Both the position numbers and the translations under genes were made by a program. The notes under the pieces are model-generated. The model was not told the DNA's origin and did not search any database. It was given only the letters and a program-made list of their open reading frames with translations. This document shows, in pieces, positions 1 through 51,398 of a stretch of DNA of 51,398 nucleotides. Position 1 is the stretch's first letter. Each line of letters begins with the position of its first letter. Source of the DNA: Candidatus Azophilus lithoversatilis (GTDB lineage: Bacteria; Pseudomonadota; Gammaproteobacteria; Pseudomonadales; Azotimanducaceae); NCBI GenBank assembly GCA_028278675.1, contig JAQAJJ010000030.1, positions 1 to 51,398 of the forward strand, read 5' to 3'.

Positions 1-95
1 GCCATGTAGATCGGCGCCACCAAGGAGCCAAGCGCGGCACCGACCATCATGCCGTTGACCGTGTAGAGCCGCGGTGGCGATTTGGCCCCATTCAT
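1..95 (-). CDS. Partial gene: N-terminus of a predicted membrane protein
   Basis: Only the first 31 codons lie in the window; the gene runs off its left edge. The start ATG (95-93) overlaps the stop of the upstream dehydrogenase as ATGA, a typical sign of translational coupling in an operon. The residues visible begin MNGAKSPPRLYTVNG and continue into a small-residue hydrophobic stretch (MMVGAALGSLVAPIYM) that looks like a first transmembrane segment. The family is not recognisable from so short a piece. Its job is presumably linked to that of the dehydrogenase, but that is inference. Confidence 0.55.
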   Translation of the reverse strand, partial: MNGAKSPPRLYTVNGMMVGAALGSLVAPIYM

Positions 96-1126
96 ATTCG
101 TGGCTCCACCAAGCTCTTCACTTCGCTCGGTTGCGAGGCCAGCTGGGCGAAGGCGGCATCGAGTTCGTGGAGGCCGACGGTGCCGGTGTGCAGGGGCGTG
201 CAGCGGATGCGGCCATCGGCAACCAGCGCCTTGGCGATCTCAAACTCCTCATGCAGATAGGCAAGCGAGGCGCTTAGGCGAATTTCCTTGAGCAGCCATC
301 CCGCAGCATCGATTTCCGCGTGTTGGCTGGCTACGCCCACTAGGGAGGCGACGCCGCCGCGCCGCGCCAAATCAACTGACTGCTGGATGGTGGCCGGAAC
401 GCCTGCGCACTCGAACACCACATCCACGCCTTCCTGGCCCAAGGTCTCCCTGACTATGGCGGCGGCGTCCTGCGCATTGGGGTCGATGAGGGTGTCGGCG
501 CCGAGTTGGCCGCCGAGTTCGCGCCGTGCGCCAGCGGGCTCGATTAGAAAGACATGTCCGGCACCCGCCGCCCGTGCCGCCTGCATGACCAGCAGACCAA
601 TGGGACCGGCGCCGATGACCGCCACGGCATCGCCTAGTCGGAGTTCGGTGCGCCGCACCGAATGCACCGCTACGGCGACCGGCTCCAGGATCGCCGCCTC
701 CACATCGCTGAGCGAGCTCGGCACGGCATGGAGGCGTCGGGCTTCGAAGGCGATGGCGCGGGCAAAGCCGCCATGGGGCGCGGCCATGGGCCCTAGGCCA
801 ACGGCGCCGGCGAATACCACTTCGCAGTGATGAGCGTCGCCGCGAGCGCAGGTAGGGCACTGGCCACAGGCGGTGGCGACCCCGATGGCCACGCGGTCAC
901 CCGCCTTGACGTTGCCAACGCCGGTGCCGACGGCGCTGACCGTGCCGGCCCATTCATGCCCGCAAATAGCCGGATTGTAGGGCTGCCCTGACTGATAGGC
1001 ATGCACATCGGTGCCGCAGATGCCGCAGTGGCTGATCTCCACGACGGCCTTGCCCCGGCTGGGTTCCGGCGCGGGCATGTCGATCAGCTCAATCTGCTGA
1101 CGGCCCGTGACCAATCCTACTTTCAC
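92..1126 (-). CDS. Zinc-dependent alcohol dehydrogenase (MDR family)
   Basis: A 344-residue medium-chain dehydrogenase that oxidises an alcohol or polyol with NAD(P). The catalytic zinc region is seen near the N-terminus (CGICGTDVHAYQ, then GHEWAG). The four structural-zinc cysteines follow (CGQCPTCARGDAHHC), then a Rossmann glycine motif (VIGAGPIGLL) and a C-terminal substrate domain. It resembles sorbitol/threonine dehydrogenases; the substrate cannot be told. The reading frame stays open far upstream, but that extension lies antisense to the dsbA-like gene, so I placed the start at GTG 1126, just before VGLVTGRQQIEL. It is coupled to the membrane-protein gene that follows and diverges from the DsbA-family gene. 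Confidence 0.9.
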   Translation of the reverse strand: MKVGLVTGRQQIELIDMPAPEPSRGKAVVEISHCGICGTDVHAYQSGQPYNPAICGHEWAGTVSAVGTGVGNVKAGDRVAIGVATACGQCPTCARGDAHHCEVVFAGAVGLGPMAAPHGGFARAIAFEARRLHAVPSSLSDVEAAILEPVAVAVHSVRRTELRLGDAVAVIGAGPIGLLVMQAARAAGAGHVFLIEPAGARRELGGQLGADTLIDPNAQDAAAIVRETLGQEGVDVVFECAGVPATIQQSVDLARRGGVASLVGVASQHAEIDAAGWLLKEIRLSASLAYLHEEFEIAKALVADGRIRCTPLHTGTVGLHELDAAFAQLASQPSEVKSLVEPRI

Positions 1127-1164
1127 GAATTGCCCCAAGAGTCCGATGTGATCTTGGGAGTCTA

Positions 1165-1170
1165 TATAAT
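1165..1170 (+). promoter_or_regulatory. Candidate -10 box in the adh/dsbA divergent gap
   Basis: A perfect TATAAT lies about 53 bases before the DsbA-family start, in the roughly 100-base gap between divergent genes. No good -35 hexamer is found 16-18 bases upstream, so the promoter may be weak, activator-dependent or chance. Confidence 0.4.
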
Positions 1171-1222
1171 CAAGCTGCGGAATGGCATATCCCCGGTGGC
1201 GTGCCTCACTGGCGGCGTGGAG

Positions 1223-1864
1223 ATGGAGCGCATGGAAATTGAAATCTTCTCCGATGTGGTCTGCCCTTGGTGCTACATCGGCAAGCGGCGGCTTGATGCG
1301 GTGCTGCAAACGCCGGTCGGCGAGGGGGTGACCCTGCGTTGGCGGCCTTACCAGTTGCGTCCCGGAATGCCCGCCGAAGGCGTTGACCGGGCCGAATACC
1401 TGCGGGCCCGGTACGGGGAGGATGCCGATCCGGGCCATGTTCCCGAACGCTTGGCCGCGGAAGCCGAGGACGCCGGACTCATCTTCAATTTTGCCGCAAT
1501 GGGGCGCATGCCCAACACCTTTCAAGCCCACCGGCTCATGGAGTTGGCGTGGGACGACGGCGTGCAGCATCAATTGGCTGAAGTGCTGTTTGAGGCCTAT
1601 TTCCGCGCCGGCAAGGACATTGGCCAACAGGCAACCCTCATCGAAGCGGCGGAAAAGTCCGGCATCGGGCGTGCCGAGGCAACTCGATATCTCGGTGGCG
1701 ATGCCGGTGCGGAACGGGTTCGGGAACAACTCGAACGCGCCGAGGACTTGGGCGTTTCGGGGGTTCCCAGCTATCTCCTCGCCGGCCGGTTCACCCTGCC
1801 GGGCGCCCAAACCCCGGAGGTGATGGGGCGCTTCATTGAGCGGGCCAAGGAACGGCTGACCTGA
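1223..1864 (+). CDS. DsbA family oxidoreductase (FrnE-like)
   Basis: A 213-residue thioredoxin-fold protein with the CPWC motif close to the N-terminus in the context SDVVCPWCYIGKRRL, followed by the alpha-helical insert and a C-terminal half ending in a cis-proline-type segment (GVSGVPSYLL). This is the hallmark of the FrnE / 2-hydroxychromene-2-carboxylate isomerase-like branch of DsbA proteins. There is no signal peptide, so it is probably cytoplasmic, unlike classical DsbA. Two in-frame ATGs (1223 and 1232) are possible; neither has a clearly better ribosome-binding site. The much longer upstream frame is antisense to the dehydrogenase. It stands alone, divergent from the dehydrogenase. 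Confidence 0.9.
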   Translation: MERMEIEIFSDVVCPWCYIGKRRLDAVLQTPVGEGVTLRWRPYQLRPGMPAEGVDRAEYLRARYGEDADPGHVPERLAAEAEDAGLIFNFAAMGRMPNTFQAHRLMELAWDDGVQHQLAEVLFEAYFRAGKDIGQQATLIEAAEKSGIGRAEATRYLGGDAGAERVREQLERAEDLGVSGVPSYLLAGRFTLPGAQTPEVMGRFIERAKERLT

Positions 1865-1874
1865 AAGGCGTGGG

Positions 1875-1948
1875 CTCAACCGCTGGTCCATGACGTGGAC
1901 CGCCAAACCTTGAGTTTCGCCAAAGTTTCTTGGCCGGGATGCTGGCTA
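1875..1948 (-). pseudogene. Remnant of a cysE 3' end (direct repeat)
   Basis: These 74 bases align with the last 73 bases of the intact cysE coding sequence (3306-3378) in the same orientation. The first 15 bases are identical (CTCAACCGCTGGTCC) and so is TTGGCCGGGATGC near the other end; the middle has many substitutions and one 1-base indel. The vapC stop codon lies in the last bases of this copy. It is either a decayed second cysE copy or the scar of an insertion at the cysE 3' end. Confidence 0.6.
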
Positions 1949-2398
1949 AGCGCGTGCTTCAGCGACCGGGTTGCGCCACATCAATCCTGAGAAGCGAGCG
2001 AAGTCGCTGTCGTTGGAGTGCAACTCGGCCTGATGTTCGATGGCCAAAGCAGCAAGGTGCGCGTCCGTGACCAAGTTGGATCCGACCGGACCATCAAGCA
2101 GATCGGCGAGAATGTCGAGGTGGCTCGGACCGGGCGTGATGACGCGGACGTTGGGTTTGGCCAGCCACGTGCGGCAGTGGCCAACGGCCTCGACCAGTGG
2201 CATGGGCTGAAGCAGGGCTCGGCGATTGGACATGATCCGAACGAACCCGAGCATTGCCACCCACGCCAGCCCGACGGGTTCGTTGCTCGACAGTCGCGCC
2301 TCCCACCACGCTTTGGCTGCCACGTGAAAGGGCGCATCTTCATTGTAGGCATAGACCAGCAGGTTAACGTCCGGGACGAGCATCGGTCTCCGGGCCAT
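1946..2398 (-). CDS. vapC: VapC-family PIN-domain toxin ribonuclease
   Basis: A 150-residue PIN-domain protein, the usual size for VapC toxins, which cleave tRNA or rRNA when released from the antitoxin. Acidic residues typical of the PIN active site are visible: the N-terminal Asp in MLVPDVNLLVYAY, a central Glu (PLVEAVGH), then TDAHLAALA and NDSDFARF in the C-terminal half. It overlaps the 3' end of the antitoxin gene by up to 35 bases. A second Met (MLVPDVN) could be the true start and would shorten the overlap to 20 bases. The stop codon falls inside the duplicated cysE tail. Confidence 0.88.
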   Translation of the reverse strand: MARRPMLVPDVNLLVYAYNEDAPFHVAAKAWWEARLSSNEPVGLAWVAMLGFVRIMSNRRALLQPMPLVEAVGHCRTWLAKPNVRVITPGPSHLDILADLLDGPVGSNLVTDAHLAALAIEHQAELHSNDSDFARFSGLMWRNPVAEARA

Positions 2399-2654
2399 GG
2401 GATTGTGTCAGGAACCCATCCACTTCCAGCTCGTCGATGAGCTGATTGAGCTTCAATGGATCGACTCCGGGAAGAAATCCCCGCGGTGCCGAAATGACTC
2501 GAAACGGCTCTCGCTTGTCCAAGGGCTTGTCGCCAGTGGACAGGCCGCGACGGATCGCGTCGTTAACCACCGCCTTGAACGTCACCCCACTGCTGTGCGC
2601 GGAGGCCTTCAACGCCGCGGCAAGGTCGTCATCAATGGTTAACGTCGTGCGCAT
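2364..2654 (-). CDS. vapB: VapB-type ribbon-helix-helix antitoxin
   Basis: A 96-residue protein starting MRTTLTIDDDLAAALK, a ribbon-helix-helix DNA-binding segment, followed by a less structured toxin-binding tail (residues about 45-96). It lies immediately upstream of and overlaps vapC, the standard antitoxin-first order, and the pair is expected to autoregulate through the RHH domain. Upstream on the same strand lies a partial copy of repeat family A (about 2824-2780). Confidence 0.88.
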   Translation of the reverse strand: MRTTLTIDDDLAAALKASAHSSGVTFKAVVNDAIRRGLSTGDKPLDKREPFRVISAPRGFLPGVDPLKLNQLIDELEVDGFLTQSHGPETDARPGR

Positions 2655-2779
2655 GGCGCACCTTGATGTTGATCATTTGAAGCATCAGTATGCCACCTAA
2701 CCGGTGCGATGCAAGCAAGGGGTCAGTTCCGGTGTCCCACCGTGCCAACGCAACAACCGCTTGCCCCAACGCCCCCAAG

Positions 2780-2824
2780 GCGGCGCACACTCTTCTCGTC
2801 GATCTGAGGCATCGCCTCGTTAGA
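2780..2824 (-). repeat. Repeat family A, partial copy 1
   Basis: Read on the minus strand the sequence begins CTAACGAGGCGATGCCTC, containing the dyad GAGGC-GAT-GCCTC, and continues through CAGATCGACGAGAAG. It matches the first 45 or so bases of the fuller copies near 21.05, 25.72 and 37.2 kb; beyond that, similarity fades. It lies between the GNAT gene and vapB, oriented like vapB. The rest of the 2655-2779 gap shows nothing recognisable. Confidence 0.55.
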
Positions 2825-3296
2825 ACCCAAATCTCATTATGGGTTCATCTTCGCCAATCAGTTCTCCGGTGTACTCGAAGCCTAGCTGTTCGTAGAAGTG
2901 TCCGGTGTTCGCGTCTTCCAGGAGGTGGCTGGTGATCAGGGCCTTGGGGTTGTCTGATTGCTGGATGCGCTCGATCAGTAGCTGCACGGCACGCCGTCCG
3001 TAGCCGCTGCCTTGGAAGCGCTGGTCGATCATTAGACGCCAAAGGAAGTACTCCCCTTGATTCGGGGCTTCTGAGGTCATCATGAATCCCACAGGGGTTT
3101 CCCCGGCGTAGATCGCCCTCAACCACACAGGGTCTTCATCGGCTGGGTAGTGTGCTTCGGCAATGGAATAGGCGTTGGAACGGGGATAGGACTTGAGTTG
3201 ATGGTCGGTGACCGAGAGCTCGAGAATGGCGCGCAGGTTCTCGCTGGTGAGTTTTCTGAGCGTGACTGGCCCCACTTCATTGGTCACGCGCTGCAA
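2820..3296 (-). CDS. GNAT family N-acetyltransferase
   Basis: A 158-residue Gcn5-related acetyltransferase. The acetyl-CoA binding motif is clear in the middle (RFQGSGYGRRAVQLLIE, the Q/RxxGxG/A signature), preceded by the beta-strand WRLMIDQ and followed by NTGHFYEQLGFEYTG, the usual motif B. It resembles spermidine/spermine-type or small-molecule acetyltransferases; the substrate is unknown. It follows cysE by about 5 bases, starting with TTG 3296 or GTG 3287, so it could be co-transcribed with cysE. The pairing with a toxin-antitoxin module between two cysE tails suggests accessory cargo. Confidence 0.85.
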   Translation of the reverse strand: MQRVTNEVGPVTLRKLTSENLRAILELSVTDHQLKSYPRSNAYSIAEAHYPADEDPVWLRAIYAGETPVGFMMTSEAPNQGEYFLWRLMIDQRFQGSGYGRRAVQLLIERIQQSDNPKALITSHLLEDANTGHFYEQLGFEYTGELIGEDEPIMRFGF

Positions 3297-3301
3297 AAGC
3301 T

Positions 3302-4126
3302 CTAGCTCAACCGCTGGTCCATGCCGTGGGCGGGCAGGCCCTGGGTTGCACCGACGATCTTGGCCGGGATGCCGGCTACCGTCACATGATCGGGCACGTC
3401 TTCGAGCACGACGCTGCCGGCACCCACTTTGGCGCCTTCACCCACTTCGATGTTGCCGATGATCTTGCAGCCCGCGGCCAACAGCACGCCGCGGCCAATC
3501 TTGGGGTGCCGATCGCCGGATTCCTTGCCGGTGCCGCCGAGCGTGACGGCATGCAGAATGGACACGTCGTCACCCACCACGGCGGTCTCCCCGGCCACCA
3601 GCCCGGTGGCGTGGTCGAGCATGATGCCGGCGCCGAACCGGGCTGCGGGATGGATATCGACGCCCAAGGTGACGCTGATCTGGTTTTGAAAGAAGTGCGC
3701 CAAGGTCCTGCGGCCCTGCCGCCACAGCCAATGGGCGATGCGATGGGCTTGCAGAGCGTGAAAACCCTTGAAGAACAGGAACGGCGTGAGCGGGTCTTCA
3801 CAGGCGGGGTCCCGGCTGAAGGTGGCCATCATGTCATCGGCGGCCGACTGCAGGATGCTGGGGTCGGCTTCGATGGCCTCCTGAATCACGTCGCGAATCA
3901 GCATGGTGGGCAGCATGGGGTTGTCGAGCTTGCTGGCCAGGCGGAAGCTGAGTGCTGCGCCAAAACTGTGGTGATTGAGCACGGTGGCGTGGAAGTAGCT
4001 GCCGAGAATGGGCTCCTCGCTGGCCTTGGCCCGCGCCTCCCGGCGCAGCACCGGCCAAAGATCGGCGGGCGTGCGCCCCGTTTCGGGAACGTCCGACACT
4101 AGCGCTTCGACGTGGTTTTGATTCAT
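3302..4126 (-). CDS. cysE: Serine O-acetyltransferase
   Basis: A 274-residue protein, the length of Escherichia coli CysE, which makes O-acetylserine from serine and acetyl-CoA in the first step of cysteine synthesis. It has the N-terminal helical domain (residues about 20-150) and a C-terminal left-handed beta-helix of hexapeptide repeats (IHPAARFGAGIMLDHATG, then IGRGVLLAAGCKIIGNIEVG and GAGSVVLEDVP). The catalytic His-Asp region is LDHATG; the second catalytic His is in SILHAVTLGGTG. The last 24 codons are duplicated at 1875-1948. It is followed closely by the GNAT gene. Confidence 0.95.
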   Translation of the reverse strand: MNQNHVEALVSDVPETGRTPADLWPVLRREARAKASEEPILGSYFHATVLNHHSFGAALSFRLASKLDNPMLPTMLIRDVIQEAIEADPSILQSAADDMMATFSRDPACEDPLTPFLFFKGFHALQAHRIAHWLWRQGRRTLAHFFQNQISVTLGVDIHPAARFGAGIMLDHATGLVAGETAVVGDDVSILHAVTLGGTGKESGDRHPKIGRGVLLAAGCKIIGNIEVGEGAKVGAGSVVLEDVPDHVTVAGIPAKIVGATQGLPAHGMDQRLS

Positions 4127-4205
4127 GGCGGCTGCTTCATTGGCGGCGCACCAAGGTTAACGCCAGTGTGGTGTTTTGCAACCAACCAAAGGAACCAGTC
4201 CCAGC

Positions 4206-4802
4206 CTAGAAGCGATTCCAGGTCAGCACGTCCTGAATGGGCTTGCGCTTCACGGGCATGAAGGCACGTTGCGGATAGCCGACGGCGACATACACGAACA
4301 GGTGCAGGTCGTCCGGGATGTTGCACAGCGCCCGAATCTCCGCCTCCGCATGGCCCGGAAAGGTGGTGAAGCAGGTTCCGATGCCCAACGAGCGCGCCGC
4401 AACGATCAGGTTCTGCGCCGCTGGGTAGATCGTTGAGTGCATGAAGCCGTCTTGAGGTGCTTGGGGTGGATACACCTTGCGGGCCATGCCGACGATCCAA
4501 GCCGGGACCTTGGCGAAGTTCCCGGCCAGATGCTCGGCGCCGAGCAGCATCCGCTCCTCCACGCCGTCCTGTCCAGCGGGGCGATTGGCGAAGAAGGGGG
4601 CCATGCCCTCAAGCACCTTGTCCCCCACGGGTTCCTTGATGGCGGGGTCGTCGATGACAAGGAACGCCCAACCCTGGCTGTTACCGGGGTTGGAAGCGCG
4701 GGTAGCGGCATAAATGAGCTTCTCCAAGGTTTCCCTCGGCACGGGCTCCTCCTTGAAGTAGCGCATCGCCGTGCAGGTTTCCATGGCCTCCATCACATTC
4801 AT
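4206..4802 (-). CDS. Nitroreductase family protein
   Basis: A 198-residue FMN-dependent nitroreductase-fold protein. The N-terminal FMN-phosphate region is present (ETCTAMRYFKEEPVP; the family usually has RRSxRxF), then the NSQGW segment that contacts FMN, a long linker, and LGIGTCFTTF plus VAVGYP near the C-terminus. Its natural substrate cannot be told. The start at ATG 4802 is supported by GAGGA about 8 bases upstream; the frame remains open further upstream into the flippase gene but that is not used. It follows the flippase by 43 bases on the same strand. Confidence 0.88.
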   Translation of the reverse strand: MNVMEAMETCTAMRYFKEEPVPRETLEKLIYAATRASNPGNSQGWAFLVIDDPAIKEPVGDKVLEGMAPFFANRPAGQDGVEERMLLGAEHLAGNFAKVPAWIVGMARKVYPPQAPQDGFMHSTIYPAAQNLIVAARSLGIGTCFTTFPGHAEAEIRALCNIPDDLHLFVYVAVGYPQRAFMPVKRKPIQDVLTWNRF

Positions 4803-4845
4803 AAGAAAATCCTCAAGCCATTGATTTGCAGAAATTAACTCCGGT

Positions 4846-6174
4846 TCATGCACGCTGCGCGGTGCGCCGCACCAGCCATACCATGCCGACGAGGCTGACG
4901 CTGGCGCCGGCCAGGGCCGCCCAACCAGCGCCAACGAGGCCGATCAGGGGTTTGGTTGCGAATAGTGTGGCGAAATAGAGGATCACTGCTCCGCTCTGCA
5001 GAATGAGCACTTGGACCACGCGGTCCATTGCGTAGCTCGCCGGACGAAGGGGGGCGGCGCCCAGCTCCAAAGCGGCGGCCCCGAGCAGTAGCGCCAACAG
5101 CGTTGATGCAGCCCGGAAGGGCTCACCGGCCAGCAGGACGAGCAGATCGGCGCCAAATGCCAAGGTGGCCAGGACAAAGACCCCGCCCACCAGTGCGAGC
5201 ATGGCGCTCGCCTGCCAAGTCAGGGACAGGAACGCACCTTTGTCCTGCTCCCAAAGCTCGGTCAGGTCGGGAAAGATGGCTTGGTGCAGCAGGACGACGG
5301 GCTTACTCACCACTTCCGCGATGTCGCGAGCCAATCGGTAGATGCCTGCGCTGTGGGCGCCGAACAGCAGACCTACGGCCAAGGTCGCCCCATGCCGGGG
5401 CACCATGTCGAGGATGGACTGCCAGTACACCGCCTTGAGGAAAGGAGCCAGCTTGGGCTGCGTCGCCAAGGCCGGGCGGATGGGCGCACCGAGCTTGGGC
5501 AAGCTCAGATAGGGCGCAGCGCTTGCCAGCAGCAGTAAGTGCTCGAGCAACAGGCTCGCGCCCCACACCGTTACATACCACTCGATCGGAGCGGCGACGG
5601 TGACGCAGGCCGCCACGCCAACCAATCGCAGGGCGGGCGCGGCCACCAACTGGACGCTGAGCAACCGGTATCGGTCCAAGCCGCGCAACGCGCCCTTGGC
5701 GGCGCCGGTGGCCGTGCACATCAGGGCGGCAACATAGATCCAGGCGGCGCCGGCCAAATCAGCCGGCAAGCCAATCGGTCGGGCGGCAAAGGCGAGGCCT
5801 GCTGCGGCAACGATCGCCGCCGACAAGGCGATGAGTAGATCAAAGCGGAACAGGGCGCCGACCAGATCAAGCCAAGCCGCTGCAGGAAGGGCGCGGCCGC
5901 TGCTGCGGTTTAGCAAGTTCTGCCCAAAACGGATGGCTGCTTCCGACGACTTGACGCTGCAAAGGTGGCGCAGTATGTGCGTCGCCGTATGCAGCAGGAT
6001 GACCAGTCCGAACGGTTCCGGTCCTAAGCTCCGGGCCATCAGAGCGGTGGCGGCCAATGCCAGCAAAGCCCCGGCGCCTCGGCCGCTGAGCAGCCAGCCG
6101 AAATTCCGGGCGACTCGCCGGGTAGCGCTCAACGAAAGGCCTTCAGGCGATAAAGGCGCCAAGCCAGGGGCCAA
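4846..6174 (-). CDS. Polysaccharide/lipid flippase (oligosaccharide exporter family)
   Basis: A 442-residue integral membrane protein with about 12 hydrophobic segments. It begins SATRRVARNFGWLLSGRG and ALLALAATALMARSLGPEPFG, the typical opening of Wzx/MVF-type lipopolysaccharide biosynthesis proteins that flip lipid-linked oligosaccharides across the inner membrane. Its gene overlaps the upstream nucleotidyltransferase-fold gene by 46 bases if the first ATG is used; the first 15 residues are outside the conserved part, so a later start is possible. The neighbours (CDP-alcohol phosphatidyltransferase, nucleotidyltransferase-like protein) suggest that it moves a lipid or phosphoglycan made by this cluster. 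Confidence 0.85.
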   Translation of the reverse strand: MAPGLAPLSPEGLSLSATRRVARNFGWLLSGRGAGALLALAATALMARSLGPEPFGLVILLHTATHILRHLCSVKSSEAAIRFGQNLLNRSSGRALPAAAWLDLVGALFRFDLLIALSAAIVAAAGLAFAARPIGLPADLAGAAWIYVAALMCTATGAAKGALRGLDRYRLLSVQLVAAPALRLVGVAACVTVAAPIEWYVTVWGASLLLEHLLLLASAAPYLSLPKLGAPIRPALATQPKLAPFLKAVYWQSILDMVPRHGATLAVGLLFGAHSAGIYRLARDIAEVVSKPVVLLHQAIFPDLTELWEQDKGAFLSLTWQASAMLALVGGVFVLATLAFGADLLVLLAGEPFRAASTLLALLLGAAALELGAAPLRPASYAMDRVVQVLILQSGAVILYFATLFATKPLIGLVGAGWAALAGASVSLVGMVWLVRRTAQRA

Positions 6175-6974
6175 GCGAAGAGCAGAGGATAACGGCGTTG
6201 CCGTTCGGAGGCATCGAGGCGCACGCCCGAATGCCGTTCCAGCTTCCAGAGCATGTAGTCCACCGCATCCTCGAAGGTGAGGATGGACTTGATGATGCGC
6301 AGCAGTGAAAGCAGCTTACCCGCCGCTTGGGCCAGGGGCCAGGCGCGGGCGCCGCGTCCTGACTCGGCCATGGCGTGGCGTGCCTGAAACAACCGGTCAT
6401 AGTAATCCTGATTGGCTGCGTACAGCGCCTCGCGCCTGCTTGGCCTCTCGGATCGGATTTCCGCGGCGTAGGTTCTGGAGAACACCGCCATCCAATAGGC
6501 GACCGAACTGTCCGGGGATGGGACTGGGGCGACCTCGGTCATCAAGCGCTGCAACGACTGGGCAACCATGAACTCAAGCCGCGCGGCGATGTCCCGATCC
6601 CGGCAGTAGAGCTGTTGGCAGGGCTGGGCGAAGCGTGCCCAGAAGTACGGATGTCGATCGCCGGTGACCGCTCTCAAGAGCTGCCCCGTGGTGAGAACGC
6701 TGACCTTGGCGCGCCCTCCAGCGCCGTTCTCGAAGGGCAGGTTGAGGACGTTGGGTGCCAGCGCCGCGCCCAGCCAGCGATGCAGGCGAGGTTTGGCGGG
6801 CCAGCGGTTCAGCAGGACGTAGACGTCCGGCATGGCGTCCGCCACGCCGCGCAGATAGGAGCCGTACAGCACGATGGCGTCCACCCGATCGCCATAGCGC
6901 TCACGGAGGCGGGCGGTGAGGCGAGCGATGGCATCGTCAACCGGGCCGCTGCGCATGGCCGTTTCCAATGTCAT
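6129..6974 (-). CDS. Nucleotidyltransferase-fold protein of unknown substrate
   Basis: A 281-residue protein whose N-terminal quarter carries a Pol-beta-type nucleotidyltransferase signature: VLYGSYLRGVADAMPDVYVLL, i.e. GS, a short helix, then a D-x-Y/D pair. The rest is largely helical and not recognised; it contains a stretch rich in Tyr and Arg (YAANQDYYDRLFQARHAM). The usual second carboxylate of the GSxxxGxxxxxSDxD motif is reduced to PDVYV, so catalysis is uncertain. It lies between the CDP-alcohol phosphatidyltransferase (36-base gap) and the flippase (overlap), so it probably acts in the same envelope pathway. Confidence 0.75.
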   Translation of the reverse strand: MTLETAMRSGPVDDAIARLTARLRERYGDRVDAIVLYGSYLRGVADAMPDVYVLLNRWPAKPRLHRWLGAALAPNVLNLPFENGAGGRAKVSVLTTGQLLRAVTGDRHPYFWARFAQPCQQLYCRDRDIAARLEFMVAQSLQRLMTEVAPVPSPDSSVAYWMAVFSRTYAAEIRSERPSRREALYAANQDYYDRLFQARHAMAESGRGARAWPLAQAAGKLLSLLRIIKSILTFEDAVDYMLWKLERHSGVRLDASERQRRYPLLFAWPLAWRLYRLKAFR

Positions 6975-7010
6975 GTCAAGCGTCCTACGGGGCGCATCGG
7001 CGTTCGCCCT

Positions 7011-8189
7011 TCAGTTCCCATAAGCGCGCCTCGTGGACGAAAAAGTGCGGAAGGCGCGGGGGTGGCGGCGCGGTGCTTCGGGGTCGGCCAGCCAAGATTG
7101 CAGCGGGCCGCGTCGAATCCTCGAGCCGGTCGCAATGCCCAGCCGCCCAAGCATCACTAAGGACGACAGCGTCGTCCACAGCGCCACGAGGGCGAAGCCC
7201 ACCGCAGGTGCCCCAGCCAGCAGGCATAGGGTCAGAATCACCAAGCAGGGATTGCGGCGGGCGGTGATCAGTCGGCAGTAGGCATCGAAGGGACGCCAAG
7301 CGAAGAGGCTCACCGAACCCAAGGCGTGAAAGGCCGCTTCGATGAGTCGACCCGCGAGATAGCCGCCGAAGGTGAGCGTCAGGAGCGCATCAAAACCCAA
7401 ACCAAAAACGGGTTCGAGCGGGGTCAGGGAAAGGCCCCACAGCCAATACCAAAACGGCGGGTGAACGATGTCCGTACCGTGGTCCAGCCAATGGCCAACC
7501 TTGCTCGATTGAACGGTGACCCGGGCTAGCTTGCCGTCCACGGTGTCCAGAAAGGTCATTAGCCAAGCGGGTACCAGCCCCGCCCAAAGCCATCCCTCGA
7601 AAAACAGCCAGCAGGTGGCCAGCATGAGCATGAATCCGGCCAGCGTGACGGCGTTGGGCGATATGCGCCGATTGGCGCAGGCGCGCACAGCTGCCTTGGC
7701 TGGCACCGGCCACCACCACTTGGTAACGAAATCGGTGATTCCTTTGTAGGACGCACCATACAGGCGATCCTCCAGGGCAGTGGCCCGATCAGGAGTGATC
7801 CGTTCGAGCAGCGGCGGGGTGGCTAGGCGCAGATCCTGTTCGAACGCAGTGAGGTCCGATGCCCCAACCCGCGGCAGGACGTCGTCGGCTGGGGTCGCTT
7901 CACCCCGGAGCAGGGCCAGGGCGGCTCGAACCTTGGACGCACCCACGGCTGCCGCGACCGGCGCATCGCCGTCCATGAGAACACCGCCGCGCTGCACCAG
8001 CCCGGACAGGGTGCGTGGCTCGAAGAGGTAATCCGCCCTGACCAGTAGCGTGCTGCCAGCGCGGCTTCCGGGTGCCTCGACGGATAATTCGACGTCGTCG
8101 ATGTGCGCCAACTGCCGGGCCAGCCGCTCATGGCTGGTCAGACCCCAAAGGGTGACGGCGGATTGTCCAAGGATGTGGGCGTCGGTCAT
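7011..8189 (-). CDS. CDP-alcohol phosphatidyltransferase with N-terminal extension
   Basis: A 392-residue membrane enzyme. The complete CDP-alcohol phosphotransferase motif D-x2-D-G-x2-A-R-x8-G-x3-D-x3-D is present, from DTVDGKLAR to GHWLDHGTD, near residue 225, within a domain of about six membrane segments. The N-terminal 160 residues contain LLVRADYLFEP and GGVLMDGDAP and resemble a degenerate nucleotidyltransferase domain, as in bifunctional inositol-phosphate cytidylyltransferase/DIPP synthases; this is inference. It would transfer a phosphatidyl or CDP-linked head group. The start was set at ATG 8189 because earlier starts would overlap the divergent phosphoesterase. Confidence 0.85.
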   Translation of the reverse strand: MTDAHILGQSAVTLWGLTSHERLARQLAHIDDVELSVEAPGSRAGSTLLVRADYLFEPRTLSGLVQRGGVLMDGDAPVAAAVGASKVRAALALLRGEATPADDVLPRVGASDLTAFEQDLRLATPPLLERITPDRATALEDRLYGASYKGITDFVTKWWWPVPAKAAVRACANRRISPNAVTLAGFMLMLATCWLFFEGWLWAGLVPAWLMTFLDTVDGKLARVTVQSSKVGHWLDHGTDIVHPPFWYWLWGLSLTPLEPVFGLGFDALLTLTFGGYLAGRLIEAAFHALGSVSLFAWRPFDAYCRLITARRNPCLVILTLCLLAGAPAVGFALVALWTTLSSLVMLGRLGIATGSRIRRGPLQSWLADPEAPRRHPRAFRTFSSTRRAYGN

Positions 8190-8229
8190 TTGCAACGGAT
8201 CAAGGTAAAAGGCGATTATGTGACACACC

Positions 8230-9201
8230 ATGCGCGTGATCCACATTTCCGACCTCCATCTGACCGACCTATCGACGGTCAGGCCCCAAAAAATTCGCGG
8301 TAAGCGGCGCCTCGGCCACTTCTCCTGGCGTGGCAGGCGGCGCTACCGCCACCTGCCTGCGCACCTGGAGGCTCTGCGCAGGGCGGTGCTTGACGCACAG
8401 CCGGACTTCATCGTGGTCACTGGCGATCTCGTCCACATCGGTTTGCCCAGCGAACTGGCGGTAGCGGCAAATTGGCTTGCAGCGTTGGCGCCACCCGGCA
8501 AGATGTTGGTTACGCCCGGCAACCACGATCTCTACGCCGAGGACTCGTGGGCCGCTTGCGAAGGGCACTTGGGCGACTACCTGCACCTCAGCCCATCCTC
8601 CGGCGAAGCTGGGGAGGCCCCTTTTCGGCGCGGATTCCCTTCCCACGTGAGCCTTCAGCTTGGCGCCGAACGGCACACCGCTGACGCCAAAGGAACAACC
8701 GATCGGCCATTGGGGTGTCTCCAAGCGTTCCATGAGAGTGTTGACGGGATTGAACTCTATGGGCTTAACACGGGTTGCCCGACGCCATTGGGCGCCGCCT
8801 CGGGTCGTCTCGGCAGTGGCCAAAGGCACCGTCTGGAGCGCCTTATGAAGCAAGCCCCGGCCGGAGCCTTGAAGGTGGTGGCGCTGCACCATGCGCCGAT
8901 GCGTGGCGTTATGCCGGGGCGCAAGGCGCTCATCGACGCCGATGCTCTTGAAGCCCTGCTAGCGGACGCCCACTTGGTGCTGCACGGGCACGGCCATTGG
9001 AGCCGCAGCTACCGTTGCGGCGCGGCGCAGATTTTCGCCGTCGGTTCGGCTTCCACGGCGGATGCGGCTTTTCGCCAATTCGACTTTCACCCACAGGAAG
9101 GCACCGTGCAAGTTCGGATGGGTCTGCATGTGCGAGCTGTGGACGGCGACGGCTTTGGGCTCGGTGAAGAGGCCGCTTTCAGCGTTTCAACCGGACGCTG
9201 A
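8230..9201 (+). CDS. Metallophosphoesterase (calcineurin-like)
   Basis: A 323-residue binuclear-metal phosphoesterase. All the family motifs are seen: HISDLHLTD at the N-terminus (DxH), VVTGDLVH (GDxx), TPGNHDLY (GNHD), ALHHAPM and finally HGHGHWS (GHxH). It has no signal peptide and no membrane segment. It resembles the CpdA/UDP-diacylglucosamine hydrolase-like group, but the substrate is unknown. It diverges from the phosphatidyltransferase with only about 40 bases between starts, so it may belong to the same pathway. Its 3' end overlaps the lptG 3' end by 23 bases (convergent). Confidence 0.9.
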   Translation: MRVIHISDLHLTDLSTVRPQKIRGKRRLGHFSWRGRRRYRHLPAHLEALRRAVLDAQPDFIVVTGDLVHIGLPSELAVAANWLAALAPPGKMLVTPGNHDLYAEDSWAACEGHLGDYLHLSPSSGEAGEAPFRRGFPSHVSLQLGAERHTADAKGTTDRPLGCLQAFHESVDGIELYGLNTGCPTPLGAASGRLGSGQRHRLERLMKQAPAGALKVVALHHAPMRGVMPGRKALIDADALEALLADAHLVLHGHGHWSRSYRCGAAQIFAVGSASTADAAFRQFDFHPQEGTVQVRMGLHVRAVDGDGFGLGEEAAFSVSTGR

Positions 9202-10234
9202 GCAGAGCCGCGGCCAAGGCGAGCAGGTCCGGCGCCAAGCCGGCTAGAGGTGCCGGCAGGCGGTAGAGCAGGCCGACTTGCAGGCTGGTGCGCTCCAGAA
9301 GATAAAACAGGATGCCGATAAGGGCGCAGAGCGTGATTCGTGCGCCCATTGGGGTGCTGCGCACGTTGCCCATCACGAAGGGCAGGCCCAGCAAGCCCAT
9401 GGCAAACAGTCCCATCGGCAAGCCAAGCAGCTGCCACAGCAGCACTTCAAAGCGGTGCGCATCGAGGCCGTTGCTGCGCAGATGGCCGATGTAGCCGACT
9501 AGATCCGTGGGGGAGAGGGCATGTTCGGCCCGCAGCAGGGCGGCAACCTGTTCGGCATCGATGTCGCTGGCCCAAGGCAGTTGGTCAAAGCGCCTTTGCT
9601 CAACGCTTTCGGCCTCGAAGCGGGTGACAAGCGCCTCGTGCAGCAGCCAAGTGTCTGGGCCGATGACGTCCGCCCGAGTGGCCTGAATGAGTTCGCGGAC
9701 CCGCCCTTGGTCGTCGAGCCGGTAGATTTCAATGTCCGAGGGCAAAGTGCCATAGGCCACTTCGCCGACCCGCACCAGGCTGGATGCGCTGCGGGTCCAG
9801 TAGGCGTCGTCCTCCTTGGCGGCGTTGTCGAAGCTGCGGGTGCGCAAATCGGATGCGCGCCCCTCAAAGCCGGGAATGAGCGCCTGCTGCAGGACCAGTG
9901 CCGAGGCGGTCACCGCGAGCAGGATCAGCAGCAGCGGACGGGCGAGCTGCATGAGGCTGACGCCGCTGGCGCGCAGCGCGGTTATTTCAAGTTGGCTGGC
10001 GAGTTGGCCGAAGCCGATCACGGTGCCCAACAGGCAGGTGATGGGCAAGAGGTCCAGAGCGATTCGGGGCAGCAGGAACCCGACCGTGCGCAAGGCCTCC
10101 AGGGTGCCGAAGGCCCCCTTGCCCACGTCCTCCAGTTGCTCCGCCAACGCAACGAAGCCGAACAAGCCGAGCAGCAGCACGAAAACCGGCGAGCCGCCGC
10201 GCAGCAGGGCCAGCAGCAGATAGCGGTCCAGCAC
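9179..10234 (-). CDS. lptG: LPS export ABC transporter permease LptG
   Basis: A 351-residue permease of the LptB2FG complex, which extracts lipopolysaccharide from the inner membrane and passes it to the LptC/LptA bridge. Three N-terminal membrane segments start at LDRYLLLALLRGG, a periplasmic beta-jellyroll follows (residues about 125-270), and three more membrane segments finish the protein. The start is placed at GTG 10234 (or TTG 10240), 19 bases after the lptF stop; the open frame further upstream overlaps lptF and is not conserved in character. It pairs with LptF upstream. Confidence 0.9.
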   Translation of the reverse strand: MLDRYLLLALLRGGSPVFVLLLGLFGFVALAEQLEDVGKGAFGTLEALRTVGFLLPRIALDLLPITCLLGTVIGFGQLASQLEITALRASGVSLMQLARPLLLILLAVTASALVLQQALIPGFEGRASDLRTRSFDNAAKEDDAYWTRSASSLVRVGEVAYGTLPSDIEIYRLDDQGRVRELIQATRADVIGPDTWLLHEALVTRFEAESVEQRRFDQLPWASDIDAEQVAALLRAEHALSPTDLVGYIGHLRSNGLDAHRFEVLLWQLLGLPMGLFAMGLLGLPFVMGNVRSTPMGARITLCALIGILFYLLERTSLQVGLLYRLPAPLAGLAPDLLALAAALLSVRLKR

Positions 10235-10253
10235 GTTCAAGGGACGGCCCCGC

Positions 10254-11318
10254 TCAAGGAGCGGCCCGTCGCGCCAGTGGCCAAGCGATGGCCAAGGCGA
10301 TGGCCAAGGCGCCCGGCGCCCACCAAAGGTGCGGCAAGGCGCCTTGCTCGACTTCTGAACGGATGACGCCGATGAAATTGAAGTAGAGCACGTAGATGAC
10401 GACCGCCAGCAGCACCCGGGCATAGCGCCCGCGGCGCGGCCGCGCGCGGCTCAAAGGCACCGCGACCAGAGCCAAAAGCAGTGTCGAGACGGCAGTGGAC
10501 CATCGCCACTGCGCCTCCGCACGGTCCTCGTCGCGGGGCGAGGCCCACAGCGCGCTGGTGGGTTGGGCCTTGGGCCGGTAGCCGGGTGGATCCGGCGTGA
10601 CCGCGGGCGCCCAGATTTGAAAAGCCTCGAAACGCCCCGCCAAATCCCTGTCGGTCGGTCCCTGCTTCGGCGCCTGCTTGTAGATCAAGGCCTGCTGCAG
10701 CGCCAGCAAGTGGGCGTCGCTGCGGGCGAAGGTGGTGAGCTGGCCTCGGCCCGCAGAGATCACCTCCAGAGTGCCGCCGCGGCTCGACCGCACGAAAACA
10801 CCGCGCAGCTCTCCGGTGGCCGCATCGCGCTCGTCGAAGAAAACCATGCGCTCGGCTTCGCCGTGAATGTGGAACTGCCCGGGCGGCAAGTCCTCAAGCT
10901 CCGCGGTGACTTTGGCCTCGGCCTCCAGGGCGTAGAGATTTTGATAGGCCCAGGGCCGGACCCAGAGGGATGTTGCCGCAACGAAGATGGCCACTGCGGC
11001 TGCCATGCCGATTACTGGCACCAGGATGCGGTATTCGCTGAAGCCGCCCGCCCGCAATCCGATCATCTCCCAGTCCGAATAGAGGCGGCCCAGGGCGACG
11101 ATCAAGCCGATGTAGAGGGCGATGGGCAGCAGCACCTCAAGAGCGATGATTGCCTTGAGCCCCGTCAGGACGAAAATGGCGGATCCGTCCAGCAGGCCGT
11201 CGTTTGCCTCGGTGAGAAACCGCGTTAGGCTGTAGGCGATGAACACGCCCACCAGAAACAGCGCTGTGAGGACGAATGGCTTGGTCGTTTCCCGGGCCAG
11301 ATATCGATCGACGATCAT
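10254..11318 (-). CDS. lptF: LPS export ABC transporter permease LptF
   Basis: A 354-residue LptF permease. The N-terminus MIVDRYLARETTKPF is characteristic, followed by three membrane helices, a periplasmic jellyroll domain (about residues 130-260, including GQFHIHGEAERMVFFDE) and three more helices near the C-terminus. With LptG and LptB it powers LPS extraction. It is the first gene of the lptFG operon. Its start is divergent from, and apparently overlaps, the 5' end of the LptA-like gene on the other strand. Confidence 0.93.
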   Translation of the reverse strand: MIVDRYLARETTKPFVLTALFLVGVFIAYSLTRFLTEANDGLLDGSAIFVLTGLKAIIALEVLLPIALYIGLIVALGRLYSDWEMIGLRAGGFSEYRILVPVIGMAAAVAIFVAATSLWVRPWAYQNLYALEAEAKVTAELEDLPPGQFHIHGEAERMVFFDERDAATGELRGVFVRSSRGGTLEVISAGRGQLTTFARSDAHLLALQQALIYKQAPKQGPTDRDLAGRFEAFQIWAPAVTPDPPGYRPKAQPTSALWASPRDEDRAEAQWRWSTAVSTLLLALVAVPLSRARPRRGRYARVLLAVVIYVLYFNFIGVIRSEVEQGALPHLWWAPGALAIALAIAWPLARRAAP

Positions 11319-11898
11319 ATCGAGGCTCGCTCAGGCCGCAACGCTTGCGTTGTCATGCATTGCCGTAGGGCTGATGGCGACCGCAGCCGACGCGGAGCTG
11401 GTGCTCATCCGCGCCGACCGGGCTTGGGAGCCGGCGCCGCAAGCCATTAGCTTGCTTGAGTGCGGCGAACCGCCGATGCCGAAGGAACAACGGGTTCGTC
11501 CTGAGGCGGTCACCACTTGTTCCGTCGAGGAATCGGGAGGCGATGACGTGCTCAACCTTGAGGGCAACTTTGAAATGCGCGGCCCCGATTGGCGGCTGAC
11601 GGCGGACTCTGCGCAAGTTTACGGCTCGGTGGAGGATCCCGAGCGGCTCGTCATCATGGGCGCGCCGGCTCGCATGTCCTTGATCCGGCGCAACGGCGAG
11701 CGCGCTTCGGGAACTGGCCAGCGGATCACCTATTGGCGTCGGCGCGAACTGGTTGAAGTTCACGGCGACGCCGCCTTTGCTGCCGGGAACCTTGCCGTGA
11801 CCAGTTCGAGGATCATCTATGACCTGGATGAGGAGCGGCTGAAGTCCCTGGGCAACGATGGTGTCACTTTCGTTGTTCGGGAGGGTGATGACAACTAA
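11281..11898 (+). CDS. LptA/OstA-like periplasmic protein
   Basis: An LptA-family protein with a signal peptide (RARYRSTIISR, then a hydrophobic run ending TAADA before ELVLIRAD). The mature part has the OstA pattern: LNLEGNFEMRGPDWRLTADSAQVYG, VIMGAPARMSL, GERASGTGQRITYWRRRELVEVHGDA and SSRIIYDLDEER. It would bind LPS in the periplasm and may serve as the LptA bridge for the neighbouring LptFG. The start is unsure: TTG 11281 has GAGG upstream and gives a good signal peptide, while ATG 11239 gives a longer N-terminus. Either overlaps the divergent lptF start. It meets the exonuclease gene tail to tail with a 4-base overlap. Confidence 0.75.
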   Translation: MVVSRARYRSTIISRLAQAATLALSCIAVGLMATAADAELVLIRADRAWEPAPQAISLLECGEPPMPKEQRVRPEAVTTCSVEESGGDDVLNLEGNFEMRGPDWRLTADSAQVYGSVEDPERLVIMGAPARMSLIRRNGERASGTGQRITYWRRRELVEVHGDAAFAAGNLAVTSSRIIYDLDEERLKSLGNDGVTFVVREGDDN

Positions 11899-12716
11899 TC
11901 CACTGGCGCAAAATGGCACCACACGGGGCAGTGGTCGGAAGGCTTCTCGGAGCCTCTGATGCGATAGTCGATGCCGCAGTCGGCCACCGCGCCGGCCAGG
12001 GCCTGAGTGGTCAGCACCAAGTCGATGCGCAGTCCCCGCTTGGGTTCGCGGTCAAATCCCTTGCTGCGGTAGTCGAACCAACTGTAGCGGCGTTCCTTGC
12101 CGCCGAGGTGGCTGGTGTAGGCATCGGTCAGCCCCCAGTCCATCAAGGTCGCCAGCCATTCCCGCTCTTCGGGCAAAAAGCTGGTTTTGCCGGTGCGCAG
12201 CCACCGTTTTCGGTTGTCCTCGCCAATGCCGATGTCGGCGTCCTCCGGGGCCACGTTCATGTCACCGGCGACGATGAGCGGCGCCGCAGGGTCGCAGCGC
12301 TCATTGAGATAGCGGGTGAGGTCGCTGTAGTACTGGGCCTTGGCCGGGAACTTGAGTGGATGGTCGCGGCTTTCGCCTTGGGGGAAGTAGCCGTTGATGA
12401 CTTGCACCCGGCGCCCGCCAACCTCGTAGCTGGCCGCTACAAAGCGGCGCTGCTGGTCAGCTTCCCGCCACGGAAAGCCGCATTGCGCATCGATCGGGGG
12501 GATGCGGGAGAACAGGGCAACGCCGTAGTGTCCCTTCTGTCCGTGGATGACGAGGTGCTCGTAGCCGATCGCCTGAATGGCTTCCCCGGGAAACTCGGAG
12601 TCATGCACCTTGGTTTCCTGGACGGCAATGACATCTGGACGGTGAGCTTGGTCGATCGCTTCGATCTGATGGAAACGAGCGCGGATGCCATTGGCGTTGA
12701 ATGTCACGAAGCGCAT
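11895..12716 (-). CDS. xth: Exodeoxyribonuclease III
   Basis: A 273-residue endonuclease/exonuclease/phosphatase-fold enzyme of the XthA family, the major AP endonuclease of base-excision repair. Visible motifs are FNANGIRARF at the N-terminus (metal-binding Asn), DVIAVQETKV (catalytic Glu), INGYFPQG, LIVAGDMNVAP (catalytic Asp-Asn), RIDLVL and KPSDHCPVW (catalytic Asp-His). The start at ATG 12716 gives MRFVTFNANG, typical for the family; the frame is open upstream on this strand but only antisense to the acyl-CoA dehydrogenase. Confidence 0.95.
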   Translation of the reverse strand: MRFVTFNANGIRARFHQIEAIDQAHRPDVIAVQETKVHDSEFPGEAIQAIGYEHLVIHGQKGHYGVALFSRIPPIDAQCGFPWREADQQRRFVAASYEVGGRRVQVINGYFPQGESRDHPLKFPAKAQYYSDLTRYLNERCDPAAPLIVAGDMNVAPEDADIGIGEDNRKRWLRTGKTSFLPEEREWLATLMDWGLTDAYTSHLGGKERRYSWFDYRSKGFDREPKRGLRIDLVLTTQALAGAVADCGIDYRIRGSEKPSDHCPVWCHFAPVD

Positions 12717-12869
12717 GGCGTACTCCCGGACTTGCTTTGATTCAACGGGGGCGGTCGCTCGCACGGGTGGCGTTGAGCGGCGCGCGGCGCGGACACCCCT
12801 CCCTAGAAGTGGCCGCATTGTACAATGACCCTTAGCTGTAATCCGCCGCCCAAAACGCAAGGAGAACCC

Positions 12870-14051
12870 ATGAGTGACAAGGAGGCTCAATTCAATTGGC
12901 TGGACCCTTTTTTGCTGGATGAGCAGCTCAGCGAGGAGGAGCGGCTGATCAGGAACACCGCCCGGGACTACGCTCATGAGAAGCTGCTGCCGCGGGTGAT
13001 TGAGGCCAATCGCCATGAGACCTTCGACCGCGCGATCATGACCGAGTTGGGCGCGCTTGGCATGCTGGGCGCCACCCTGCCGGAGCGCTATGGCTGCGCA
13101 GCGGTGAACTACGTCTCCTACGGCCTGATGGCGCGGGAGGTGGAGCGGGTGGATTCCGGATACCGCTCGGCGATGAGCGTTCAGTCGTCGCTGGTCATGC
13201 ACCCCATCTACGCTTACGGCTCCGAGGCGCAGCGGGAACGCATTCTGCCCAAGCTCGCCAGTGGCGAATGGGTCGGCTGCTTCGGGCTTACCGAGCCCGA
13301 CCATGGCTCGGACCCCGGCGCCATGACCACCCGAGCGGAGCGGGTGGATGGCGGCTACCGGCTCAACGGCGCCAAGATGTGGATCACCAATTCACCCATC
13401 GCCGACGTCGCCGTGGTCTGGGCAAAGCTCGACGGCGTCATCCGGGGCTTCATTGTCGAGCGGGGGTTCGAAGGGTTTGCCACCCCGAAAATCGTCGGCA
13501 AAATGAGCTTGCGCACCTCGGTGACGGGCGAAATAGTGCTGCAGGATGTCTTCGTTCCCGAAGAGAATCTGTTGCCCAACGCCAGAGGCCTGAGTGGTCC
13601 ATTTGGATGCCTCAACCGGGCGCGCTACGGCATCGCCTGGGGCGCCATGGGCGCCGCCGAGTTCTGCTGGCACGCCGCCCGGAACTACACTTTGGAGCGC
13701 AACCAGTTCGGCCGCCCCTTGGCCGCCAACCAACTCATCCAAAAGAAGCTGGCGGACATGCAGACCGAGATCGCCTTGGGGTTGCAGGGCTGTCTGCGCA
13801 TCGGGCGCCTGCTCGACGATGCCCGCCTGCCGGTGGAGAACATCTCCCTGATGAAGCGCAACAATTGCGGCAAGGCCCTCGACATCGCCCGCACGGCGCG
13901 GGACATGCACGGCGGCAACGGCATCTCCGACGAATTCCACGTCATTCGCCATGTCATGATCCTGGAGACCGTCAACACCTACGAAGGCACCCATGACGTG
14001 CATGCGCTGATACTCGGACGCGCCCAGACGGGCCTGCAAGCCTTCTTTTGA
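12870..14051 (+). CDS. gcdH: Glutaryl-CoA dehydrogenase
   Basis: A 393-residue acyl-CoA dehydrogenase that converts glutaryl-CoA to crotonyl-CoA and CO2, a step of lysine and tryptophan breakdown. The substrate-specific segment [18 protein letters not shown] with its Arg marks GCDH within the family. The FAD region is [12 protein letters not shown], and the catalytic Glu lies in [17 protein letters not shown] near the C-terminus. The start ATG 12870 is preceded by GGAG at proper spacing. No electron-transfer flavoprotein genes are in view. It lies divergent from the exonuclease gene. Confidence 0.95.
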
Positions 14052-14075
14052 TATCAAGAGAATATCGCCTATAGG
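14048..14075 (+). promoter_or_regulatory. Candidate sigma-70 promoter for uvrY
   Basis: TTGATA (14048-14053), a 16-base spacer and TATAGG (14070-14075) lie about 100 bases before the uvrY start. The -35 box overlaps the last bases of gcdH. This is a pattern match only. Confidence 0.35.
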
Positions 14076-14178
14076 ACATGGCTAGAATCCCTATGCGACA
14101 TTAGCTGACCGGCATTGCCCGCAAGACACCTGCTGGTAGGGTGCAATAACAGCAAGAAAAATCGAATAGGGGTGGACG

Positions 14179-14844
14179 ATGATCCGTATCCTTGTGGTGG
14201 ACAGCCACCGGCTGTTTCGGATGGGCCTGCGAAAGATGCTTCCGGAAAGCAATGGCTTCAGCATTGTGGCGGAAGCTGAAAACGGCGAGCAGGCCGTTGA
14301 TCTGGCGCGGGAGCTCATGCCCCATGTCGTGTTGATGGACATTCTCATGCCCGGCATCGGCGGGTTGGAAGCCACCGTGCGCATTCGCCGCCTGAGCCTC
14401 GACATCAAGGTGGTGGCGCTCACGGCGTGCTGGATGAACCCGTTTCCCCTGCAAATGCTGCGCGCCGGTGCCACCGGCTACCTCACCAAGGGCGTTCATC
14501 AGGATGAGCTGCATCTCGCCATCCGCAAGGTTTATGCCGGGCGCCGCTACGTCTGCGGGGAAATCGCCCAGCAACTCGCCGTTGAAGCCTTCGACACCAG
14601 CCAAGGCACACCCTTCAATCGCCTGTCAGGGCGCGAAATGCAGATCATGCTGATGATCATCAACTGCCACAAGGTCAGCGACATATCGGAGAACCTGCAT
14701 CTTTCCCCCAAAACCATCAACAGCTACCGGTACCGCATCTTCGAGAAGCTCGGCGTGACCAGCGACGTGGAGTTGACCCTGCTGTCGGTGCGCTACGGCT
14801 TGATACGGCCCGAGGCCACCGGGTTGTCGGAACTGGTTTCCTGA
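14179..14844 (+). CDS. uvrY: Response regulator of the UvrY/GacA family
   Basis: A 221-residue two-domain regulator. The receiver domain carries the phospho-acceptor Asp in VVLMDILMPGIGGLEA and the conserved Lys in GYLTKG. The C-terminal LuxR-type helix-turn-helix contains LSPKTINSYRYRIFEKLGV, very close to UvrY/GacA. In relatives it is phosphorylated by BarA/GacS and activates small RNAs that titrate CsrA. The location just before uvrC is the classic gammaproteobacterial arrangement. One oddity: the N-terminal acidic pair reads VDSH rather than VDDH, so one metal-binding Asp is replaced by Ser. The partner kinase is not in the window. Confidence 0.92.
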   Translation: MIRILVVDSHRLFRMGLRKMLPESNGFSIVAEAENGEQAVDLARELMPHVVLMDILMPGIGGLEATVRIRRLSLDIKVVALTACWMNPFPLQMLRAGATGYLTKGVHQDELHLAIRKVYAGRRYVCGEIAQQLAVEAFDTSQGTPFNRLSGREMQIMLMIINCHKVSDISENLHLSPKTINSYRYRIFEKLGVTSDVELTLLSVRYGLIRPEATGLSELVS

Positions 14845-14948
14845 CGCCCAAGCCGCCGCTGGCTTCGTGCTCCAAAAGATTGGCCAAGCTGCGCCAGCAA
14901 CTTGAACGTGCGCTCGGCGCAAGCACTTTCGGTTAAACTGCGGTGGCC

Positions 14949-16778
14949 ATGACGGTCATCCCCAGCCGCTTTGATCCGCAGTCCCTGCTGCCCAACCTGA
15001 GCCAGAAGCCTGGGGTTTACCGCATGCTCGACGCGGCGGGCAAGGTGCTCTACGTCGGCAAGGCGCGCAACCTCAAGCGCCGGGTGGCCAGCTACTTCCG
15101 CGGCCGCGGGCTCGATCGCAAGACCCTGGCCCTCATGGGCAAGGTAAGTGACATCGGCGTCACGGTCACCAACAGCGAAACCGAAGCCCTGCTGCTTGAG
15201 CAGAGCCTGATCAAAGCCGAGCGTCCGCCATACAACATCGTCCTGCGCGACGACAAATCCTACCCTTACATTCACCTTACCGGTCACGCCGAGTTTCCGC
15301 GTCTGTGCTTCCACCGGGGCGCCAAGCGCAGGGCAGGGCGCTACTTTGGCCCCTTTCCCTCAGCGAGCGCCGTGCGCGAGAGCCTGAACATGCTGCAGAA
15401 GCTGTTCCGCATCCGCCAATGTGACGAGAGCTTCTTCAAGAACCGCTCCCGGCCCTGCCTGCAATACCAGATTCAACGCTGCAGCGGCCCGTGCGTTGGC
15501 TTGATCGACGCCGACGCCTACCAAAAAGATGTGGCGCTAGGCATCCTCTTCCTGGAGGGGCGCAGCAACCAAGTTCTTGAAACCTTGGAGGAGGCCATGG
15601 AACGCGCCGCCGAGCGCCTGGACTTCGAGCACGCCGCCCGCTACCGGGACCAGATCGCCCAGTTGCGGCGGGTGCAGGAGCAGCAGTACGTGCATGCCGC
15701 CGATGGCGACGTGGACGTCTTTGCGTTGGCCGACGGCGGGGCGCTTGCTTGTGTGCAGGGGCTGTTCATTCGGGCTGGCAGGCTGCTCGGTCAGCGCGCC
15801 TGGTATCCGCGCAACGAACTTGGCGTCGATGAGGCGAACTTGCTCGGTGCCTTTCTCTCCCAGTTCTATCTCGGTGGTGTTGACCGGGACATTCCCAAGA
15901 CGGTCATCACCTCAGTTCCGGTCGGCGATGCCGGCATTCTGGCCGCAGCGCTCAAGGAGCGGGTGGGTCGAAAGGTGGAAGTGGCCGCAGCCGTGCGCGG
16001 CCAGCGCGCCCGCTGGCGGCAGATGGCGCTCGACAACGCCTGCGTCAGCCTGACCGCCTACTTGGCCGACAAACGCAACGTCTTCGCGCGCCTGATCGGG
16101 CTGCAGGACGCCTTGGGGCTGGAGGACAGGCCGGAGCGTTTGGAGTGCTTCGACATCAGCCACACCATGGGTGAGGCGACAGTGGCTTCCTGCGTGGTCT
16201 TCGACACGGGCGGACCGCTGAAGTCCGACTACCGGCGTTTCAACATTGACGATGTGGCGCCCGGCGACGACTATGCGGCCATGGAGCAAGCCCTGCGGCG
16301 TCGCTACACCCGCCTGCGGCAAGGGGAGGGTGCTTTGCCGGACGTGCTGGTGATCGATGGCGGCAAGGGACAAATTCACCGGGCGCAGGATGTGCTGGAC
16401 GAGTTGCAGGTGGATGGCGTCCACATATTGGGCGTCGCCAAAGGCCCGAGGCGGCGTTCCGGCGACGAGCGTTTCTTCACTCGTGCCGGGGAAGTGCCGC
16501 TGCCCCCCCAATCCGACGCTTTCCATCTGCTTCAGCACATCCGCGACGAGGCGCACCGTTTTGCCATAACTGGCCACCGACAACGCCGCAAGAAGCTAAA
16601 AGCGCGTTCTGAACTCGACGAAGTGCCCGGCGTCGGCCCCAAGCGGCGGCGCGGGCTGCTGACCCACTTCGGTGGCCTAGCGGCCCTAAAAGGCGCGAGC
16701 GTCGAGGAAATTGCCAAGGCGCCCGGCATCAGCCGACGTTTGGCGGAAGACGTGTTCGGCGTCCTGCACGCCGAGTGA
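14949..16778 (+). CDS. uvrC: Excinuclease ABC subunit C
   Basis: A 609-residue UvrC, the nuclease that makes both incisions around a DNA lesion bound by UvrAB. Domains in order: GIY-YIG nuclease at residues about 15-95 (KPGVYRMLDAAGKVLYVGKARNLKRRV), the Cys-rich linker (RPCLQYQIQRCSGPC), the UVR motif about residue 205-240, the RNase-H-like nuclease (ECFDISHTMGE and VIDGGKGQ), and two helix-hairpin-helix motifs (VPGVGPKRRRGLL) at the end. The start could be GTG 14943 or ATG 14949. The stop overlaps the pgsA start. Confidence 0.96.
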   Translation: MTVIPSRFDPQSLLPNLSQKPGVYRMLDAAGKVLYVGKARNLKRRVASYFRGRGLDRKTLALMGKVSDIGVTVTNSETEALLLEQSLIKAERPPYNIVLRDDKSYPYIHLTGHAEFPRLCFHRGAKRRAGRYFGPFPSASAVRESLNMLQKLFRIRQCDESFFKNRSRPCLQYQIQRCSGPCVGLIDADAYQKDVALGILFLEGRSNQVLETLEEAMERAAERLDFEHAARYRDQIAQLRRVQEQQYVHAADGDVDVFALADGGALACVQGLFIRAGRLLGQRAWYPRNELGVDEANLLGAFLSQFYLGGVDRDIPKTVITSVPVGDAGILAAALKERVGRKVEVAAAVRGQRARWRQMALDNACVSLTAYLADKRNVFARLIGLQDALGLEDRPERLECFDISHTMGEATVASCVVFDTGGPLKSDYRRFNIDDVAPGDDYAAMEQALRRRYTRLRQGEGALPDVLVIDGGKGQIHRAQDVLDELQVDGVHILGVAKGPRRRSGDERFFTRAGEVPLPPQSDAFHLLQHIRDEAHRFAITGHRQRRKKLKARSELDEVPGVGPKRRRGLLTHFGGLAALKGASVEEIAKAPGISRRLAEDVFGVLHAE

Positions 16779-17359
16779 TGCCGGTGTTCAAAGTGAACTG
16801 GCCGAACCTGGTGACTTTGGGCCGGATTGTCCTGGTGCCCGTGTTCGCCTTGGCCTACCTGCTGCCCGGCGGCGGCGCCTACTTGTTGGCCAGCTTACTG
16901 TTCGCGGCGGCGGCCTTCACCGACTGGCTGGATGGCTACTTGGCCCGCAAGCTGGGACAGACCACCCACTTTGGCGCGTTTCTCGATCCGGTCGCCGACA
17001 AGCTCATCGTGGTGACCGCGTTGACGGTGCTGATCGGCGAGCACGGCAACCTGTGGATGACCTTCGCCGGCCTCGTCATCATTAGCCGTGAAGTGTTCAT
17101 TAGCGCCTTGCGCGAGTGGATGGCCGAGATGAACCGGCGCGGATTGGTGGCGGTCATCATGGTGGGCAAGGTCAAGACCGTGCTGCAGATGGCGGCCATC
17201 GCCCTGCTGCTCGCCAATCCGCCGGAACTGGAGCGTCCCTGGGTCATTGCCGGCTACGTCTTGCTGTACGCCGCCACCTTCATGACGCTGTGGTCGATGA
17301 CCGTGTACCTGCTGGCCGCTTGGCCGACGCTGCAGTTGGGCATGAAGCGCAACCGTTAG
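16778..17359 (+). CDS. pgsA: CDP-diacylglycerol-glycerol-3-phosphate 3-phosphatidyltransferase
   Basis: A 193-residue membrane enzyme that makes phosphatidylglycerophosphate, the first committed step to phosphatidylglycerol. The complete CDP-alcohol phosphotransferase motif is seen (DWLDGYLAR, eight residues, then GAFLDPVAD), within about five membrane segments. The start ATG 16778 overlaps the uvrC stop (TGATG), and the uvrY-uvrC-pgsA order is conserved in gammaproteobacteria. It is a second, separate member of the family that also includes the 7.0-8.2 kb gene. Confidence 0.95.
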   Translation: MPVFKVNWPNLVTLGRIVLVPVFALAYLLPGGGAYLLASLLFAAAAFTDWLDGYLARKLGQTTHFGAFLDPVADKLIVVTALTVLIGEHGNLWMTFAGLVIISREVFISALREWMAEMNRRGLVAVIMVGKVKTVLQMAAIALLLANPPELERPWVIAGYVLLYAATFMTLWSMTVYLLAAWPTLQLGMKRNR

Positions 17360-17633
17360 GGAGCCATCAGGGGTTCGCTTTGGGCGTCGGGCGAGACAGC
17401 AACTCACTGCCGTCGTTGCAGTCAATGATCCATCCCGCCACTTCGACAAGCCGTTCAGCATCCTTGACTCCGCCCCAGTCCGGTACCGGCCCCCCGCCAG
17501 CAGGGTGGATTGTCAAGCCGCGGCAAACGTCCTTGGACCGGCTCCCGGACGAGACGTCCGGCCTCTCAACTCACACCTCCGGGAAGCTCCAGAACTCGTA
17601 CATTCACTGCACAGCCTTTCAACAAGCCGTCGC

Positions 17634-17691
17634 GGAGTTTCCTGCCGCGAAACTCAAAACGACCCCTCGGACGCTCCAGGGTCCGAGGGGT
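17634..17691. repeat. Repeat family B: two-hairpin element, copy 1
   Basis: Stem 1 pairs GAGTTTC (17635-17641) with GAAACTC (17649-17655). Stem 2 pairs ACCCCTCGGAC (17662-17672) with GTCCGAGGGGT (17681-17691), 11 perfect pairs. There is no T-run after it, so it is not a classical terminator. It occupies the 400-base space between pgsA and the PiT-like gene; the rest of that space (17360-17633 and 17692-17759) holds no gene I can support. Confidence 0.7.
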
Positions 17692-17759
17692 CGCGCGATC
17701 AGTGACTGCCCGGCTTGGATACACTGCGCGTCCATTCGCCGCCGCCCCAAGGGGAATCG

Positions 17760-18716
17760 ATGCCGCTGACAGAAGTGCTCATGCTCCTGGGTTTCGCCTT
17801 GGCTGCCTACTCGGTGGTGTCCAACGACTCCATCCAGACCTTGGGGACCTTCCTCTCCTCCAACGCCCATCGGCCTTGGTGGCTGCTGTGGCTGTTCACA
17901 GGCTCAATCCTGGTGGCGGTGGCGGTTTGGGGCTGGATCGTCAACGATGGCGATCCCGCCCACGGTCGCCTGGAAGCCTTCCCTCCGCCGGAGGGCGGCG
18001 TCAACTGGCTGCACGTGCTGGCGCCGTTCACCCTGTTGGTGCTGACCCGATTCGGCGTGCCGGTGAGCACCACCTTCCTCGTGCTGAGCGTGTTTGCGCC
18101 CGGCAACATCGAGAACATGCTGTTCAAGTCCCTAGCCGGTTATGCCGTTGCCTTTGTGGTGGCCATCGGTCTGTACTTCGCCGTTCGCCGCCTCAACGAC
18201 TACCTCGTGCGCAGCGCCGGCAGCGCCGAGGCGCAGGCTGCGCATTGGGTGATCCTGCAGTGGTTGGCCACGGCCTTTCTTTGGAGCCAGTGGCTGATTC
18301 AGGACTTGGCGAACATTTTCGTGTTCCTGCCACGCACCCTCGGCTTCACCGCACTGCTCGGCGCCCTGGTGCTGTTGCTGGCTATGCAGGGCGTCATCTA
18401 CTACCAACGGGGCGGACAGATTCAGCGGATCGTCACCAGCAAGACCATGACCACGGACGTCCGCTCCGCCACTATCATTGACTTCATCTTCGGCCTGATC
18501 CTGCTGGTCTTCAAGGAGTGGAGCAACATGCCGATGAGCACGACTTGGGTGTTTCTCGGGCTGCTGGCCGGACGCGAGATCGCCATGCGGATGCAGAGCG
18601 GCGGCGACCTCAAGGCAGCGGGCAAGCTGATTGGCAGCGATGCCTTCAAAGCCTTCGCCGGCTTGGTGGTGAGCGTCATTCTGGCCGTCGCGGGCATCTA
18701 CTTGGCTGGCGGATAG
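17760..18716 (+). CDS. PiT-like inorganic phosphate transporter family membrane protein
   Basis: A 318-residue membrane protein with about eight hydrophobic segments. Two halves carry related signatures: VVSNDSIQTLGTFLSS with VPVSTTFLVLSVFA in the first, and IQDLANIFVFLPRTL with NMPMSTTWVFLGLLAGREIAM in the second. PiT transporters have the same inverted duplication with (A)ND-x-AN-x-G and P-x-STTH motifs, so I infer relationship to PiT. The key His of STTH is replaced by Phe and Trp, so the substrate may differ. The start ATG 17760 follows AGGGGAATCG. No PhoU-like gene is adjacent. Confidence 0.65.
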   Translation: MPLTEVLMLLGFALAAYSVVSNDSIQTLGTFLSSNAHRPWWLLWLFTGSILVAVAVWGWIVNDGDPAHGRLEAFPPPEGGVNWLHVLAPFTLLVLTRFGVPVSTTFLVLSVFAPGNIENMLFKSLAGYAVAFVVAIGLYFAVRRLNDYLVRSAGSAEAQAAHWVILQWLATAFLWSQWLIQDLANIFVFLPRTLGFTALLGALVLLLAMQGVIYYQRGGQIQRIVTSKTMTTDVRSATIIDFIFGLILLVFKEWSNMPMSTTWVFLGLLAGREIAMRMQSGGDLKAAGKLIGSDAFKAFAGLVVSVILAVAGIYLAGG

Positions 18717-18879
18717 CGTTGATAGCGGGTTGGCCTGGGCAGTCGGCCTGCGATGGAAACCCCTTCGGGTGCTGTTGTAGCATCCGGCGAAGCATGAAGG
18801 CCCCCCTGTCAACGATTTTCAGGCTTCCATTTGGCGGTGTGCGCGCGGCCTTTGGTCAACCATCCGCGTGGGGCGAGGC

Positions 18880-19071
18880 GTGAAGAAATATCCGCCAACG
18901 CCGCAGGAACTCCGCGAGTGGATGGACCGCAAAGGCCTGTCCAACAAGGAAGTCGCCAAGGCGCTGCGCCTGTCCGACGGGCGCGTGGTGCGCTTTTGGA
19001 CCTCAAAGAAGGATCCGAGGCCGATTCCCTATCCGAGTTGGTACACGCTGCGCCACAAATTCGGCAAGTAG
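18880..19071 (+). CDS. Small helix-turn-helix-like protein
   Basis: A 63-residue basic protein: VKKYPPTPQELREWMDRKGL, then SNKEVAKALRLSDGRVVRFW, which reads as the paired helices of an XRE-like helix-turn-helix, and a tail rich in Pro and Tyr. The start GTG 18880 has GGGGCGAGGC just upstream. It resembles small phage-derived or CII-like DNA-binding proteins. It stands alone between the PiT-like gene and a convergent methyltransferase gene, so its target is unknown. Confidence 0.65.
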   Translation: MKKYPPTPQELREWMDRKGLSNKEVAKALRLSDGRVVRFWTSKKDPRPIPYPSWYTLRHKFGK

Positions 19072-19074
19072 GCT

Positions 19075-19815
19075 CTATGGTTTTCGGAACAGCAGCGTAA
19101 AGCGGTCGGTGTTGCCGCTCACCGAACGGCGCCCCACTTCGTAGCGCAGTTCGTCGTCGAGGCGGTAGTGCAGGTCGGAGTAGTCCACAAACTCGAAGCC
19201 GGCCGCCTCGATTTCCTGGATGGCCAGTACTGGGTCCATGCGCCGCCAGTTCTCGAAGTTGTCCGCTTGCATGTGGCGGCGGGTGTGATCAACGACGCCG
19301 TAGTAGCCGCCAGGCTTCAACGCCGCGAAAGTCGAGGCGTTGAGAGCGGCCCGGCCGGCGGCGGTGAAATTGTGCAGGTTGCGAAAGGTCAGCACCAAGT
19401 CCATGTCCTCGGCCTCGAAGCTTAAGCCCTCGATCCGCCGTCCTACTCGAGCCATGTCGCCTTGCGATTCGATGACCTTGATGCGGTCGAAGCCCGGCTT
19501 GCCAAACAGGCTTTCCCGCATTCGGTCGGTGTAGAGGGACACGAAGAGCTCGCCGTCTTCATACAGCAGCGGCGCCAGAATCTTGGTGTACCAGCCGCCA
19601 CCGGGCACCAGTTCCAGCACCCGCATGTCCTGGCGAAAGCGGAAAAACGCCAAGGTTTCGGCGGGTTTTCGGTTGGCGTCCCGAGCCCGTTCCGCCTCAG
19701 TGCGGATTTCCGCCGCTTGGGCAGTGGCAACGGCTTCGGCCAAATCCGCTGCGGCGGTGGCGACAACGGCGAAGGGAAGCAGCGCGGCAAGCGCGATTTG
19801 GATCAAGTTCTTCAT
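19075..19815 (-). CDS. Exported SAM-dependent methyltransferase-like protein
   Basis: A 246-residue protein with a signal peptide (MKNLIQIALAALLPFAVVATAAA). A class I methyltransferase fold follows: motif I is VLELVPGGGWYTKIL, an acidic residue follows in ELFVSLYTDR, then DLVLTFRNLHNF and ALKPGGYYGVVDH. It matches the predicted periplasmic methyltransferases common in gammaproteobacteria (COG4798 type). How SAM would reach the periplasm is unexplained for this family. The start ATG 19815 has GGAG upstream. It lies downstream of the hydroxyacid dehydrogenase on the same strand. Confidence 0.85.
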   Translation of the reverse strand: MKNLIQIALAALLPFAVVATAAADLAEAVATAQAAEIRTEAERARDANRKPAETLAFFRFRQDMRVLELVPGGGWYTKILAPLLYEDGELFVSLYTDRMRESLFGKPGFDRIKVIESQGDMARVGRRIEGLSFEAEDMDLVLTFRNLHNFTAAGRAALNASTFAALKPGGYYGVVDHTRRHMQADNFENWRRMDPVLAIQEIEAAGFEFVDYSDLHYRLDDELRYEVGRRSVSGNTDRFTLLFRKP

Positions 19816-19865
19816 GGTGACTCCTGCGATGGTTGGCAATGGGTGTTTGTGGCTGACTCTGCGAA

Positions 19866-20924
19866 TCAGCGGTTCGGTCCTCGATTCATCGGATAGGGTT
19901 GCCAGCGTTCCAAGGGCGCCCGCGGCAGCACGGTGGGATTGACGCAACTGAGCGGCCACCGGTTCTGCAGCACCAAGGCGACTTCACGGCCCACCCGGCG
20001 CCGGGTTTCCGGGCGCATGCGGGTGGTGGCGGAGGCCACGTGGGGGGTGAGGACCACCTGATCCATGTCCAGCAAAGGGTTGTCCGCGGCGATCGGTTCG
20101 CGTTCCAGCACATCAAGGCCGGCCGCGGCGATGCGCTCCTCGGCCAGAGCGTTGATCAAGTCCCGCTCCTTAATGATGGAACCGCGGGCGGTGTTGATGA
20201 TGACGGCGCTCGGCTGCATTTGCGTAAAGGCCGAGGCGTCAAAGGCATGGCGGGTTTCGGAGTTGAGTGGCGCGTGAATGGACAGGTAGTCGCTGCGTTG
20301 CAGCAGTTCCAGGAAGCTGACCGGTTCGACGCCGGCTTCGCTGACGGTCAGTTCGCTGACGTAGGGATCATGGGCGATGACGCGCATGCCGAACGCCGCC
20401 GCCCGCCGCGCCGTGCAGCGGGCCACATTGCCAAAGGCAAACAAACCCAAGGTCCGGCCCATCAGCCTCGGGACGTTGTTGAGCAGCGAGCGTCCCTTGA
20501 ACCAGTTCCCTTCGCCTACCATGCGCTGCATGATGCGGCTGCGCCGGCCAGCTGCCAAGAGCAGCATCATGGCATGGTCGGCGACCTCCTCAATGAACAC
20601 GTCGGGCACGTTGGTGACGACGATGCCGGCCTCGGTGGCCGCTTCGATGTCCACCATATCAACACCAACGCTGCCGACGCCGATCACGACGCAGCGGTCG
20701 AGTTGGTCGATGACGGTGCGGTCGATGTGAATGCCCCAGGAGGTGATGATGGCGTCCGCGTCCTTGGCGCCGGCGGCGAATTCGGCGGCGCTCGCCCCCG
20801 CCACTTCCACGATATCCGCCACCGGCGCGAGCGCTTCAAGCTCCAGCGCATAGCGTTCCGCCACCACCTCGGCATGCGCTCGGCGCGGCAGCTGCACGGC
20901 GACTTTCTTCTTGGTCAAAGCCAT
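19866..20924 (-). CDS. D-isomer-specific 2-hydroxyacid dehydrogenase
   Basis: A 352-residue NAD-dependent dehydrogenase of the D-2-hydroxyacid family. The NAD-binding motif is GLFAFGNVARCTARRAAAFG, a variant in which the usual GxGxxG reads AFGNVA. The catalytic Arg lies in NTARGSIIKE, the Glu in GLDVLEREP and the His in VVLTPHVASAT. Substrate unknown; the family includes phosphoglycerate, glyoxylate and hydroxypyruvate enzymes. Two starts are possible: ATG 20924 (with GGGAG just upstream) and ATG 20954. It diverges from the aldolase gene, and both may serve hydroxy- or oxo-acid metabolism. Confidence 0.9.
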   Translation of the reverse strand: MALTKKKVAVQLPRRAHAEVVAERYALELEALAPVADIVEVAGASAAEFAAGAKDADAIITSWGIHIDRTVIDQLDRCVVIGVGSVGVDMVDIEAATEAGIVVTNVPDVFIEEVADHAMMLLLAAGRRSRIMQRMVGEGNWFKGRSLLNNVPRLMGRTLGLFAFGNVARCTARRAAAFGMRVIAHDPYVSELTVSEAGVEPVSFLELLQRSDYLSIHAPLNSETRHAFDASAFTQMQPSAVIINTARGSIIKERDLINALAEERIAAAGLDVLEREPIAADNPLLDMDQVVLTPHVASATTRMRPETRRRVGREVALVLQNRWPLSCVNPTVLPRAPLERWQPYPMNRGPNR

Positions 20925-21049
20925 CGCTCCCACTATTGCACTCTGAATTTGCATCCCGGTCAGGATGCCAGCGCAAATTCTCGCATGTTAGAGTTGCGAA
21001 ATCGACGCAGCTCGTCAACATAGCGGCAGCGTTCGAATCGGCGCAAAAC

Positions 21050-21140
21050 CTAACGAGGCAATGCCTCAGACCAACGAAAAGGCGGTCGCCGGGTACAAGA
21101 GTTGACTCATTTGGCAACCTTCCCCCGCGATAAGGAAGAA
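21050..21140 (+). repeat. Repeat family A, copy 2
   Basis: The copy begins CTAACGAGGCAATGCCTC, with the perfect dyad GAGGC-AAT-GCCTC, continues through GGCGGTCGCCGGG and GTTGACTCATTTGGCAACC, and ends near CCCGCGATAAGG. It aligns without gaps for about 90 bases with the copy inside the helicase gene at 25721. It sits immediately before the ribosome-binding site of the aldolase gene, in the same orientation, so it forms most of the leader or promoter region of that gene. Confidence 0.75.
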
Positions 21141-21156
21141 AAACCAGGAGTGTCCA

Positions 21157-21948
21157 GTGCGTTCAAACAAGGCTTTGGCGGCGTGGCGCAACGGCGAACG
21201 GACCATCGGCCTGTGGCTGTCCCTGGCCAACGTTCATAGCGCCGAGACCTTGGCTGGCCTCGGTTTCGATTGGGTCTGCATCGACCTGCAGCACGGCCTG
21301 CTCGACTACAAGGACCTCACCGCCATGCTGCCGGCCATTTCCGCCAGCGACGCGACCCCCTTGGTGCGGGTGCCTTGGAATGAGCCCTACGAAATCATGA
21401 AGGCCCTCGATGCCGGTGCCTACGGTGTGATCGTGCCGATGATCAACAACCGGGCCGAAGCCGAGCAGGCGGTGGCCGCCTGCCGTTACCCGCCGCAGGG
21501 CAATCGCTCATTCGGGCCTATTCGTGCCGCGCTTTACGGCGGTCGCGGCTACGCAAAGGAGGCCAACGGCGAGATCGCCTGCATCGCCATGATTGAGACG
21601 GCGGAAGGCGTTGGGAAGGTGGAGGAGATCGTAACGACCCCAGGTCTCGACGGCGTGTACATCGGCCCCTCGGATCTGGCCTTGTCCTTGGGACTGGTGC
21701 CGAGGGGCGACAACGATGATCCCGTCCATGCGGCAACCGTTGAGCGCATTCGGGATGCCTGCCAACGCCATGGCGTGGCCGTCGGCATCCATACGGGGGG
21801 CTTGGAGTATACGAAACGCTACCTCGACCTCGGCTTCAACTTCGTCACGCTGGGCTCGGACATAGGCTTCATGGTCCGCACCGCAGCGGGCGATTTGGCC
21901 GCGGTTCGGGGCACGATGGAAGAGCAACGCGAAAAGACCGGCTACTGA
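21157..21948 (+). CDS. HpcH/HpaI family aldolase
   Basis: A 263-residue class II pyruvate-type aldolase, related to 4-hydroxy-2-oxoheptanedioate aldolase, which splits 4-hydroxy-2-oxoacids into pyruvate and an aldehyde. The signatures are FDWVCIDLQHGLLD, the Arg in PLVRVPWNEP, the metal-binding Glu in AMIETAEGVGKVEEI and the Asp in GVYIGPSDLALSLG. It begins with GTG 21157 after CAGGAG. The enoyl-CoA hydratase gene follows 16 bases later, so the two are likely co-transcribed. The promoter region is repeat A. Confidence 0.92.
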   Translation: MRSNKALAAWRNGERTIGLWLSLANVHSAETLAGLGFDWVCIDLQHGLLDYKDLTAMLPAISASDATPLVRVPWNEPYEIMKALDAGAYGVIVPMINNRAEAEQAVAACRYPPQGNRSFGPIRAALYGGRGYAKEANGEIACIAMIETAEGVGKVEEIVTTPGLDGVYIGPSDLALSLGLVPRGDNDDPVHAATVERIRDACQRHGVAVGIHTGGLEYTKRYLDLGFNFVTLGSDIGFMVRTAAGDLAAVRGTMEEQREKTGY

Positions 21949-21964
21949 ACTTCAAGGGGACGCC

Positions 21965-22756
21965 ATGAACTACGAACAGATTCTCTTCTCAGCCGAAGGT
22001 GAAGTGGGGATTCTCACGCTCAACCGCCCGGACCGGATGAACGCTTGGACCCATGTGATGCGCGATGAGCTCATCGACGCCATCCGTCGGTGCAACCAGG
22101 ACCCGACCATTGGCGCCATCGTCATCACTGGCGCGGGACGGGGCTTCTGCGCCGGCGCCGACATCAAGCAGAACTTCCAGGCGCGAATCGACGGCAAGGG
22201 CTCGGAGCCCAGCGGTCAAAACACGGTTGATTGGGTGGATCTGCTGCGCTCCTCCAAGCCGATCGTCGCCGCCGTCAACGGCGCCAGCGTCGGCGTTGGC
22301 GCGACCATGATTCTGCCCTGTGACGTCATCATCGCCTCCGAAGCCGCCAAGTTCGCCATGGCCTTCATCAAGATGGGCCTGGTCCCGGAATTGGCCAGCT
22401 CCCACTTTCTCGTGCAGCGCATGGGCTTTGGCCGGGCCAGCGAAATGTGCCTCTCCGGTCGTCTGTACAGCGCCACCGAGGCCCACGCGGCTGGCTTGGT
22501 GGATCGTCTGGCCAAGCCGGAGGCATTGATGGACACCGCCTTGGAGACGGCTCGCTCCTTCGCCGCCAATCCAACCCCGCAGTTGCGCTGGGTCAAGCAG
22601 TTGTTGACCGAGAACGGATCCAACGCGGATTTGACGCAAGTGCAAAAGCGGGAGGGGACCTTGCTGCAGGCCGCCTACAAAACGCCGGAGCACAAGGAGG
22701 CCGTGGCCGCCTTTTTGGAAAAGCGCCCCGCTGACTTCCGCAAACTGACGGGCTAG
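21965..22756 (+). CDS. Enoyl-CoA hydratase/isomerase family protein
   Basis: A 263-residue crotonase-fold protein. The oxyanion-hole segments are GRGFCAGADIKQNF and AAVNGASVGVGATMILPCD. At the place of the first catalytic Glu of classical hydratases the sequence has ATM, while a Glu remains in LVPELASSHFL; this pattern is seen in enoyl-CoA isomerases and related enzymes, so hydratase activity is not certain. The start ATG 21965 follows AAGGGGACGCC. It forms an apparent operon with the aldolase. Confidence 0.9.
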   Translation: MNYEQILFSAEGEVGILTLNRPDRMNAWTHVMRDELIDAIRRCNQDPTIGAIVITGAGRGFCAGADIKQNFQARIDGKGSEPSGQNTVDWVDLLRSSKPIVAAVNGASVGVGATMILPCDVIIASEAAKFAMAFIKMGLVPELASSHFLVQRMGFGRASEMCLSGRLYSATEAHAAGLVDRLAKPEALMDTALETARSFAANPTPQLRWVKQLLTENGSNADLTQVQKREGTLLQAAYKTPEHKEAVAAFLEKRPADFRKLTG

Positions 22757-22772
22757 GTCGCGTTATCAGGCC

Positions 22773-23240
22773 CTAGGGCTCGCCGTGCGTCGGCGGCGTT
22801 GAAATGAACGCCGGCGTTTCGCAAATCGCGTAGGGGTGGACGTGCATTTCGTCCAGCGCCGTGCGGTGTTGTCGGAGCCCCTCCCGCCGCTCCCGCTCCA
22901 ACTGTTCGCTGGCGGGTTTTAGGAAAACGCTGCCGAGTTCCGAGAAGATTGGGTGCATGGGCTTGGGTGGTTCGAATCGGCACGCGGTCTCCCACTGGCC
23001 GACATGCAGTTCGACGACATCGATGCGCTCGATGAAGCTCCAATGGCTGAACGTCAGAGGCTGGCCGGTGGCGAGCAGAATGGGCAACACCTCACCCTTG
23101 GCCGCCGTGGAGCGGAACAGATCCTGCGCCACCAGCCAAGGATGGCTGTCCTTGAAAAGACCGTCGCTGCCGCTTTCGAGAAGCCCTGCGATGGCTTTTT
23201 CGGTAACCACCGTGGCGATGCACCAGGAAGCGGCGTTCAT
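22773..23240 (-). CDS. Conserved hypothetical protein
   Basis: A 155-residue soluble protein I do not assign to a named family. It opens with ASWCIATVVTEKAIAGLLES, followed by FKDSHPWLVAQDLFRST, an ILLATGQPLTFSHW segment and FIERIDVVELHVGQWET, and ends HVHPYAICETPAF. The strand order around TFSHWSFIERIDVVEL is reminiscent of small PUA/ASCH-like folds, which is only a guess. AAGGGG lies about 8 bases before the ATG. It diverges from the VRR-NUC gene with 15 bases between the starts. Confidence 0.6.
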   Translation of the reverse strand: MNAASWCIATVVTEKAIAGLLESGSDGLFKDSHPWLVAQDLFRSTAAKGEVLPILLATGQPLTFSHWSFIERIDVVELHVGQWETACRFEPPKPMHPIFSELGSVFLKPASEQLERERREGLRQHRTALDEMHVHPYAICETPAFISTPPTHGEP

Positions 23241-23242
23241 TC

Positions 23243-23248
23243 TATAAT
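23243..23248 (+). promoter_or_regulatory. Candidate -10 box, possibly for a leaderless VRR-NUC mRNA
   Basis: TATAAT ends 7 bases before the ATG of the VRR-NUC gene and there is no Shine-Dalgarno sequence in CCCCTTC. Transcription starting about 7 bases downstream would give an mRNA beginning at or next to the start codon. No clear -35 was found. Confidence 0.35.
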
Positions 23249-23255
23249 CCCCTTC

Positions 23256-24881
23256 ATGTCGTCCGCCGCGCCTCCTGCTCCTTCGCTGCGCCCCGGCGAA
23301 CCGCCGCCGCCTGACTACTACCGCGACAATCTACTGCGCTTGGCCCGCTTTGTCATGACCGAGCACTTCGACCTGTTGATGCCGGAGGACGAGCGCTGCC
23401 TATCCGCGATACTGGCAGCGAACAAACCCGCGCAGCGCCTTTTCGCCCGTTTGATCACCCGCAAGGGGCCTCTGCTGCGCGCCGACCGGCTCAGCTACGC
23501 CGAAGTGGCGGACCCAATGCCAGCGCTCGAAGCCTTGGCAGACGCCGGGCTTGTGCATTTGAATCCCGAGGCGCCGGCGGGCGAGCTGCTCGCGTTGCTC
23601 ACCCGGGATGAACTCCGTAGCCGATTCAAGGCGGCCGACCGTCCCAAGCCGGAACTGATTGAGGCAATCGTCGAACGTCATGCCGAGCCTTGGATTCGCG
23701 CCGCAGTGAAGGCGCAGTCCCACTGGTTGGCGGTGGCCTGTTGGCCTGGCTTGAAGCTGGCCCAATTGCTCTTTTTTGGCGATGGCCATCGAGATCTGAG
23801 CGTGTTGGTGCTCGAAGATCTGGGTTGGCGGCGCTATGAGGACTACGCCATCACCTCGGATCGGCGCCTGTTCAGGGACCGGGACGAAATTGACCGCTAC
23901 CTGCGCGCCCGACTGCTGAATGAGGCCACCCACAACTTGGATCAACTGCCGGGAATGGCCCATCCGCTGTCCAAGGCGCTGGTGGCGTGCTCCGCTCCGC
24001 CCTCCCGTTTGGAGGAGAAAACCCTGAATCGGGCGCGCAATCGCTTGGGACGCTGGTTTGAGCGGGCAGGCGAGTGGCAGGCTGCCCTCGGCTGCTACGC
24101 GGCTTCGACAGCCCATCCGGCGCGGGAGCGGCAGGTGCGGATCCTGCGCCGCATCGGTGAGGAACAAGCCGCCGAGGGCCTGCTGCGCACCATCGCACAG
24201 GCGCCGGTGTGCGCCGAGGAAGCTGATTTTGCAGTTCGATTCGACCAGCGGAGAAAACGCTGTGCGCCGAAGACCACGACCAAAGCCCTCGGGTTGGCAG
24301 GGACGGATCGGATTGAACGGCACGCCATGAAGCTGCTCGCCACCGAGGGAGGCGAGGCTTGGCATCTGGAAAACCACCTGCCTCGCGGGCTGGCCGGCCT
24401 CGTCTTTTGGGAGGTGATGTTCGCGCCGGTGGCCGGAGTCTTCCTCAACCCCTACCAAGACGCGCCGCTGGATCTCCACTGGCAGGATTTCGCTGCAACC
24501 CGCGCCGAGGCCATCACCGCGCAAAAGGAGCGCTTGGCCAACCCAGCGCAGTTTGCGGAAACGCTGCGCCGCACTCTGCGAACCAAGGTGGGGATTGCTA
24601 ACCGACTGGTCAGTTGGCGTCACTGGGACGGCTACCTGATTGAACGGTTGCTCGAAACAGTCCCCCACAACGTTTTGCTCGGGCTGGCCTGCCGTGTCAT
24701 CGGCAATCCGGGGGCCACGCGGACCGGATTTCCCGATCTGTTGGTCCTCTACGGCGCCCAGGACTACGAATTCGTCGAGGTCAAGGGGCCGACGGACGGC
24801 CTGCAGCCGGCCCAACGCCAGTGGTTCGACTACTTGGAAGGCAACGGCTTCAAAGCCAGGGTGCTGAAATTCAAAGCTTGA
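23256..24881 (+). CDS. VRR-NUC domain protein (bacterial FAN1-like nuclease)
   Basis: A 541-residue protein. The C-terminal VRR-NUC fold carries the PD-(D/E)XK core near residues 490-515: TGFPDLLVLYG, then YEFVEVKGPTDGL and LQPAQRQWFDYL. The N-terminal four fifths contain helical regions as in bacterial FAN1 relatives, including a stretch near residue 75 that resembles a DNA-binding SAP-type region (LLALLTRDELRSRFKA). FAN1 enzymes cut flaps and interstrand crosslinks; here that is inferred. The gene is coupled to the helicase gene that follows, with TTGA shared between start and stop. The ATG is 15 bases from the divergent gene. Confidence 0.85.
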   Translation: MSSAAPPAPSLRPGEPPPPDYYRDNLLRLARFVMTEHFDLLMPEDERCLSAILAANKPAQRLFARLITRKGPLLRADRLSYAEVADPMPALEALADAGLVHLNPEAPAGELLALLTRDELRSRFKAADRPKPELIEAIVERHAEPWIRAAVKAQSHWLAVACWPGLKLAQLLFFGDGHRDLSVLVLEDLGWRRYEDYAITSDRRLFRDRDEIDRYLRARLLNEATHNLDQLPGMAHPLSKALVACSAPPSRLEEKTLNRARNRLGRWFERAGEWQAALGCYAASTAHPARERQVRILRRIGEEQAAEGLLRTIAQAPVCAEEADFAVRFDQRRKRCAPKTTTKALGLAGTDRIERHAMKLLATEGGEAWHLENHLPRGLAGLVFWEVMFAPVAGVFLNPYQDAPLDLHWQDFAATRAEAITAQKERLANPAQFAETLRRTLRTKVGIANRLVSWRHWDGYLIERLLETVPHNVLLGLACRVIGNPGATRTGFPDLLVLYGAQDYEFVEVKGPTDGLQPAQRQWFDYLEGNGFKARVLKFKA

Positions 24882-27287
24882 ATTCCCAACAACTTCCGGT
24901 CCGCTGGCTGGCGGAGCAGGTCCATCGCGTCGGTGACCTTTACGCCTATCGGAGTGCGCCGACCCAAGGCGCCGAGGGCATCGCCACCCAACGCCGCTTG
25001 CAGAAGGACCGGCCAGACGGCTACCAAGTCGAGCTGGCAGTGCAAATGGACGTCAGTCTCGAAGGCGCGCGTTTCGAGCTTCGCGGACGGGTGGACGGCG
25101 TCAACCTCGATGCGGTGCCCGCCGTCGTCGAGGAGTTCAAGACCACGCGGGCGGATCCGGAACTGGCGCATCGACACGACGGCCCGGTGCATTGGGCTCA
25201 GGCCCGCCTCTATGCCGCCATGCTGGCTGCGGCGCACCCGAACCTGCGTGACTGGCATTTGCGCCTGCTGTATTGCCATCCGGACGACGTTCGGGTCCGG
25301 GTCTTCGAAGAGCGGCAAAGCGCCGCCGCTCTGAAGGCCTTTCTGGACGACACCTTAAACCGTTTCGCTGCCCGCATGGGGCAGTGGCGGGAGCACCAAG
25401 CGGCCCGCAATGCGTGGCTGGCGGAGCGGGACTTCCCCTACCCGCGCTACCGGCCCCATCAGCGCGCCGCAGCGCGGCGCTGCTACCAAGCCCTGCGGGC
25501 GGCGGAACCCCTTTTGCTCGAAGCGCCGACCGGCAGTGGCAAGAGCATGGCGGTGCTCTACGCGGCGCTGAAGAGCCTGCCGCAAACGGACGCATCGAAG
25601 CTGATCTTCCTAACCAGCCGCGGCACCGGTGCCGCCGCCGCCGAGGCGGCCTTGGATCGCATCGACGCCGCGTCCGGGCACATCCGCCGCATCACCTTGG
25701 CGGCGAAGGAGAAGCAGTGCCTAATGAGGCAATCCCCCAGACCGGCGGATGGGCGGTCGCAGGGCGCAAAAGGTGGCTTAAGTGGCAACCTGGACCCGCA
25801 ATCAGGAGAAAGAGCACAGGAAATGCCTTGTTCGGCGGACCAGTGCCCTTACGCCAAGGGCTATTTCGACAAGCGGCCCGACGCCGAGGCGGCGCTGCTC
25901 ACCGACCCGGCCATTACGCCCGAGCGGATCCGCGAAGTCGGGCGCAACCACGAAGTGTGCCCCTACGAACTGTCCTTGGACACCGCGCTCTGGTCCGATG
26001 TGGTGATCGGCGACTACAACTACGTCTTCGACCCCGTGGTCCGCCTGCGGCGCTTTGCCGACGGCAAGGACATCGACTTGCTGATCGATGAGGCCCACCA
26101 GTTGAGCGACCGTGCTGAGGAATCGTTGTCGGTTGTGCTCCGCCGCAGCGTATTCAAGGCGGCACTGACCGAACCGCTGCCGAAGCTGCTGGCCAAGCGC
26201 CTGCGCGCCATCGACCGTGCCCTGACCGCGTTGCGCCGCCAGCATGGCCATCCCGAGGAGGCCGTCATCGAGCGGCCGGCGGCGCTCACCCGCGCCGTTG
26301 AACGCTTCTCCGAGGCCCTGTTCAGCGATGAGGCGGCACTGGATGCCTTGCCGCGAACCCAAGCGGCCGCCTGGTCAGCCAATCGTTGGCAGAAGGGCGA
26401 ATCCTGGTGGCGTCCGCAGGCCTTTGTCCACTTGCTGCGCACCGACCGTTCCGACGTCACGGTGGCGCTGCGCTGCCTCGACGCCAGCGAGCACTTGAAG
26501 GAGAGCTTCGCCCGCTATCGAAGCAGCATCCTTTTTTCGGGAACCCTGTCGCCACGCCCTGCACGGCTTGGACCAAGCGCCCGCCGAACGGGCCGGCAGC
26601 CCGTTCGATTCCGAACAGGTCGCCGTGCTGCTCGTTACCGACATCAATACCTACTTCAACGGCCGACAGGCGTCCATGGCGCAGGTCGTCGATCTGGTTC
26701 AGGCGGTGGTGGAGGCTCATCCCGGGCACTACCTCCTGGCGTTTCCGTCCTATGGTTACCTCGGTGGCTTTGCCGAGGCCGTAACGGGACGCCTGGATGG
26801 ATTCCGCCTGCACTGCCAGGTGCCTGACATGGCGGATGGCCAGCGCACGGATTTCCTGAACGCCTTTGCCCACAGCGCTCCTCCTGCTTTGGCGGCCATC
26901 GTGCTCGGTGGCGTCTTTGCTGAATCGGTGGATTTCGCCGCCGCGCCGCTCCGCGGAGTGTTGGCCATCGGTGCCGGCTTGCCACCACCGACCTTGGCGC
27001 GAGCGAGCAAGGCGCGCTACTTCGACGCCAAATCCGGCAACGGCGTGGAAGTGGCGTACCGCCAGCCAGCCATGACCAAGGTGGCGCAGGTCGCTGGCCG
27101 CTTGCTGCGCTCGCCCAAGGACCGGGGCGTGATCTGCCTGATCGATCCACGCTTTGGCCACGAAGGCCATCAGCGTTTTTTTCCCAGCCACTGGCGTCCG
27201 CAAAAGGTGCCGGCCCGGCATGTGGGCACCACAGTGGCGAAGTTCTGGCAACAGCCGTGGCAAGCGCCTATCCTCTATGAGGAATAG
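24878..27287 (+). pseudogene. Nuclease-helicase of the DinG/Rad3 type, frameshifted and carrying an inserted repeat
   Basis: An Fe-S superfamily 2 helicase with an N-terminal PD-(D/E)XK domain (GRVDGVNLDAVPAVVEEFKTT, residues about 70-90). Walker A is EAPTGSGKS (about 217), DEAH is LLIDEAHQLSD (about 400), and Fe-S cysteines are seen in KQC, PCSADQCPY and HEVCPYE. Reading starts at TTG 24878, coupled to the VRR-NUC stop. Two lesions are visible. A 105-base in-frame insert of repeat A (25721-25825) lies between the first and second Fe-S cysteines. A frame change near 26553, just after FSGTLSP (motif IV/V region), leaves the C-terminal helicase half (from ALHGLDQAP) in another frame to 27287. 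It may be inactive, expressed by frameshifting, or a sequencing error. Confidence 0.75.
25721..25825 (+). repeat. Repeat family A, copy 3, in frame inside the helicase gene
   Basis: This 105-base segment begins CTAATGAGGCAAT and contains GGCGGTCGCAGGG, then TGGCAACCTGG and CCCGCAATCAGGAG. It aligns base for base with copy 2. It is a multiple of three and free of stops in the helicase frame, adding 35 residues (from LMRQSP to AQEM) between Fe-S cysteines that are normally much closer. The arm of the dyad has decayed (CCCCC for GCCTC). Confidence 0.75.
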
Positions 27288-27314
27288 GGGGACGCAACAA
27301 GCTGGAATCCTCGC

Positions 27315-28721
27315 ATGACGCTGCGCCGCACCAAGATCATTTGCACTATCGGCCCCGCCACGAGCAGCTATCCGGTGTTGGAACGGATGGCCAAGGCGGG
27401 CATGAACCTCGTGCGCCTGAACATGTCCCATGCCGACCACCGCGGCGCCGCCGAAGTCATTCAATGGATCCGCACCCTGAACCGCAAGGTGCGCGATCCG
27501 ATTTCGGTCATTCTCGACACCCAGGGGCCGGAAATTCGCACGGGCGATGTCAGCGAGCCGATGGATCTGCAGACCGGCCAAGTGGTGACTTTGTCGGTGC
27601 GTGGTGACGACGACGTGGAAACCTCGTCCATTCAGGTCAATTACCAAGAGTTGGCGGACATCGTTGAACCGGGCAACCGCATCACCGTGGACAACGGCCT
27701 CATCAATTTCGAAGTGCTCGAAACCCACGGCAAGCAGCTGGTCTGCCGGGTCATCGACGGCGGCTGGCTGGGCAGCAAGCGGCACGTCAACTTGCCCGGT
27801 GTGCGCATCAATTTGCCCGCCATCACCGCTAAGGACCGGGCCGACATCGAGTTCGGCCTGGAGCAAGAGGTGGACTACATCGCCCTGTCCTTCGTGCGCA
27901 CCGCCGAAGACGTCGAGCGCTTGCGATCGCTGATCGCGCAACAGGGGGCTCGGACGCTTATTTTGGCGAAGATCGAGGATCAGGAAGGCGTGTCCAACAT
28001 CCATGCCATTGCGCAAGCGGCGGACGGCGTAATGGTGGCGCGGGGGGATCTCGGCATCGAGACGGACATCGCTGACCTTCCCAATGTGCAACGCCGGATC
28101 GTTCACGCTTGCGCCCGTTGGGGCCGTCGCTGCATCGTCGCCACGCATCTGCTTGAGTCCATGATCGAAAACCCGATTCCCACCCGTGCCGAAGTTACCG
28201 ATGTCGCCAACGCCGTGTATGAAGGCGCAGATGCGGTGATGCTCTCCGGGGAGACCAGCATCGGCAAGCATCCGGTGCGTTGCGTTGAACAGCTCGTGCA
28301 GATCACGAAGGCCGCCGAACGCTATCCGGGCCTTGGCTATGAAAGCGATCTTGAGGCCGCGACCGACAAGCAGCAATTGGCGATCCACGCCGTCGCCCTA
28401 GCGGAATCCATCTACGCCGACGGCATCGTGGTCATTACCCGGCGTGGCATCACCGCCGATCTGGTCACCAACGCGCGGCCGCCTACGGTGCCCATCTATG
28501 CGTTCACCAACGACAGCCGCACCCGCCGGCGGCTGTTCCTCAATCGGGCCGTGACCGGCTTCCGCACGGAGTTCAGCCTTGAGCCGGAGAAGACCCTGCA
28601 GCGGGCCTTTGGCGTGCTGCGCGACCGACACGTACTCGGCGGCAACGCCAAGGTAGTGGTCATTTCCGATGTACTGGCCGGCGCCAAGACCGACGCCATT
28701 CAAATCCGCCAGATCGACTGA
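27315..28721 (+). CDS. pyk: Pyruvate kinase
   Basis: A 468-residue glycolytic enzyme that makes pyruvate and ATP from phosphoenolpyruvate and ADP. Conserved segments are TKIICTIGPATSS, RLNMSHADH, LDTQGPEIRTG, LILAKIEDQEG (catalytic Lys), MVARGDLGIE (Mg ligands) and DAVMLSGETSIGKHP. The C-terminal regulatory domain is complete. It starts at ATG 27315, 27 bases after the helicase end. The 28722-28998 space downstream contains repeat D and a GC-rich hairpin (GCCGCC...GGCGGC, about 28904-28932). Confidence 0.95.
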   Translation: MTLRRTKIICTIGPATSSYPVLERMAKAGMNLVRLNMSHADHRGAAEVIQWIRTLNRKVRDPISVILDTQGPEIRTGDVSEPMDLQTGQVVTLSVRGDDDVETSSIQVNYQELADIVEPGNRITVDNGLINFEVLETHGKQLVCRVIDGGWLGSKRHVNLPGVRINLPAITAKDRADIEFGLEQEVDYIALSFVRTAEDVERLRSLIAQQGARTLILAKIEDQEGVSNIHAIAQAADGVMVARGDLGIETDIADLPNVQRRIVHACARWGRRCIVATHLLESMIENPIPTRAEVTDVANAVYEGADAVMLSGETSIGKHPVRCVEQLVQITKAAERYPGLGYESDLEAATDKQQLAIHAVALAESIYADGIVVITRRGITADLVTNARPPTVPIYAFTNDSRTRRRLFLNRAVTGFRTEFSLEPEKTLQRAFGVLRDRHVLGGNAKVVVISDVLAGAKTDAIQIRQID

Positions 28722-28812
28722 ACTTGGCGACGAGGACACCAGGGGAAGCCAGGAAACTGCTGGCACGAATTTTGACCAAGGGAAGATGACATGCGATAGG
28801 GCGCATCGAGCC

Positions 28813-28905
28813 TAGTGTCCCGCAAATAAGTGGGTTTTAGGCGCTGGGCCGTTTGGGTTCCCGTGCAAGGGCCTTTCCGTTGCCGGAAAGGGCGACAACG
28901 CGGTG
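28813..28905 (+). repeat. Repeat family D, copy 1
   Basis: Begins TAGTGTCCCGCAAATAAG and contains GGCCGTTTGGGTTCCC and a CCTTTCCG-TTGC-CGGAAAGG hairpin, ending at GACAACGCGGTG. It matches 51231-51328 apart from a 5-base indel and a few substitutions. It lies between pyk and the TauE gene. No transposase is visible. Confidence 0.75.
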
Positions 28906-28998
28906 CCGCCGCCTTCGGCTTGCCGGAGGCGGCCTTGCACCATCACGCCCGCTAGGCTCCTCTGAGCTTTCAGGACTTGATCAGAGGCTCCCTGGACT

Positions 28999-29814
28999 TC
29001 AAATGCTCGCCCAGGCGGATTGCATCATGCGCAACGCCGCCATGATAAGCAGGATGCCGAACAGGCGGCGCAGGGCCGAGGCGTTGATTCGGCTGGCGAT
29101 CCAGACGCCCAGCGGCGCGGCGGCGACCGCGCCGGCAACGATCGCGGCAAAGCTTGGGAGGTGGACGTAGCCGAGCATGTATTGCGGCGCTGCGGCGATG
29201 GGTGGAGCGAAGATGATGTAGCCGAGGGCGCCGGCAGCCGCCAACGGCACCCCCAGGCTGCTCGAGGTGGCCGTGGCCCGGTGTACGGCCGTGTTGAAGT
29301 AGATCATGGTGGGCACCATGACGTTGCCGCCGCCAATGCCGGCAATGCCAGACACCAAGCCCCCGCCAAAGCCGATGCCGCCAGCGAGCGCCGGAGCGGG
29401 GAAACTTCGATGCGGATGCGGAGTCCAGCGAGTCAACATGACGACGGCGACCAGGCCTAGAAACAGGCCGATGAAGCCGCGGAAGATGGGCACGGGCAAC
29501 AAGGGCGCCAAGTACCCTGCGGCCGCGGCGCCCAGCGTCACGGGTGCCGCCCAGCGGCGCACGATCAGCCATTGCACCCGCCGAGCCCGCACTTGGGCGT
29601 AGGCTGCTGACAGGGAGGTGAACACAATGCAGGCCAACGAAGTGGCCACTGCCGCCGCGGTGCTGTGCGCCAAGGGCAAAATACCGGTCCAATCGAAGAG
29701 GATGATGAGCGCCGGAACGATGACGATGCCGCCGCCAATGCCCAACAGGCCACCGAGGAAACCGCTGAACAGGCCGACGCCAAGGCATAGGAAGGTGAAG
29801 AAAATCGGACTCAA
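28999..29814 (-). CDS. TauE/SafE-family sulfite exporter-like permease
   Basis: A 271-residue membrane protein with about eight hydrophobic segments and the family's repeated glycine signatures: GFLGGLLGIGGGIVIVPALI near the N-terminus and GLVSGIAGIGGGNVMVP in the second half. Members export sulfite, sulfonates or other anions; the substrate here is unknown. It is monocistronic. An imperfect inverted repeat (CTCTGA...TCAGAG, 28960-28990) just past its stop may act as terminator. Confidence 0.88.
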   Translation of the reverse strand: MSPIFFTFLCLGVGLFSGFLGGLLGIGGGIVIVPALIILFDWTGILPLAHSTAAAVATSLACIVFTSLSAAYAQVRARRVQWLIVRRWAAPVTLGAAAAGYLAPLLPVPIFRGFIGLFLGLVAVVMLTRWTPHPHRSFPAPALAGGIGFGGGLVSGIAGIGGGNVMVPTMIYFNTAVHRATATSSSLGVPLAAAGALGYIIFAPPIAAAPQYMLGYVHLPSFAAIVAGAVAAAPLGVWIASRINASALRRLFGILLIMAALRMMQSAWASI

Positions 29815-29871
29815 TTCGAGTAAAGTCGGTCGGTTACGTTGCGCAAGTCTAGTGAAGATGCTGCTGTGCTT

Positions 29872-30045
29872 CCACCCTACAAACGGAGACAGGTTAGTGA
29901 CTGGCCGGTCGTTCCTTCGGCGTCAGCGGCGCGCCATTCCTGGGCAAGCTGAAGGCTCCCACCCTACAAACGGAGACAGGTTAGTGACTGGCCGGTCGTT
30001 CCTTCGGCGCCAGCGGTGCGCTGCGCTGGGGCGAGTTAGGGGCTT
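29872..30045 (+). repeat. Repeat family C: tandem pair of 87-base units
   Basis: Two units with period 87 start at 29872 and 29959. Each contains CCACCCTACAAACGGAGAC, AGGTTAGTGACTGGCCGGTC and GTTCCTTCGGCG. Unit 1 is related to unit 2 by few substitutions until about 30020. Because 87 is a multiple of three, both GTG codons (29897 and 29984) are in the MORN gene frame. A related pair lies at 40315-40489. Confidence 0.75.
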
Positions 30046-30931
30046 TCAGGCGGCCTGCGTCTTGATTCTGATTGCCCTCGCCGCCGTGGCGCAGGCTCGT
30101 TCGATCCAGCTTGACAACGGCGACGTCTACGAAGGCGACTTGGTGGACGGTCTGCGCACCGGCAAAGGCGTTTACGTCTGGGCCAGCGGCAACCGCTACG
30201 AAGGCGAGTTCGTCGCCAACCAGATGCAGGGGCAGGGCAACTACACATGGGTCGATGGGCGCACCTACTCGGGCGAGTTCGTCGCCGACAGGCGTCACGG
30301 CGAAGGCGTGTTGACTTGGAGCAACGGCAACCGCTACGAAGGTCAATTCGAAGGCGATCGGATGCATGGCCAAGGCGTCTTCGCATGGAGCAACGGGGAC
30401 CGCTATGAGGGCACCTTCGTACGCGGCCGGCGCAGCGGACTCGGACGGTTCGACTGGGTCTCGGGCGACGGCTACGCGGGCCAATTCGTAAATGGCGAAC
30501 TGCATGGGCAGGGCCTGTTCACCTGGCCCAACGGCAATCGCTACCAAGGTGGCTTTGCGAACGACCAGCGCCATGGTTTGGGGGTGTTTCATTGGCGCGA
30601 CGGCACGATATTCCGCGGCCGGTTTCGAGCCAACAGGATGCATGGCCACGGCGTCAAGGAGCAGCCCGATGGAACCATGGAGCTGCAGCAGTGGACGGAC
30701 GGGCGGCTGCGGACGAGCAGGCCCCTGGTCGAGGACGAGCGCTGCCGCCTGCGTCTCCGGGACCGCTACTGGATGTTCACCAGCGAAAGCTGCGTAAACG
30801 GCTTGGCCCATGGCCGCGGGCGGGCCACCAGCTTGGATGGGGAACTGATCATCGCCGACGGCTACTTCGTGCTCGGCCACTTAGTGACGGGTGAGGCGCA
30901 GCCGATCTGGCTGCGCAGCCCTGTGCAGTGA
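29984..30931 (+). CDS. Exported MORN-repeat protein
   Basis: A 315-residue protein with an N-terminal signal-like segment (FQAACVLILIALAAVAQA, residues about 20-37) followed by eight MORN repeats of 23 residues (pattern YEGxFVxxxxHGxGVxxWxNGxR) over residues 45-225. A C-terminal domain of about 90 residues has two cysteines (DERCRL and SESCVNG). MORN proteins bind lipids or serve as scaffolds in some systems. The start GTG 29984 and its GGAGACAGG ribosome-binding site lie in the second repeat C unit; an earlier in-frame GTG (29897) would add 29 repeat-encoded residues. The stop overlaps the next gene (GTGA). Confidence 0.8.
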   Translation: MTGRSFLRRQRCAALGRVRGFQAACVLILIALAAVAQARSIQLDNGDVYEGDLVDGLRTGKGVYVWASGNRYEGEFVANQMQGQGNYTWVDGRTYSGEFVADRRHGEGVLTWSNGNRYEGQFEGDRMHGQGVFAWSNGDRYEGTFVRGRRSGLGRFDWVSGDGYAGQFVNGELHGQGLFTWPNGNRYQGGFANDQRHGLGVFHWRDGTIFRGRFRANRMHGHGVKEQPDGTMELQQWTDGRLRTSRPLVEDERCRLRLRDRYWMFTSESCVNGLAHGRGRATSLDGELIIADGYFVLGHLVTGEAQPIWLRSPVQ

Positions 30932-33114
30932 ACATTCCCGGCTTTCAGATTGAGCGCCGGCTGGGGCTTTCTGGGGGTGCGGAGCTTTACTTGGCCTCTC
31001 AGATCCACCCCTACAAGCGCATCGTTCTGGCCGTCGCGCGCAGGGGAGCGGCTGAGGCGCCTGAAGCGTTGCGAGAACTTGAGCGGCATCCGGCCCTCAA
31101 GGCAAACTTCCGACATCCGAACATTTTGCATGTCTACCGAGTGGGCGCTCACGCTGAGTGGCTCTACTTGGCGATGGAGTACATTGAGGGCGGTGACCTT
31201 AGCGAGAATTTGGCTTGGGGCATGAGCCTTGATCGGCTCATCAACGCCTTTTGCGACCTATGCGCCGCTCTGGACCATGCCCGCGGGAAGGGTCTTGCAC
31301 ATGGGCGGATCAGCGCCGCAAACATACTCTTCAGATCCCCAAGCGAAGTGGTTTTGGCGGGATATTGTTCAGTCGCCGTTGAATCTGATGAACGCGATCA
31401 ACGATTGCCGCAGGACGGGGCCAGCGCCGCTGATCATCGCGACGACCTCTTCGACTTGGCGCAGACCCTCTACCAGGCGTTGACGGGGGAAACGCACGGG
31501 CTGCTGCCCAGCGACGTCAACGGCCAAGCCAATGCCCCGGCGAAATTGCCCGGCTATTTCAAGACACTGCAGCCACTGCTCGACCAGGCTCTGGCGGTAG
31601 ATCCGAATCGGCGGTTCCAGAACGGCGCAGCGTTTCGGGAAGCCTTGAAGGCGGTGGCTCGCACTGGCGCCTTGGCAGATCTGTCCATCAAGACCGCCGC
31701 GGTCTCCAGCGAAGAAATACGGACTGTGGGTGAAGCTGCGGGACTGTCCTCGCGGGAGCCGATTCGCGACGAAGGGGGCGCCTTTGGACGTTCCGCCGGG
31801 TTCCCGCGTTGGCTGTTGGCAGCCGGTCTGGCCGCAGCGCTGATTGGCGGAGGCGTCTATCTGGTCGAGCGGCAGTCGTGGCGGTTGGTGGCGTTCATGG
31901 CGCAGATTGGCTTGGCCGAAGACCCCAATGTGCAGAGCGCTTGGGTAGCTGCCCAGGCACTCAGGGAAGATCCCCTGCAGAGCTTGGCCACCCTGGTGGC
32001 TAGCTATCGCCGCGTTGTGGAGCTCGACGCCACCCACGGCCAAGCCAAGCAAGCCATCGCCGGCTTGGCCGACCAATGGCGGCAGGACATTGTCCGAGCC
32101 TTGGCGCAAAACGATCTCGGCAGCGCCGAAGCCAAACTCAACGAAATGACGCTGGTGTTTCCAGATGACTACAGCTTGATGGACCTGGGACGCCAGGTCA
32201 ACAATCGGCGTGCGGCGGACACCCTGCTGGCCTCCACCCGGTCGCTGCTGCGCAGCCAGGGCATGTCGCGCATTCCGGCGGCCACCGTGGCCATTCAGGC
32301 CTACCAGGAAATCGTTCGGCTGGCGCCTGGACATCCCGCAGCGCTCGAGGAACTCGCCGCTTTGGCGGAGCACTACGCGGAACTCGCGCGGGAGGCAGCG
32401 GGCCAAGGTGATGTGGATGGCGCCATCGTGTATTTGGAACGGGCAGCCACTGCCGACGGCGGTCTGCCGATTTTGGGGGTGGTGCGTGAGGAGATTCAGC
32501 AGGCCAGCCGAGCCCGCAGCGCCATCCAGGAACTGCTTCAGCAAGCTGGTGCGCAGCGCGCCCGGGGCCTTCTCGTGCATCCGCCGGGGGGCAACGCCGC
32601 CGAGCTTTATCACCGGGTTTTGGCTACGGCTCCAGATAACGGCATCGCTCTGCAGGGCCTCAACGAGGTGACCTCGCAGTTGCTGAGCAAGGCCACCCGG
32701 ATGTTCGAAGGCGATGACTTGAGCGGGGTTGAGCGGCTGCTCGGCCAAGCTAGCGCGGCTGGCATCGAGGCCGCGGCGCTGCTTGAAATTCAGACCCGAC
32801 TCGACCTGGAAATCGAAGCCTTGGCAACGATCGGCCAGAAGCTCGAGGAGGCTGGCCGCCTGCTGGCACAGGGCTTCATCACTGAACCCCAGGAACACAA
32901 TGCCGTAGCGGTGCTGCGCGACGTTCAGCGGCTGGATCCCGGCAACGCCCGGGCTGATGAGTTGCTTGGCCAAGCTGCCGCCCGTCTTGCCGCAGTGGCC
33001 CAGGAGGCGTTCGCTGCAGGTTTGCCGGAGCCGGCCCGTCACTATCTGGACCTCGCGCTGACCGTGACGCCGGATCAAGGCGAATGGCGTTCGCTGCGGG
33101 AGTCCTGGCAATGA
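30928..33114 (+). CDS. Membrane-anchored pseudokinase with helical repeat domain
   Basis: A 728-residue protein. Residues 1-250 follow the serine/threonine kinase layout (GFQIERRLGLSGGAELYLA, LYLAMEYIEGGDLSENL, LAHGRISAANILF), but the catalytic residues are gone: the VAxK Lys position reads LAVAR, the HRD Asp motif reads HGRIS and DFG reads AGY. A membrane helix lies at about residues 291-310 (WLLAAGLAAALIGGGVYLV), followed by some 415 periplasmic residues with TPR-like helices (AIQAYQEIVRLAPGHPAAL, LYHRVLATAPDNGIALQGL). So it is probably a non-catalytic kinase-fold sensor or scaffold. It is coupled to the MORN gene (GTGA overlap), implying joint function. Confidence 0.8.
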   Translation: MNIPGFQIERRLGLSGGAELYLASQIHPYKRIVLAVARRGAAEAPEALRELERHPALKANFRHPNILHVYRVGAHAEWLYLAMEYIEGGDLSENLAWGMSLDRLINAFCDLCAALDHARGKGLAHGRISAANILFRSPSEVVLAGYCSVAVESDERDQRLPQDGASAADHRDDLFDLAQTLYQALTGETHGLLPSDVNGQANAPAKLPGYFKTLQPLLDQALAVDPNRRFQNGAAFREALKAVARTGALADLSIKTAAVSSEEIRTVGEAAGLSSREPIRDEGGAFGRSAGFPRWLLAAGLAAALIGGGVYLVERQSWRLVAFMAQIGLAEDPNVQSAWVAAQALREDPLQSLATLVASYRRVVELDATHGQAKQAIAGLADQWRQDIVRALAQNDLGSAEAKLNEMTLVFPDDYSLMDLGRQVNNRRAADTLLASTRSLLRSQGMSRIPAATVAIQAYQEIVRLAPGHPAALEELAALAEHYAELAREAAGQGDVDGAIVYLERAATADGGLPILGVVREEIQQASRARSAIQELLQQAGAQRARGLLVHPPGGNAAELYHRVLATAPDNGIALQGLNEVTSQLLSKATRMFEGDDLSGVERLLGQASAAGIEAAALLEIQTRLDLEIEALATIGQKLEEAGRLLAQGFITEPQEHNAVAVLRDVQRLDPGNARADELLGQAAARLAAVAQEAFAAGLPEPARHYLDLALTVTPDQGEWRSLRESWQ

Positions 33115-33129
33115 CCACACGGAAGTTGC

Positions 33130-33189
33130 GGAGTTTCGCGACAGCGAAGCTCCAAACGCACCCTCGGCTCCAAGGGAGGCGAGGGTGCG
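33130..33189. repeat. Repeat family B: two-hairpin element, copy 2
   Basis: Stem 1 pairs GGAGTTTCGC with GCGAAGCTCC around a GACA loop (33130-33153). Stem 2 pairs CGCACCCTCG (33157-33166) with CGAGGGTGCG (33180-33189). It is located directly after the pseudokinase gene and before the metallo-hydrolase gene. The stem 2 sequence is unlike the other copies, but fully paired. Confidence 0.75.
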
Positions 33190-33260
33190 CTGGAACTTGC
33201 TGGCCAAGGCTGGAGATATAGTATGCTTGCGCTCCCATTCAGTGGGGGCGCCATCATCCA

Positions 33261-34163
33261 ATGGCCACCAGCATACCCTTTCGACGCGAGTTGGACTTCT
33301 CCTACGGGGAGGTCAGCGAAGTAGCGCCGGGCGTTCGGCGCATCATTGCCGAAAATCCGAGCCCGTTTACGCTCTATGGCACGGGCACCTACATTCTTGG
33401 ATACGGAGAGGTGGCCATCATCGATCCAGGGCCAGCGGATGGCGCGCACATCGCAAAGCTGCTGGAGGCGCTTGAAGGTGAGACCATCAGCCACATTCTC
33501 GTCACCCACACGCACATGGACCACTCCCCCGGCTGCCGCCTTCTGCAGGCGCACACCGATGCCAAGTCCTACGCTTACGGTCCCCACGGCGCCGGCAAGC
33601 TGGAGCAGGGCGTCCCGGTCGAGGAGGGTGGCGACATGGACTTCGAGCCTGACGAATTGCTGCGAGACGGCGACGTGTTGACCGGCGGCACCTGGTCGGT
33701 GGAGTGCGTTTACACGCCGGGCCACACCTCGAACCACATGTGCTACCAGCTTCGAGAGTCCAAGGCCCTGTTCACTGGCGACCATGTCATGGGCTGGTCA
33801 ACCAGCATCATATCGCCGCCAGATGGTGACATGGGCGCCTACATCACCAGTCTTGAACGGCTGCTCGAACGCGATGACGCCGTGTACTGGCCCACCCACG
33901 GGCCCTGCATTGACGATCCAAAACCCCACGTTCGGGCGTTCGTCGAACACCGGCTGGCTAGGGAGCGGCAGATCATGGGCTGCGTCCGGCAGGGTGTGCA
34001 TCGCATCGAGGACATGGTGCCCATGATGTACACCGAATTGCCGGAATTCATGTATCCGGCGGCAGCCCGCAGTGTCCTGGCCTCCATGGAGCGCTTAGTT
34101 CACAACGGCGCCCTGAAGGCGGACGGGGACATTCAGTTGGATGCGGCCTATCAATTGGCCTGA
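33261..34163 (+). CDS. Metallo-beta-lactamase-fold hydrolase (LACTB2-like)
   Basis: A 300-residue MBL-fold protein. Metal ligands are plain: VTHTHMDHSPG (HxHxDH), TPGHTSNHMCY and LFTGDHVMGW, then WPTHGPCID. A C-terminal helical domain follows (RQIMGCVRQGVHRIEDMVPMMY), as in LACTB2-like and related RNase Z-like hydrolases. Substrate unknown. The stop overlaps the end of the convergent histidine kinase gene by 13 bases. Confidence 0.9.
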   Translation: MATSIPFRRELDFSYGEVSEVAPGVRRIIAENPSPFTLYGTGTYILGYGEVAIIDPGPADGAHIAKLLEALEGETISHILVTHTHMDHSPGCRLLQAHTDAKSYAYGPHGAGKLEQGVPVEEGGDMDFEPDELLRDGDVLTGGTWSVECVYTPGHTSNHMCYQLRESKALFTGDHVMGWSTSIISPPDGDMGAYITSLERLLERDDAVYWPTHGPCIDDPKPHVRAFVEHRLARERQIMGCVRQGVHRIEDMVPMMYTELPEFMYPAAARSVLASMERLVHNGALKADGDIQLDAAYQLA

Positions 34164-36406
34164 GCGGCGCGGGCCGGGGGCGCAGCGGACGCCCTAATCT
34201 CGATCTCGGGGTCGGTTGCAAGACGCGGCTCTGGCACTTCAGTGCGCGGCTCTGGCACTTCAGTGCGCGGCAGTTGCACCATGATGGCGACGCCGCTGTT
34301 GTCGGCCAAGTTCAGCGCCCGCACGAAGCCGCCGTGGTGCTCGGCGATGATGCGCACCACATAGAGGCCCAATCCGAAGTGCAGCCGATTGTGCGGCCCA
34401 CGATTGCTGACCATGGAGTCGAACACCGACTTGCCCAACTGATCAGGTAGGATCGGTCCTCGATTGGCTACCGTGATGCGCAGGTAGTCGCGCTGCACAT
34501 CGAGCTGGACGGTGATCGGCGAGCCGGTTCGGTGGAAGTCGATGGCGTTGTCGATGATCTTGTCGAGCAATTGCTCGATCCGGTAGTCGGATACCTCCGC
34601 GTGGGCGGGTTCCCGCAAGCCGCGAAAGGCAAACTCACACTCCGGGTGGCTGGCGGCGCAATTGGCCACGTAGCTTTCGAGCAGTTTTTGGATATCGACG
34701 ACTTCAAGCTCCTCGGACTTTAACGACTCTTCGAGGTTGGCCGCATCGGAGAGGTTTTGCACGATGGAGCCAATGCGGATGACGCCGTTTTTGGCGCTTG
34801 CCAAGTACTTGCTGCTCTGTACGCCCGGGCTTTCCTCAGCGAGGTTCTGCAGGGAAGTGCTCAGCGTGTTGAGCGGATTGTTGATTTCATGGCGCAGGGT
34901 GCGCGGCATGTTTTCCAGGAAGTGGTTGTGCTGATGCAGCTTGGAGAGCGTATTGGAGAAGCTGCGGGCCAAGTCCCCGATTTCGTCCCCGGAGCCGATT
35001 TCGCTTCGCAGCGCGCTCGCTCTCAGACGTCCGTGCTGGTCGATGGCGGCGCTGGCCTCGCGGCGCAATTGGCGAATGCGCCAAGCGAGGCGTCCGGCGA
35101 AGGTCAGCAAGGCGGCAAACACCGCGGTCAACGCCGCCACCGACAGCAGAATGACCTGCTCGAGCGCCTCCCGCTGAAAGCTCAAGATGTCGTCGATGTT
35201 CTGCTCCACCACTACCGTGCCGATCACGGCGTCCTTGGAGACGATGGGATGCGCTGCCATGATGACTTCAAGCTGGTTGCCCAACCTGTGCCGGGTAGCG
35301 GCTGGGCGACCCGCGAGAGTTGCGCTGATGATGTCCGCAGCGGTGTACTCAGCAGATCCGCCGCCGCGTTCCGCCTCCAGGGATTCAAAGGTGCTGAAGC
35401 GGTGCAGAACGGGGCGTATCGCTTCGAAGCCCCGCTGGATCAGGCCTAAAGCGGTGCTTTTGTCCCGGCTGGGGCCGGCAGCTTCGGCGAGCTGGGTGCC
35501 GGCTTCAGCGCGCACCCGCTGCTGGGCGTCGACGACGAGGATGCGGGCGCCGGAGTATCCGAGCCCTTGGATGATGTTGAGCACTTCAGGGGAGCGCAGC
35601 ACAATGAGGTTGAAGCTCTCCTTGCCGGCCTTGGGCAAGGTCTGCGCCAATTTGAGCGGCGCCCGGGCAACGGGATCATCCACATCGGCGATCGAGACGC
35701 CGAAATAGCGGCGCGAGCCCAAGCGATCCAAGGGCAGGCGAAACTCCATCGACCAACCGGACTCTCCCACTTCCACAAAGCCCAGCACGTCCGCCTCGGC
35801 GGTGCCGGTGGTGGCAAATCGCCAGTCCGCGTCCATCGCATAAGCGGTGATGACCCCGGGCTCAGCAAAGACCAAGCCGATGCGGCCGTCCTCACCGTCA
35901 GAGCCGATGTAGGACAGGCGCACGTGGTCGGCGTTGTCCAAGCGCAAGTACTCCGGGTCGCGGTAGACGATGTCGGCATCCGAGGCCTGAACGAACAGGT
36001 GCAGCTGGCCCGCGCGCTCCCCGAGCAGGAGCTGAAAGGCGCCGTCGTCCGAAGCGGCTGGGCCGAAGCTTAGGAGCCGGTCCTCGATCCGTTCGCCCCA
36101 GTCGTCGTAGCGCCCGTCAAGACGGATGTTGCCCTCAAGAGGGTGGGCGAACAGCGACTCGTAGTCCTCAATGGTCACCGGCAGATCGTTGAACAGGTCT
36201 TCACGCCCGTTGAACAGGGTGGAGATGCCTTCGGCCGTCAACAACTGGGCTTGCGATTGTCCTTGCACCAGCAACCGCTCCATCTCCAGCAATTGGCGGT
36301 AGCTGAACCAAGGAACCACCAACAGCGTCAGGCTCAGCAGCATCAGCTTGGTGCCGATGCGCGGGCCGCGCAAGGGATTTAGACGTCTTGCTAGGGCGGC
36401 AGCCAT
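34151..36406 (-). CDS. pdsS: Sensor histidine kinase of the dedicated sortase (Pds) type
   Basis: A 751-residue membrane kinase. A membrane segment near residues 20-40, a large periplasmic region (residues about 45-420) with a CBM9-like stretch (IRLDGRYDDWGERIEDR), a second membrane helix near 425-450, a HAMP-like linker, the H-box HEINNPLNTLSTSLQNL (His near 503), N-box DKIIDNAIDFHR and G-box FGLGLYVVRII. It matches what I know of the TIGR03785 family that pairs with a variant sortase in marine proteobacteria. The C-terminus has a tandem TEVPEPR repeat. It overlaps the regulator gene by 16 bases. No sortase gene is seen here. Confidence 0.78.
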   Translation of the reverse strand: MAAALARRLNPLRGPRIGTKLMLLSLTLLVVPWFSYRQLLEMERLLVQGQSQAQLLTAEGISTLFNGREDLFNDLPVTIEDYESLFAHPLEGNIRLDGRYDDWGERIEDRLLSFGPAASDDGAFQLLLGERAGQLHLFVQASDADIVYRDPEYLRLDNADHVRLSYIGSDGEDGRIGLVFAEPGVITAYAMDADWRFATTGTAEADVLGFVEVGESGWSMEFRLPLDRLGSRRYFGVSIADVDDPVARAPLKLAQTLPKAGKESFNLIVLRSPEVLNIIQGLGYSGARILVVDAQQRVRAEAGTQLAEAAGPSRDKSTALGLIQRGFEAIRPVLHRFSTFESLEAERGGGSAEYTAADIISATLAGRPAATRHRLGNQLEVIMAAHPIVSKDAVIGTVVVEQNIDDILSFQREALEQVILLSVAALTAVFAALLTFAGRLAWRIRQLRREASAAIDQHGRLRASALRSEIGSGDEIGDLARSFSNTLSKLHQHNHFLENMPRTLRHEINNPLNTLSTSLQNLAEESPGVQSSKYLASAKNGVIRIGSIVQNLSDAANLEESLKSEELEVVDIQKLLESYVANCAASHPECEFAFRGLREPAHAEVSDYRIEQLLDKIIDNAIDFHRTGSPITVQLDVQRDYLRITVANRGPILPDQLGKSVFDSMVSNRGPHNRLHFGLGLYVVRIIAEHHGGFVRALNLADNSGVAIMVQLPRTEVPEPRTEVPEPRLATDPEIEIRASAAPPARAAQAN

Positions 36407-37092
36407 CGGTAGCCGAATCCGTATTCGCTCTTGATGCAGGCGAAGTTGGCGTCCAAGCGCTCGAATTTCTTGCGAATGTTGCGCATGTGGGTGTTGATGG
36501 TGTTGTTCGTCACCAGGCTCTGCATGGTGGCATTCATGAGGGTTTCGTAGCTAACCGCATGGCCGGGCACTCGGACCAGTTTGGCCAGCATTCGGAACTC
36601 GGTGCCGGACAGGTCGATGCGCTCACCTTTCCAAGAAACCAGCAGCGCGTCCTGGTCGAGGGTGAGATAACCGATTTTTCGAGCCGTGGAACTTCCACGC
36701 TCGGCGTTTTCGGCACGCACCTCGTTGATTCTGAGTAGCGAGGAGATCCGCTCCGCCAAGTAGTCCAGGGAAATGGGCTTGGGCAAGTAATCCCAAGCCC
36801 CCAGCCGGAGGCCTGATATCTTGTCGATCTCGTTGATGCGTTCGGTTAGGAAGATGACCGGCAGGGAAGGGGACTTGAAGAGCAGTTCCCGGCAGAGCTG
36901 AAAGCCCGCATCCACTTCGTCACCGAGTATGATGTCGAGTATGACCAGATCGGGCAGATTGCCATCCATCCGCTCCAGGGCTTCCCGGCGGCTGCCGTAG
37001 GCGACCACTTCGTAGCCTTTCTTGGTGATGGCGTCACGGTAGTTCGCCCGCTGATCCGGGTCATCCTCAACGATGGCGATGCGCTTGGCCAT
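36391..37092 (-). CDS. pdsR: OmpR-family response regulator of the dedicated sortase (Pds) type
   Basis: A 233-residue regulator with a receiver domain (IAIVEDDPDQRANYRDA, phospho-acceptor Asp in DLVILDIILGDE, and Lys in YLPKPI) and a winged-helix C-terminal domain ending NTINTHMRNIRKKFERLD and IKSEYGFGYRWL. The pattern GDEVDAGFQLCREL in the receiver matches the proteobacterial dedicated sortase regulators (TIGR03787). It is the first gene of the operon with the kinase. Its leader (37106-37203) is a copy of repeat A in the same orientation. Confidence 0.82.
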   Translation of the reverse strand: MAKRIAIVEDDPDQRANYRDAITKKGYEVVAYGSRREALERMDGNLPDLVILDIILGDEVDAGFQLCRELLFKSPSLPVIFLTERINEIDKISGLRLGAWDYLPKPISLDYLAERISSLLRINEVRAENAERGSSTARKIGYLTLDQDALLVSWKGERIDLSGTEFRMLAKLVRVPGHAVSYETLMNATMQSLVTNNTINTHMRNIRKKFERLDANFACIKSEYGFGYRWLPP

Positions 37093-37105
37093 GGTGCGGC
37101 GTTGC

Positions 37106-37203
37106 CTCCTAGTGTTCTTGATCGCGGGAATAGGTTGTCACATGAGTCAACTTTTGCGCCCGCCGACCGCCCGCTCTTCGTTCAGAGGCGTTTGCCTCGT
37201 TTG
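37106..37203 (-). repeat. Repeat family A, copy 4
   Basis: On the minus strand it starts AACGAGGCAAACGCCTC, giving the dyad GAGGC...GCCTC, then GGGCGGTCGGCGGGC, GTTGACTCATGTGACAACC and CCCGCGATCAAG. It ends before the AGGAGG of the response regulator gene. The two best copies (2 and 4) share the GTTG-N10-CAAC dyad. It fills part of the 37093-37374 gap. Confidence 0.7.
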
Positions 37204-37242
37204 CTCAACCCACCATTTTGCCACAGGCCGCAAGCCTGCGTT

Positions 37243-37276
37243 CGAGTTGTTTCGCAACTCGGCGCACCCTGTGCGC
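37243..37276. repeat. Repeat family B: two-hairpin element, copy 3
   Basis: Stem 1 CGAGTTG (37243-37249) pairs with CAACTCG (37255-37261). Stem 2 GCGCAC (37262-37267) pairs with GTGCGC (37271-37276). A shorter version of the element, in the gap between the response regulator and NadR-like kinase genes. Confidence 0.6.
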
Positions 37277-37374
37277 ATGGAATCCATCCAACTTCCGACT
37301 TGCGTGCCGCCGCCTGCTGTGCGATAGACGCCCCATGAAAGCTCAATTTCAGAACGGCGGACCTCCACTGGCCC

Positions 37375-37920
37375 ATGTCCGCTGAGCCGTTCATCGTCTG
37401 CCTTACCGGCGCGGAGTCCACCGGCAAGACGACCTTGGCGACTTCCTTGGCGAATCACTACGGCGCCAGACTGGTGCCGGAGGCCGCACGGCGTCATCTC
37501 GTGCCGCATCGCCCATACGGACCGGAGGAGGTCCTGGCCATCGCCCGGGCGCAGGTGCTTTTGGAACGCGAAGCCCTTCGCGGATCGCCTGGCTTGGTCG
37601 TCTGCGACACCGATCTGCTGGTCATTCAAGTCTGGTGGCAGGTCAAGTTCGGGCCCCTGCCGGAGGAACTCTCGGCGGCCTTGACCGGCCGCTCCGCGCG
37701 CGCCTATCTGCTCACCCGGCCGGACATCCCTTGGATGCCTGACCCCCTGCGCGAGAGCGGTGGTGAGCGTTCGGATCTGCATCGACGCTATCAACGGACC
37801 TTGGCCGACGGACCGCACCCCTATGTGGAGTTGGGCGGCAGTCTTGACGATCGCTTGGCGGCCGCGCGAAGGCAGATTGACCAGTGGTTGTCAGTCCACG
37901 CCTGCGCCAACTGTTCTTAG
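37375..37920 (+). CDS. NadR-like ATP-binding kinase (ribosylnicotinamide-kinase domain)
   Basis: A 181-residue P-loop protein with Walker A GAESTGKTTLATSLA at the N-terminus, VVCDTDLLVIQVWWQVKFG in the middle and a small C-terminal domain. It resembles the kinase half of NadR (AAA_28), which phosphorylates nicotinamide riboside for NAD salvage. The substrate is inferred. The start ATG 37375 was chosen from MSAEPFIVCLTGAEST. It meets the TonB receptor gene tail to tail with a 4-base overlap. No PnuC transporter is seen. Confidence 0.78.
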   Translation: MSAEPFIVCLTGAESTGKTTLATSLANHYGARLVPEAARRHLVPHRPYGPEEVLAIARAQVLLEREALRGSPGLVVCDTDLLVIQVWWQVKFGPLPEELSAALTGRSARAYLLTRPDIPWMPDPLRESGGERSDLHRRYQRTLADGPHPYVELGGSLDDRLAAARRQIDQWLSVHACANCS

Positions 37921-40283
37921 AACTGCGCCCCGAACTCCAAGCCGATGGTGCGTGGGCGGCTCACCACCCAGCGTGGTCTGCCCGGCGTCTCGGCGGCGAT
38001 GGAGCGGTTGTCGCCGAGGTTGGCGATTTCATTGGTGAGATTGCGGACAAACAGCGCTGCCTTGTAGCGTGAATTGGTCAGGCCGACCCGCAGCCCCACT
38101 TGCTCATAGGCGCTGCGTTTGCGGGAGATGGCGTTAACTAGGGAAAGGCTTTCATCGACGTAGTTGACGTCGGCGCGCGCGAACAGATCCCAGTCCAGCA
38201 CCGCCTGCGGCCACAGGTAGTCCAAGATTAGCGATGCCGTCCACTCGGGCACGAACTGCAGCGGGTCGCCGTCCTGGTTGATGCCCGCCACCGTCTCGGT
38301 GTATTCGGCATCCGTGTAGCCGAGATTGAGGCTGACGATCAGGTTCTCGATGGGCTGGGCGGTCAACTCCACCTCCAGGCCCCGGCTGCGCGCCGCGCCG
38401 AAGTTGCCGACGAACTGGAAGCCGCACTTGAGTTGAGTGCGCTGCTGGATGTCGTCGAAATTGATGTGGAAGACCGTGGCGTTCAAGCGTGTGACGGCGT
38501 TCAAATCGGCCTTGACGCCCGCCTCGTAGCTGACCAGATCATCCGACTGATAGCTGCCGGTGCCGCCATCGCCAAGACCGAGCGCCGCCAAGTCCTCCGG
38601 GCAGCCCAAGGTGCTGGGAATGACGCCGTTGGCGCCGCCGAGCCGAAAGCCCTCGGACACGGAGGCGTAGAGGAATAGGTTCTCGTGCGCTTGGAACTCC
38701 AAGGCGCCCTTGAAGATGAAGCCGTCCTCTTTTTGACTGCCGCCGCCCGCCACGATGCTTGACAGCGGCGCATCTTCGGCGAGCGGCACCTCGACGGCAA
38801 GGCCGGCCTGCCGCTCTGAAAAAGACACCTTGGTATCGAACCAGCGCGAGCCGAAGACGATGCTCCAGCGGTCGGTGAGCGAAAAGGTGAGTTCGCCGAA
38901 GGTGCCGAACTCCTCAACGTCCGTGGGCCGGAACGACGTGAACACCAGGTCGCCGAACGGCCAGATGGCCTCCAACGGACCGGGCAGTCCAAGCGTTTGC
39001 TGCAGCGCACTGAAATTGTCATTCAAGCCACGGGCGTAGTTGCGCGGTTGGAAGGCTTCATCGTCGTCGGTGTTCTGGTAGAAGGCGCCGGCGACGAAGT
39101 TCAAGCGGCCGTCGAGTTCCGACGTGAAGCGGACCTCCTGCACAAAGGTCTCGAAGTTCAAGGTCTGGAAGATCGGGGAGGTGACCGGCTTGACGCCGAT
39201 CACGTCGAAGAGGCCGAAGCCGCCGGCTTCCGTCGGCAGGGCCTGCAGGAAGTTGATGAAGGAACCGCTGGCCTCGGTTTCGAAGGTCTCCCGTTCGAAC
39301 CAGGAGGTCGCCGAAGTAAAGGCGCCGGCGTCCGTCGCGTAGTTGACGTTCAAGGTGTAGAGGGTCCACTCGTCGTCACCACCCTCGTCCACGTCGAAGT
39401 CCCGGTTTTGGTCAAAGTTGCCGGGCACGACATCGGCTAAGGGAAAGCCGTCGAGGTCGGTCTTTTGGTAAAGCACCCGGGGCGCGATGGATAGACGGTC
39501 GTTGGGCTCGATGAGCAGATAGGCCTGCGCGGCGGCGACCTGCTGCCCGTCCACGTCCTCAACCACGCTGTCCGCAGGGCCGGTGAGCGAGGCCGGGTCG
39601 GAAAGGTGGTTGGCGATGGTGCCCACCCGGCGGTCGAAAACGCCGCCCCGATCTTCGTAGAGACCGGAAAAAATGGCGGCGACTGTGTCGCTGAAGGGCA
39701 CGTTGATCGAGCCTGAGGCGACGACGTTGAGGTCATCCGACGCTTTGGTGCTGGAAAGCTCTGTGCGCAGCCAGCCACTGCTGGCCTCGAAATCCGGTCG
39801 CCGGGTGATGTGGCGAATGGTGCCGCCCAGGGATCGGGCGCCGTACAGGGTGCCGGACGGGCCGCGCAGCACTTCGATGCGCTCCAAGTCGAGGATTCTG
39901 GGGTCGATGGTCTCGGAGATGGGGGTGTCATCGATGTAGAAGCCCGTGGTGTTGATACCCTGAATGCCGCGTAGCGAGACGCTGCGATTGGACAGGATGC
40001 CGTCGGTGAAGGCACCGAATGACAGGTTCGGGATGCTGATGGCGTAGTCGAAGAACTCGGTCAGGCCGCGTTCGCGCAGTTCCTCACCGGATATTGACGA
40101 CACGCTCAAGGGCAGCGTCTGCATGGATTCCGCCCGCTTGGTGGCGGTGACGATGATCTCTTCGAGCACTGGCCGTCCTTGGCCACTGCCCGGCTGCGCT
40201 TGGGCGCCTGCGCCTAGACTCAACGACAGCCCAGCAGCGATTAAAAGCGCGGCGACGGTGCAACGCAATGGGCCAGCAAACAT
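37917..40283 (-). CDS. TonB-dependent outer-membrane receptor
   Basis: A 788-residue receptor. Signal peptide MFAGPLRCTVAALLIAAGLSLSLGAGAQAQ, TonB box-like VLEEIIVTA, plug domain (LSVSSISGEELRERGL, RGIQGINTTGFYIDD, RIEVLRGPSGTLYGARSLGGTI) and a long beta-barrel ending YKAALFVRNLTNEIANLG and TIGLEFGAQF. The ligand is unknown; the plug is of the kind often seen with plant or polyketide-like substrates and siderophores. The start ATG 40283 has AGGAGG upstream. The neighbour NadR-like kinase and sirtuin hint at a NAD-precursor link, but this is weak. Confidence 0.92.
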   Translation of the reverse strand: MFAGPLRCTVAALLIAAGLSLSLGAGAQAQPGSGQGRPVLEEIIVTATKRAESMQTLPLSVSSISGEELRERGLTEFFDYAISIPNLSFGAFTDGILSNRSVSLRGIQGINTTGFYIDDTPISETIDPRILDLERIEVLRGPSGTLYGARSLGGTIRHITRRPDFEASSGWLRTELSSTKASDDLNVVASGSINVPFSDTVAAIFSGLYEDRGGVFDRRVGTIANHLSDPASLTGPADSVVEDVDGQQVAAAQAYLLIEPNDRLSIAPRVLYQKTDLDGFPLADVVPGNFDQNRDFDVDEGGDDEWTLYTLNVNYATDAGAFTSATSWFERETFETEASGSFINFLQALPTEAGGFGLFDVIGVKPVTSPIFQTLNFETFVQEVRFTSELDGRLNFVAGAFYQNTDDDEAFQPRNYARGLNDNFSALQQTLGLPGPLEAIWPFGDLVFTSFRPTDVEEFGTFGELTFSLTDRWSIVFGSRWFDTKVSFSERQAGLAVEVPLAEDAPLSSIVAGGGSQKEDGFIFKGALEFQAHENLFLYASVSEGFRLGGANGVIPSTLGCPEDLAALGLGDGGTGSYQSDDLVSYEAGVKADLNAVTRLNATVFHINFDDIQQRTQLKCGFQFVGNFGAARSRGLEVELTAQPIENLIVSLNLGYTDAEYTETVAGINQDGDPLQFVPEWTASLILDYLWPQAVLDWDLFARADVNYVDESLSLVNAISRKRSAYEQVGLRVGLTNSRYKAALFVRNLTNEIANLGDNRSIAAETPGRPRWVVSRPRTIGLEFGAQF

Positions 40284-40314
40284 AGATGCCTCCTCTCCGA
40301 TGAATTCGAGTCTA

Positions 40315-40489
40315 CCATTGAACAAGTGGAGACAACCCAGCGGCTGGCCGGTTGCTCCTCCGGCGTCAACGGCGTGCCGTTCTGGGGCAAGCTAAGGGCT
40401 TTCATGGAACAATGGGAGACGGCCCCGCCGCGGCCCGGTTGTCCCTTCGATGTCAGCAGCGCGTCGCACTTCGACGAGCTGATGGCTTA
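40315..40489 (+). repeat. Repeat family C: second tandem pair
   Basis: Unit 1 (40315-40403) contains GGAGACAACCCAGCGGCTGG and GGCCGGTTGCTCCTCCGGCG and resembles the pair at 29.9 kb. Unit 2 (40404-40489) contains GGGAGACGGCCCCGCCGC and is more diverged. It fills the space between the TonB receptor and the sirtuin gene; both of those genes are on the minus strand. Confidence 0.6.
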
Positions 40490-41248
40490 GTTTACACCCA
40501 ACGCGAAAGACAGCGCCGGGCCGATTTCGCCACGAACCACCAGATCAGCCATGGCGTCCAGCGGCGTTTCCTCCCGGTTGACGATCGCCAGCTTCGCGCC
40601 GAACTGCTTGGCGTGTTCCGGAAACCCCGCCGCTGGATAGACCACCAGCGAGGAGCCGGCGACGACCATGAGGTCGCACGCCTCCACCGCCGCCTGAGCG
40701 CGTTGCATGGCCTGTTCCGGCATCGCTTGGCCGAAGGATATGGTGGCGGTCTTGATGATGCCGCCGCAGCGCCCGCAAGGCTCGACGCGCCCGAGCTGTG
40801 CGAACTGCCGTTCCAAGTCGCCGAGTTCATAGCGTATGCCGCAGGCGAGGCAAGTGGCGTAGCTGGCGTTGCCGTGCAATTCTATGACCCGCTCCCTGGG
40901 CACCCCGGCATCCTGGTGCAGGTTGTCCACGTTCTGCGTGATCACCGCCAAGCAGCGGCCTTCCTCGACCAGACGGGCGACGCTCAAGTGGCCCTTGTTG
41001 GGCTGCGCGTTCTCCATCAGCCGCTCGCCGGTGAAGCGCCGCCGCCAGGATTCGTTGCGGACCTGCTCGGAGCCGATGAATTCCTGGAACTGAATGGGCT
41101 TGATTTGATTCCAAAGGCCAGTGCCGGGGCTGCGGAAATCGGGAATGCCGGACTCGGTGCTGATGCCCGCTCCGGTGAAGAAGACGATTCGCCGCGCATC
41201 GGCCAGCAGAGCGGCGAGCTTCTCGGCACTGTCATCCTGGATGGGCAT
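40487..41248 (-). CDS. NAD-dependent protein deacylase (sirtuin)
   Basis: A 253-residue Sir2-family enzyme that removes acyl groups from lysine with NAD. Motifs: FFTGAGISTESGIPDFR (NAD binding), ITQNVDNLHQDAG, the catalytic His in ELHGNASYATC and the zinc site CLAC...CGRC. The C-terminal half has GSSLVVYPAAGFPEHA. The start ATG 41248 follows GAGGAG; earlier codons in frame are not used. It precedes the TonB receptor on the same strand, separated by repeat C. Confidence 0.93.
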   Translation of the reverse strand: MPIQDDSAEKLAALLADARRIVFFTGAGISTESGIPDFRSPGTGLWNQIKPIQFQEFIGSEQVRNESWRRRFTGERLMENAQPNKGHLSVARLVEEGRCLAVITQNVDNLHQDAGVPRERVIELHGNASYATCLACGIRYELGDLERQFAQLGRVEPCGRCGGIIKTATISFGQAMPEQAMQRAQAAVEACDLMVVAGSSLVVYPAAGFPEHAKQFGAKLAIVNREETPLDAMADLVVRGEIGPALSFALGVN

Positions 41249-41330
41249 CCCCAGCTCCTCGGGCTCAAAGGCGTGAGCGTATAGGAGGCGCCTATTCGCC
41301 TGCAATGTTCGGATTCAGAAACATATCGGA

Positions 41331-41466
41331 ATCTGTCCCACTCAACGGGTGGGGAGTTTCGCGTCAGCGAAACTCCATACGCGACCGTCAGGTCTCGCAT
41401 CTGTCCCGCCCAACGGGTGTGGAGTTTCGCGTCAGCGAAACTCCATACGCGACCGTCAGGTCGCGC
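41331..41466. repeat. Repeat family B: tandem pair of 68-base units, copies 4 and 5
   Basis: Two units (41331-41398, 41399-41466) each read ATCTGTCCC, CAACGGGTG, then stem 1 GGAGTTTCGC-GTCA-GCGAAACTCC and stem 2 GCGACC-GTCA-GGTCKCGC. They differ at few positions. They fill the space between the divergent sirtuin and nucleoside transporter genes. There is no spacer diversity and no cas gene, so it is not a CRISPR array. Confidence 0.85.
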
Positions 41467-41503
41467 AATGGCATCCGCAGGCCAAACTCCGCACAATAGC
41501 GAC

Positions 41504-42742
41504 ATGCAGGCAATTCTGGGCATCGCCGTCCTCCTGGGCCTCGCTTGGCTGGCAAGCGAGAACCGCAGGGGATTGGACTGGCGGATGCTGGTCACCGCGC
41601 TGGTCATGCAGTTCGCCCTCGCCGCGCTGCTGCTCAAGGCGCCGGTCCTGAGCGAGATGCTGCTGGCCGTCAACGGCTTGGTTCGCGCCGTGGAGCAGGC
41701 TACCCAAGCCGGCACCGGATTCGTGTTCGGCTATCTGGGCGGCGGCGCGGTGCCTTTTGAGGTCAACGTCGAAAGCGCGTTGTATCTGTTCGCCTTTCGC
41801 GTCCTGCCGCAGATTCTGGTGTTCAGCGTGTTGGTCGCCATCCTCTGGCACTGGCGGCTCCTGCCCGTGGTCATTCGCGCCTTCGGTGCGGTTTTGCGTC
41901 GCGCCCTGGGCGTTGGCGGCGCGGTCGGTACCGCCGGCGCCGCCAGCGTGTTTCTCGGCATGGCGGAATCGCCCTTGGTCATCCGTGCCTACCTCGCCAA
42001 GCTGACCCGCTCGGAACTGTTTTCAGTCATGACCTGCGGGATGGCGACCATTGCCGGATCCATCATGGTGCTCTACGCCAGTGTGCTGCAGGAGGTCATC
42101 GACGGGGCGTTGGGGCACATTCTGGTGGCTTCCGTCATCAACGTCATCGGCGCCATCTTCATTTCAAGGATGATGATTCCCATGGACGGGGCGACGGGCG
42201 CGGACGAGGTGGCGGCGACCCTAAGCTACGCGAGCACCATGGATGCGATCACCCGAGGCACCGCCGACGGCCTGCGCTTGGCGATGAACGTAGGAGCCAT
42301 GCTTATCGTGTTGGTGAGCTTGGTCGCGCTGGTCAACCTCGGGCTCTCGAACTTCACCGTCGGAGGTTCGGCCTTGACCCTCGAGCGGGTGATGGGCTGG
42401 GGCTTCGCGCCAGTGGCTTGGTTGATCGGTGTCCCGTGGAGCGAAGCCCAAGCTGCAGGCGGTTTGCTGGGGACCAAGTTAGTGCTGAACGAATTGGTGG
42501 CTTACCTGCAGCTGGCCGCGCTGAATCCGGTCGAACTCAGCGACCATTCGCGCCTGATCCTGACCTATGCGCTGTGCGGCTTCACCAACTTCGGGAGTTT
42601 GGGCATTCTCATCGGCGGCCTGTCGGCGTTGGTGCCTGAAAGACGATCTGATTTCTTGGATTTAGGATCCAAGACACTAATTTCAGGAACTTTAGTTTCC
42701 TGCCTAACCGGCGCCATCATCGGTTTAGTGGGGCATTTGTAG
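41504..42742 (+). CDS. Concentrative nucleoside transporter (NupC/CNT family)
   Basis: A 412-residue inner-membrane protein. The N-terminus MQAILGIAVLLGLAWLASENRRGLDWR, the motif GTAGAASVFLGMAESPLVIRAYL, the TCGMATIAGSIMVLY segment and NELVAYLQL to TYALCGFTNFGSLGI mark the CNT family, which imports nucleosides with protons or sodium. The start ATG 41504 gives the family N-terminus; no strong ribosome-binding site is visible. Just past its stop, 42742-42775 resembles a degenerate copy of repeat B. Confidence 0.93.
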   Translation: MQAILGIAVLLGLAWLASENRRGLDWRMLVTALVMQFALAALLLKAPVLSEMLLAVNGLVRAVEQATQAGTGFVFGYLGGGAVPFEVNVESALYLFAFRVLPQILVFSVLVAILWHWRLLPVVIRAFGAVLRRALGVGGAVGTAGAASVFLGMAESPLVIRAYLAKLTRSELFSVMTCGMATIAGSIMVLYASVLQEVIDGALGHILVASVINVIGAIFISRMMIPMDGATGADEVAATLSYASTMDAITRGTADGLRLAMNVGAMLIVLVSLVALVNLGLSNFTVGGSALTLERVMGWGFAPVAWLIGVPWSEAQAAGGLLGTKLVLNELVAYLQLAALNPVELSDHSRLILTYALCGFTNFGSLGILIGGLSALVPERRSDFLDLGSKTLISGTLVSCLTGAIIGLVGHL

Positions 42743-42775
42743 CCCAGCGAAACCACAACGCGCCCATTAGGCCGC
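42742..42775. repeat. Repeat family B, degenerate partial copy
   Basis: CAGCGAAACCACAACGCGCC followed by CATTAGGCCGCGC keeps the second half of the element's stem 1 and an imperfect stem 2. It sits between the nucleoside transporter and the exbD gene (tail to tail), where it could end transcription from either side. Confidence 0.4.
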
Positions 42776-42779
42776 GCCG

Positions 42780-43232
42780 TCAGTTGGACGCCAATGAGAC
42801 GTTGAAAACGCCGGCCGATCGGGCGGAGTCCATCACATGGATCATGGTGGCGGTTTGGGAATCCGGATGGGGCTGGATGATCACCGGCGCTTCGGGATTT
42901 TCCGCATGCAACCGCTCGATGTTGGCTCGCACCGAGCGCCAGTCCACGTCCCGTTGGGCGATGACGATGCGGTCCCGGTTGCTGATGCGCACGACAATGC
43001 TCTTCTTGTCGGGATCGACCGTTCTGGGCTTTTCATCATCCGGCTGATTGACGTCCAGCCCCACCTCCTTGACGAAGGTGGCGGTGACGATGAAGAAGAT
43101 CAGCATGATGAACACCACGTCGAGCATGGGCGTGAGGTTAATCTGCTCCTCGCCTTCGTCCGATGCGTGGCCACCGATGATTCTTCGCACTGTCCGCTCC
43201 CCAACAAGTGTGTTCCGAATGATGGCCTGCAT
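42780..43232 (-). CDS. exbD: ExbD/TolR-family biopolymer transport protein
   Basis: A 150-residue protein with a single N-terminal membrane helix (INLTPMLDVVFIMLIFFIVTATF) that carries the conserved Asp, and a periplasmic domain (IVVRISNRDRIVIAQRDVDW...PVIIQPHPDSQTATMIHVMDSARSAGV). With ExbB it would harness the proton gradient for TonB or Tol systems. No exbB, tonB or tolQ gene lies in the window, so it is an orphan here. A deleted MFS gene lies upstream on the same strand. Confidence 0.9.
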   Translation of the reverse strand: MQAIIRNTLVGERTVRRIIGGHASDEGEEQINLTPMLDVVFIMLIFFIVTATFVKEVGLDVNQPDDEKPRTVDPDKKSIVVRISNRDRIVIAQRDVDWRSVRANIERLHAENPEAPVIIQPHPDSQTATMIHVMDSARSAGVFNVSLASN

Positions 43233-43275
43233 CTTACCGGGATGTTTGGATGCTGTGAAGCCTCAGCTTCCGGGC

Positions 43276-44026
43276 TCAGCTTCTGGGCTTGGCTCCAGCA
43301 GCGGCCATGCATCCGAAGGCCGCCAAGGCGGTTAAAGCCGCCGCCAAGTAGGCAAAGGCGTAGCCGACGGCGTCGTAAACCAATCCTAAGACCAGCGGTC
43401 CGCTGGCCACGCCCGTCAATGCGCAGGCGTTGGCGACGGAGAAGATGCGCGGGTAGGAGGAAGAAGGCTGCGCCCAGCCCCGCGGCCACCGGTTCAAACG
43501 CCATGCGGTCCAGCAGGAAGGCGGTCATGGGGGTGAAGACGACGCCGCCGAACGACAGTCCAGTGGAGGCGAGGGAGAGGGCGATGGAGCGGTTGCGGCC
43601 GGGGAACCAGCGGGTGACCAGGGTGGTGGCGATGACAATGGAAACACCGGTGTTGCCGATGCCGAACAGCATGAAAAGGCCATGCAGATGCCACAGTTCC
43701 CGAGCTTGGCCGAGCAGTGCCAAGGCGATGCCGGCGACGGCCGCGCCGATGATCATGATGCGGCGGACTTCAACTTGGTCGATGAGCCGGGCGACACCGA
43801 TGCCGGCGATGCCTCCGGCGAGAAAGTAGAAGCTGATGGCCACCGAAACATCGGCAACGGAAAACGCGCCATCCGCGGACAGCGCGTTCAGATAGACGGA
43901 ATGGTTGTAGAAGCCGAAGCCCGACGAGACGGTCAGGATCAGGAACAGCCCGGCCACCACCCACCAGCCGTGATAGACCATTCGAACGCTCCCTAAGCCG
44001 GCATGGGAGGGGCGGCTCGCGCTCAC
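43276..44026 (-). pseudogene. MFS transporter with internal deletion
   Basis: The 5' part (44026 to about 43456) encodes about six membrane segments of an MFS protein (MVYHGWWVVAGLFLIL to TAFLLDRMAFEPVAAGLGAAFFLL). At about 43455 the reading frame changes and the last 56 codons encode the C-terminal end of an MFS protein (RIFSVANACALTGVASGPLVLGLVYDAVGY). About half of the protein between is missing, so a deletion has fused the two ends out of frame. The start GTG 44026 overlaps the stop of the upstream monooxygenase gene, showing that it was once part of that operon. Confidence 0.75.
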
Positions 44027-44379
44027 GGGTCGGTGAGGAAGTGCCCTCGGGCCACACCGCTGCCGTCGTACACCGGCTCCTCGTGATCGACGCGGTACTT
44101 TTTGATCACGTTGTTCGTGGCTTTGCGCGGATAGCGGCCGAGATGGGCGCCCATGTCACGATACCAGTGGCCCTGCAGGTGCGCTTCGAGCGTTTCCGAT
44201 GAGGCCCATTCCTCGTAAACATGCACTCGGCCCGGCACGAGGTGGTCCTCGGTCCAGTCGTAGGCAATGCAGCCCTCCTCCTCTAGGGCGCCCTCGATTT
44301 GCGGACGGGCGCTTTGCAGCATTTCCTGGATTTGGCTGGGATCCTCAAGGTCGAGGGTGCCGGCAATGATGACTTTCAT
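44023..44379 (-). CDS. Antibiotic biosynthesis monooxygenase-fold (ABM) protein
   Basis: A 118-residue small ferredoxin-like fold protein. It begins MKVIIAGTLDL, continues with a helix (PSQIQEMLQSARPQIEGALEEEGC), and has the segment VHVYEEWASSETLEAHLQGHW characteristic of ABM and quinol monooxygenases. Such enzymes oxidise small quinols or aldehydes without cofactor. The start ATG 44379 has AAGGAACG upstream. It lies between the SMP-30 gene and the deleted MFS gene. Confidence 0.88.
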   Translation of the reverse strand: MKVIIAGTLDLEDPSQIQEMLQSARPQIEGALEEEGCIAYDWTEDHLVPGRVHVYEEWASSETLEAHLQGHWYRDMGAHLGRYPRKATNNVIKKYRVDHEEPVYDGSGVARGHFLTDP

Positions 44380-44399
44380 GATTCGTTCCTTGTGTTGGC

Positions 44400-45341
44400 C
44401 TATTGAGGGTTGAACTGCGGTTGCCTCGGCAGGAAGTTGAGTGGCGCACCCGGCGTGGTCCAAGGCATGGAGATCAACTTGCCCGTGGAAGACAGCGTGA
44501 CGTAGGCTGTCTTGAGGTCCGGGCCGCCAAAGCAGATGTTAGTGGTGACGGGATCGGGGCAGGGGACGTGGCGGGCGGGTCCGCCCTTGGGCGAGAGGAT
44601 GGTGATGCCGCCGTCAACGATGGTGGCGACGCAGACATTGCCCTCGGCGTCGATGGCCATGGAATCGAATAGAAAGTAGCCGGGCCGTCCCGGCAGCAGG
44701 CGGCCGCCATCGGGACGGTCGCGCCGTTCGTTCTTCAAGCGCCCCGGCGCGGCAAGTTCGTAGGCCCAGACGCGCCCGGTGGGGGTTTCGGCCACGTAGA
44801 GCTCATCTTCGTCGGGCGATAGGCCGATGCCATTGGGGCCTTCCAAGGGAAAGATGGCTTCCTCGATGAACGAGCCGTCCGCAGCGGCGTAGAAGACCCC
44901 CGTGCGGTCGCGGTCCCGGGCGCGGGTCTTGCCGTGGTCGGTGAACCAGAAGCCGCTGTTCGAGTCGAAGACGATGTCGTTGGGGCCCTTGAGCGGCTCG
45001 CCGTCGCAATGGGTGTAGAGCACTTCCGCTTGGCCGTCCGCCAGGTCAACCGCTTCGATGCGTCCGCCGCTGTAGTCGGTGGCCTGTTCGGCGGGGAACA
45101 GCCGCCCACGCCGTTGCGTCCAAGTGAAGCCGCCGTTGTTGCAGACGTAGCAACGGCCGTCGGGACCGATGGCGGCGCCGTTGGGACCGCCGCCGAGATC
45201 GGCGATGACCTCGACTTGGCGGTCCCGCACCCGCGAAAGGGTGCCTCGGGCGATCTCCACGACGACGACGCTGCCATCCGGCATGGCAATGGGGCCTTCG
45301 GGGAACTTCAGGCCTTCGGCGAGAACTTCGTAGTCGGGCAT
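44400..45341 (-). CDS. SMP-30/gluconolactonase family protein
   Basis: A 313-residue beta-propeller lactonase. The metal-binding pattern is visible: the Glu in LKFPEGPIAMPDG, Asn in GEPLKGPNDIVFDSN, Asn in LEGPNGIGLSPDEDELYVAE and Asp in FLFDSMAIDAEGNVC. Members open sugar or other lactones. The start ATG 45341 has GAGG upstream; the longer frame upstream is antisense to the BON gene. It lies 20 bases before the ABM gene, so both are likely co-transcribed with the decayed MFS gene. Confidence 0.92.
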   Translation of the reverse strand: MPDYEVLAEGLKFPEGPIAMPDGSVVVVEIARGTLSRVRDRQVEVIADLGGGPNGAAIGPDGRCYVCNNGGFTWTQRRGRLFPAEQATDYSGGRIEAVDLADGQAEVLYTHCDGEPLKGPNDIVFDSNSGFWFTDHGKTRARDRDRTGVFYAAADGSFIEEAIFPLEGPNGIGLSPDEDELYVAETPTGRVWAYELAAPGRLKNERRDRPDGGRLLPGRPGYFLFDSMAIDAEGNVCVATIVDGGITILSPKGGPARHVPCPDPVTTNICFGGPDLKTAYVTLSSTGKLISMPWTTPGAPLNFLPRQPQFNPQ

Positions 45342-45426
45342 GGCCGAATCCTCATCTCCCAGTGAGTGTTGCGAGCCGTTAGAATACACTTGCTCGCGCC
45401 CCGCGTTGACAATGAGAGCTTGGAAC

Positions 45427-45843
45427 ATGAAGATTGAGCGCCTTGATTCCGATTTTTCCGGTCGTGCTGAAAGCAACCAGCGGGGAGGAGCCGCTTGGCT
45501 TGGCGACCTCCGTCAGGCGGGGTGGGGGATGGCCTGCGCGTTGCTGTGCCTGGCCTTGGTGGCGGGCTGCCAGAGCTACCGCGACGGCAAGTCGCGCACG
45601 GTGGGCGAGTTGACCGACGACTCGGCCATTCAGTTGAAGGTCAAGACCCAACTCATGGCCGCCAAGGACGTCAACGGGTTTCGCCTCAACGTGGAAGTGA
45701 AGCGCGGCGTGGTCAGCCTGCATGGCCGGGTGGCCAGTCAAGAGATGCGCTTGCGGGCGCTGGAGATCACTGGTTCCGTCAAGGGCGTCTCTTCGGTTGA
45801 GGACCGGTTGGAGGTGATGCCGCCGGAAGAGCCGGTCCCCTAG
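45427..45843 (+). CDS. BON-domain lipoprotein
   Basis: A 138-residue protein with a lipobox (LALVAGC at Cys about 48) after an unusually long charged N-terminus, and one BON domain (DSAIQLKVKTQLMAAKDVNGFRL, VEVKRGVVSLHGRVASQEMRLRALEI, VEDRLEV). BON proteins bind membranes and help outer-membrane integrity. The start is unsure: ATG 45427 is used, while ATG 45529 would leave a minimal signal sequence. It converges with hemF. Confidence 0.82.
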   Translation: MKIERLDSDFSGRAESNQRGGAAWLGDLRQAGWGMACALLCLALVAGCQSYRDGKSRTVGELTDDSAIQLKVKTQLMAAKDVNGFRLNVEVKRGVVSLHGRVASQEMRLRALEITGSVKGVSSVEDRLEVMPPEEPVP

Positions 45844-46748
45844 GCGCTGTCCTTGAATAGGCCCAGCCAGTCCTTCGGCTGCAGGTAGAAGGACACCAGC
45901 TCCGCCTCCCGGGTGCCGGCGGCGGGCGCTTGGTTATAGCCCCAACGCACCAGAGGGGGTAGGGACGCCAGAACCGACTCGATCCGCCGCCCGCTTTGCA
46001 AGCCGTAGCGTGTGCCCCGGTCGATGGCCAGATTGAATTCAGCGTAGCGTCCGCGCCGGCAAAGCTGCCATTGCCGTTCCGCTTCGCCATAGGCAAGCGG
46101 CTGTCGGCGCTCGAAGATGGGCTGGTAGGCGGGCAGGAAGGCCGCGCCGATGGCCACGACCAGGTCCAGGCTGGTTGCAAAGCCCCCCAGGCGCCAGTCG
46201 TCGAAGAACAGCCCGCCAATGCCCCGGCTCTCGCCGCGATGGCCAAGATGGAAATAGGCGTCGCACGCTTGTTTCATGCCCGCGTAATGCTCGCCGGCGG
46301 CTTCGGCGGCGGTTCGATGCCAGTGCACGCAGTCCTCGATGAACCCGTAGCACGGGGTCAGGTCGAAGCCGCCGCCGAAGTGCCAGGCGGGCGGATCGGC
46401 ATCCACCCGAAAAAAACGCAGGTTCATGTGCGTGGTGGGCACATAGGGATTGCGCGGATGCACGATCACCGAGATGGCAACGGCTTGAAAGGGTGCGCCC
46501 GCCAAGTGCGGGTTGCGCTCGCTGGCCGCAGGCGGCAGGGAATCGCCGACGCTGTGGGTGAATTGAACGGCGGCCTTCTCGATGGCGGTACCGTCCTGCA
46601 GCACCCGGGGCTGACCGAATCCGACGCCGGACTGCGGCAGCCGCTCCAAGGAGAAGCGGGCTGTGCCGTCGAGTTCCTCCAGAGCAGCGCAAATGTCTCC
46701 CTGCAGCGCCAGAAAAAACGTCTTGACCGATTCAATGTCCGCCGTCAT
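45840..46748 (-). CDS. hemF: Oxygen-dependent coproporphyrinogen III oxidase
   Basis: A 302-residue HemF, which converts coproporphyrinogen III to protoporphyrinogen IX in heme synthesis. Conserved segments: PQSGVGFGQPRVL, RNPYVPTTHMNLRFF, AWHFGGGFDLTPCYGF, HRGESRGIGGLFFDD and GRYAEFNLAIDRGTRYGL. The start ATG 46748 gives MTADIESVK; no Shine-Dalgarno sequence is seen upstream, where CATAAT lies only a few bases away. It converges with the BON gene. Confidence 0.95.
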   Translation of the reverse strand: MTADIESVKTFFLALQGDICAALEELDGTARFSLERLPQSGVGFGQPRVLQDGTAIEKAAVQFTHSVGDSLPPAASERNPHLAGAPFQAVAISVIVHPRNPYVPTTHMNLRFFRVDADPPAWHFGGGFDLTPCYGFIEDCVHWHRTAAEAAGEHYAGMKQACDAYFHLGHRGESRGIGGLFFDDWRLGGFATSLDLVVAIGAAFLPAYQPIFERRQPLAYGEAERQWQLCRRGRYAEFNLAIDRGTRYGLQSGRRIESVLASLPPLVRWGYNQAPAAGTREAELVSFYLQPKDWLGLFKDSA

Positions 46749-47046
46749 GGGTGAATTATGCCTGAGTTGCTGCGCTTCCCTTATATGCAGAAGGGGAAGG
46801 GCGAGGATGGTGACCAAAGTGACGAGAGCGGGATATCTTCAAACTGACGTTTCCAGACCCATTGGGACAGGATACTAGGAGCTTTGATTGCGGTCCTTGG
46901 ACTCTATCTCGACAATTGCAAGCAGCGTCGTCGAACTCAATGTCCGCGGTGGCGCAGACAAGCGCAGGTTGAGGTTTCCATGGACGAATTGGTCGCCACT
47001 CCCCATGACATCTACAGGGTCAACTCACTCGTTCTGTCCCCCGGAT
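46749..47046. other. Stretch without a supportable intact gene
   Basis: This piece between hemF and the desaturase remnant has short open frames only. A frame ending near 47070 (VRWRGSEV) could be the out-of-frame start of the desaturase remnant. Nothing else was recognised. Confidence 0.4.
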
Positions 47047-47378
47047 CGAGTGCGTTGGCGGGGAAGTGAGGTGGAATCCTGCGCGATCGCTTTGGAATGG
47101 CGGCGTTCTAACGGGCGCCATTGTGCTCGGGCCAATGACCTTCACTTGGGGAGCGCTCGCGGTATCTGTTGTTCTGCTGGCGATCATAATGTGTGCCGGG
47201 CATTCGGTCGGGTTTCACCGGAGTTTCGAGTCTCCGAAGTGGCTGGAACGGACGAGTGTGTGGCTCGGCGTTCTATTCCGGATGCAGTGTCCGTACTGGA
47301 TGATGCGCACCCATGATTTCCGTGACTGGGCGCAGCGGCAGCCGCAATGCCATGCCTATCTGCGCGACAGCAAAGGCT
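47047..47378 (+). pseudogene. Fragment of an acyl-CoA/fatty-acid desaturase
   Basis: The frame beginning near 47063 encodes RWNPARSLWNGGVLTGAIVL, the membrane segment WGALAVSVVLLAIIMCAG, then GHSVGFHRSFESPKWLER and MMRTHDFRDWAQRQPQCHAYL. These are the first histidine box and following region of a delta-9-type desaturase. Residues that normally follow GFHR are missing, so the second His of the box is lost, and the rest of the protein is absent. The upstream part is in another frame. It is non-functional. Confidence 0.7.
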
Positions 47379-47583
47379 TGTTGCCGCTGAACAGGCGCGG
47401 GCGGATGATCGCCGTGAACATCAAATCATCGGCGCGCCTGAACAAGTCAAGGCGCAACTCGAAGCCCTGGTTGCCGCGGTGGACGCGGATGAACTGTCCA
47501 TCTTGTCCATCACCCACGACTTTGGCCGGCGCAAGCGCTGCTATGAGCTGATTGCCGAGGCCTTCGGATTGGCTGCTGGATAG
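47376..47583 (+). pseudogene. C-terminal fragment of an LLM-class flavin-dependent oxidoreductase
   Basis: About 50 codons encode HQIIGAPEQVKAQLEALVAA, DADELSILSITHDFGRRKR and CYELIAEAFGLAAG, the usual C-terminal end of luciferase-like monooxygenases. No N-terminal part is present; it is joined directly to the desaturase fragment, so two decayed genes have been fused by deletion. Confidence 0.65.
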
Positions 47584-47586
47584 GAA

Positions 47587-48882
47587 CTAACCGTAGGTGC
47601 GGCTGGCTTCGAGGTCCGCCCGGATCGTCTTGCCGGCGGCGAGGTAGAGCAGGGCGGAGACCACATTGAAACTCAGGCTGATGACCAGTGCCCAGCGCAG
47701 GGAATCGGCGCCGAGGTCCGTCCACGCGAACAGCAGGTCGGATGCGATGCCGGTGAATTGGGGACCTAGCCCTAGGCCGATGATGTTCAGGATGAACAGC
47801 AGAATGCTCGAGGCGAGCGCCCGCATGCGCAGCCCGACCATGCCCTGGGTCATGGAGAAGGTGGGGCCTAGGTAGTAGGCGCCCAGCAGGTATGGGATCG
47901 ACAGCACCCAAAATGCCGCGTAGGGCGCATCGGCGACATAGACGTAGAAGCTGAACGGCACCGAGATGAGCGTCGCGAGCCCAGGCAGCCAGAGGTACCA
48001 GCGTTTGTCGCGGGCGCCGAGCAGGTCGCCGAAGTAGCCACCGGTGAGGGTGCCAATGATTGAGGCGAAGCCGAGGTAGAACAGGACCATGCCCATCTCC
48101 GCGGTGCCGATGCCGTGGCTGCGGTTGAACATCGCCGGGATCCAGTAGCCGACGCCGTAGCCAACGAAGGCGTGCAGACTGCCGCCGATCGCCATGTAGC
48201 GAAAGCTGCGGCGCGACCACAGATGGCGGAATACCTCGGCCACCGGCGGCGCATCACCCTCGCTGAGGGTGAGCCCTTCGGCAGCGCCCCGCGGCGGCTC
48301 CCGCAGGGTGAAACGCACGATCAGCGCCAGCAGGATGCCGGGCGCGCCGACCACCATGAACGCCGTGCGCCAGTCGAAGGCCTCGTTGATCCAGCCGCCG
48401 CCCAGATTGCCGAGCATGGTGCCGATGGGGATGCCGAGGGCGTAGATGGCCAGCGCCGTGGCCCGGCGGCGGGGCGGGAACATGTCCGAGATCATGGAGT
48501 GGGAGGGCGGGCTGCCCCCGGCTTCGCCCACGGCGACGCCGATTCGGGCCAGCAGCAGGTGGAGGAAGTTGGCGGCGAAGCCGCACAGCGCCGTGGCGGC
48601 GCTCCACAACGCCAGACAGACGGAGAGCACGTTGCGCCGGGATCCCCGGTCGGCCAGCCGGGCGATGGGGATGCCGAGGACGGTGTAGAAGGTGGCGAAG
48701 GCGATGCCGCCGAGAAAGCCCATCATGGTGTCGGAAACCCCGAGATCCTGCTTGATTGGCTCCACGAGGATGCCGAGGATCGAGCGGTCAATGAAGTTGA
48801 AGATGTACACGACCACCAAGAAACCGAGCGCGTACCAGCGATAGAGCGGCGAAAAGCCCCGCGCCCGCCTGGAGTCAGACAT
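47587..48882 (-). CDS. MFS transporter (spinster-like)
   Basis: A 431-residue major facilitator with 12 membrane segments. The signatures are YIFNFIDRSILGILVEPIKQDL at the N-terminus, GIPIARLADRGSRR (loop 2-3), and RIGVAVGEAGGSPPSHSMISD, which are typical of the spinster-like bacterial MFS group often linked to uptake of aromatic acids or lipids. Substrate unknown. The start ATG 48882 has GAGGAGGG upstream; the longer frame reads through a tandem repeat and is not used. Confidence 0.9.
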   Translation of the reverse strand: MSDSRRARGFSPLYRWYALGFLVVVYIFNFIDRSILGILVEPIKQDLGVSDTMMGFLGGIAFATFYTVLGIPIARLADRGSRRNVLSVCLALWSAATALCGFAANFLHLLLARIGVAVGEAGGSPPSHSMISDMFPPRRRATALAIYALGIPIGTMLGNLGGGWINEAFDWRTAFMVVGAPGILLALIVRFTLREPPRGAAEGLTLSEGDAPPVAEVFRHLWSRRSFRYMAIGGSLHAFVGYGVGYWIPAMFNRSHGIGTAEMGMVLFYLGFASIIGTLTGGYFGDLLGARDKRWYLWLPGLATLISVPFSFYVYVADAPYAAFWVLSIPYLLGAYYLGPTFSMTQGMVGLRMRALASSILLFILNIIGLGLGPQFTGIASDLLFAWTDLGADSLRWALVISLSFNVVSALLYLAAGKTIRADLEASRTYG

Positions 48883-48893
48883 GTCCCTCCTCA

Positions 48894-48973
48894 ATCCCGA
48901 ATGGTCAACAACCCAGTGTCCACCAGAATTTTGATCCCGAATGGTCAACAACCCAGTGTCCACCAGAGTTTTG
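48894..48973. repeat. Tandem direct repeat of 40 bases
   Basis: Two units (48894-48933, 48934-48973) each begin ATCCCGAATGGTCAACAACC and end CCAGARTTTTG, differing at one base. The second unit runs into the two-hairpin element of family B. It lies in the divergent gap between the MFS transporter and acyl-CoA dehydrogenase genes. Confidence 0.85.
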
Positions 48974-49009
48974 CCTTGGCAAAACTCCAACGCGAACCGC
49001 AGGTTCGCG
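48966..49009. repeat. Repeat family B: two-hairpin element, copy 6
   Basis: Stem 1 pairs GAGTTTTGC (48966-48974) with GCAAAACTC (48979-48987). Stem 2 pairs CGCGAACC (48991-48998) with GGTTCGCG (49002-49009). Then CAGGTTCG repeats twice more with small changes. Both stems differ from other copies, while pairing is kept. Confidence 0.8.
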
Positions 49010-49126
49010 CAGGTTCGTGCAGGTTCGCGCAGTTCCGCGCCGACAGCGACTAAGCATGAGCGAAAATGCCGTCAAGTGGTAGAATTTCGCGCCAGTCAAC
49101 AACCGTCCCAATTGGACAAGGCGCTT

Positions 49127-50341
<1,215 letters not shown>

Positions 50342-50357
50342 CCGCGCCGAGCGCACC

Positions 50358-51233
50358 GTGAATCGAAAGGGGCTCATCTTGGCGGGGGGCGCAGGCACCC
50401 GCCTGCATCCGACCACCTTGGGCGTGTGCAAGCAATTGCTGCCGGTCTATGACAAGCCCATGATCTATTACCCCCTGTGCACGCTGATACAGGCCGGCAT
50501 CCGCGACATGCTGCTCATTTCAACGCCCCAGGACATCGGCCGCTTCGAACAGGTGCTTGGCGACGGCGGCCAGTGGGGGCTGTCCATCGGCTACCAAGTG
50601 CAGCAAGCGCCCAACGGCCTCGCGGAGGCCTTTCTGCTCGGGGAGTCCTTCATCGGCGGCGCGCCCTCAGCGTTGGTTCTGGGCGACAACATCTTCCACG
50701 GCGGCGGCTTGCCGGAGCTCTTGAAGAGCGCCTCGAGCCGCACGTCAGGCGCCACGGTGTTCGCCTACGCGGTGAGCAATCCCCAAGACTTCGGTGTGAT
50801 TGAGTTTGACGGCGCCGGCCGAGCGGTCTCCATTGAGGAAAAGCCCGCCACACCACGTAGCCGCCACGCGGTAACCGGGCTGTACTTCTACGACGAGGCG
50901 GTCGTGGAAGTCGCCAAGTCCATTCAACCCTCGGTCCGCGGCGAACTGGAAATCACCGACGTCAACCTGGCCTATCTGGGCCGCGGGGAGCTTGAGGTGA
51001 AGCGGTTGGCCCGTGGCACCGCTTGGCTCGACACTGGCACCCCGGACGCCATGCTGGAGGCGGCGCACTACATTCAGACGCTGGAAAAGCGCCAGGGCAT
51101 GAAAGTCGGGTCGCCCGAAGAGGTGGCTTGGCGGGCGGGCTGGATTGGCGATGAGGAGCTGGAGCGCTTGGCGCAGCCGCTGCTCAAGAGCGGCTACGGG
51201 GAGTATCTTCTGCAGCTCCTGCAACGGCCATAG
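50358..51233 (+). CDS. rmlA: Glucose-1-phosphate thymidylyltransferase
   Basis: A 291-residue nucleotidyltransferase that makes dTDP-glucose, the first step to dTDP-rhamnose and other deoxysugars of lipopolysaccharide. Motifs: GLILAGGAGTRLHPTTLGVCKQLLPVYDKPMIYYPL split by the signature Gly-rich loop, LVLGDNIFHG (metal Asp), SIEEKPATP and DTGTPDAMLEAA. The start is GTG 50358. rmlB, rmlC and rmlD are not in the window. The stop codon coincides with the start of repeat D copy 2, which occupies the bases beyond. Confidence 0.96.
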   Translation: MNRKGLILAGGAGTRLHPTTLGVCKQLLPVYDKPMIYYPLCTLIQAGIRDMLLISTPQDIGRFEQVLGDGGQWGLSIGYQVQQAPNGLAEAFLLGESFIGGAPSALVLGDNIFHGGGLPELLKSASSRTSGATVFAYAVSNPQDFGVIEFDGAGRAVSIEEKPATPRSRHAVTGLYFYDEAVVEVAKSIQPSVRGELEITDVNLAYLGRGELEVKRLARGTAWLDTGTPDAMLEAAHYIQTLEKRQGMKVGSPEEVAWRAGWIGDEELERLAQPLLKSGYGEYLLQLLQRP

Positions 51234-51328
51234 TGTCCTGTCCCGTAAGTAAGTTGGTTTTAGTCGCTAGGCCGTTTGGGTTCCCGTGCAAGGGCCTTCC
51301 CGTTACCGGAAAGGGCGACAACGCGGTG
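51231..51328 (+). repeat. Repeat family D, copy 2
   Basis: Matches 28813-28905 from TAGTGTCC through GCCGTTTGGGTTCCCGTGC to GACAACGCGGTG, with a 5-base duplication (TGTCC) near the start. The rmlA stop codon TAG is its first triplet. The remaining bases to the window end show a possible GCGAGG...CCTCGC hairpin. Confidence 0.75.
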
Positions 51329-51398
51329 TGGCAGGCCCCACATATATTTATGCGAGGAGCGAGCCCCTCGCGCTCCCCGGCTGAGGGCTCTCCTCATG

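What the first reader, a model, noticed from the sequence alone, without database searches (positions are those of the whole stretch)
25721..25825. Dispersed repeat A inserted in frame between Fe-S cysteines of a helicase
A 105-base segment aligns without gaps to the intergenic repeat at 21050-21140, yet is an open multiple of three in the helicase and adds 35 residues inside its Fe-S domain. In-frame insertion of a mobile palindromic element into a protein gene recalls the Rickettsia palindromic elements. If the insert is excised or tolerated, the gene may still work; if not, it marks decay.
Basis: partly seen in the sequence, partly recalled or inferred. Interest (0 to 1): 0.72.

Follow-up and report, generated by a model that had tools for sequence, protein, structure and literature searches.

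The report
Mobile DNA repeat inside helicase gene
A short jumping DNA repeat that occurs over a hundred times in this bacterium has landed inside a helicase gene as 30 extra codons, and other copies have landed in frame in several unrelated genes.

Summary
The segment is one copy of a dispersed repeat of about 94 nt (25721-25814) with 150 listed matches, about 142 copies, in this genome. It was found in eight of nine genus genomes; outside the genus only two single weak matches turned up. Helicase orthologues in four close relatives lack it; the net gain is 90 nt (30 codons), not 105. AlphaFold2 models it as a floppy loop between the first two Fe-S cysteines. Empty sites read CTAG or similar. 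In-frame copies also sit in P450, CsiV, KdsC, sulfotransferase, ExbB and hydrolase genes. One KdsC insertion is shared, still open, by two species 14% apart. It works like Rickettsia palindromic elements but is not one: no overall palindrome, no terminal inverted repeat, no matching transposase found in the two families tried. This helicase also carries a 14-nt deletion downstream, so this gene is probably decaying, but the insert alone need not kill a host gene. The mobilising enzyme is unknown.

The parts
25721..25814 (+). Element copy inside the helicase gene; reads LMRQSPRPADGRSQGAKGGLSGNLDPQSGER in the helicase frame
24878..26566 (+). Helicase ORF, N-terminal part (PD-(D/E)XK nuclease-like domain, DEAD and DEAD_2/Fe-S domain); ORF runs on out of frame after a deletion; start codon uncertain
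25718..25720 (+). First Fe-S cysteine codon (C281), directly before the insert
25829..25831 (+). Second Fe-S cysteine codon (C318); C323 at 25844-25846 and C361 at 25958-25960
26553..26554 (+). Junction of a 14-nt deletion relative to L009 and L010 that shifts the frame of the helicase
26568..27287 (+). C-terminal helicase domain (Helicase_C_2), now in another frame
21050..21143 (+). Intergenic element copy upstream of the gene at 21157
37108..37203 (-). Intergenic element copy
2781..2823 (-). Truncated copy (5' half), followed by a remnant of an extra hairpin as in the long form

Best explanation
25721-25814 is a copy of a genus-specific, non-autonomous mobile DNA element (short form 94 nt from CTA to CTAG; usual net gain per insertion 90 nt). 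It inserts at CTAG or near-CTAG sites: C-TA-[88 nt]-TA-G. The consensus is open in exactly one frame per strand. Landing in a codon frame CTA-G (sense), or NCT-AGN when the element lies antisense, therefore adds 30 sense codons. Landing on a stop codon (C-TAG) leaves a stop, because the element itself begins CTAA. Copies that land otherwise truncate the gene and are mostly lost. In the helicase the insert forms a disordered loop between Fe-S cysteines 1 and 2. Shown: dispersal, empty sites, 90-nt net gain, frames, several in-frame hosts, one insertion shared by two species. Inferred: that selection removed out-of-frame landings, that the loop is harmless, and that a transposase acting in trans moves the element. 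Its enzyme is unknown. This particular helicase is probably a decaying gene because of a separate 14-nt deletion.
For: Copies: 158 matches at E<=10, 150 listed, merging into 142. Genus: matches at E<=0.01 in 8 of 9 genus genomes and, weakly, in 1 of 29 others; 4 of 4 genus genomes and 1 of 77 others at E<=1e-4 with stricter filters. Empty sites: net gain 90 in 4 of 4 relatives for the helicase, 3 of 4 for P450, 4 of 4 for CsiV, 3 of 3 for sulfotransferase, 2 of 3 for ExbB, 2 of 2 empty genomes for KdsC. Target CTAG is visible in empty alleles of copies #44 (2 of 2) and #18 (2 of 4, the others CTAA and CTGG). Of 27 same-strand genes running into full-length short copies, 17 arrive in the stop phase (16 of these meet an actual stop in the element, 15 TAA and 1 TAG), 7 in the open frame and 3 in the third. 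KdsC: two species share the insertion with 11 common departures from consensus; 0 of 1275 pairs of other copies share as many. Structure: residues 292-314 pLDDT<50, rest of the fold much the same with and without.
Against: No autonomous partner found: Y1 transposase (PF01797) gave no match in this genome, and IS630-type (PF13358) copies in the genus whose ends could be seen (4 of 7) have unrelated ends; the ends of this genome's own IS630-type copy were not recognised. No terminal inverted repeat. In-gene copies were picked because the reading frame stays open, so frame statistics inside genes are partly circular. The helicase empty alleles read CTGA/CTCA, a weaker target match. Draft metagenome assemblies could hide errors. 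The 66-nt insert of G001 at the same helicase site is not explained.
Confidence: 0.85

Rival explanations
1. The element is a MITE-like derivative of an IS630/Tc1-mariner transposon that duplicates TA inside CTAG and is moved in trans by an IS630 transposase.
For: Target CTAG with TA on both sides. A paper on IS630 preferring TA in 5'-CTAG-3' (Tenzen and Ohtsubo 1991) appears by title in the reference list of PMC2170065. One IS630-type gene is present in this genome.
Against: No terminal inverted repeat. Of 7 IS630-type loci examined, 4 showed ends (GTGT/GTAC type), all unlike the element; the copy in this genome showed none. No element match beside any of the 8 IS630-type loci. G008 and G005 have many copies but no PF13358 match. 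Agreement of the two flanking triplets is only marginal (p 0.055).
Confidence: 0.25
2. The element moves as single-stranded DNA in the IS200/IS605 manner: subterminal hairpins, no inverted repeat, a fixed tetranucleotide target (CTAG), no duplication, clean excision.
For: No terminal inverted repeat, a hairpin with modest support next to one end, usual net gain of 90 nt, and a scar-free empty KdsC allele in G008, the close sister of filled G002. A weak partial element match (12.4 bits, E 0.0029, 30 nt) lies in the locus of a Y1 gene of G003.
Against: No Y1 transposase match in this genome or in G004, both rich in copies, while G003 has two matches (one over the cut-off) and no element match at E<=0.01. 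The second hairpin lacks support. Recombination explains the G008 allele equally well, since the P450 distances conflict with the helicase distances.
Confidence: 0.25
3. The repeat is not a mobile element but a functional RNA or regulatory DNA motif that arose many times, and the helicase copy is incidental.
For: Some inner blocks are more conserved than the ends; long forms have extra hairpins with some compensatory changes; many copies lie just beside genes.
Against: Empty orthologous sites, many with exact 90-nt steps. No Rfam match in the window at gathering scores or in four loci at E<=1. No covariation beyond shuffles for the 94-nt form within this genome. Both orientations relative to neighbouring genes occur.
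Confidence: 0.06
4. The helicase insertion is ancient and was lost cleanly in L009-L012 and L014, because L013/G001 also has an insert at this point.
For: G001 has an insert (net 66 nt) at the same codon; part of it aligns in register with the element (shuffle p 0.0015 against the consensus, 0 of 2000 against a G006 copy) and it is the best of 39 low-scoring R1 matches in that locus.
Against: Score only 6.5 bits, E 0.046, hardly above the next hit at 0.067. 2 of 379 stretches of the same locus score as high against the consensus, and a direct comparison with the window's own copy gives p 0.38. The placement of G000 among its relatives is unresolved.
Confidence: 0.12

Closest known systems
Rickettsia palindromic elements (RPE)
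   Same: Short dispersed elements in many copies, inserted in frame in unrelated protein genes as well as elsewhere, apparently tolerated (passages of review PMC10969869)
   Different: RPEs are palindromic by name and about 150 bp; this one is 94 nt, not palindromic overall, usually adds 30 codons, targets CTAG, and lives in a gammaproteobacterial genus
Bacterial MITEs with TA ends (RUP and Correia recalled; QMITE1/QMITE2 of Coxiella, passages of PMC5896051)
   Same: Small, non-autonomous, high copy, TA at the borders, many copies near gene ends
   Different: No terminal inverted repeat, no matching transposon found
IS630/Tc1-mariner insertion sequences (ISY100, IS630)
   Same: Insertion at TA, for IS630 preferably inside CTAG (PMC2170065 passages and a reference title)
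   Different: Ends do not match those seen in IS630-type copies of the genus (4 of 7); no transposase inside
IS200/IS605-derived REP-like repeats (features recalled)
   Same: No inverted repeat, hairpin near the end, tetranucleotide target
   Different: No Y1 transposase match in this genome; the unit is longer

Membership tests
Rickettsia palindromic element | In-frame copies inside unrelated protein-coding genes | tested here: met
Rickettsia palindromic element | Palindromic over most of its length | tested here: not met
   Only a 5-bp hairpin near the 5' end has any support in the 94-nt form; no inverted match of the two ends
Rickettsia palindromic element | Sequence related to RPE families | not tested
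   No RPE sequences were compared
MITE | Terminal inverted repeats | tested here: not met
   1 match in the first 12 positions; 98.7% of shuffles do as well or better at the best offset
MITE | Short, without a gene, many copies, insertion into empty sites | tested here: met
MITE | Related autonomous transposon in the genome | tested here: inconclusive
   PF13358 and PF01797 tried; only one weak partial element match beside them; other families not tried
IS630/Tc1 derivative | TA target, duplicated | tested here: inconclusive
   CTA...CTAG borders and CTAG-like empty sites fit; duplication cannot be told from shared element ends (p 0.055)
IS200/IS605 derivative | Y1 transposase available in trans | tested here: not met
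   0 matches at E<=0.001 in G000 and G004, which carry many copies
Structured RNA family in Rfam | Match to a covariance model | tested here: not met
Integron attC site | Paired core sites and folded stem next to cassette genes | not tested
   Considered from memory because of the CTAAC end; not pursued

The most novel reading that the evidence does not exclude
A previously undescribed class of mobile DNA, without inverted repeats and without a known transposase, whose anatomy is frame-safe: it targets CTAG, restores a stop when it lands on one, and otherwise can add exactly 30 codons of flexible protein, and it can leave again without a scar. It would be an independent case of systematic in-frame selfish DNA outside the Rickettsiales, acting as a source of new loops in proteins.
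Probability: 0.3. Interest if true: 0.82.

Novelty: new variant of a known kind. Interest (0 to 1): 0.68.

Why it matters
In-frame selfish DNA inside working genes is best known from Rickettsia; the review passages seen call a similar process in other prokaryotes conceivable (PMC10969869). Here is a many-copy case in an unrelated genus, with orthologous empty sites in several species, so that cost, persistence and loss of such inserts can be measured. The KdsC copy, open and shared by two species, gives a direct test of whether a 30-residue parasite-derived stretch is neutral or useful. The missing mobilising enzyme is a concrete open question.

Tried and rejected
RNA structure of the 94-nt form: RNAalifold predicted 10 pairs with one both-sided change, and a hand-made three-helix model showed no covariation beyond shuffles within the genome; single-strand folds of six copies had z-scores from -1.6 to 0.5. 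Adding copies from other genus members gave modest support for the 5' hairpin. Long forms (about 136 nt) carry two further hairpins with a few compensatory changes in one of them. Right-end hairpin: unsupported.

Mobilising enzyme: PF01797 and PF13358 searched in nine genus genomes; no convincing link to the element. Other transposase families were not tried. Flanks of 51 copies show no clear target motif beyond CTAG, which speaks against long-target systems such as IS110 (inference).

Integron attC was considered from memory and dropped. dN/dS was wrong for two genes because stitched frames were out of register; one search replaces it. The MlaC signal-region copy (#29) and the PBP2-RodA junction copy (#132) are left out of the firm in-gene list because alignment or gene borders are doubtful; in-gene candidates #75 and #111 were not examined. 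My first count of stop-phase copies was checked: 16 of 17 sense and 6 of 8 antisense cases hold an actual stop.

Full report
What was checked. The helicase ORF (24878-26566) is an XPD/DinG-like Fe-S helicase with an N-terminal PD-(D/E)XK domain; the best-scoring solved relative is 9kqh, a DNA 5'-3' helicase. Four cysteines, C281, C318, C323 and C361, are conserved in 28 aligned homologues (C281, C323 and C361 invariant, C318 at least 90%). The insert follows C281 directly and ends before C318. That these four bind the cluster is taken from knowledge of the XPD family.

The repeat is real. A BLAST search of the genome (G000, 3.77 Mb, 104 contigs) with the segment gives 40 matches, the best non-self one 83% identical over 86 nt at E 8.7e-19. 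A sequence-only model, R1, built from 34 copies including this one, gives 158 matches at E<=10, of which 150 are listed, down to E 0.0014; after merging pieces these are 142 copies. In the first look at relatives, 8 of 9 genus genomes, own included, had matches at E<=0.01, 40 to 113 in five of them, 5 to 8 in three, none in G003; of 29 genomes outside the genus one had a single weak match. A second draw, with stricter filters, gave 4 of 4 genus genomes and 1 of 77 others at E<=1e-4. G001, G005 and G006 carry diverged subfamilies.

Anatomy. The short form reads CTAACGAGGCGATGCCTCAGACC...CCCGCGATCAAGAAAACTAG, 94 nt. There are forms of about 115 nt and 136 nt with one or two extra hairpins in the middle. 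There is no terminal inverted repeat: 1 match in the first 12 positions. The 5' hairpin GAGGC-GCCTC has modest covariation support when other genus members are added; the pairs tested elsewhere in the 94-nt form have none. In the six frames the consensus is open in one sense frame (LTRRCLRPTSGRSPGAKVDSCGNLVPRSRKL) and one antisense frame.

Empty sites. The flanks of 16 copies were searched in four near relatives, G002, G004, G007 and G008. Sites were scored, with helicase, P450 and CsiV added. For six in-gene sites (helicase, P450, CsiV second copy, sulfotransferase, ExbB, KdsC) all 20 empty alleles, counted once per genome, differ by a multiple of three (18 by 90, one by 72, one by 93). For 11 other sites 4 of 29 do. 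In these counts the filled or partly filled rows L306, L307, L310, L311 and L326, rows that repeat a genome (L308, L309, L327), and the poorly aligned MlaC site (L316, L317) were dropped; copy #35 (hydrolase) had no orthologous site. The in-gene sites were chosen because their frames are open, so the contrast is expected if frame-breaking landings are removed; it does not by itself measure selection. The empty alleles show CTAG or a near variant at the junction, most clearly in copies #44 and #18; CTTG, CTGG and TTGG also occur. For the helicase the near empty alleles read CTGA or CTCA, so the target match is weaker there. Several intergenic sites (for example #9, #56, #58) do not show a clean junction. 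No clear further target motif is seen in 51 copies.

Where copies lie. A codon-usage path model classified 137 of the 150 listed matches; 13 were not in fetched stretches. Ten run inside one continuous coding segment for 60 nt on both sides, eight of them among the 78 full-length short copies. Of 27 same-strand genes that run into full-length short copies, 17 arrive in the stop phase, 7 in the open frame and 3 in the third frame; 16 of the 17 meet an actual stop there, 15 TAA and 1 TAG. Of 17 opposite-strand genes, 8 arrive in the stop phase, 5 in the open frame and 4 in the other; only 6 of the 8 meet an actual TAG, and one of the other two, the ExbB copy #81, runs on through the element. So the element often sits on stop codons and leaves the upstream protein unchanged. 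In-gene hosts with a family match spanning or beside the insert are cytochrome P450, CsiV (two copies in one ORF, the family match covering only the second), alpha/beta hydrolase, sulfotransferase and ExbB (beside the domain); KdsC was found by phase (its name rests on the sequence motif and is recalled, no family search was run on it).

Persistence. In KdsC, G000 and G002 carry the 90-nt insert in frame at the same codon (LTRRWLRLTHRRSPGAKVGSSGSLVPGSIKL and LTRRWLRSTQRRSPGAKVGSYGSLVPRSIKL). G004 has it with a 7-nt net loss, and G007 and G008 are empty. The G000 and G002 inserts share 11 departures from consensus, a number not reached by any of 1275 pairs of other copies (maximum 9), so this is one old insertion; the KdsC body between the two has dN/dS 0.26, the insert 0.62 from nine changes. 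G002 and G008 are sisters (support 95 in the joined tree, 100 in the helicase tree), yet one is filled and one empty. Because the P450 gene of G002 is closest to G007 (4.9%) while its helicase is closest to G008 (0.7%), recombination seems to be active and can explain the empty allele as well as clean excision can.

Constraint on host genes. Against empty orthologues dN/dS is 0.15 to 0.19 for P450, 0.27 for ExbB, 0.35 to 0.43 for sulfotransferase, and 0.60 to 0.69 for the CsiV ORF, which includes sequence upstream of the family match. These values cover the whole divergence, not the time since insertion.

The helicase itself. dN/dS of the part upstream of the frameshift against L009 and L010 is 0.18 to 0.20, so the gene was under constraint over most of its history. 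Relative to both orthologues this genome lacks 14 nt at 26553/26554, which puts the C-terminal domain out of frame. The insert is modelled as a disordered loop (residues 292-314 below pLDDT 50) in a model of mean pLDDT 89.7; the orthologue without insert gives 91.1 with almost the same order of helices and strands. Both models cover only the N-terminal 563 and 531 residues. The insert by itself would therefore not obviously break the protein, but this copy of the gene is probably on its way out, or the assembly is wrong at that spot. The order of insert and deletion is unknown.

The G001 insert. G001 (L013, from 3835) has a 26-residue stretch where L009-L012 and L014 have four (net 66 nt). Part of it resembles the element in register (p 0.0015 by shuffling against the consensus, 0 of 2000 against a G006 copy, but p 0.38 against the window's own copy, and 2 of 379 stretches of the locus score as high). 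It is the best R1 match in its locus but at only 6.5 bits, E 0.046, the next being 0.067. This is left open.

Mechanism. No enzyme could be named. Y1 transposases have matches in 4 of 9 genus genomes but not in G000 or G004. IS630-type transposases have matches in 5 of 9; of 7 loci examined 4 showed ends, none like the element, and the one in G000 showed no ends. One weak partial element match (12.4 bits) lies in a Y1 locus of G003. The CTAG target fits IS630; the lack of inverted repeats and the possible clean loss fit IS200/IS605. I give each about one in four.

Literature. Passages of PMC10969869 (review of prokaryotic MITEs), PMC5896051 (Coxiella MITEs) and PMC2170065 (ISY100) were seen. 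Four searches showed 20 of 36, 20 of 137, 12 of 18 and 15 of 209 papers; none of the titles shown concerns this element or in-frame repeats in this group. Only open-licence papers are held, so this is no proof of absence. That the genus lives with sponges is my inference from isolate names and is not tested.

Noticed in passing
26553-26554: A 14-nt deletion relative to L009 and L010, between short CGCC repeats, splits the helicase gene into two frames.
   Followed up: yes
L013 3835-3912: The more distant G001 helicase has a different 66-nt net insert at exactly the same codon; weak resemblance to the element's 5' half.
   Followed up: partly
29868-30041 and 40311-40484: A second repeat family of 87-nt units, each time as a tandem pair (64-84% identity to the reference copy).
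   Followed up: no
28816-28905 and 51239-51328: A third repeat, 90 nt, 92% identical; its start also abuts an element copy in L120 and a similar stretch abuts one in L280.
   Followed up: no
33127-33159, 41331-41466: A hairpin repeat (GGAGTTTCGCG...CGCGAAACTCC type), partly tandem.
   Followed up: no
30115-30558: 69-nt periodic coding repeats that look like MORN repeats (recalled motif).
   Followed up: no
48894-48973: A 40-nt tandem duplication (98%), possibly recent or an assembly artefact.
   Followed up: no
L209-L212, L198-L201: The P450 gene of G002 is closest to G007 (4.9%) while its helicase is closest to G008 (0.7%): suggests recombination between species of the genus.
   Followed up: partly
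L211 (G007 P450): G007 has its own in-frame 18-nt hairpin insertion (GCGCCGCCTGGGCGGCGG) near the site where the G000 P450 carries the element.
   Followed up: no
L189 (G000:C70:15791-15885): A diverged copy between PBP2-like and RodA-like coding sequence (names recalled from sequence) with no stop between them, a possible fusion.
   Followed up: no
L307: In G004 the KdsC copy has a 7-nt net loss, so KdsC there probably starts inside element-derived sequence.
   Followed up: partly
L153 downstream of G000:C18:51138-51231: Tandem copies of only the 3' end of the element (TCCGCAATCAAGAGCACTAA, TCCGCGATCAAGAAAACTAA); similar repetition in L138.
   Followed up: no
L266 1091-1120: A weak 30-nt partial match to the element model in the locus of a Y1 transposase of G003, a genome without other element matches at E<=0.01.
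   Followed up: no
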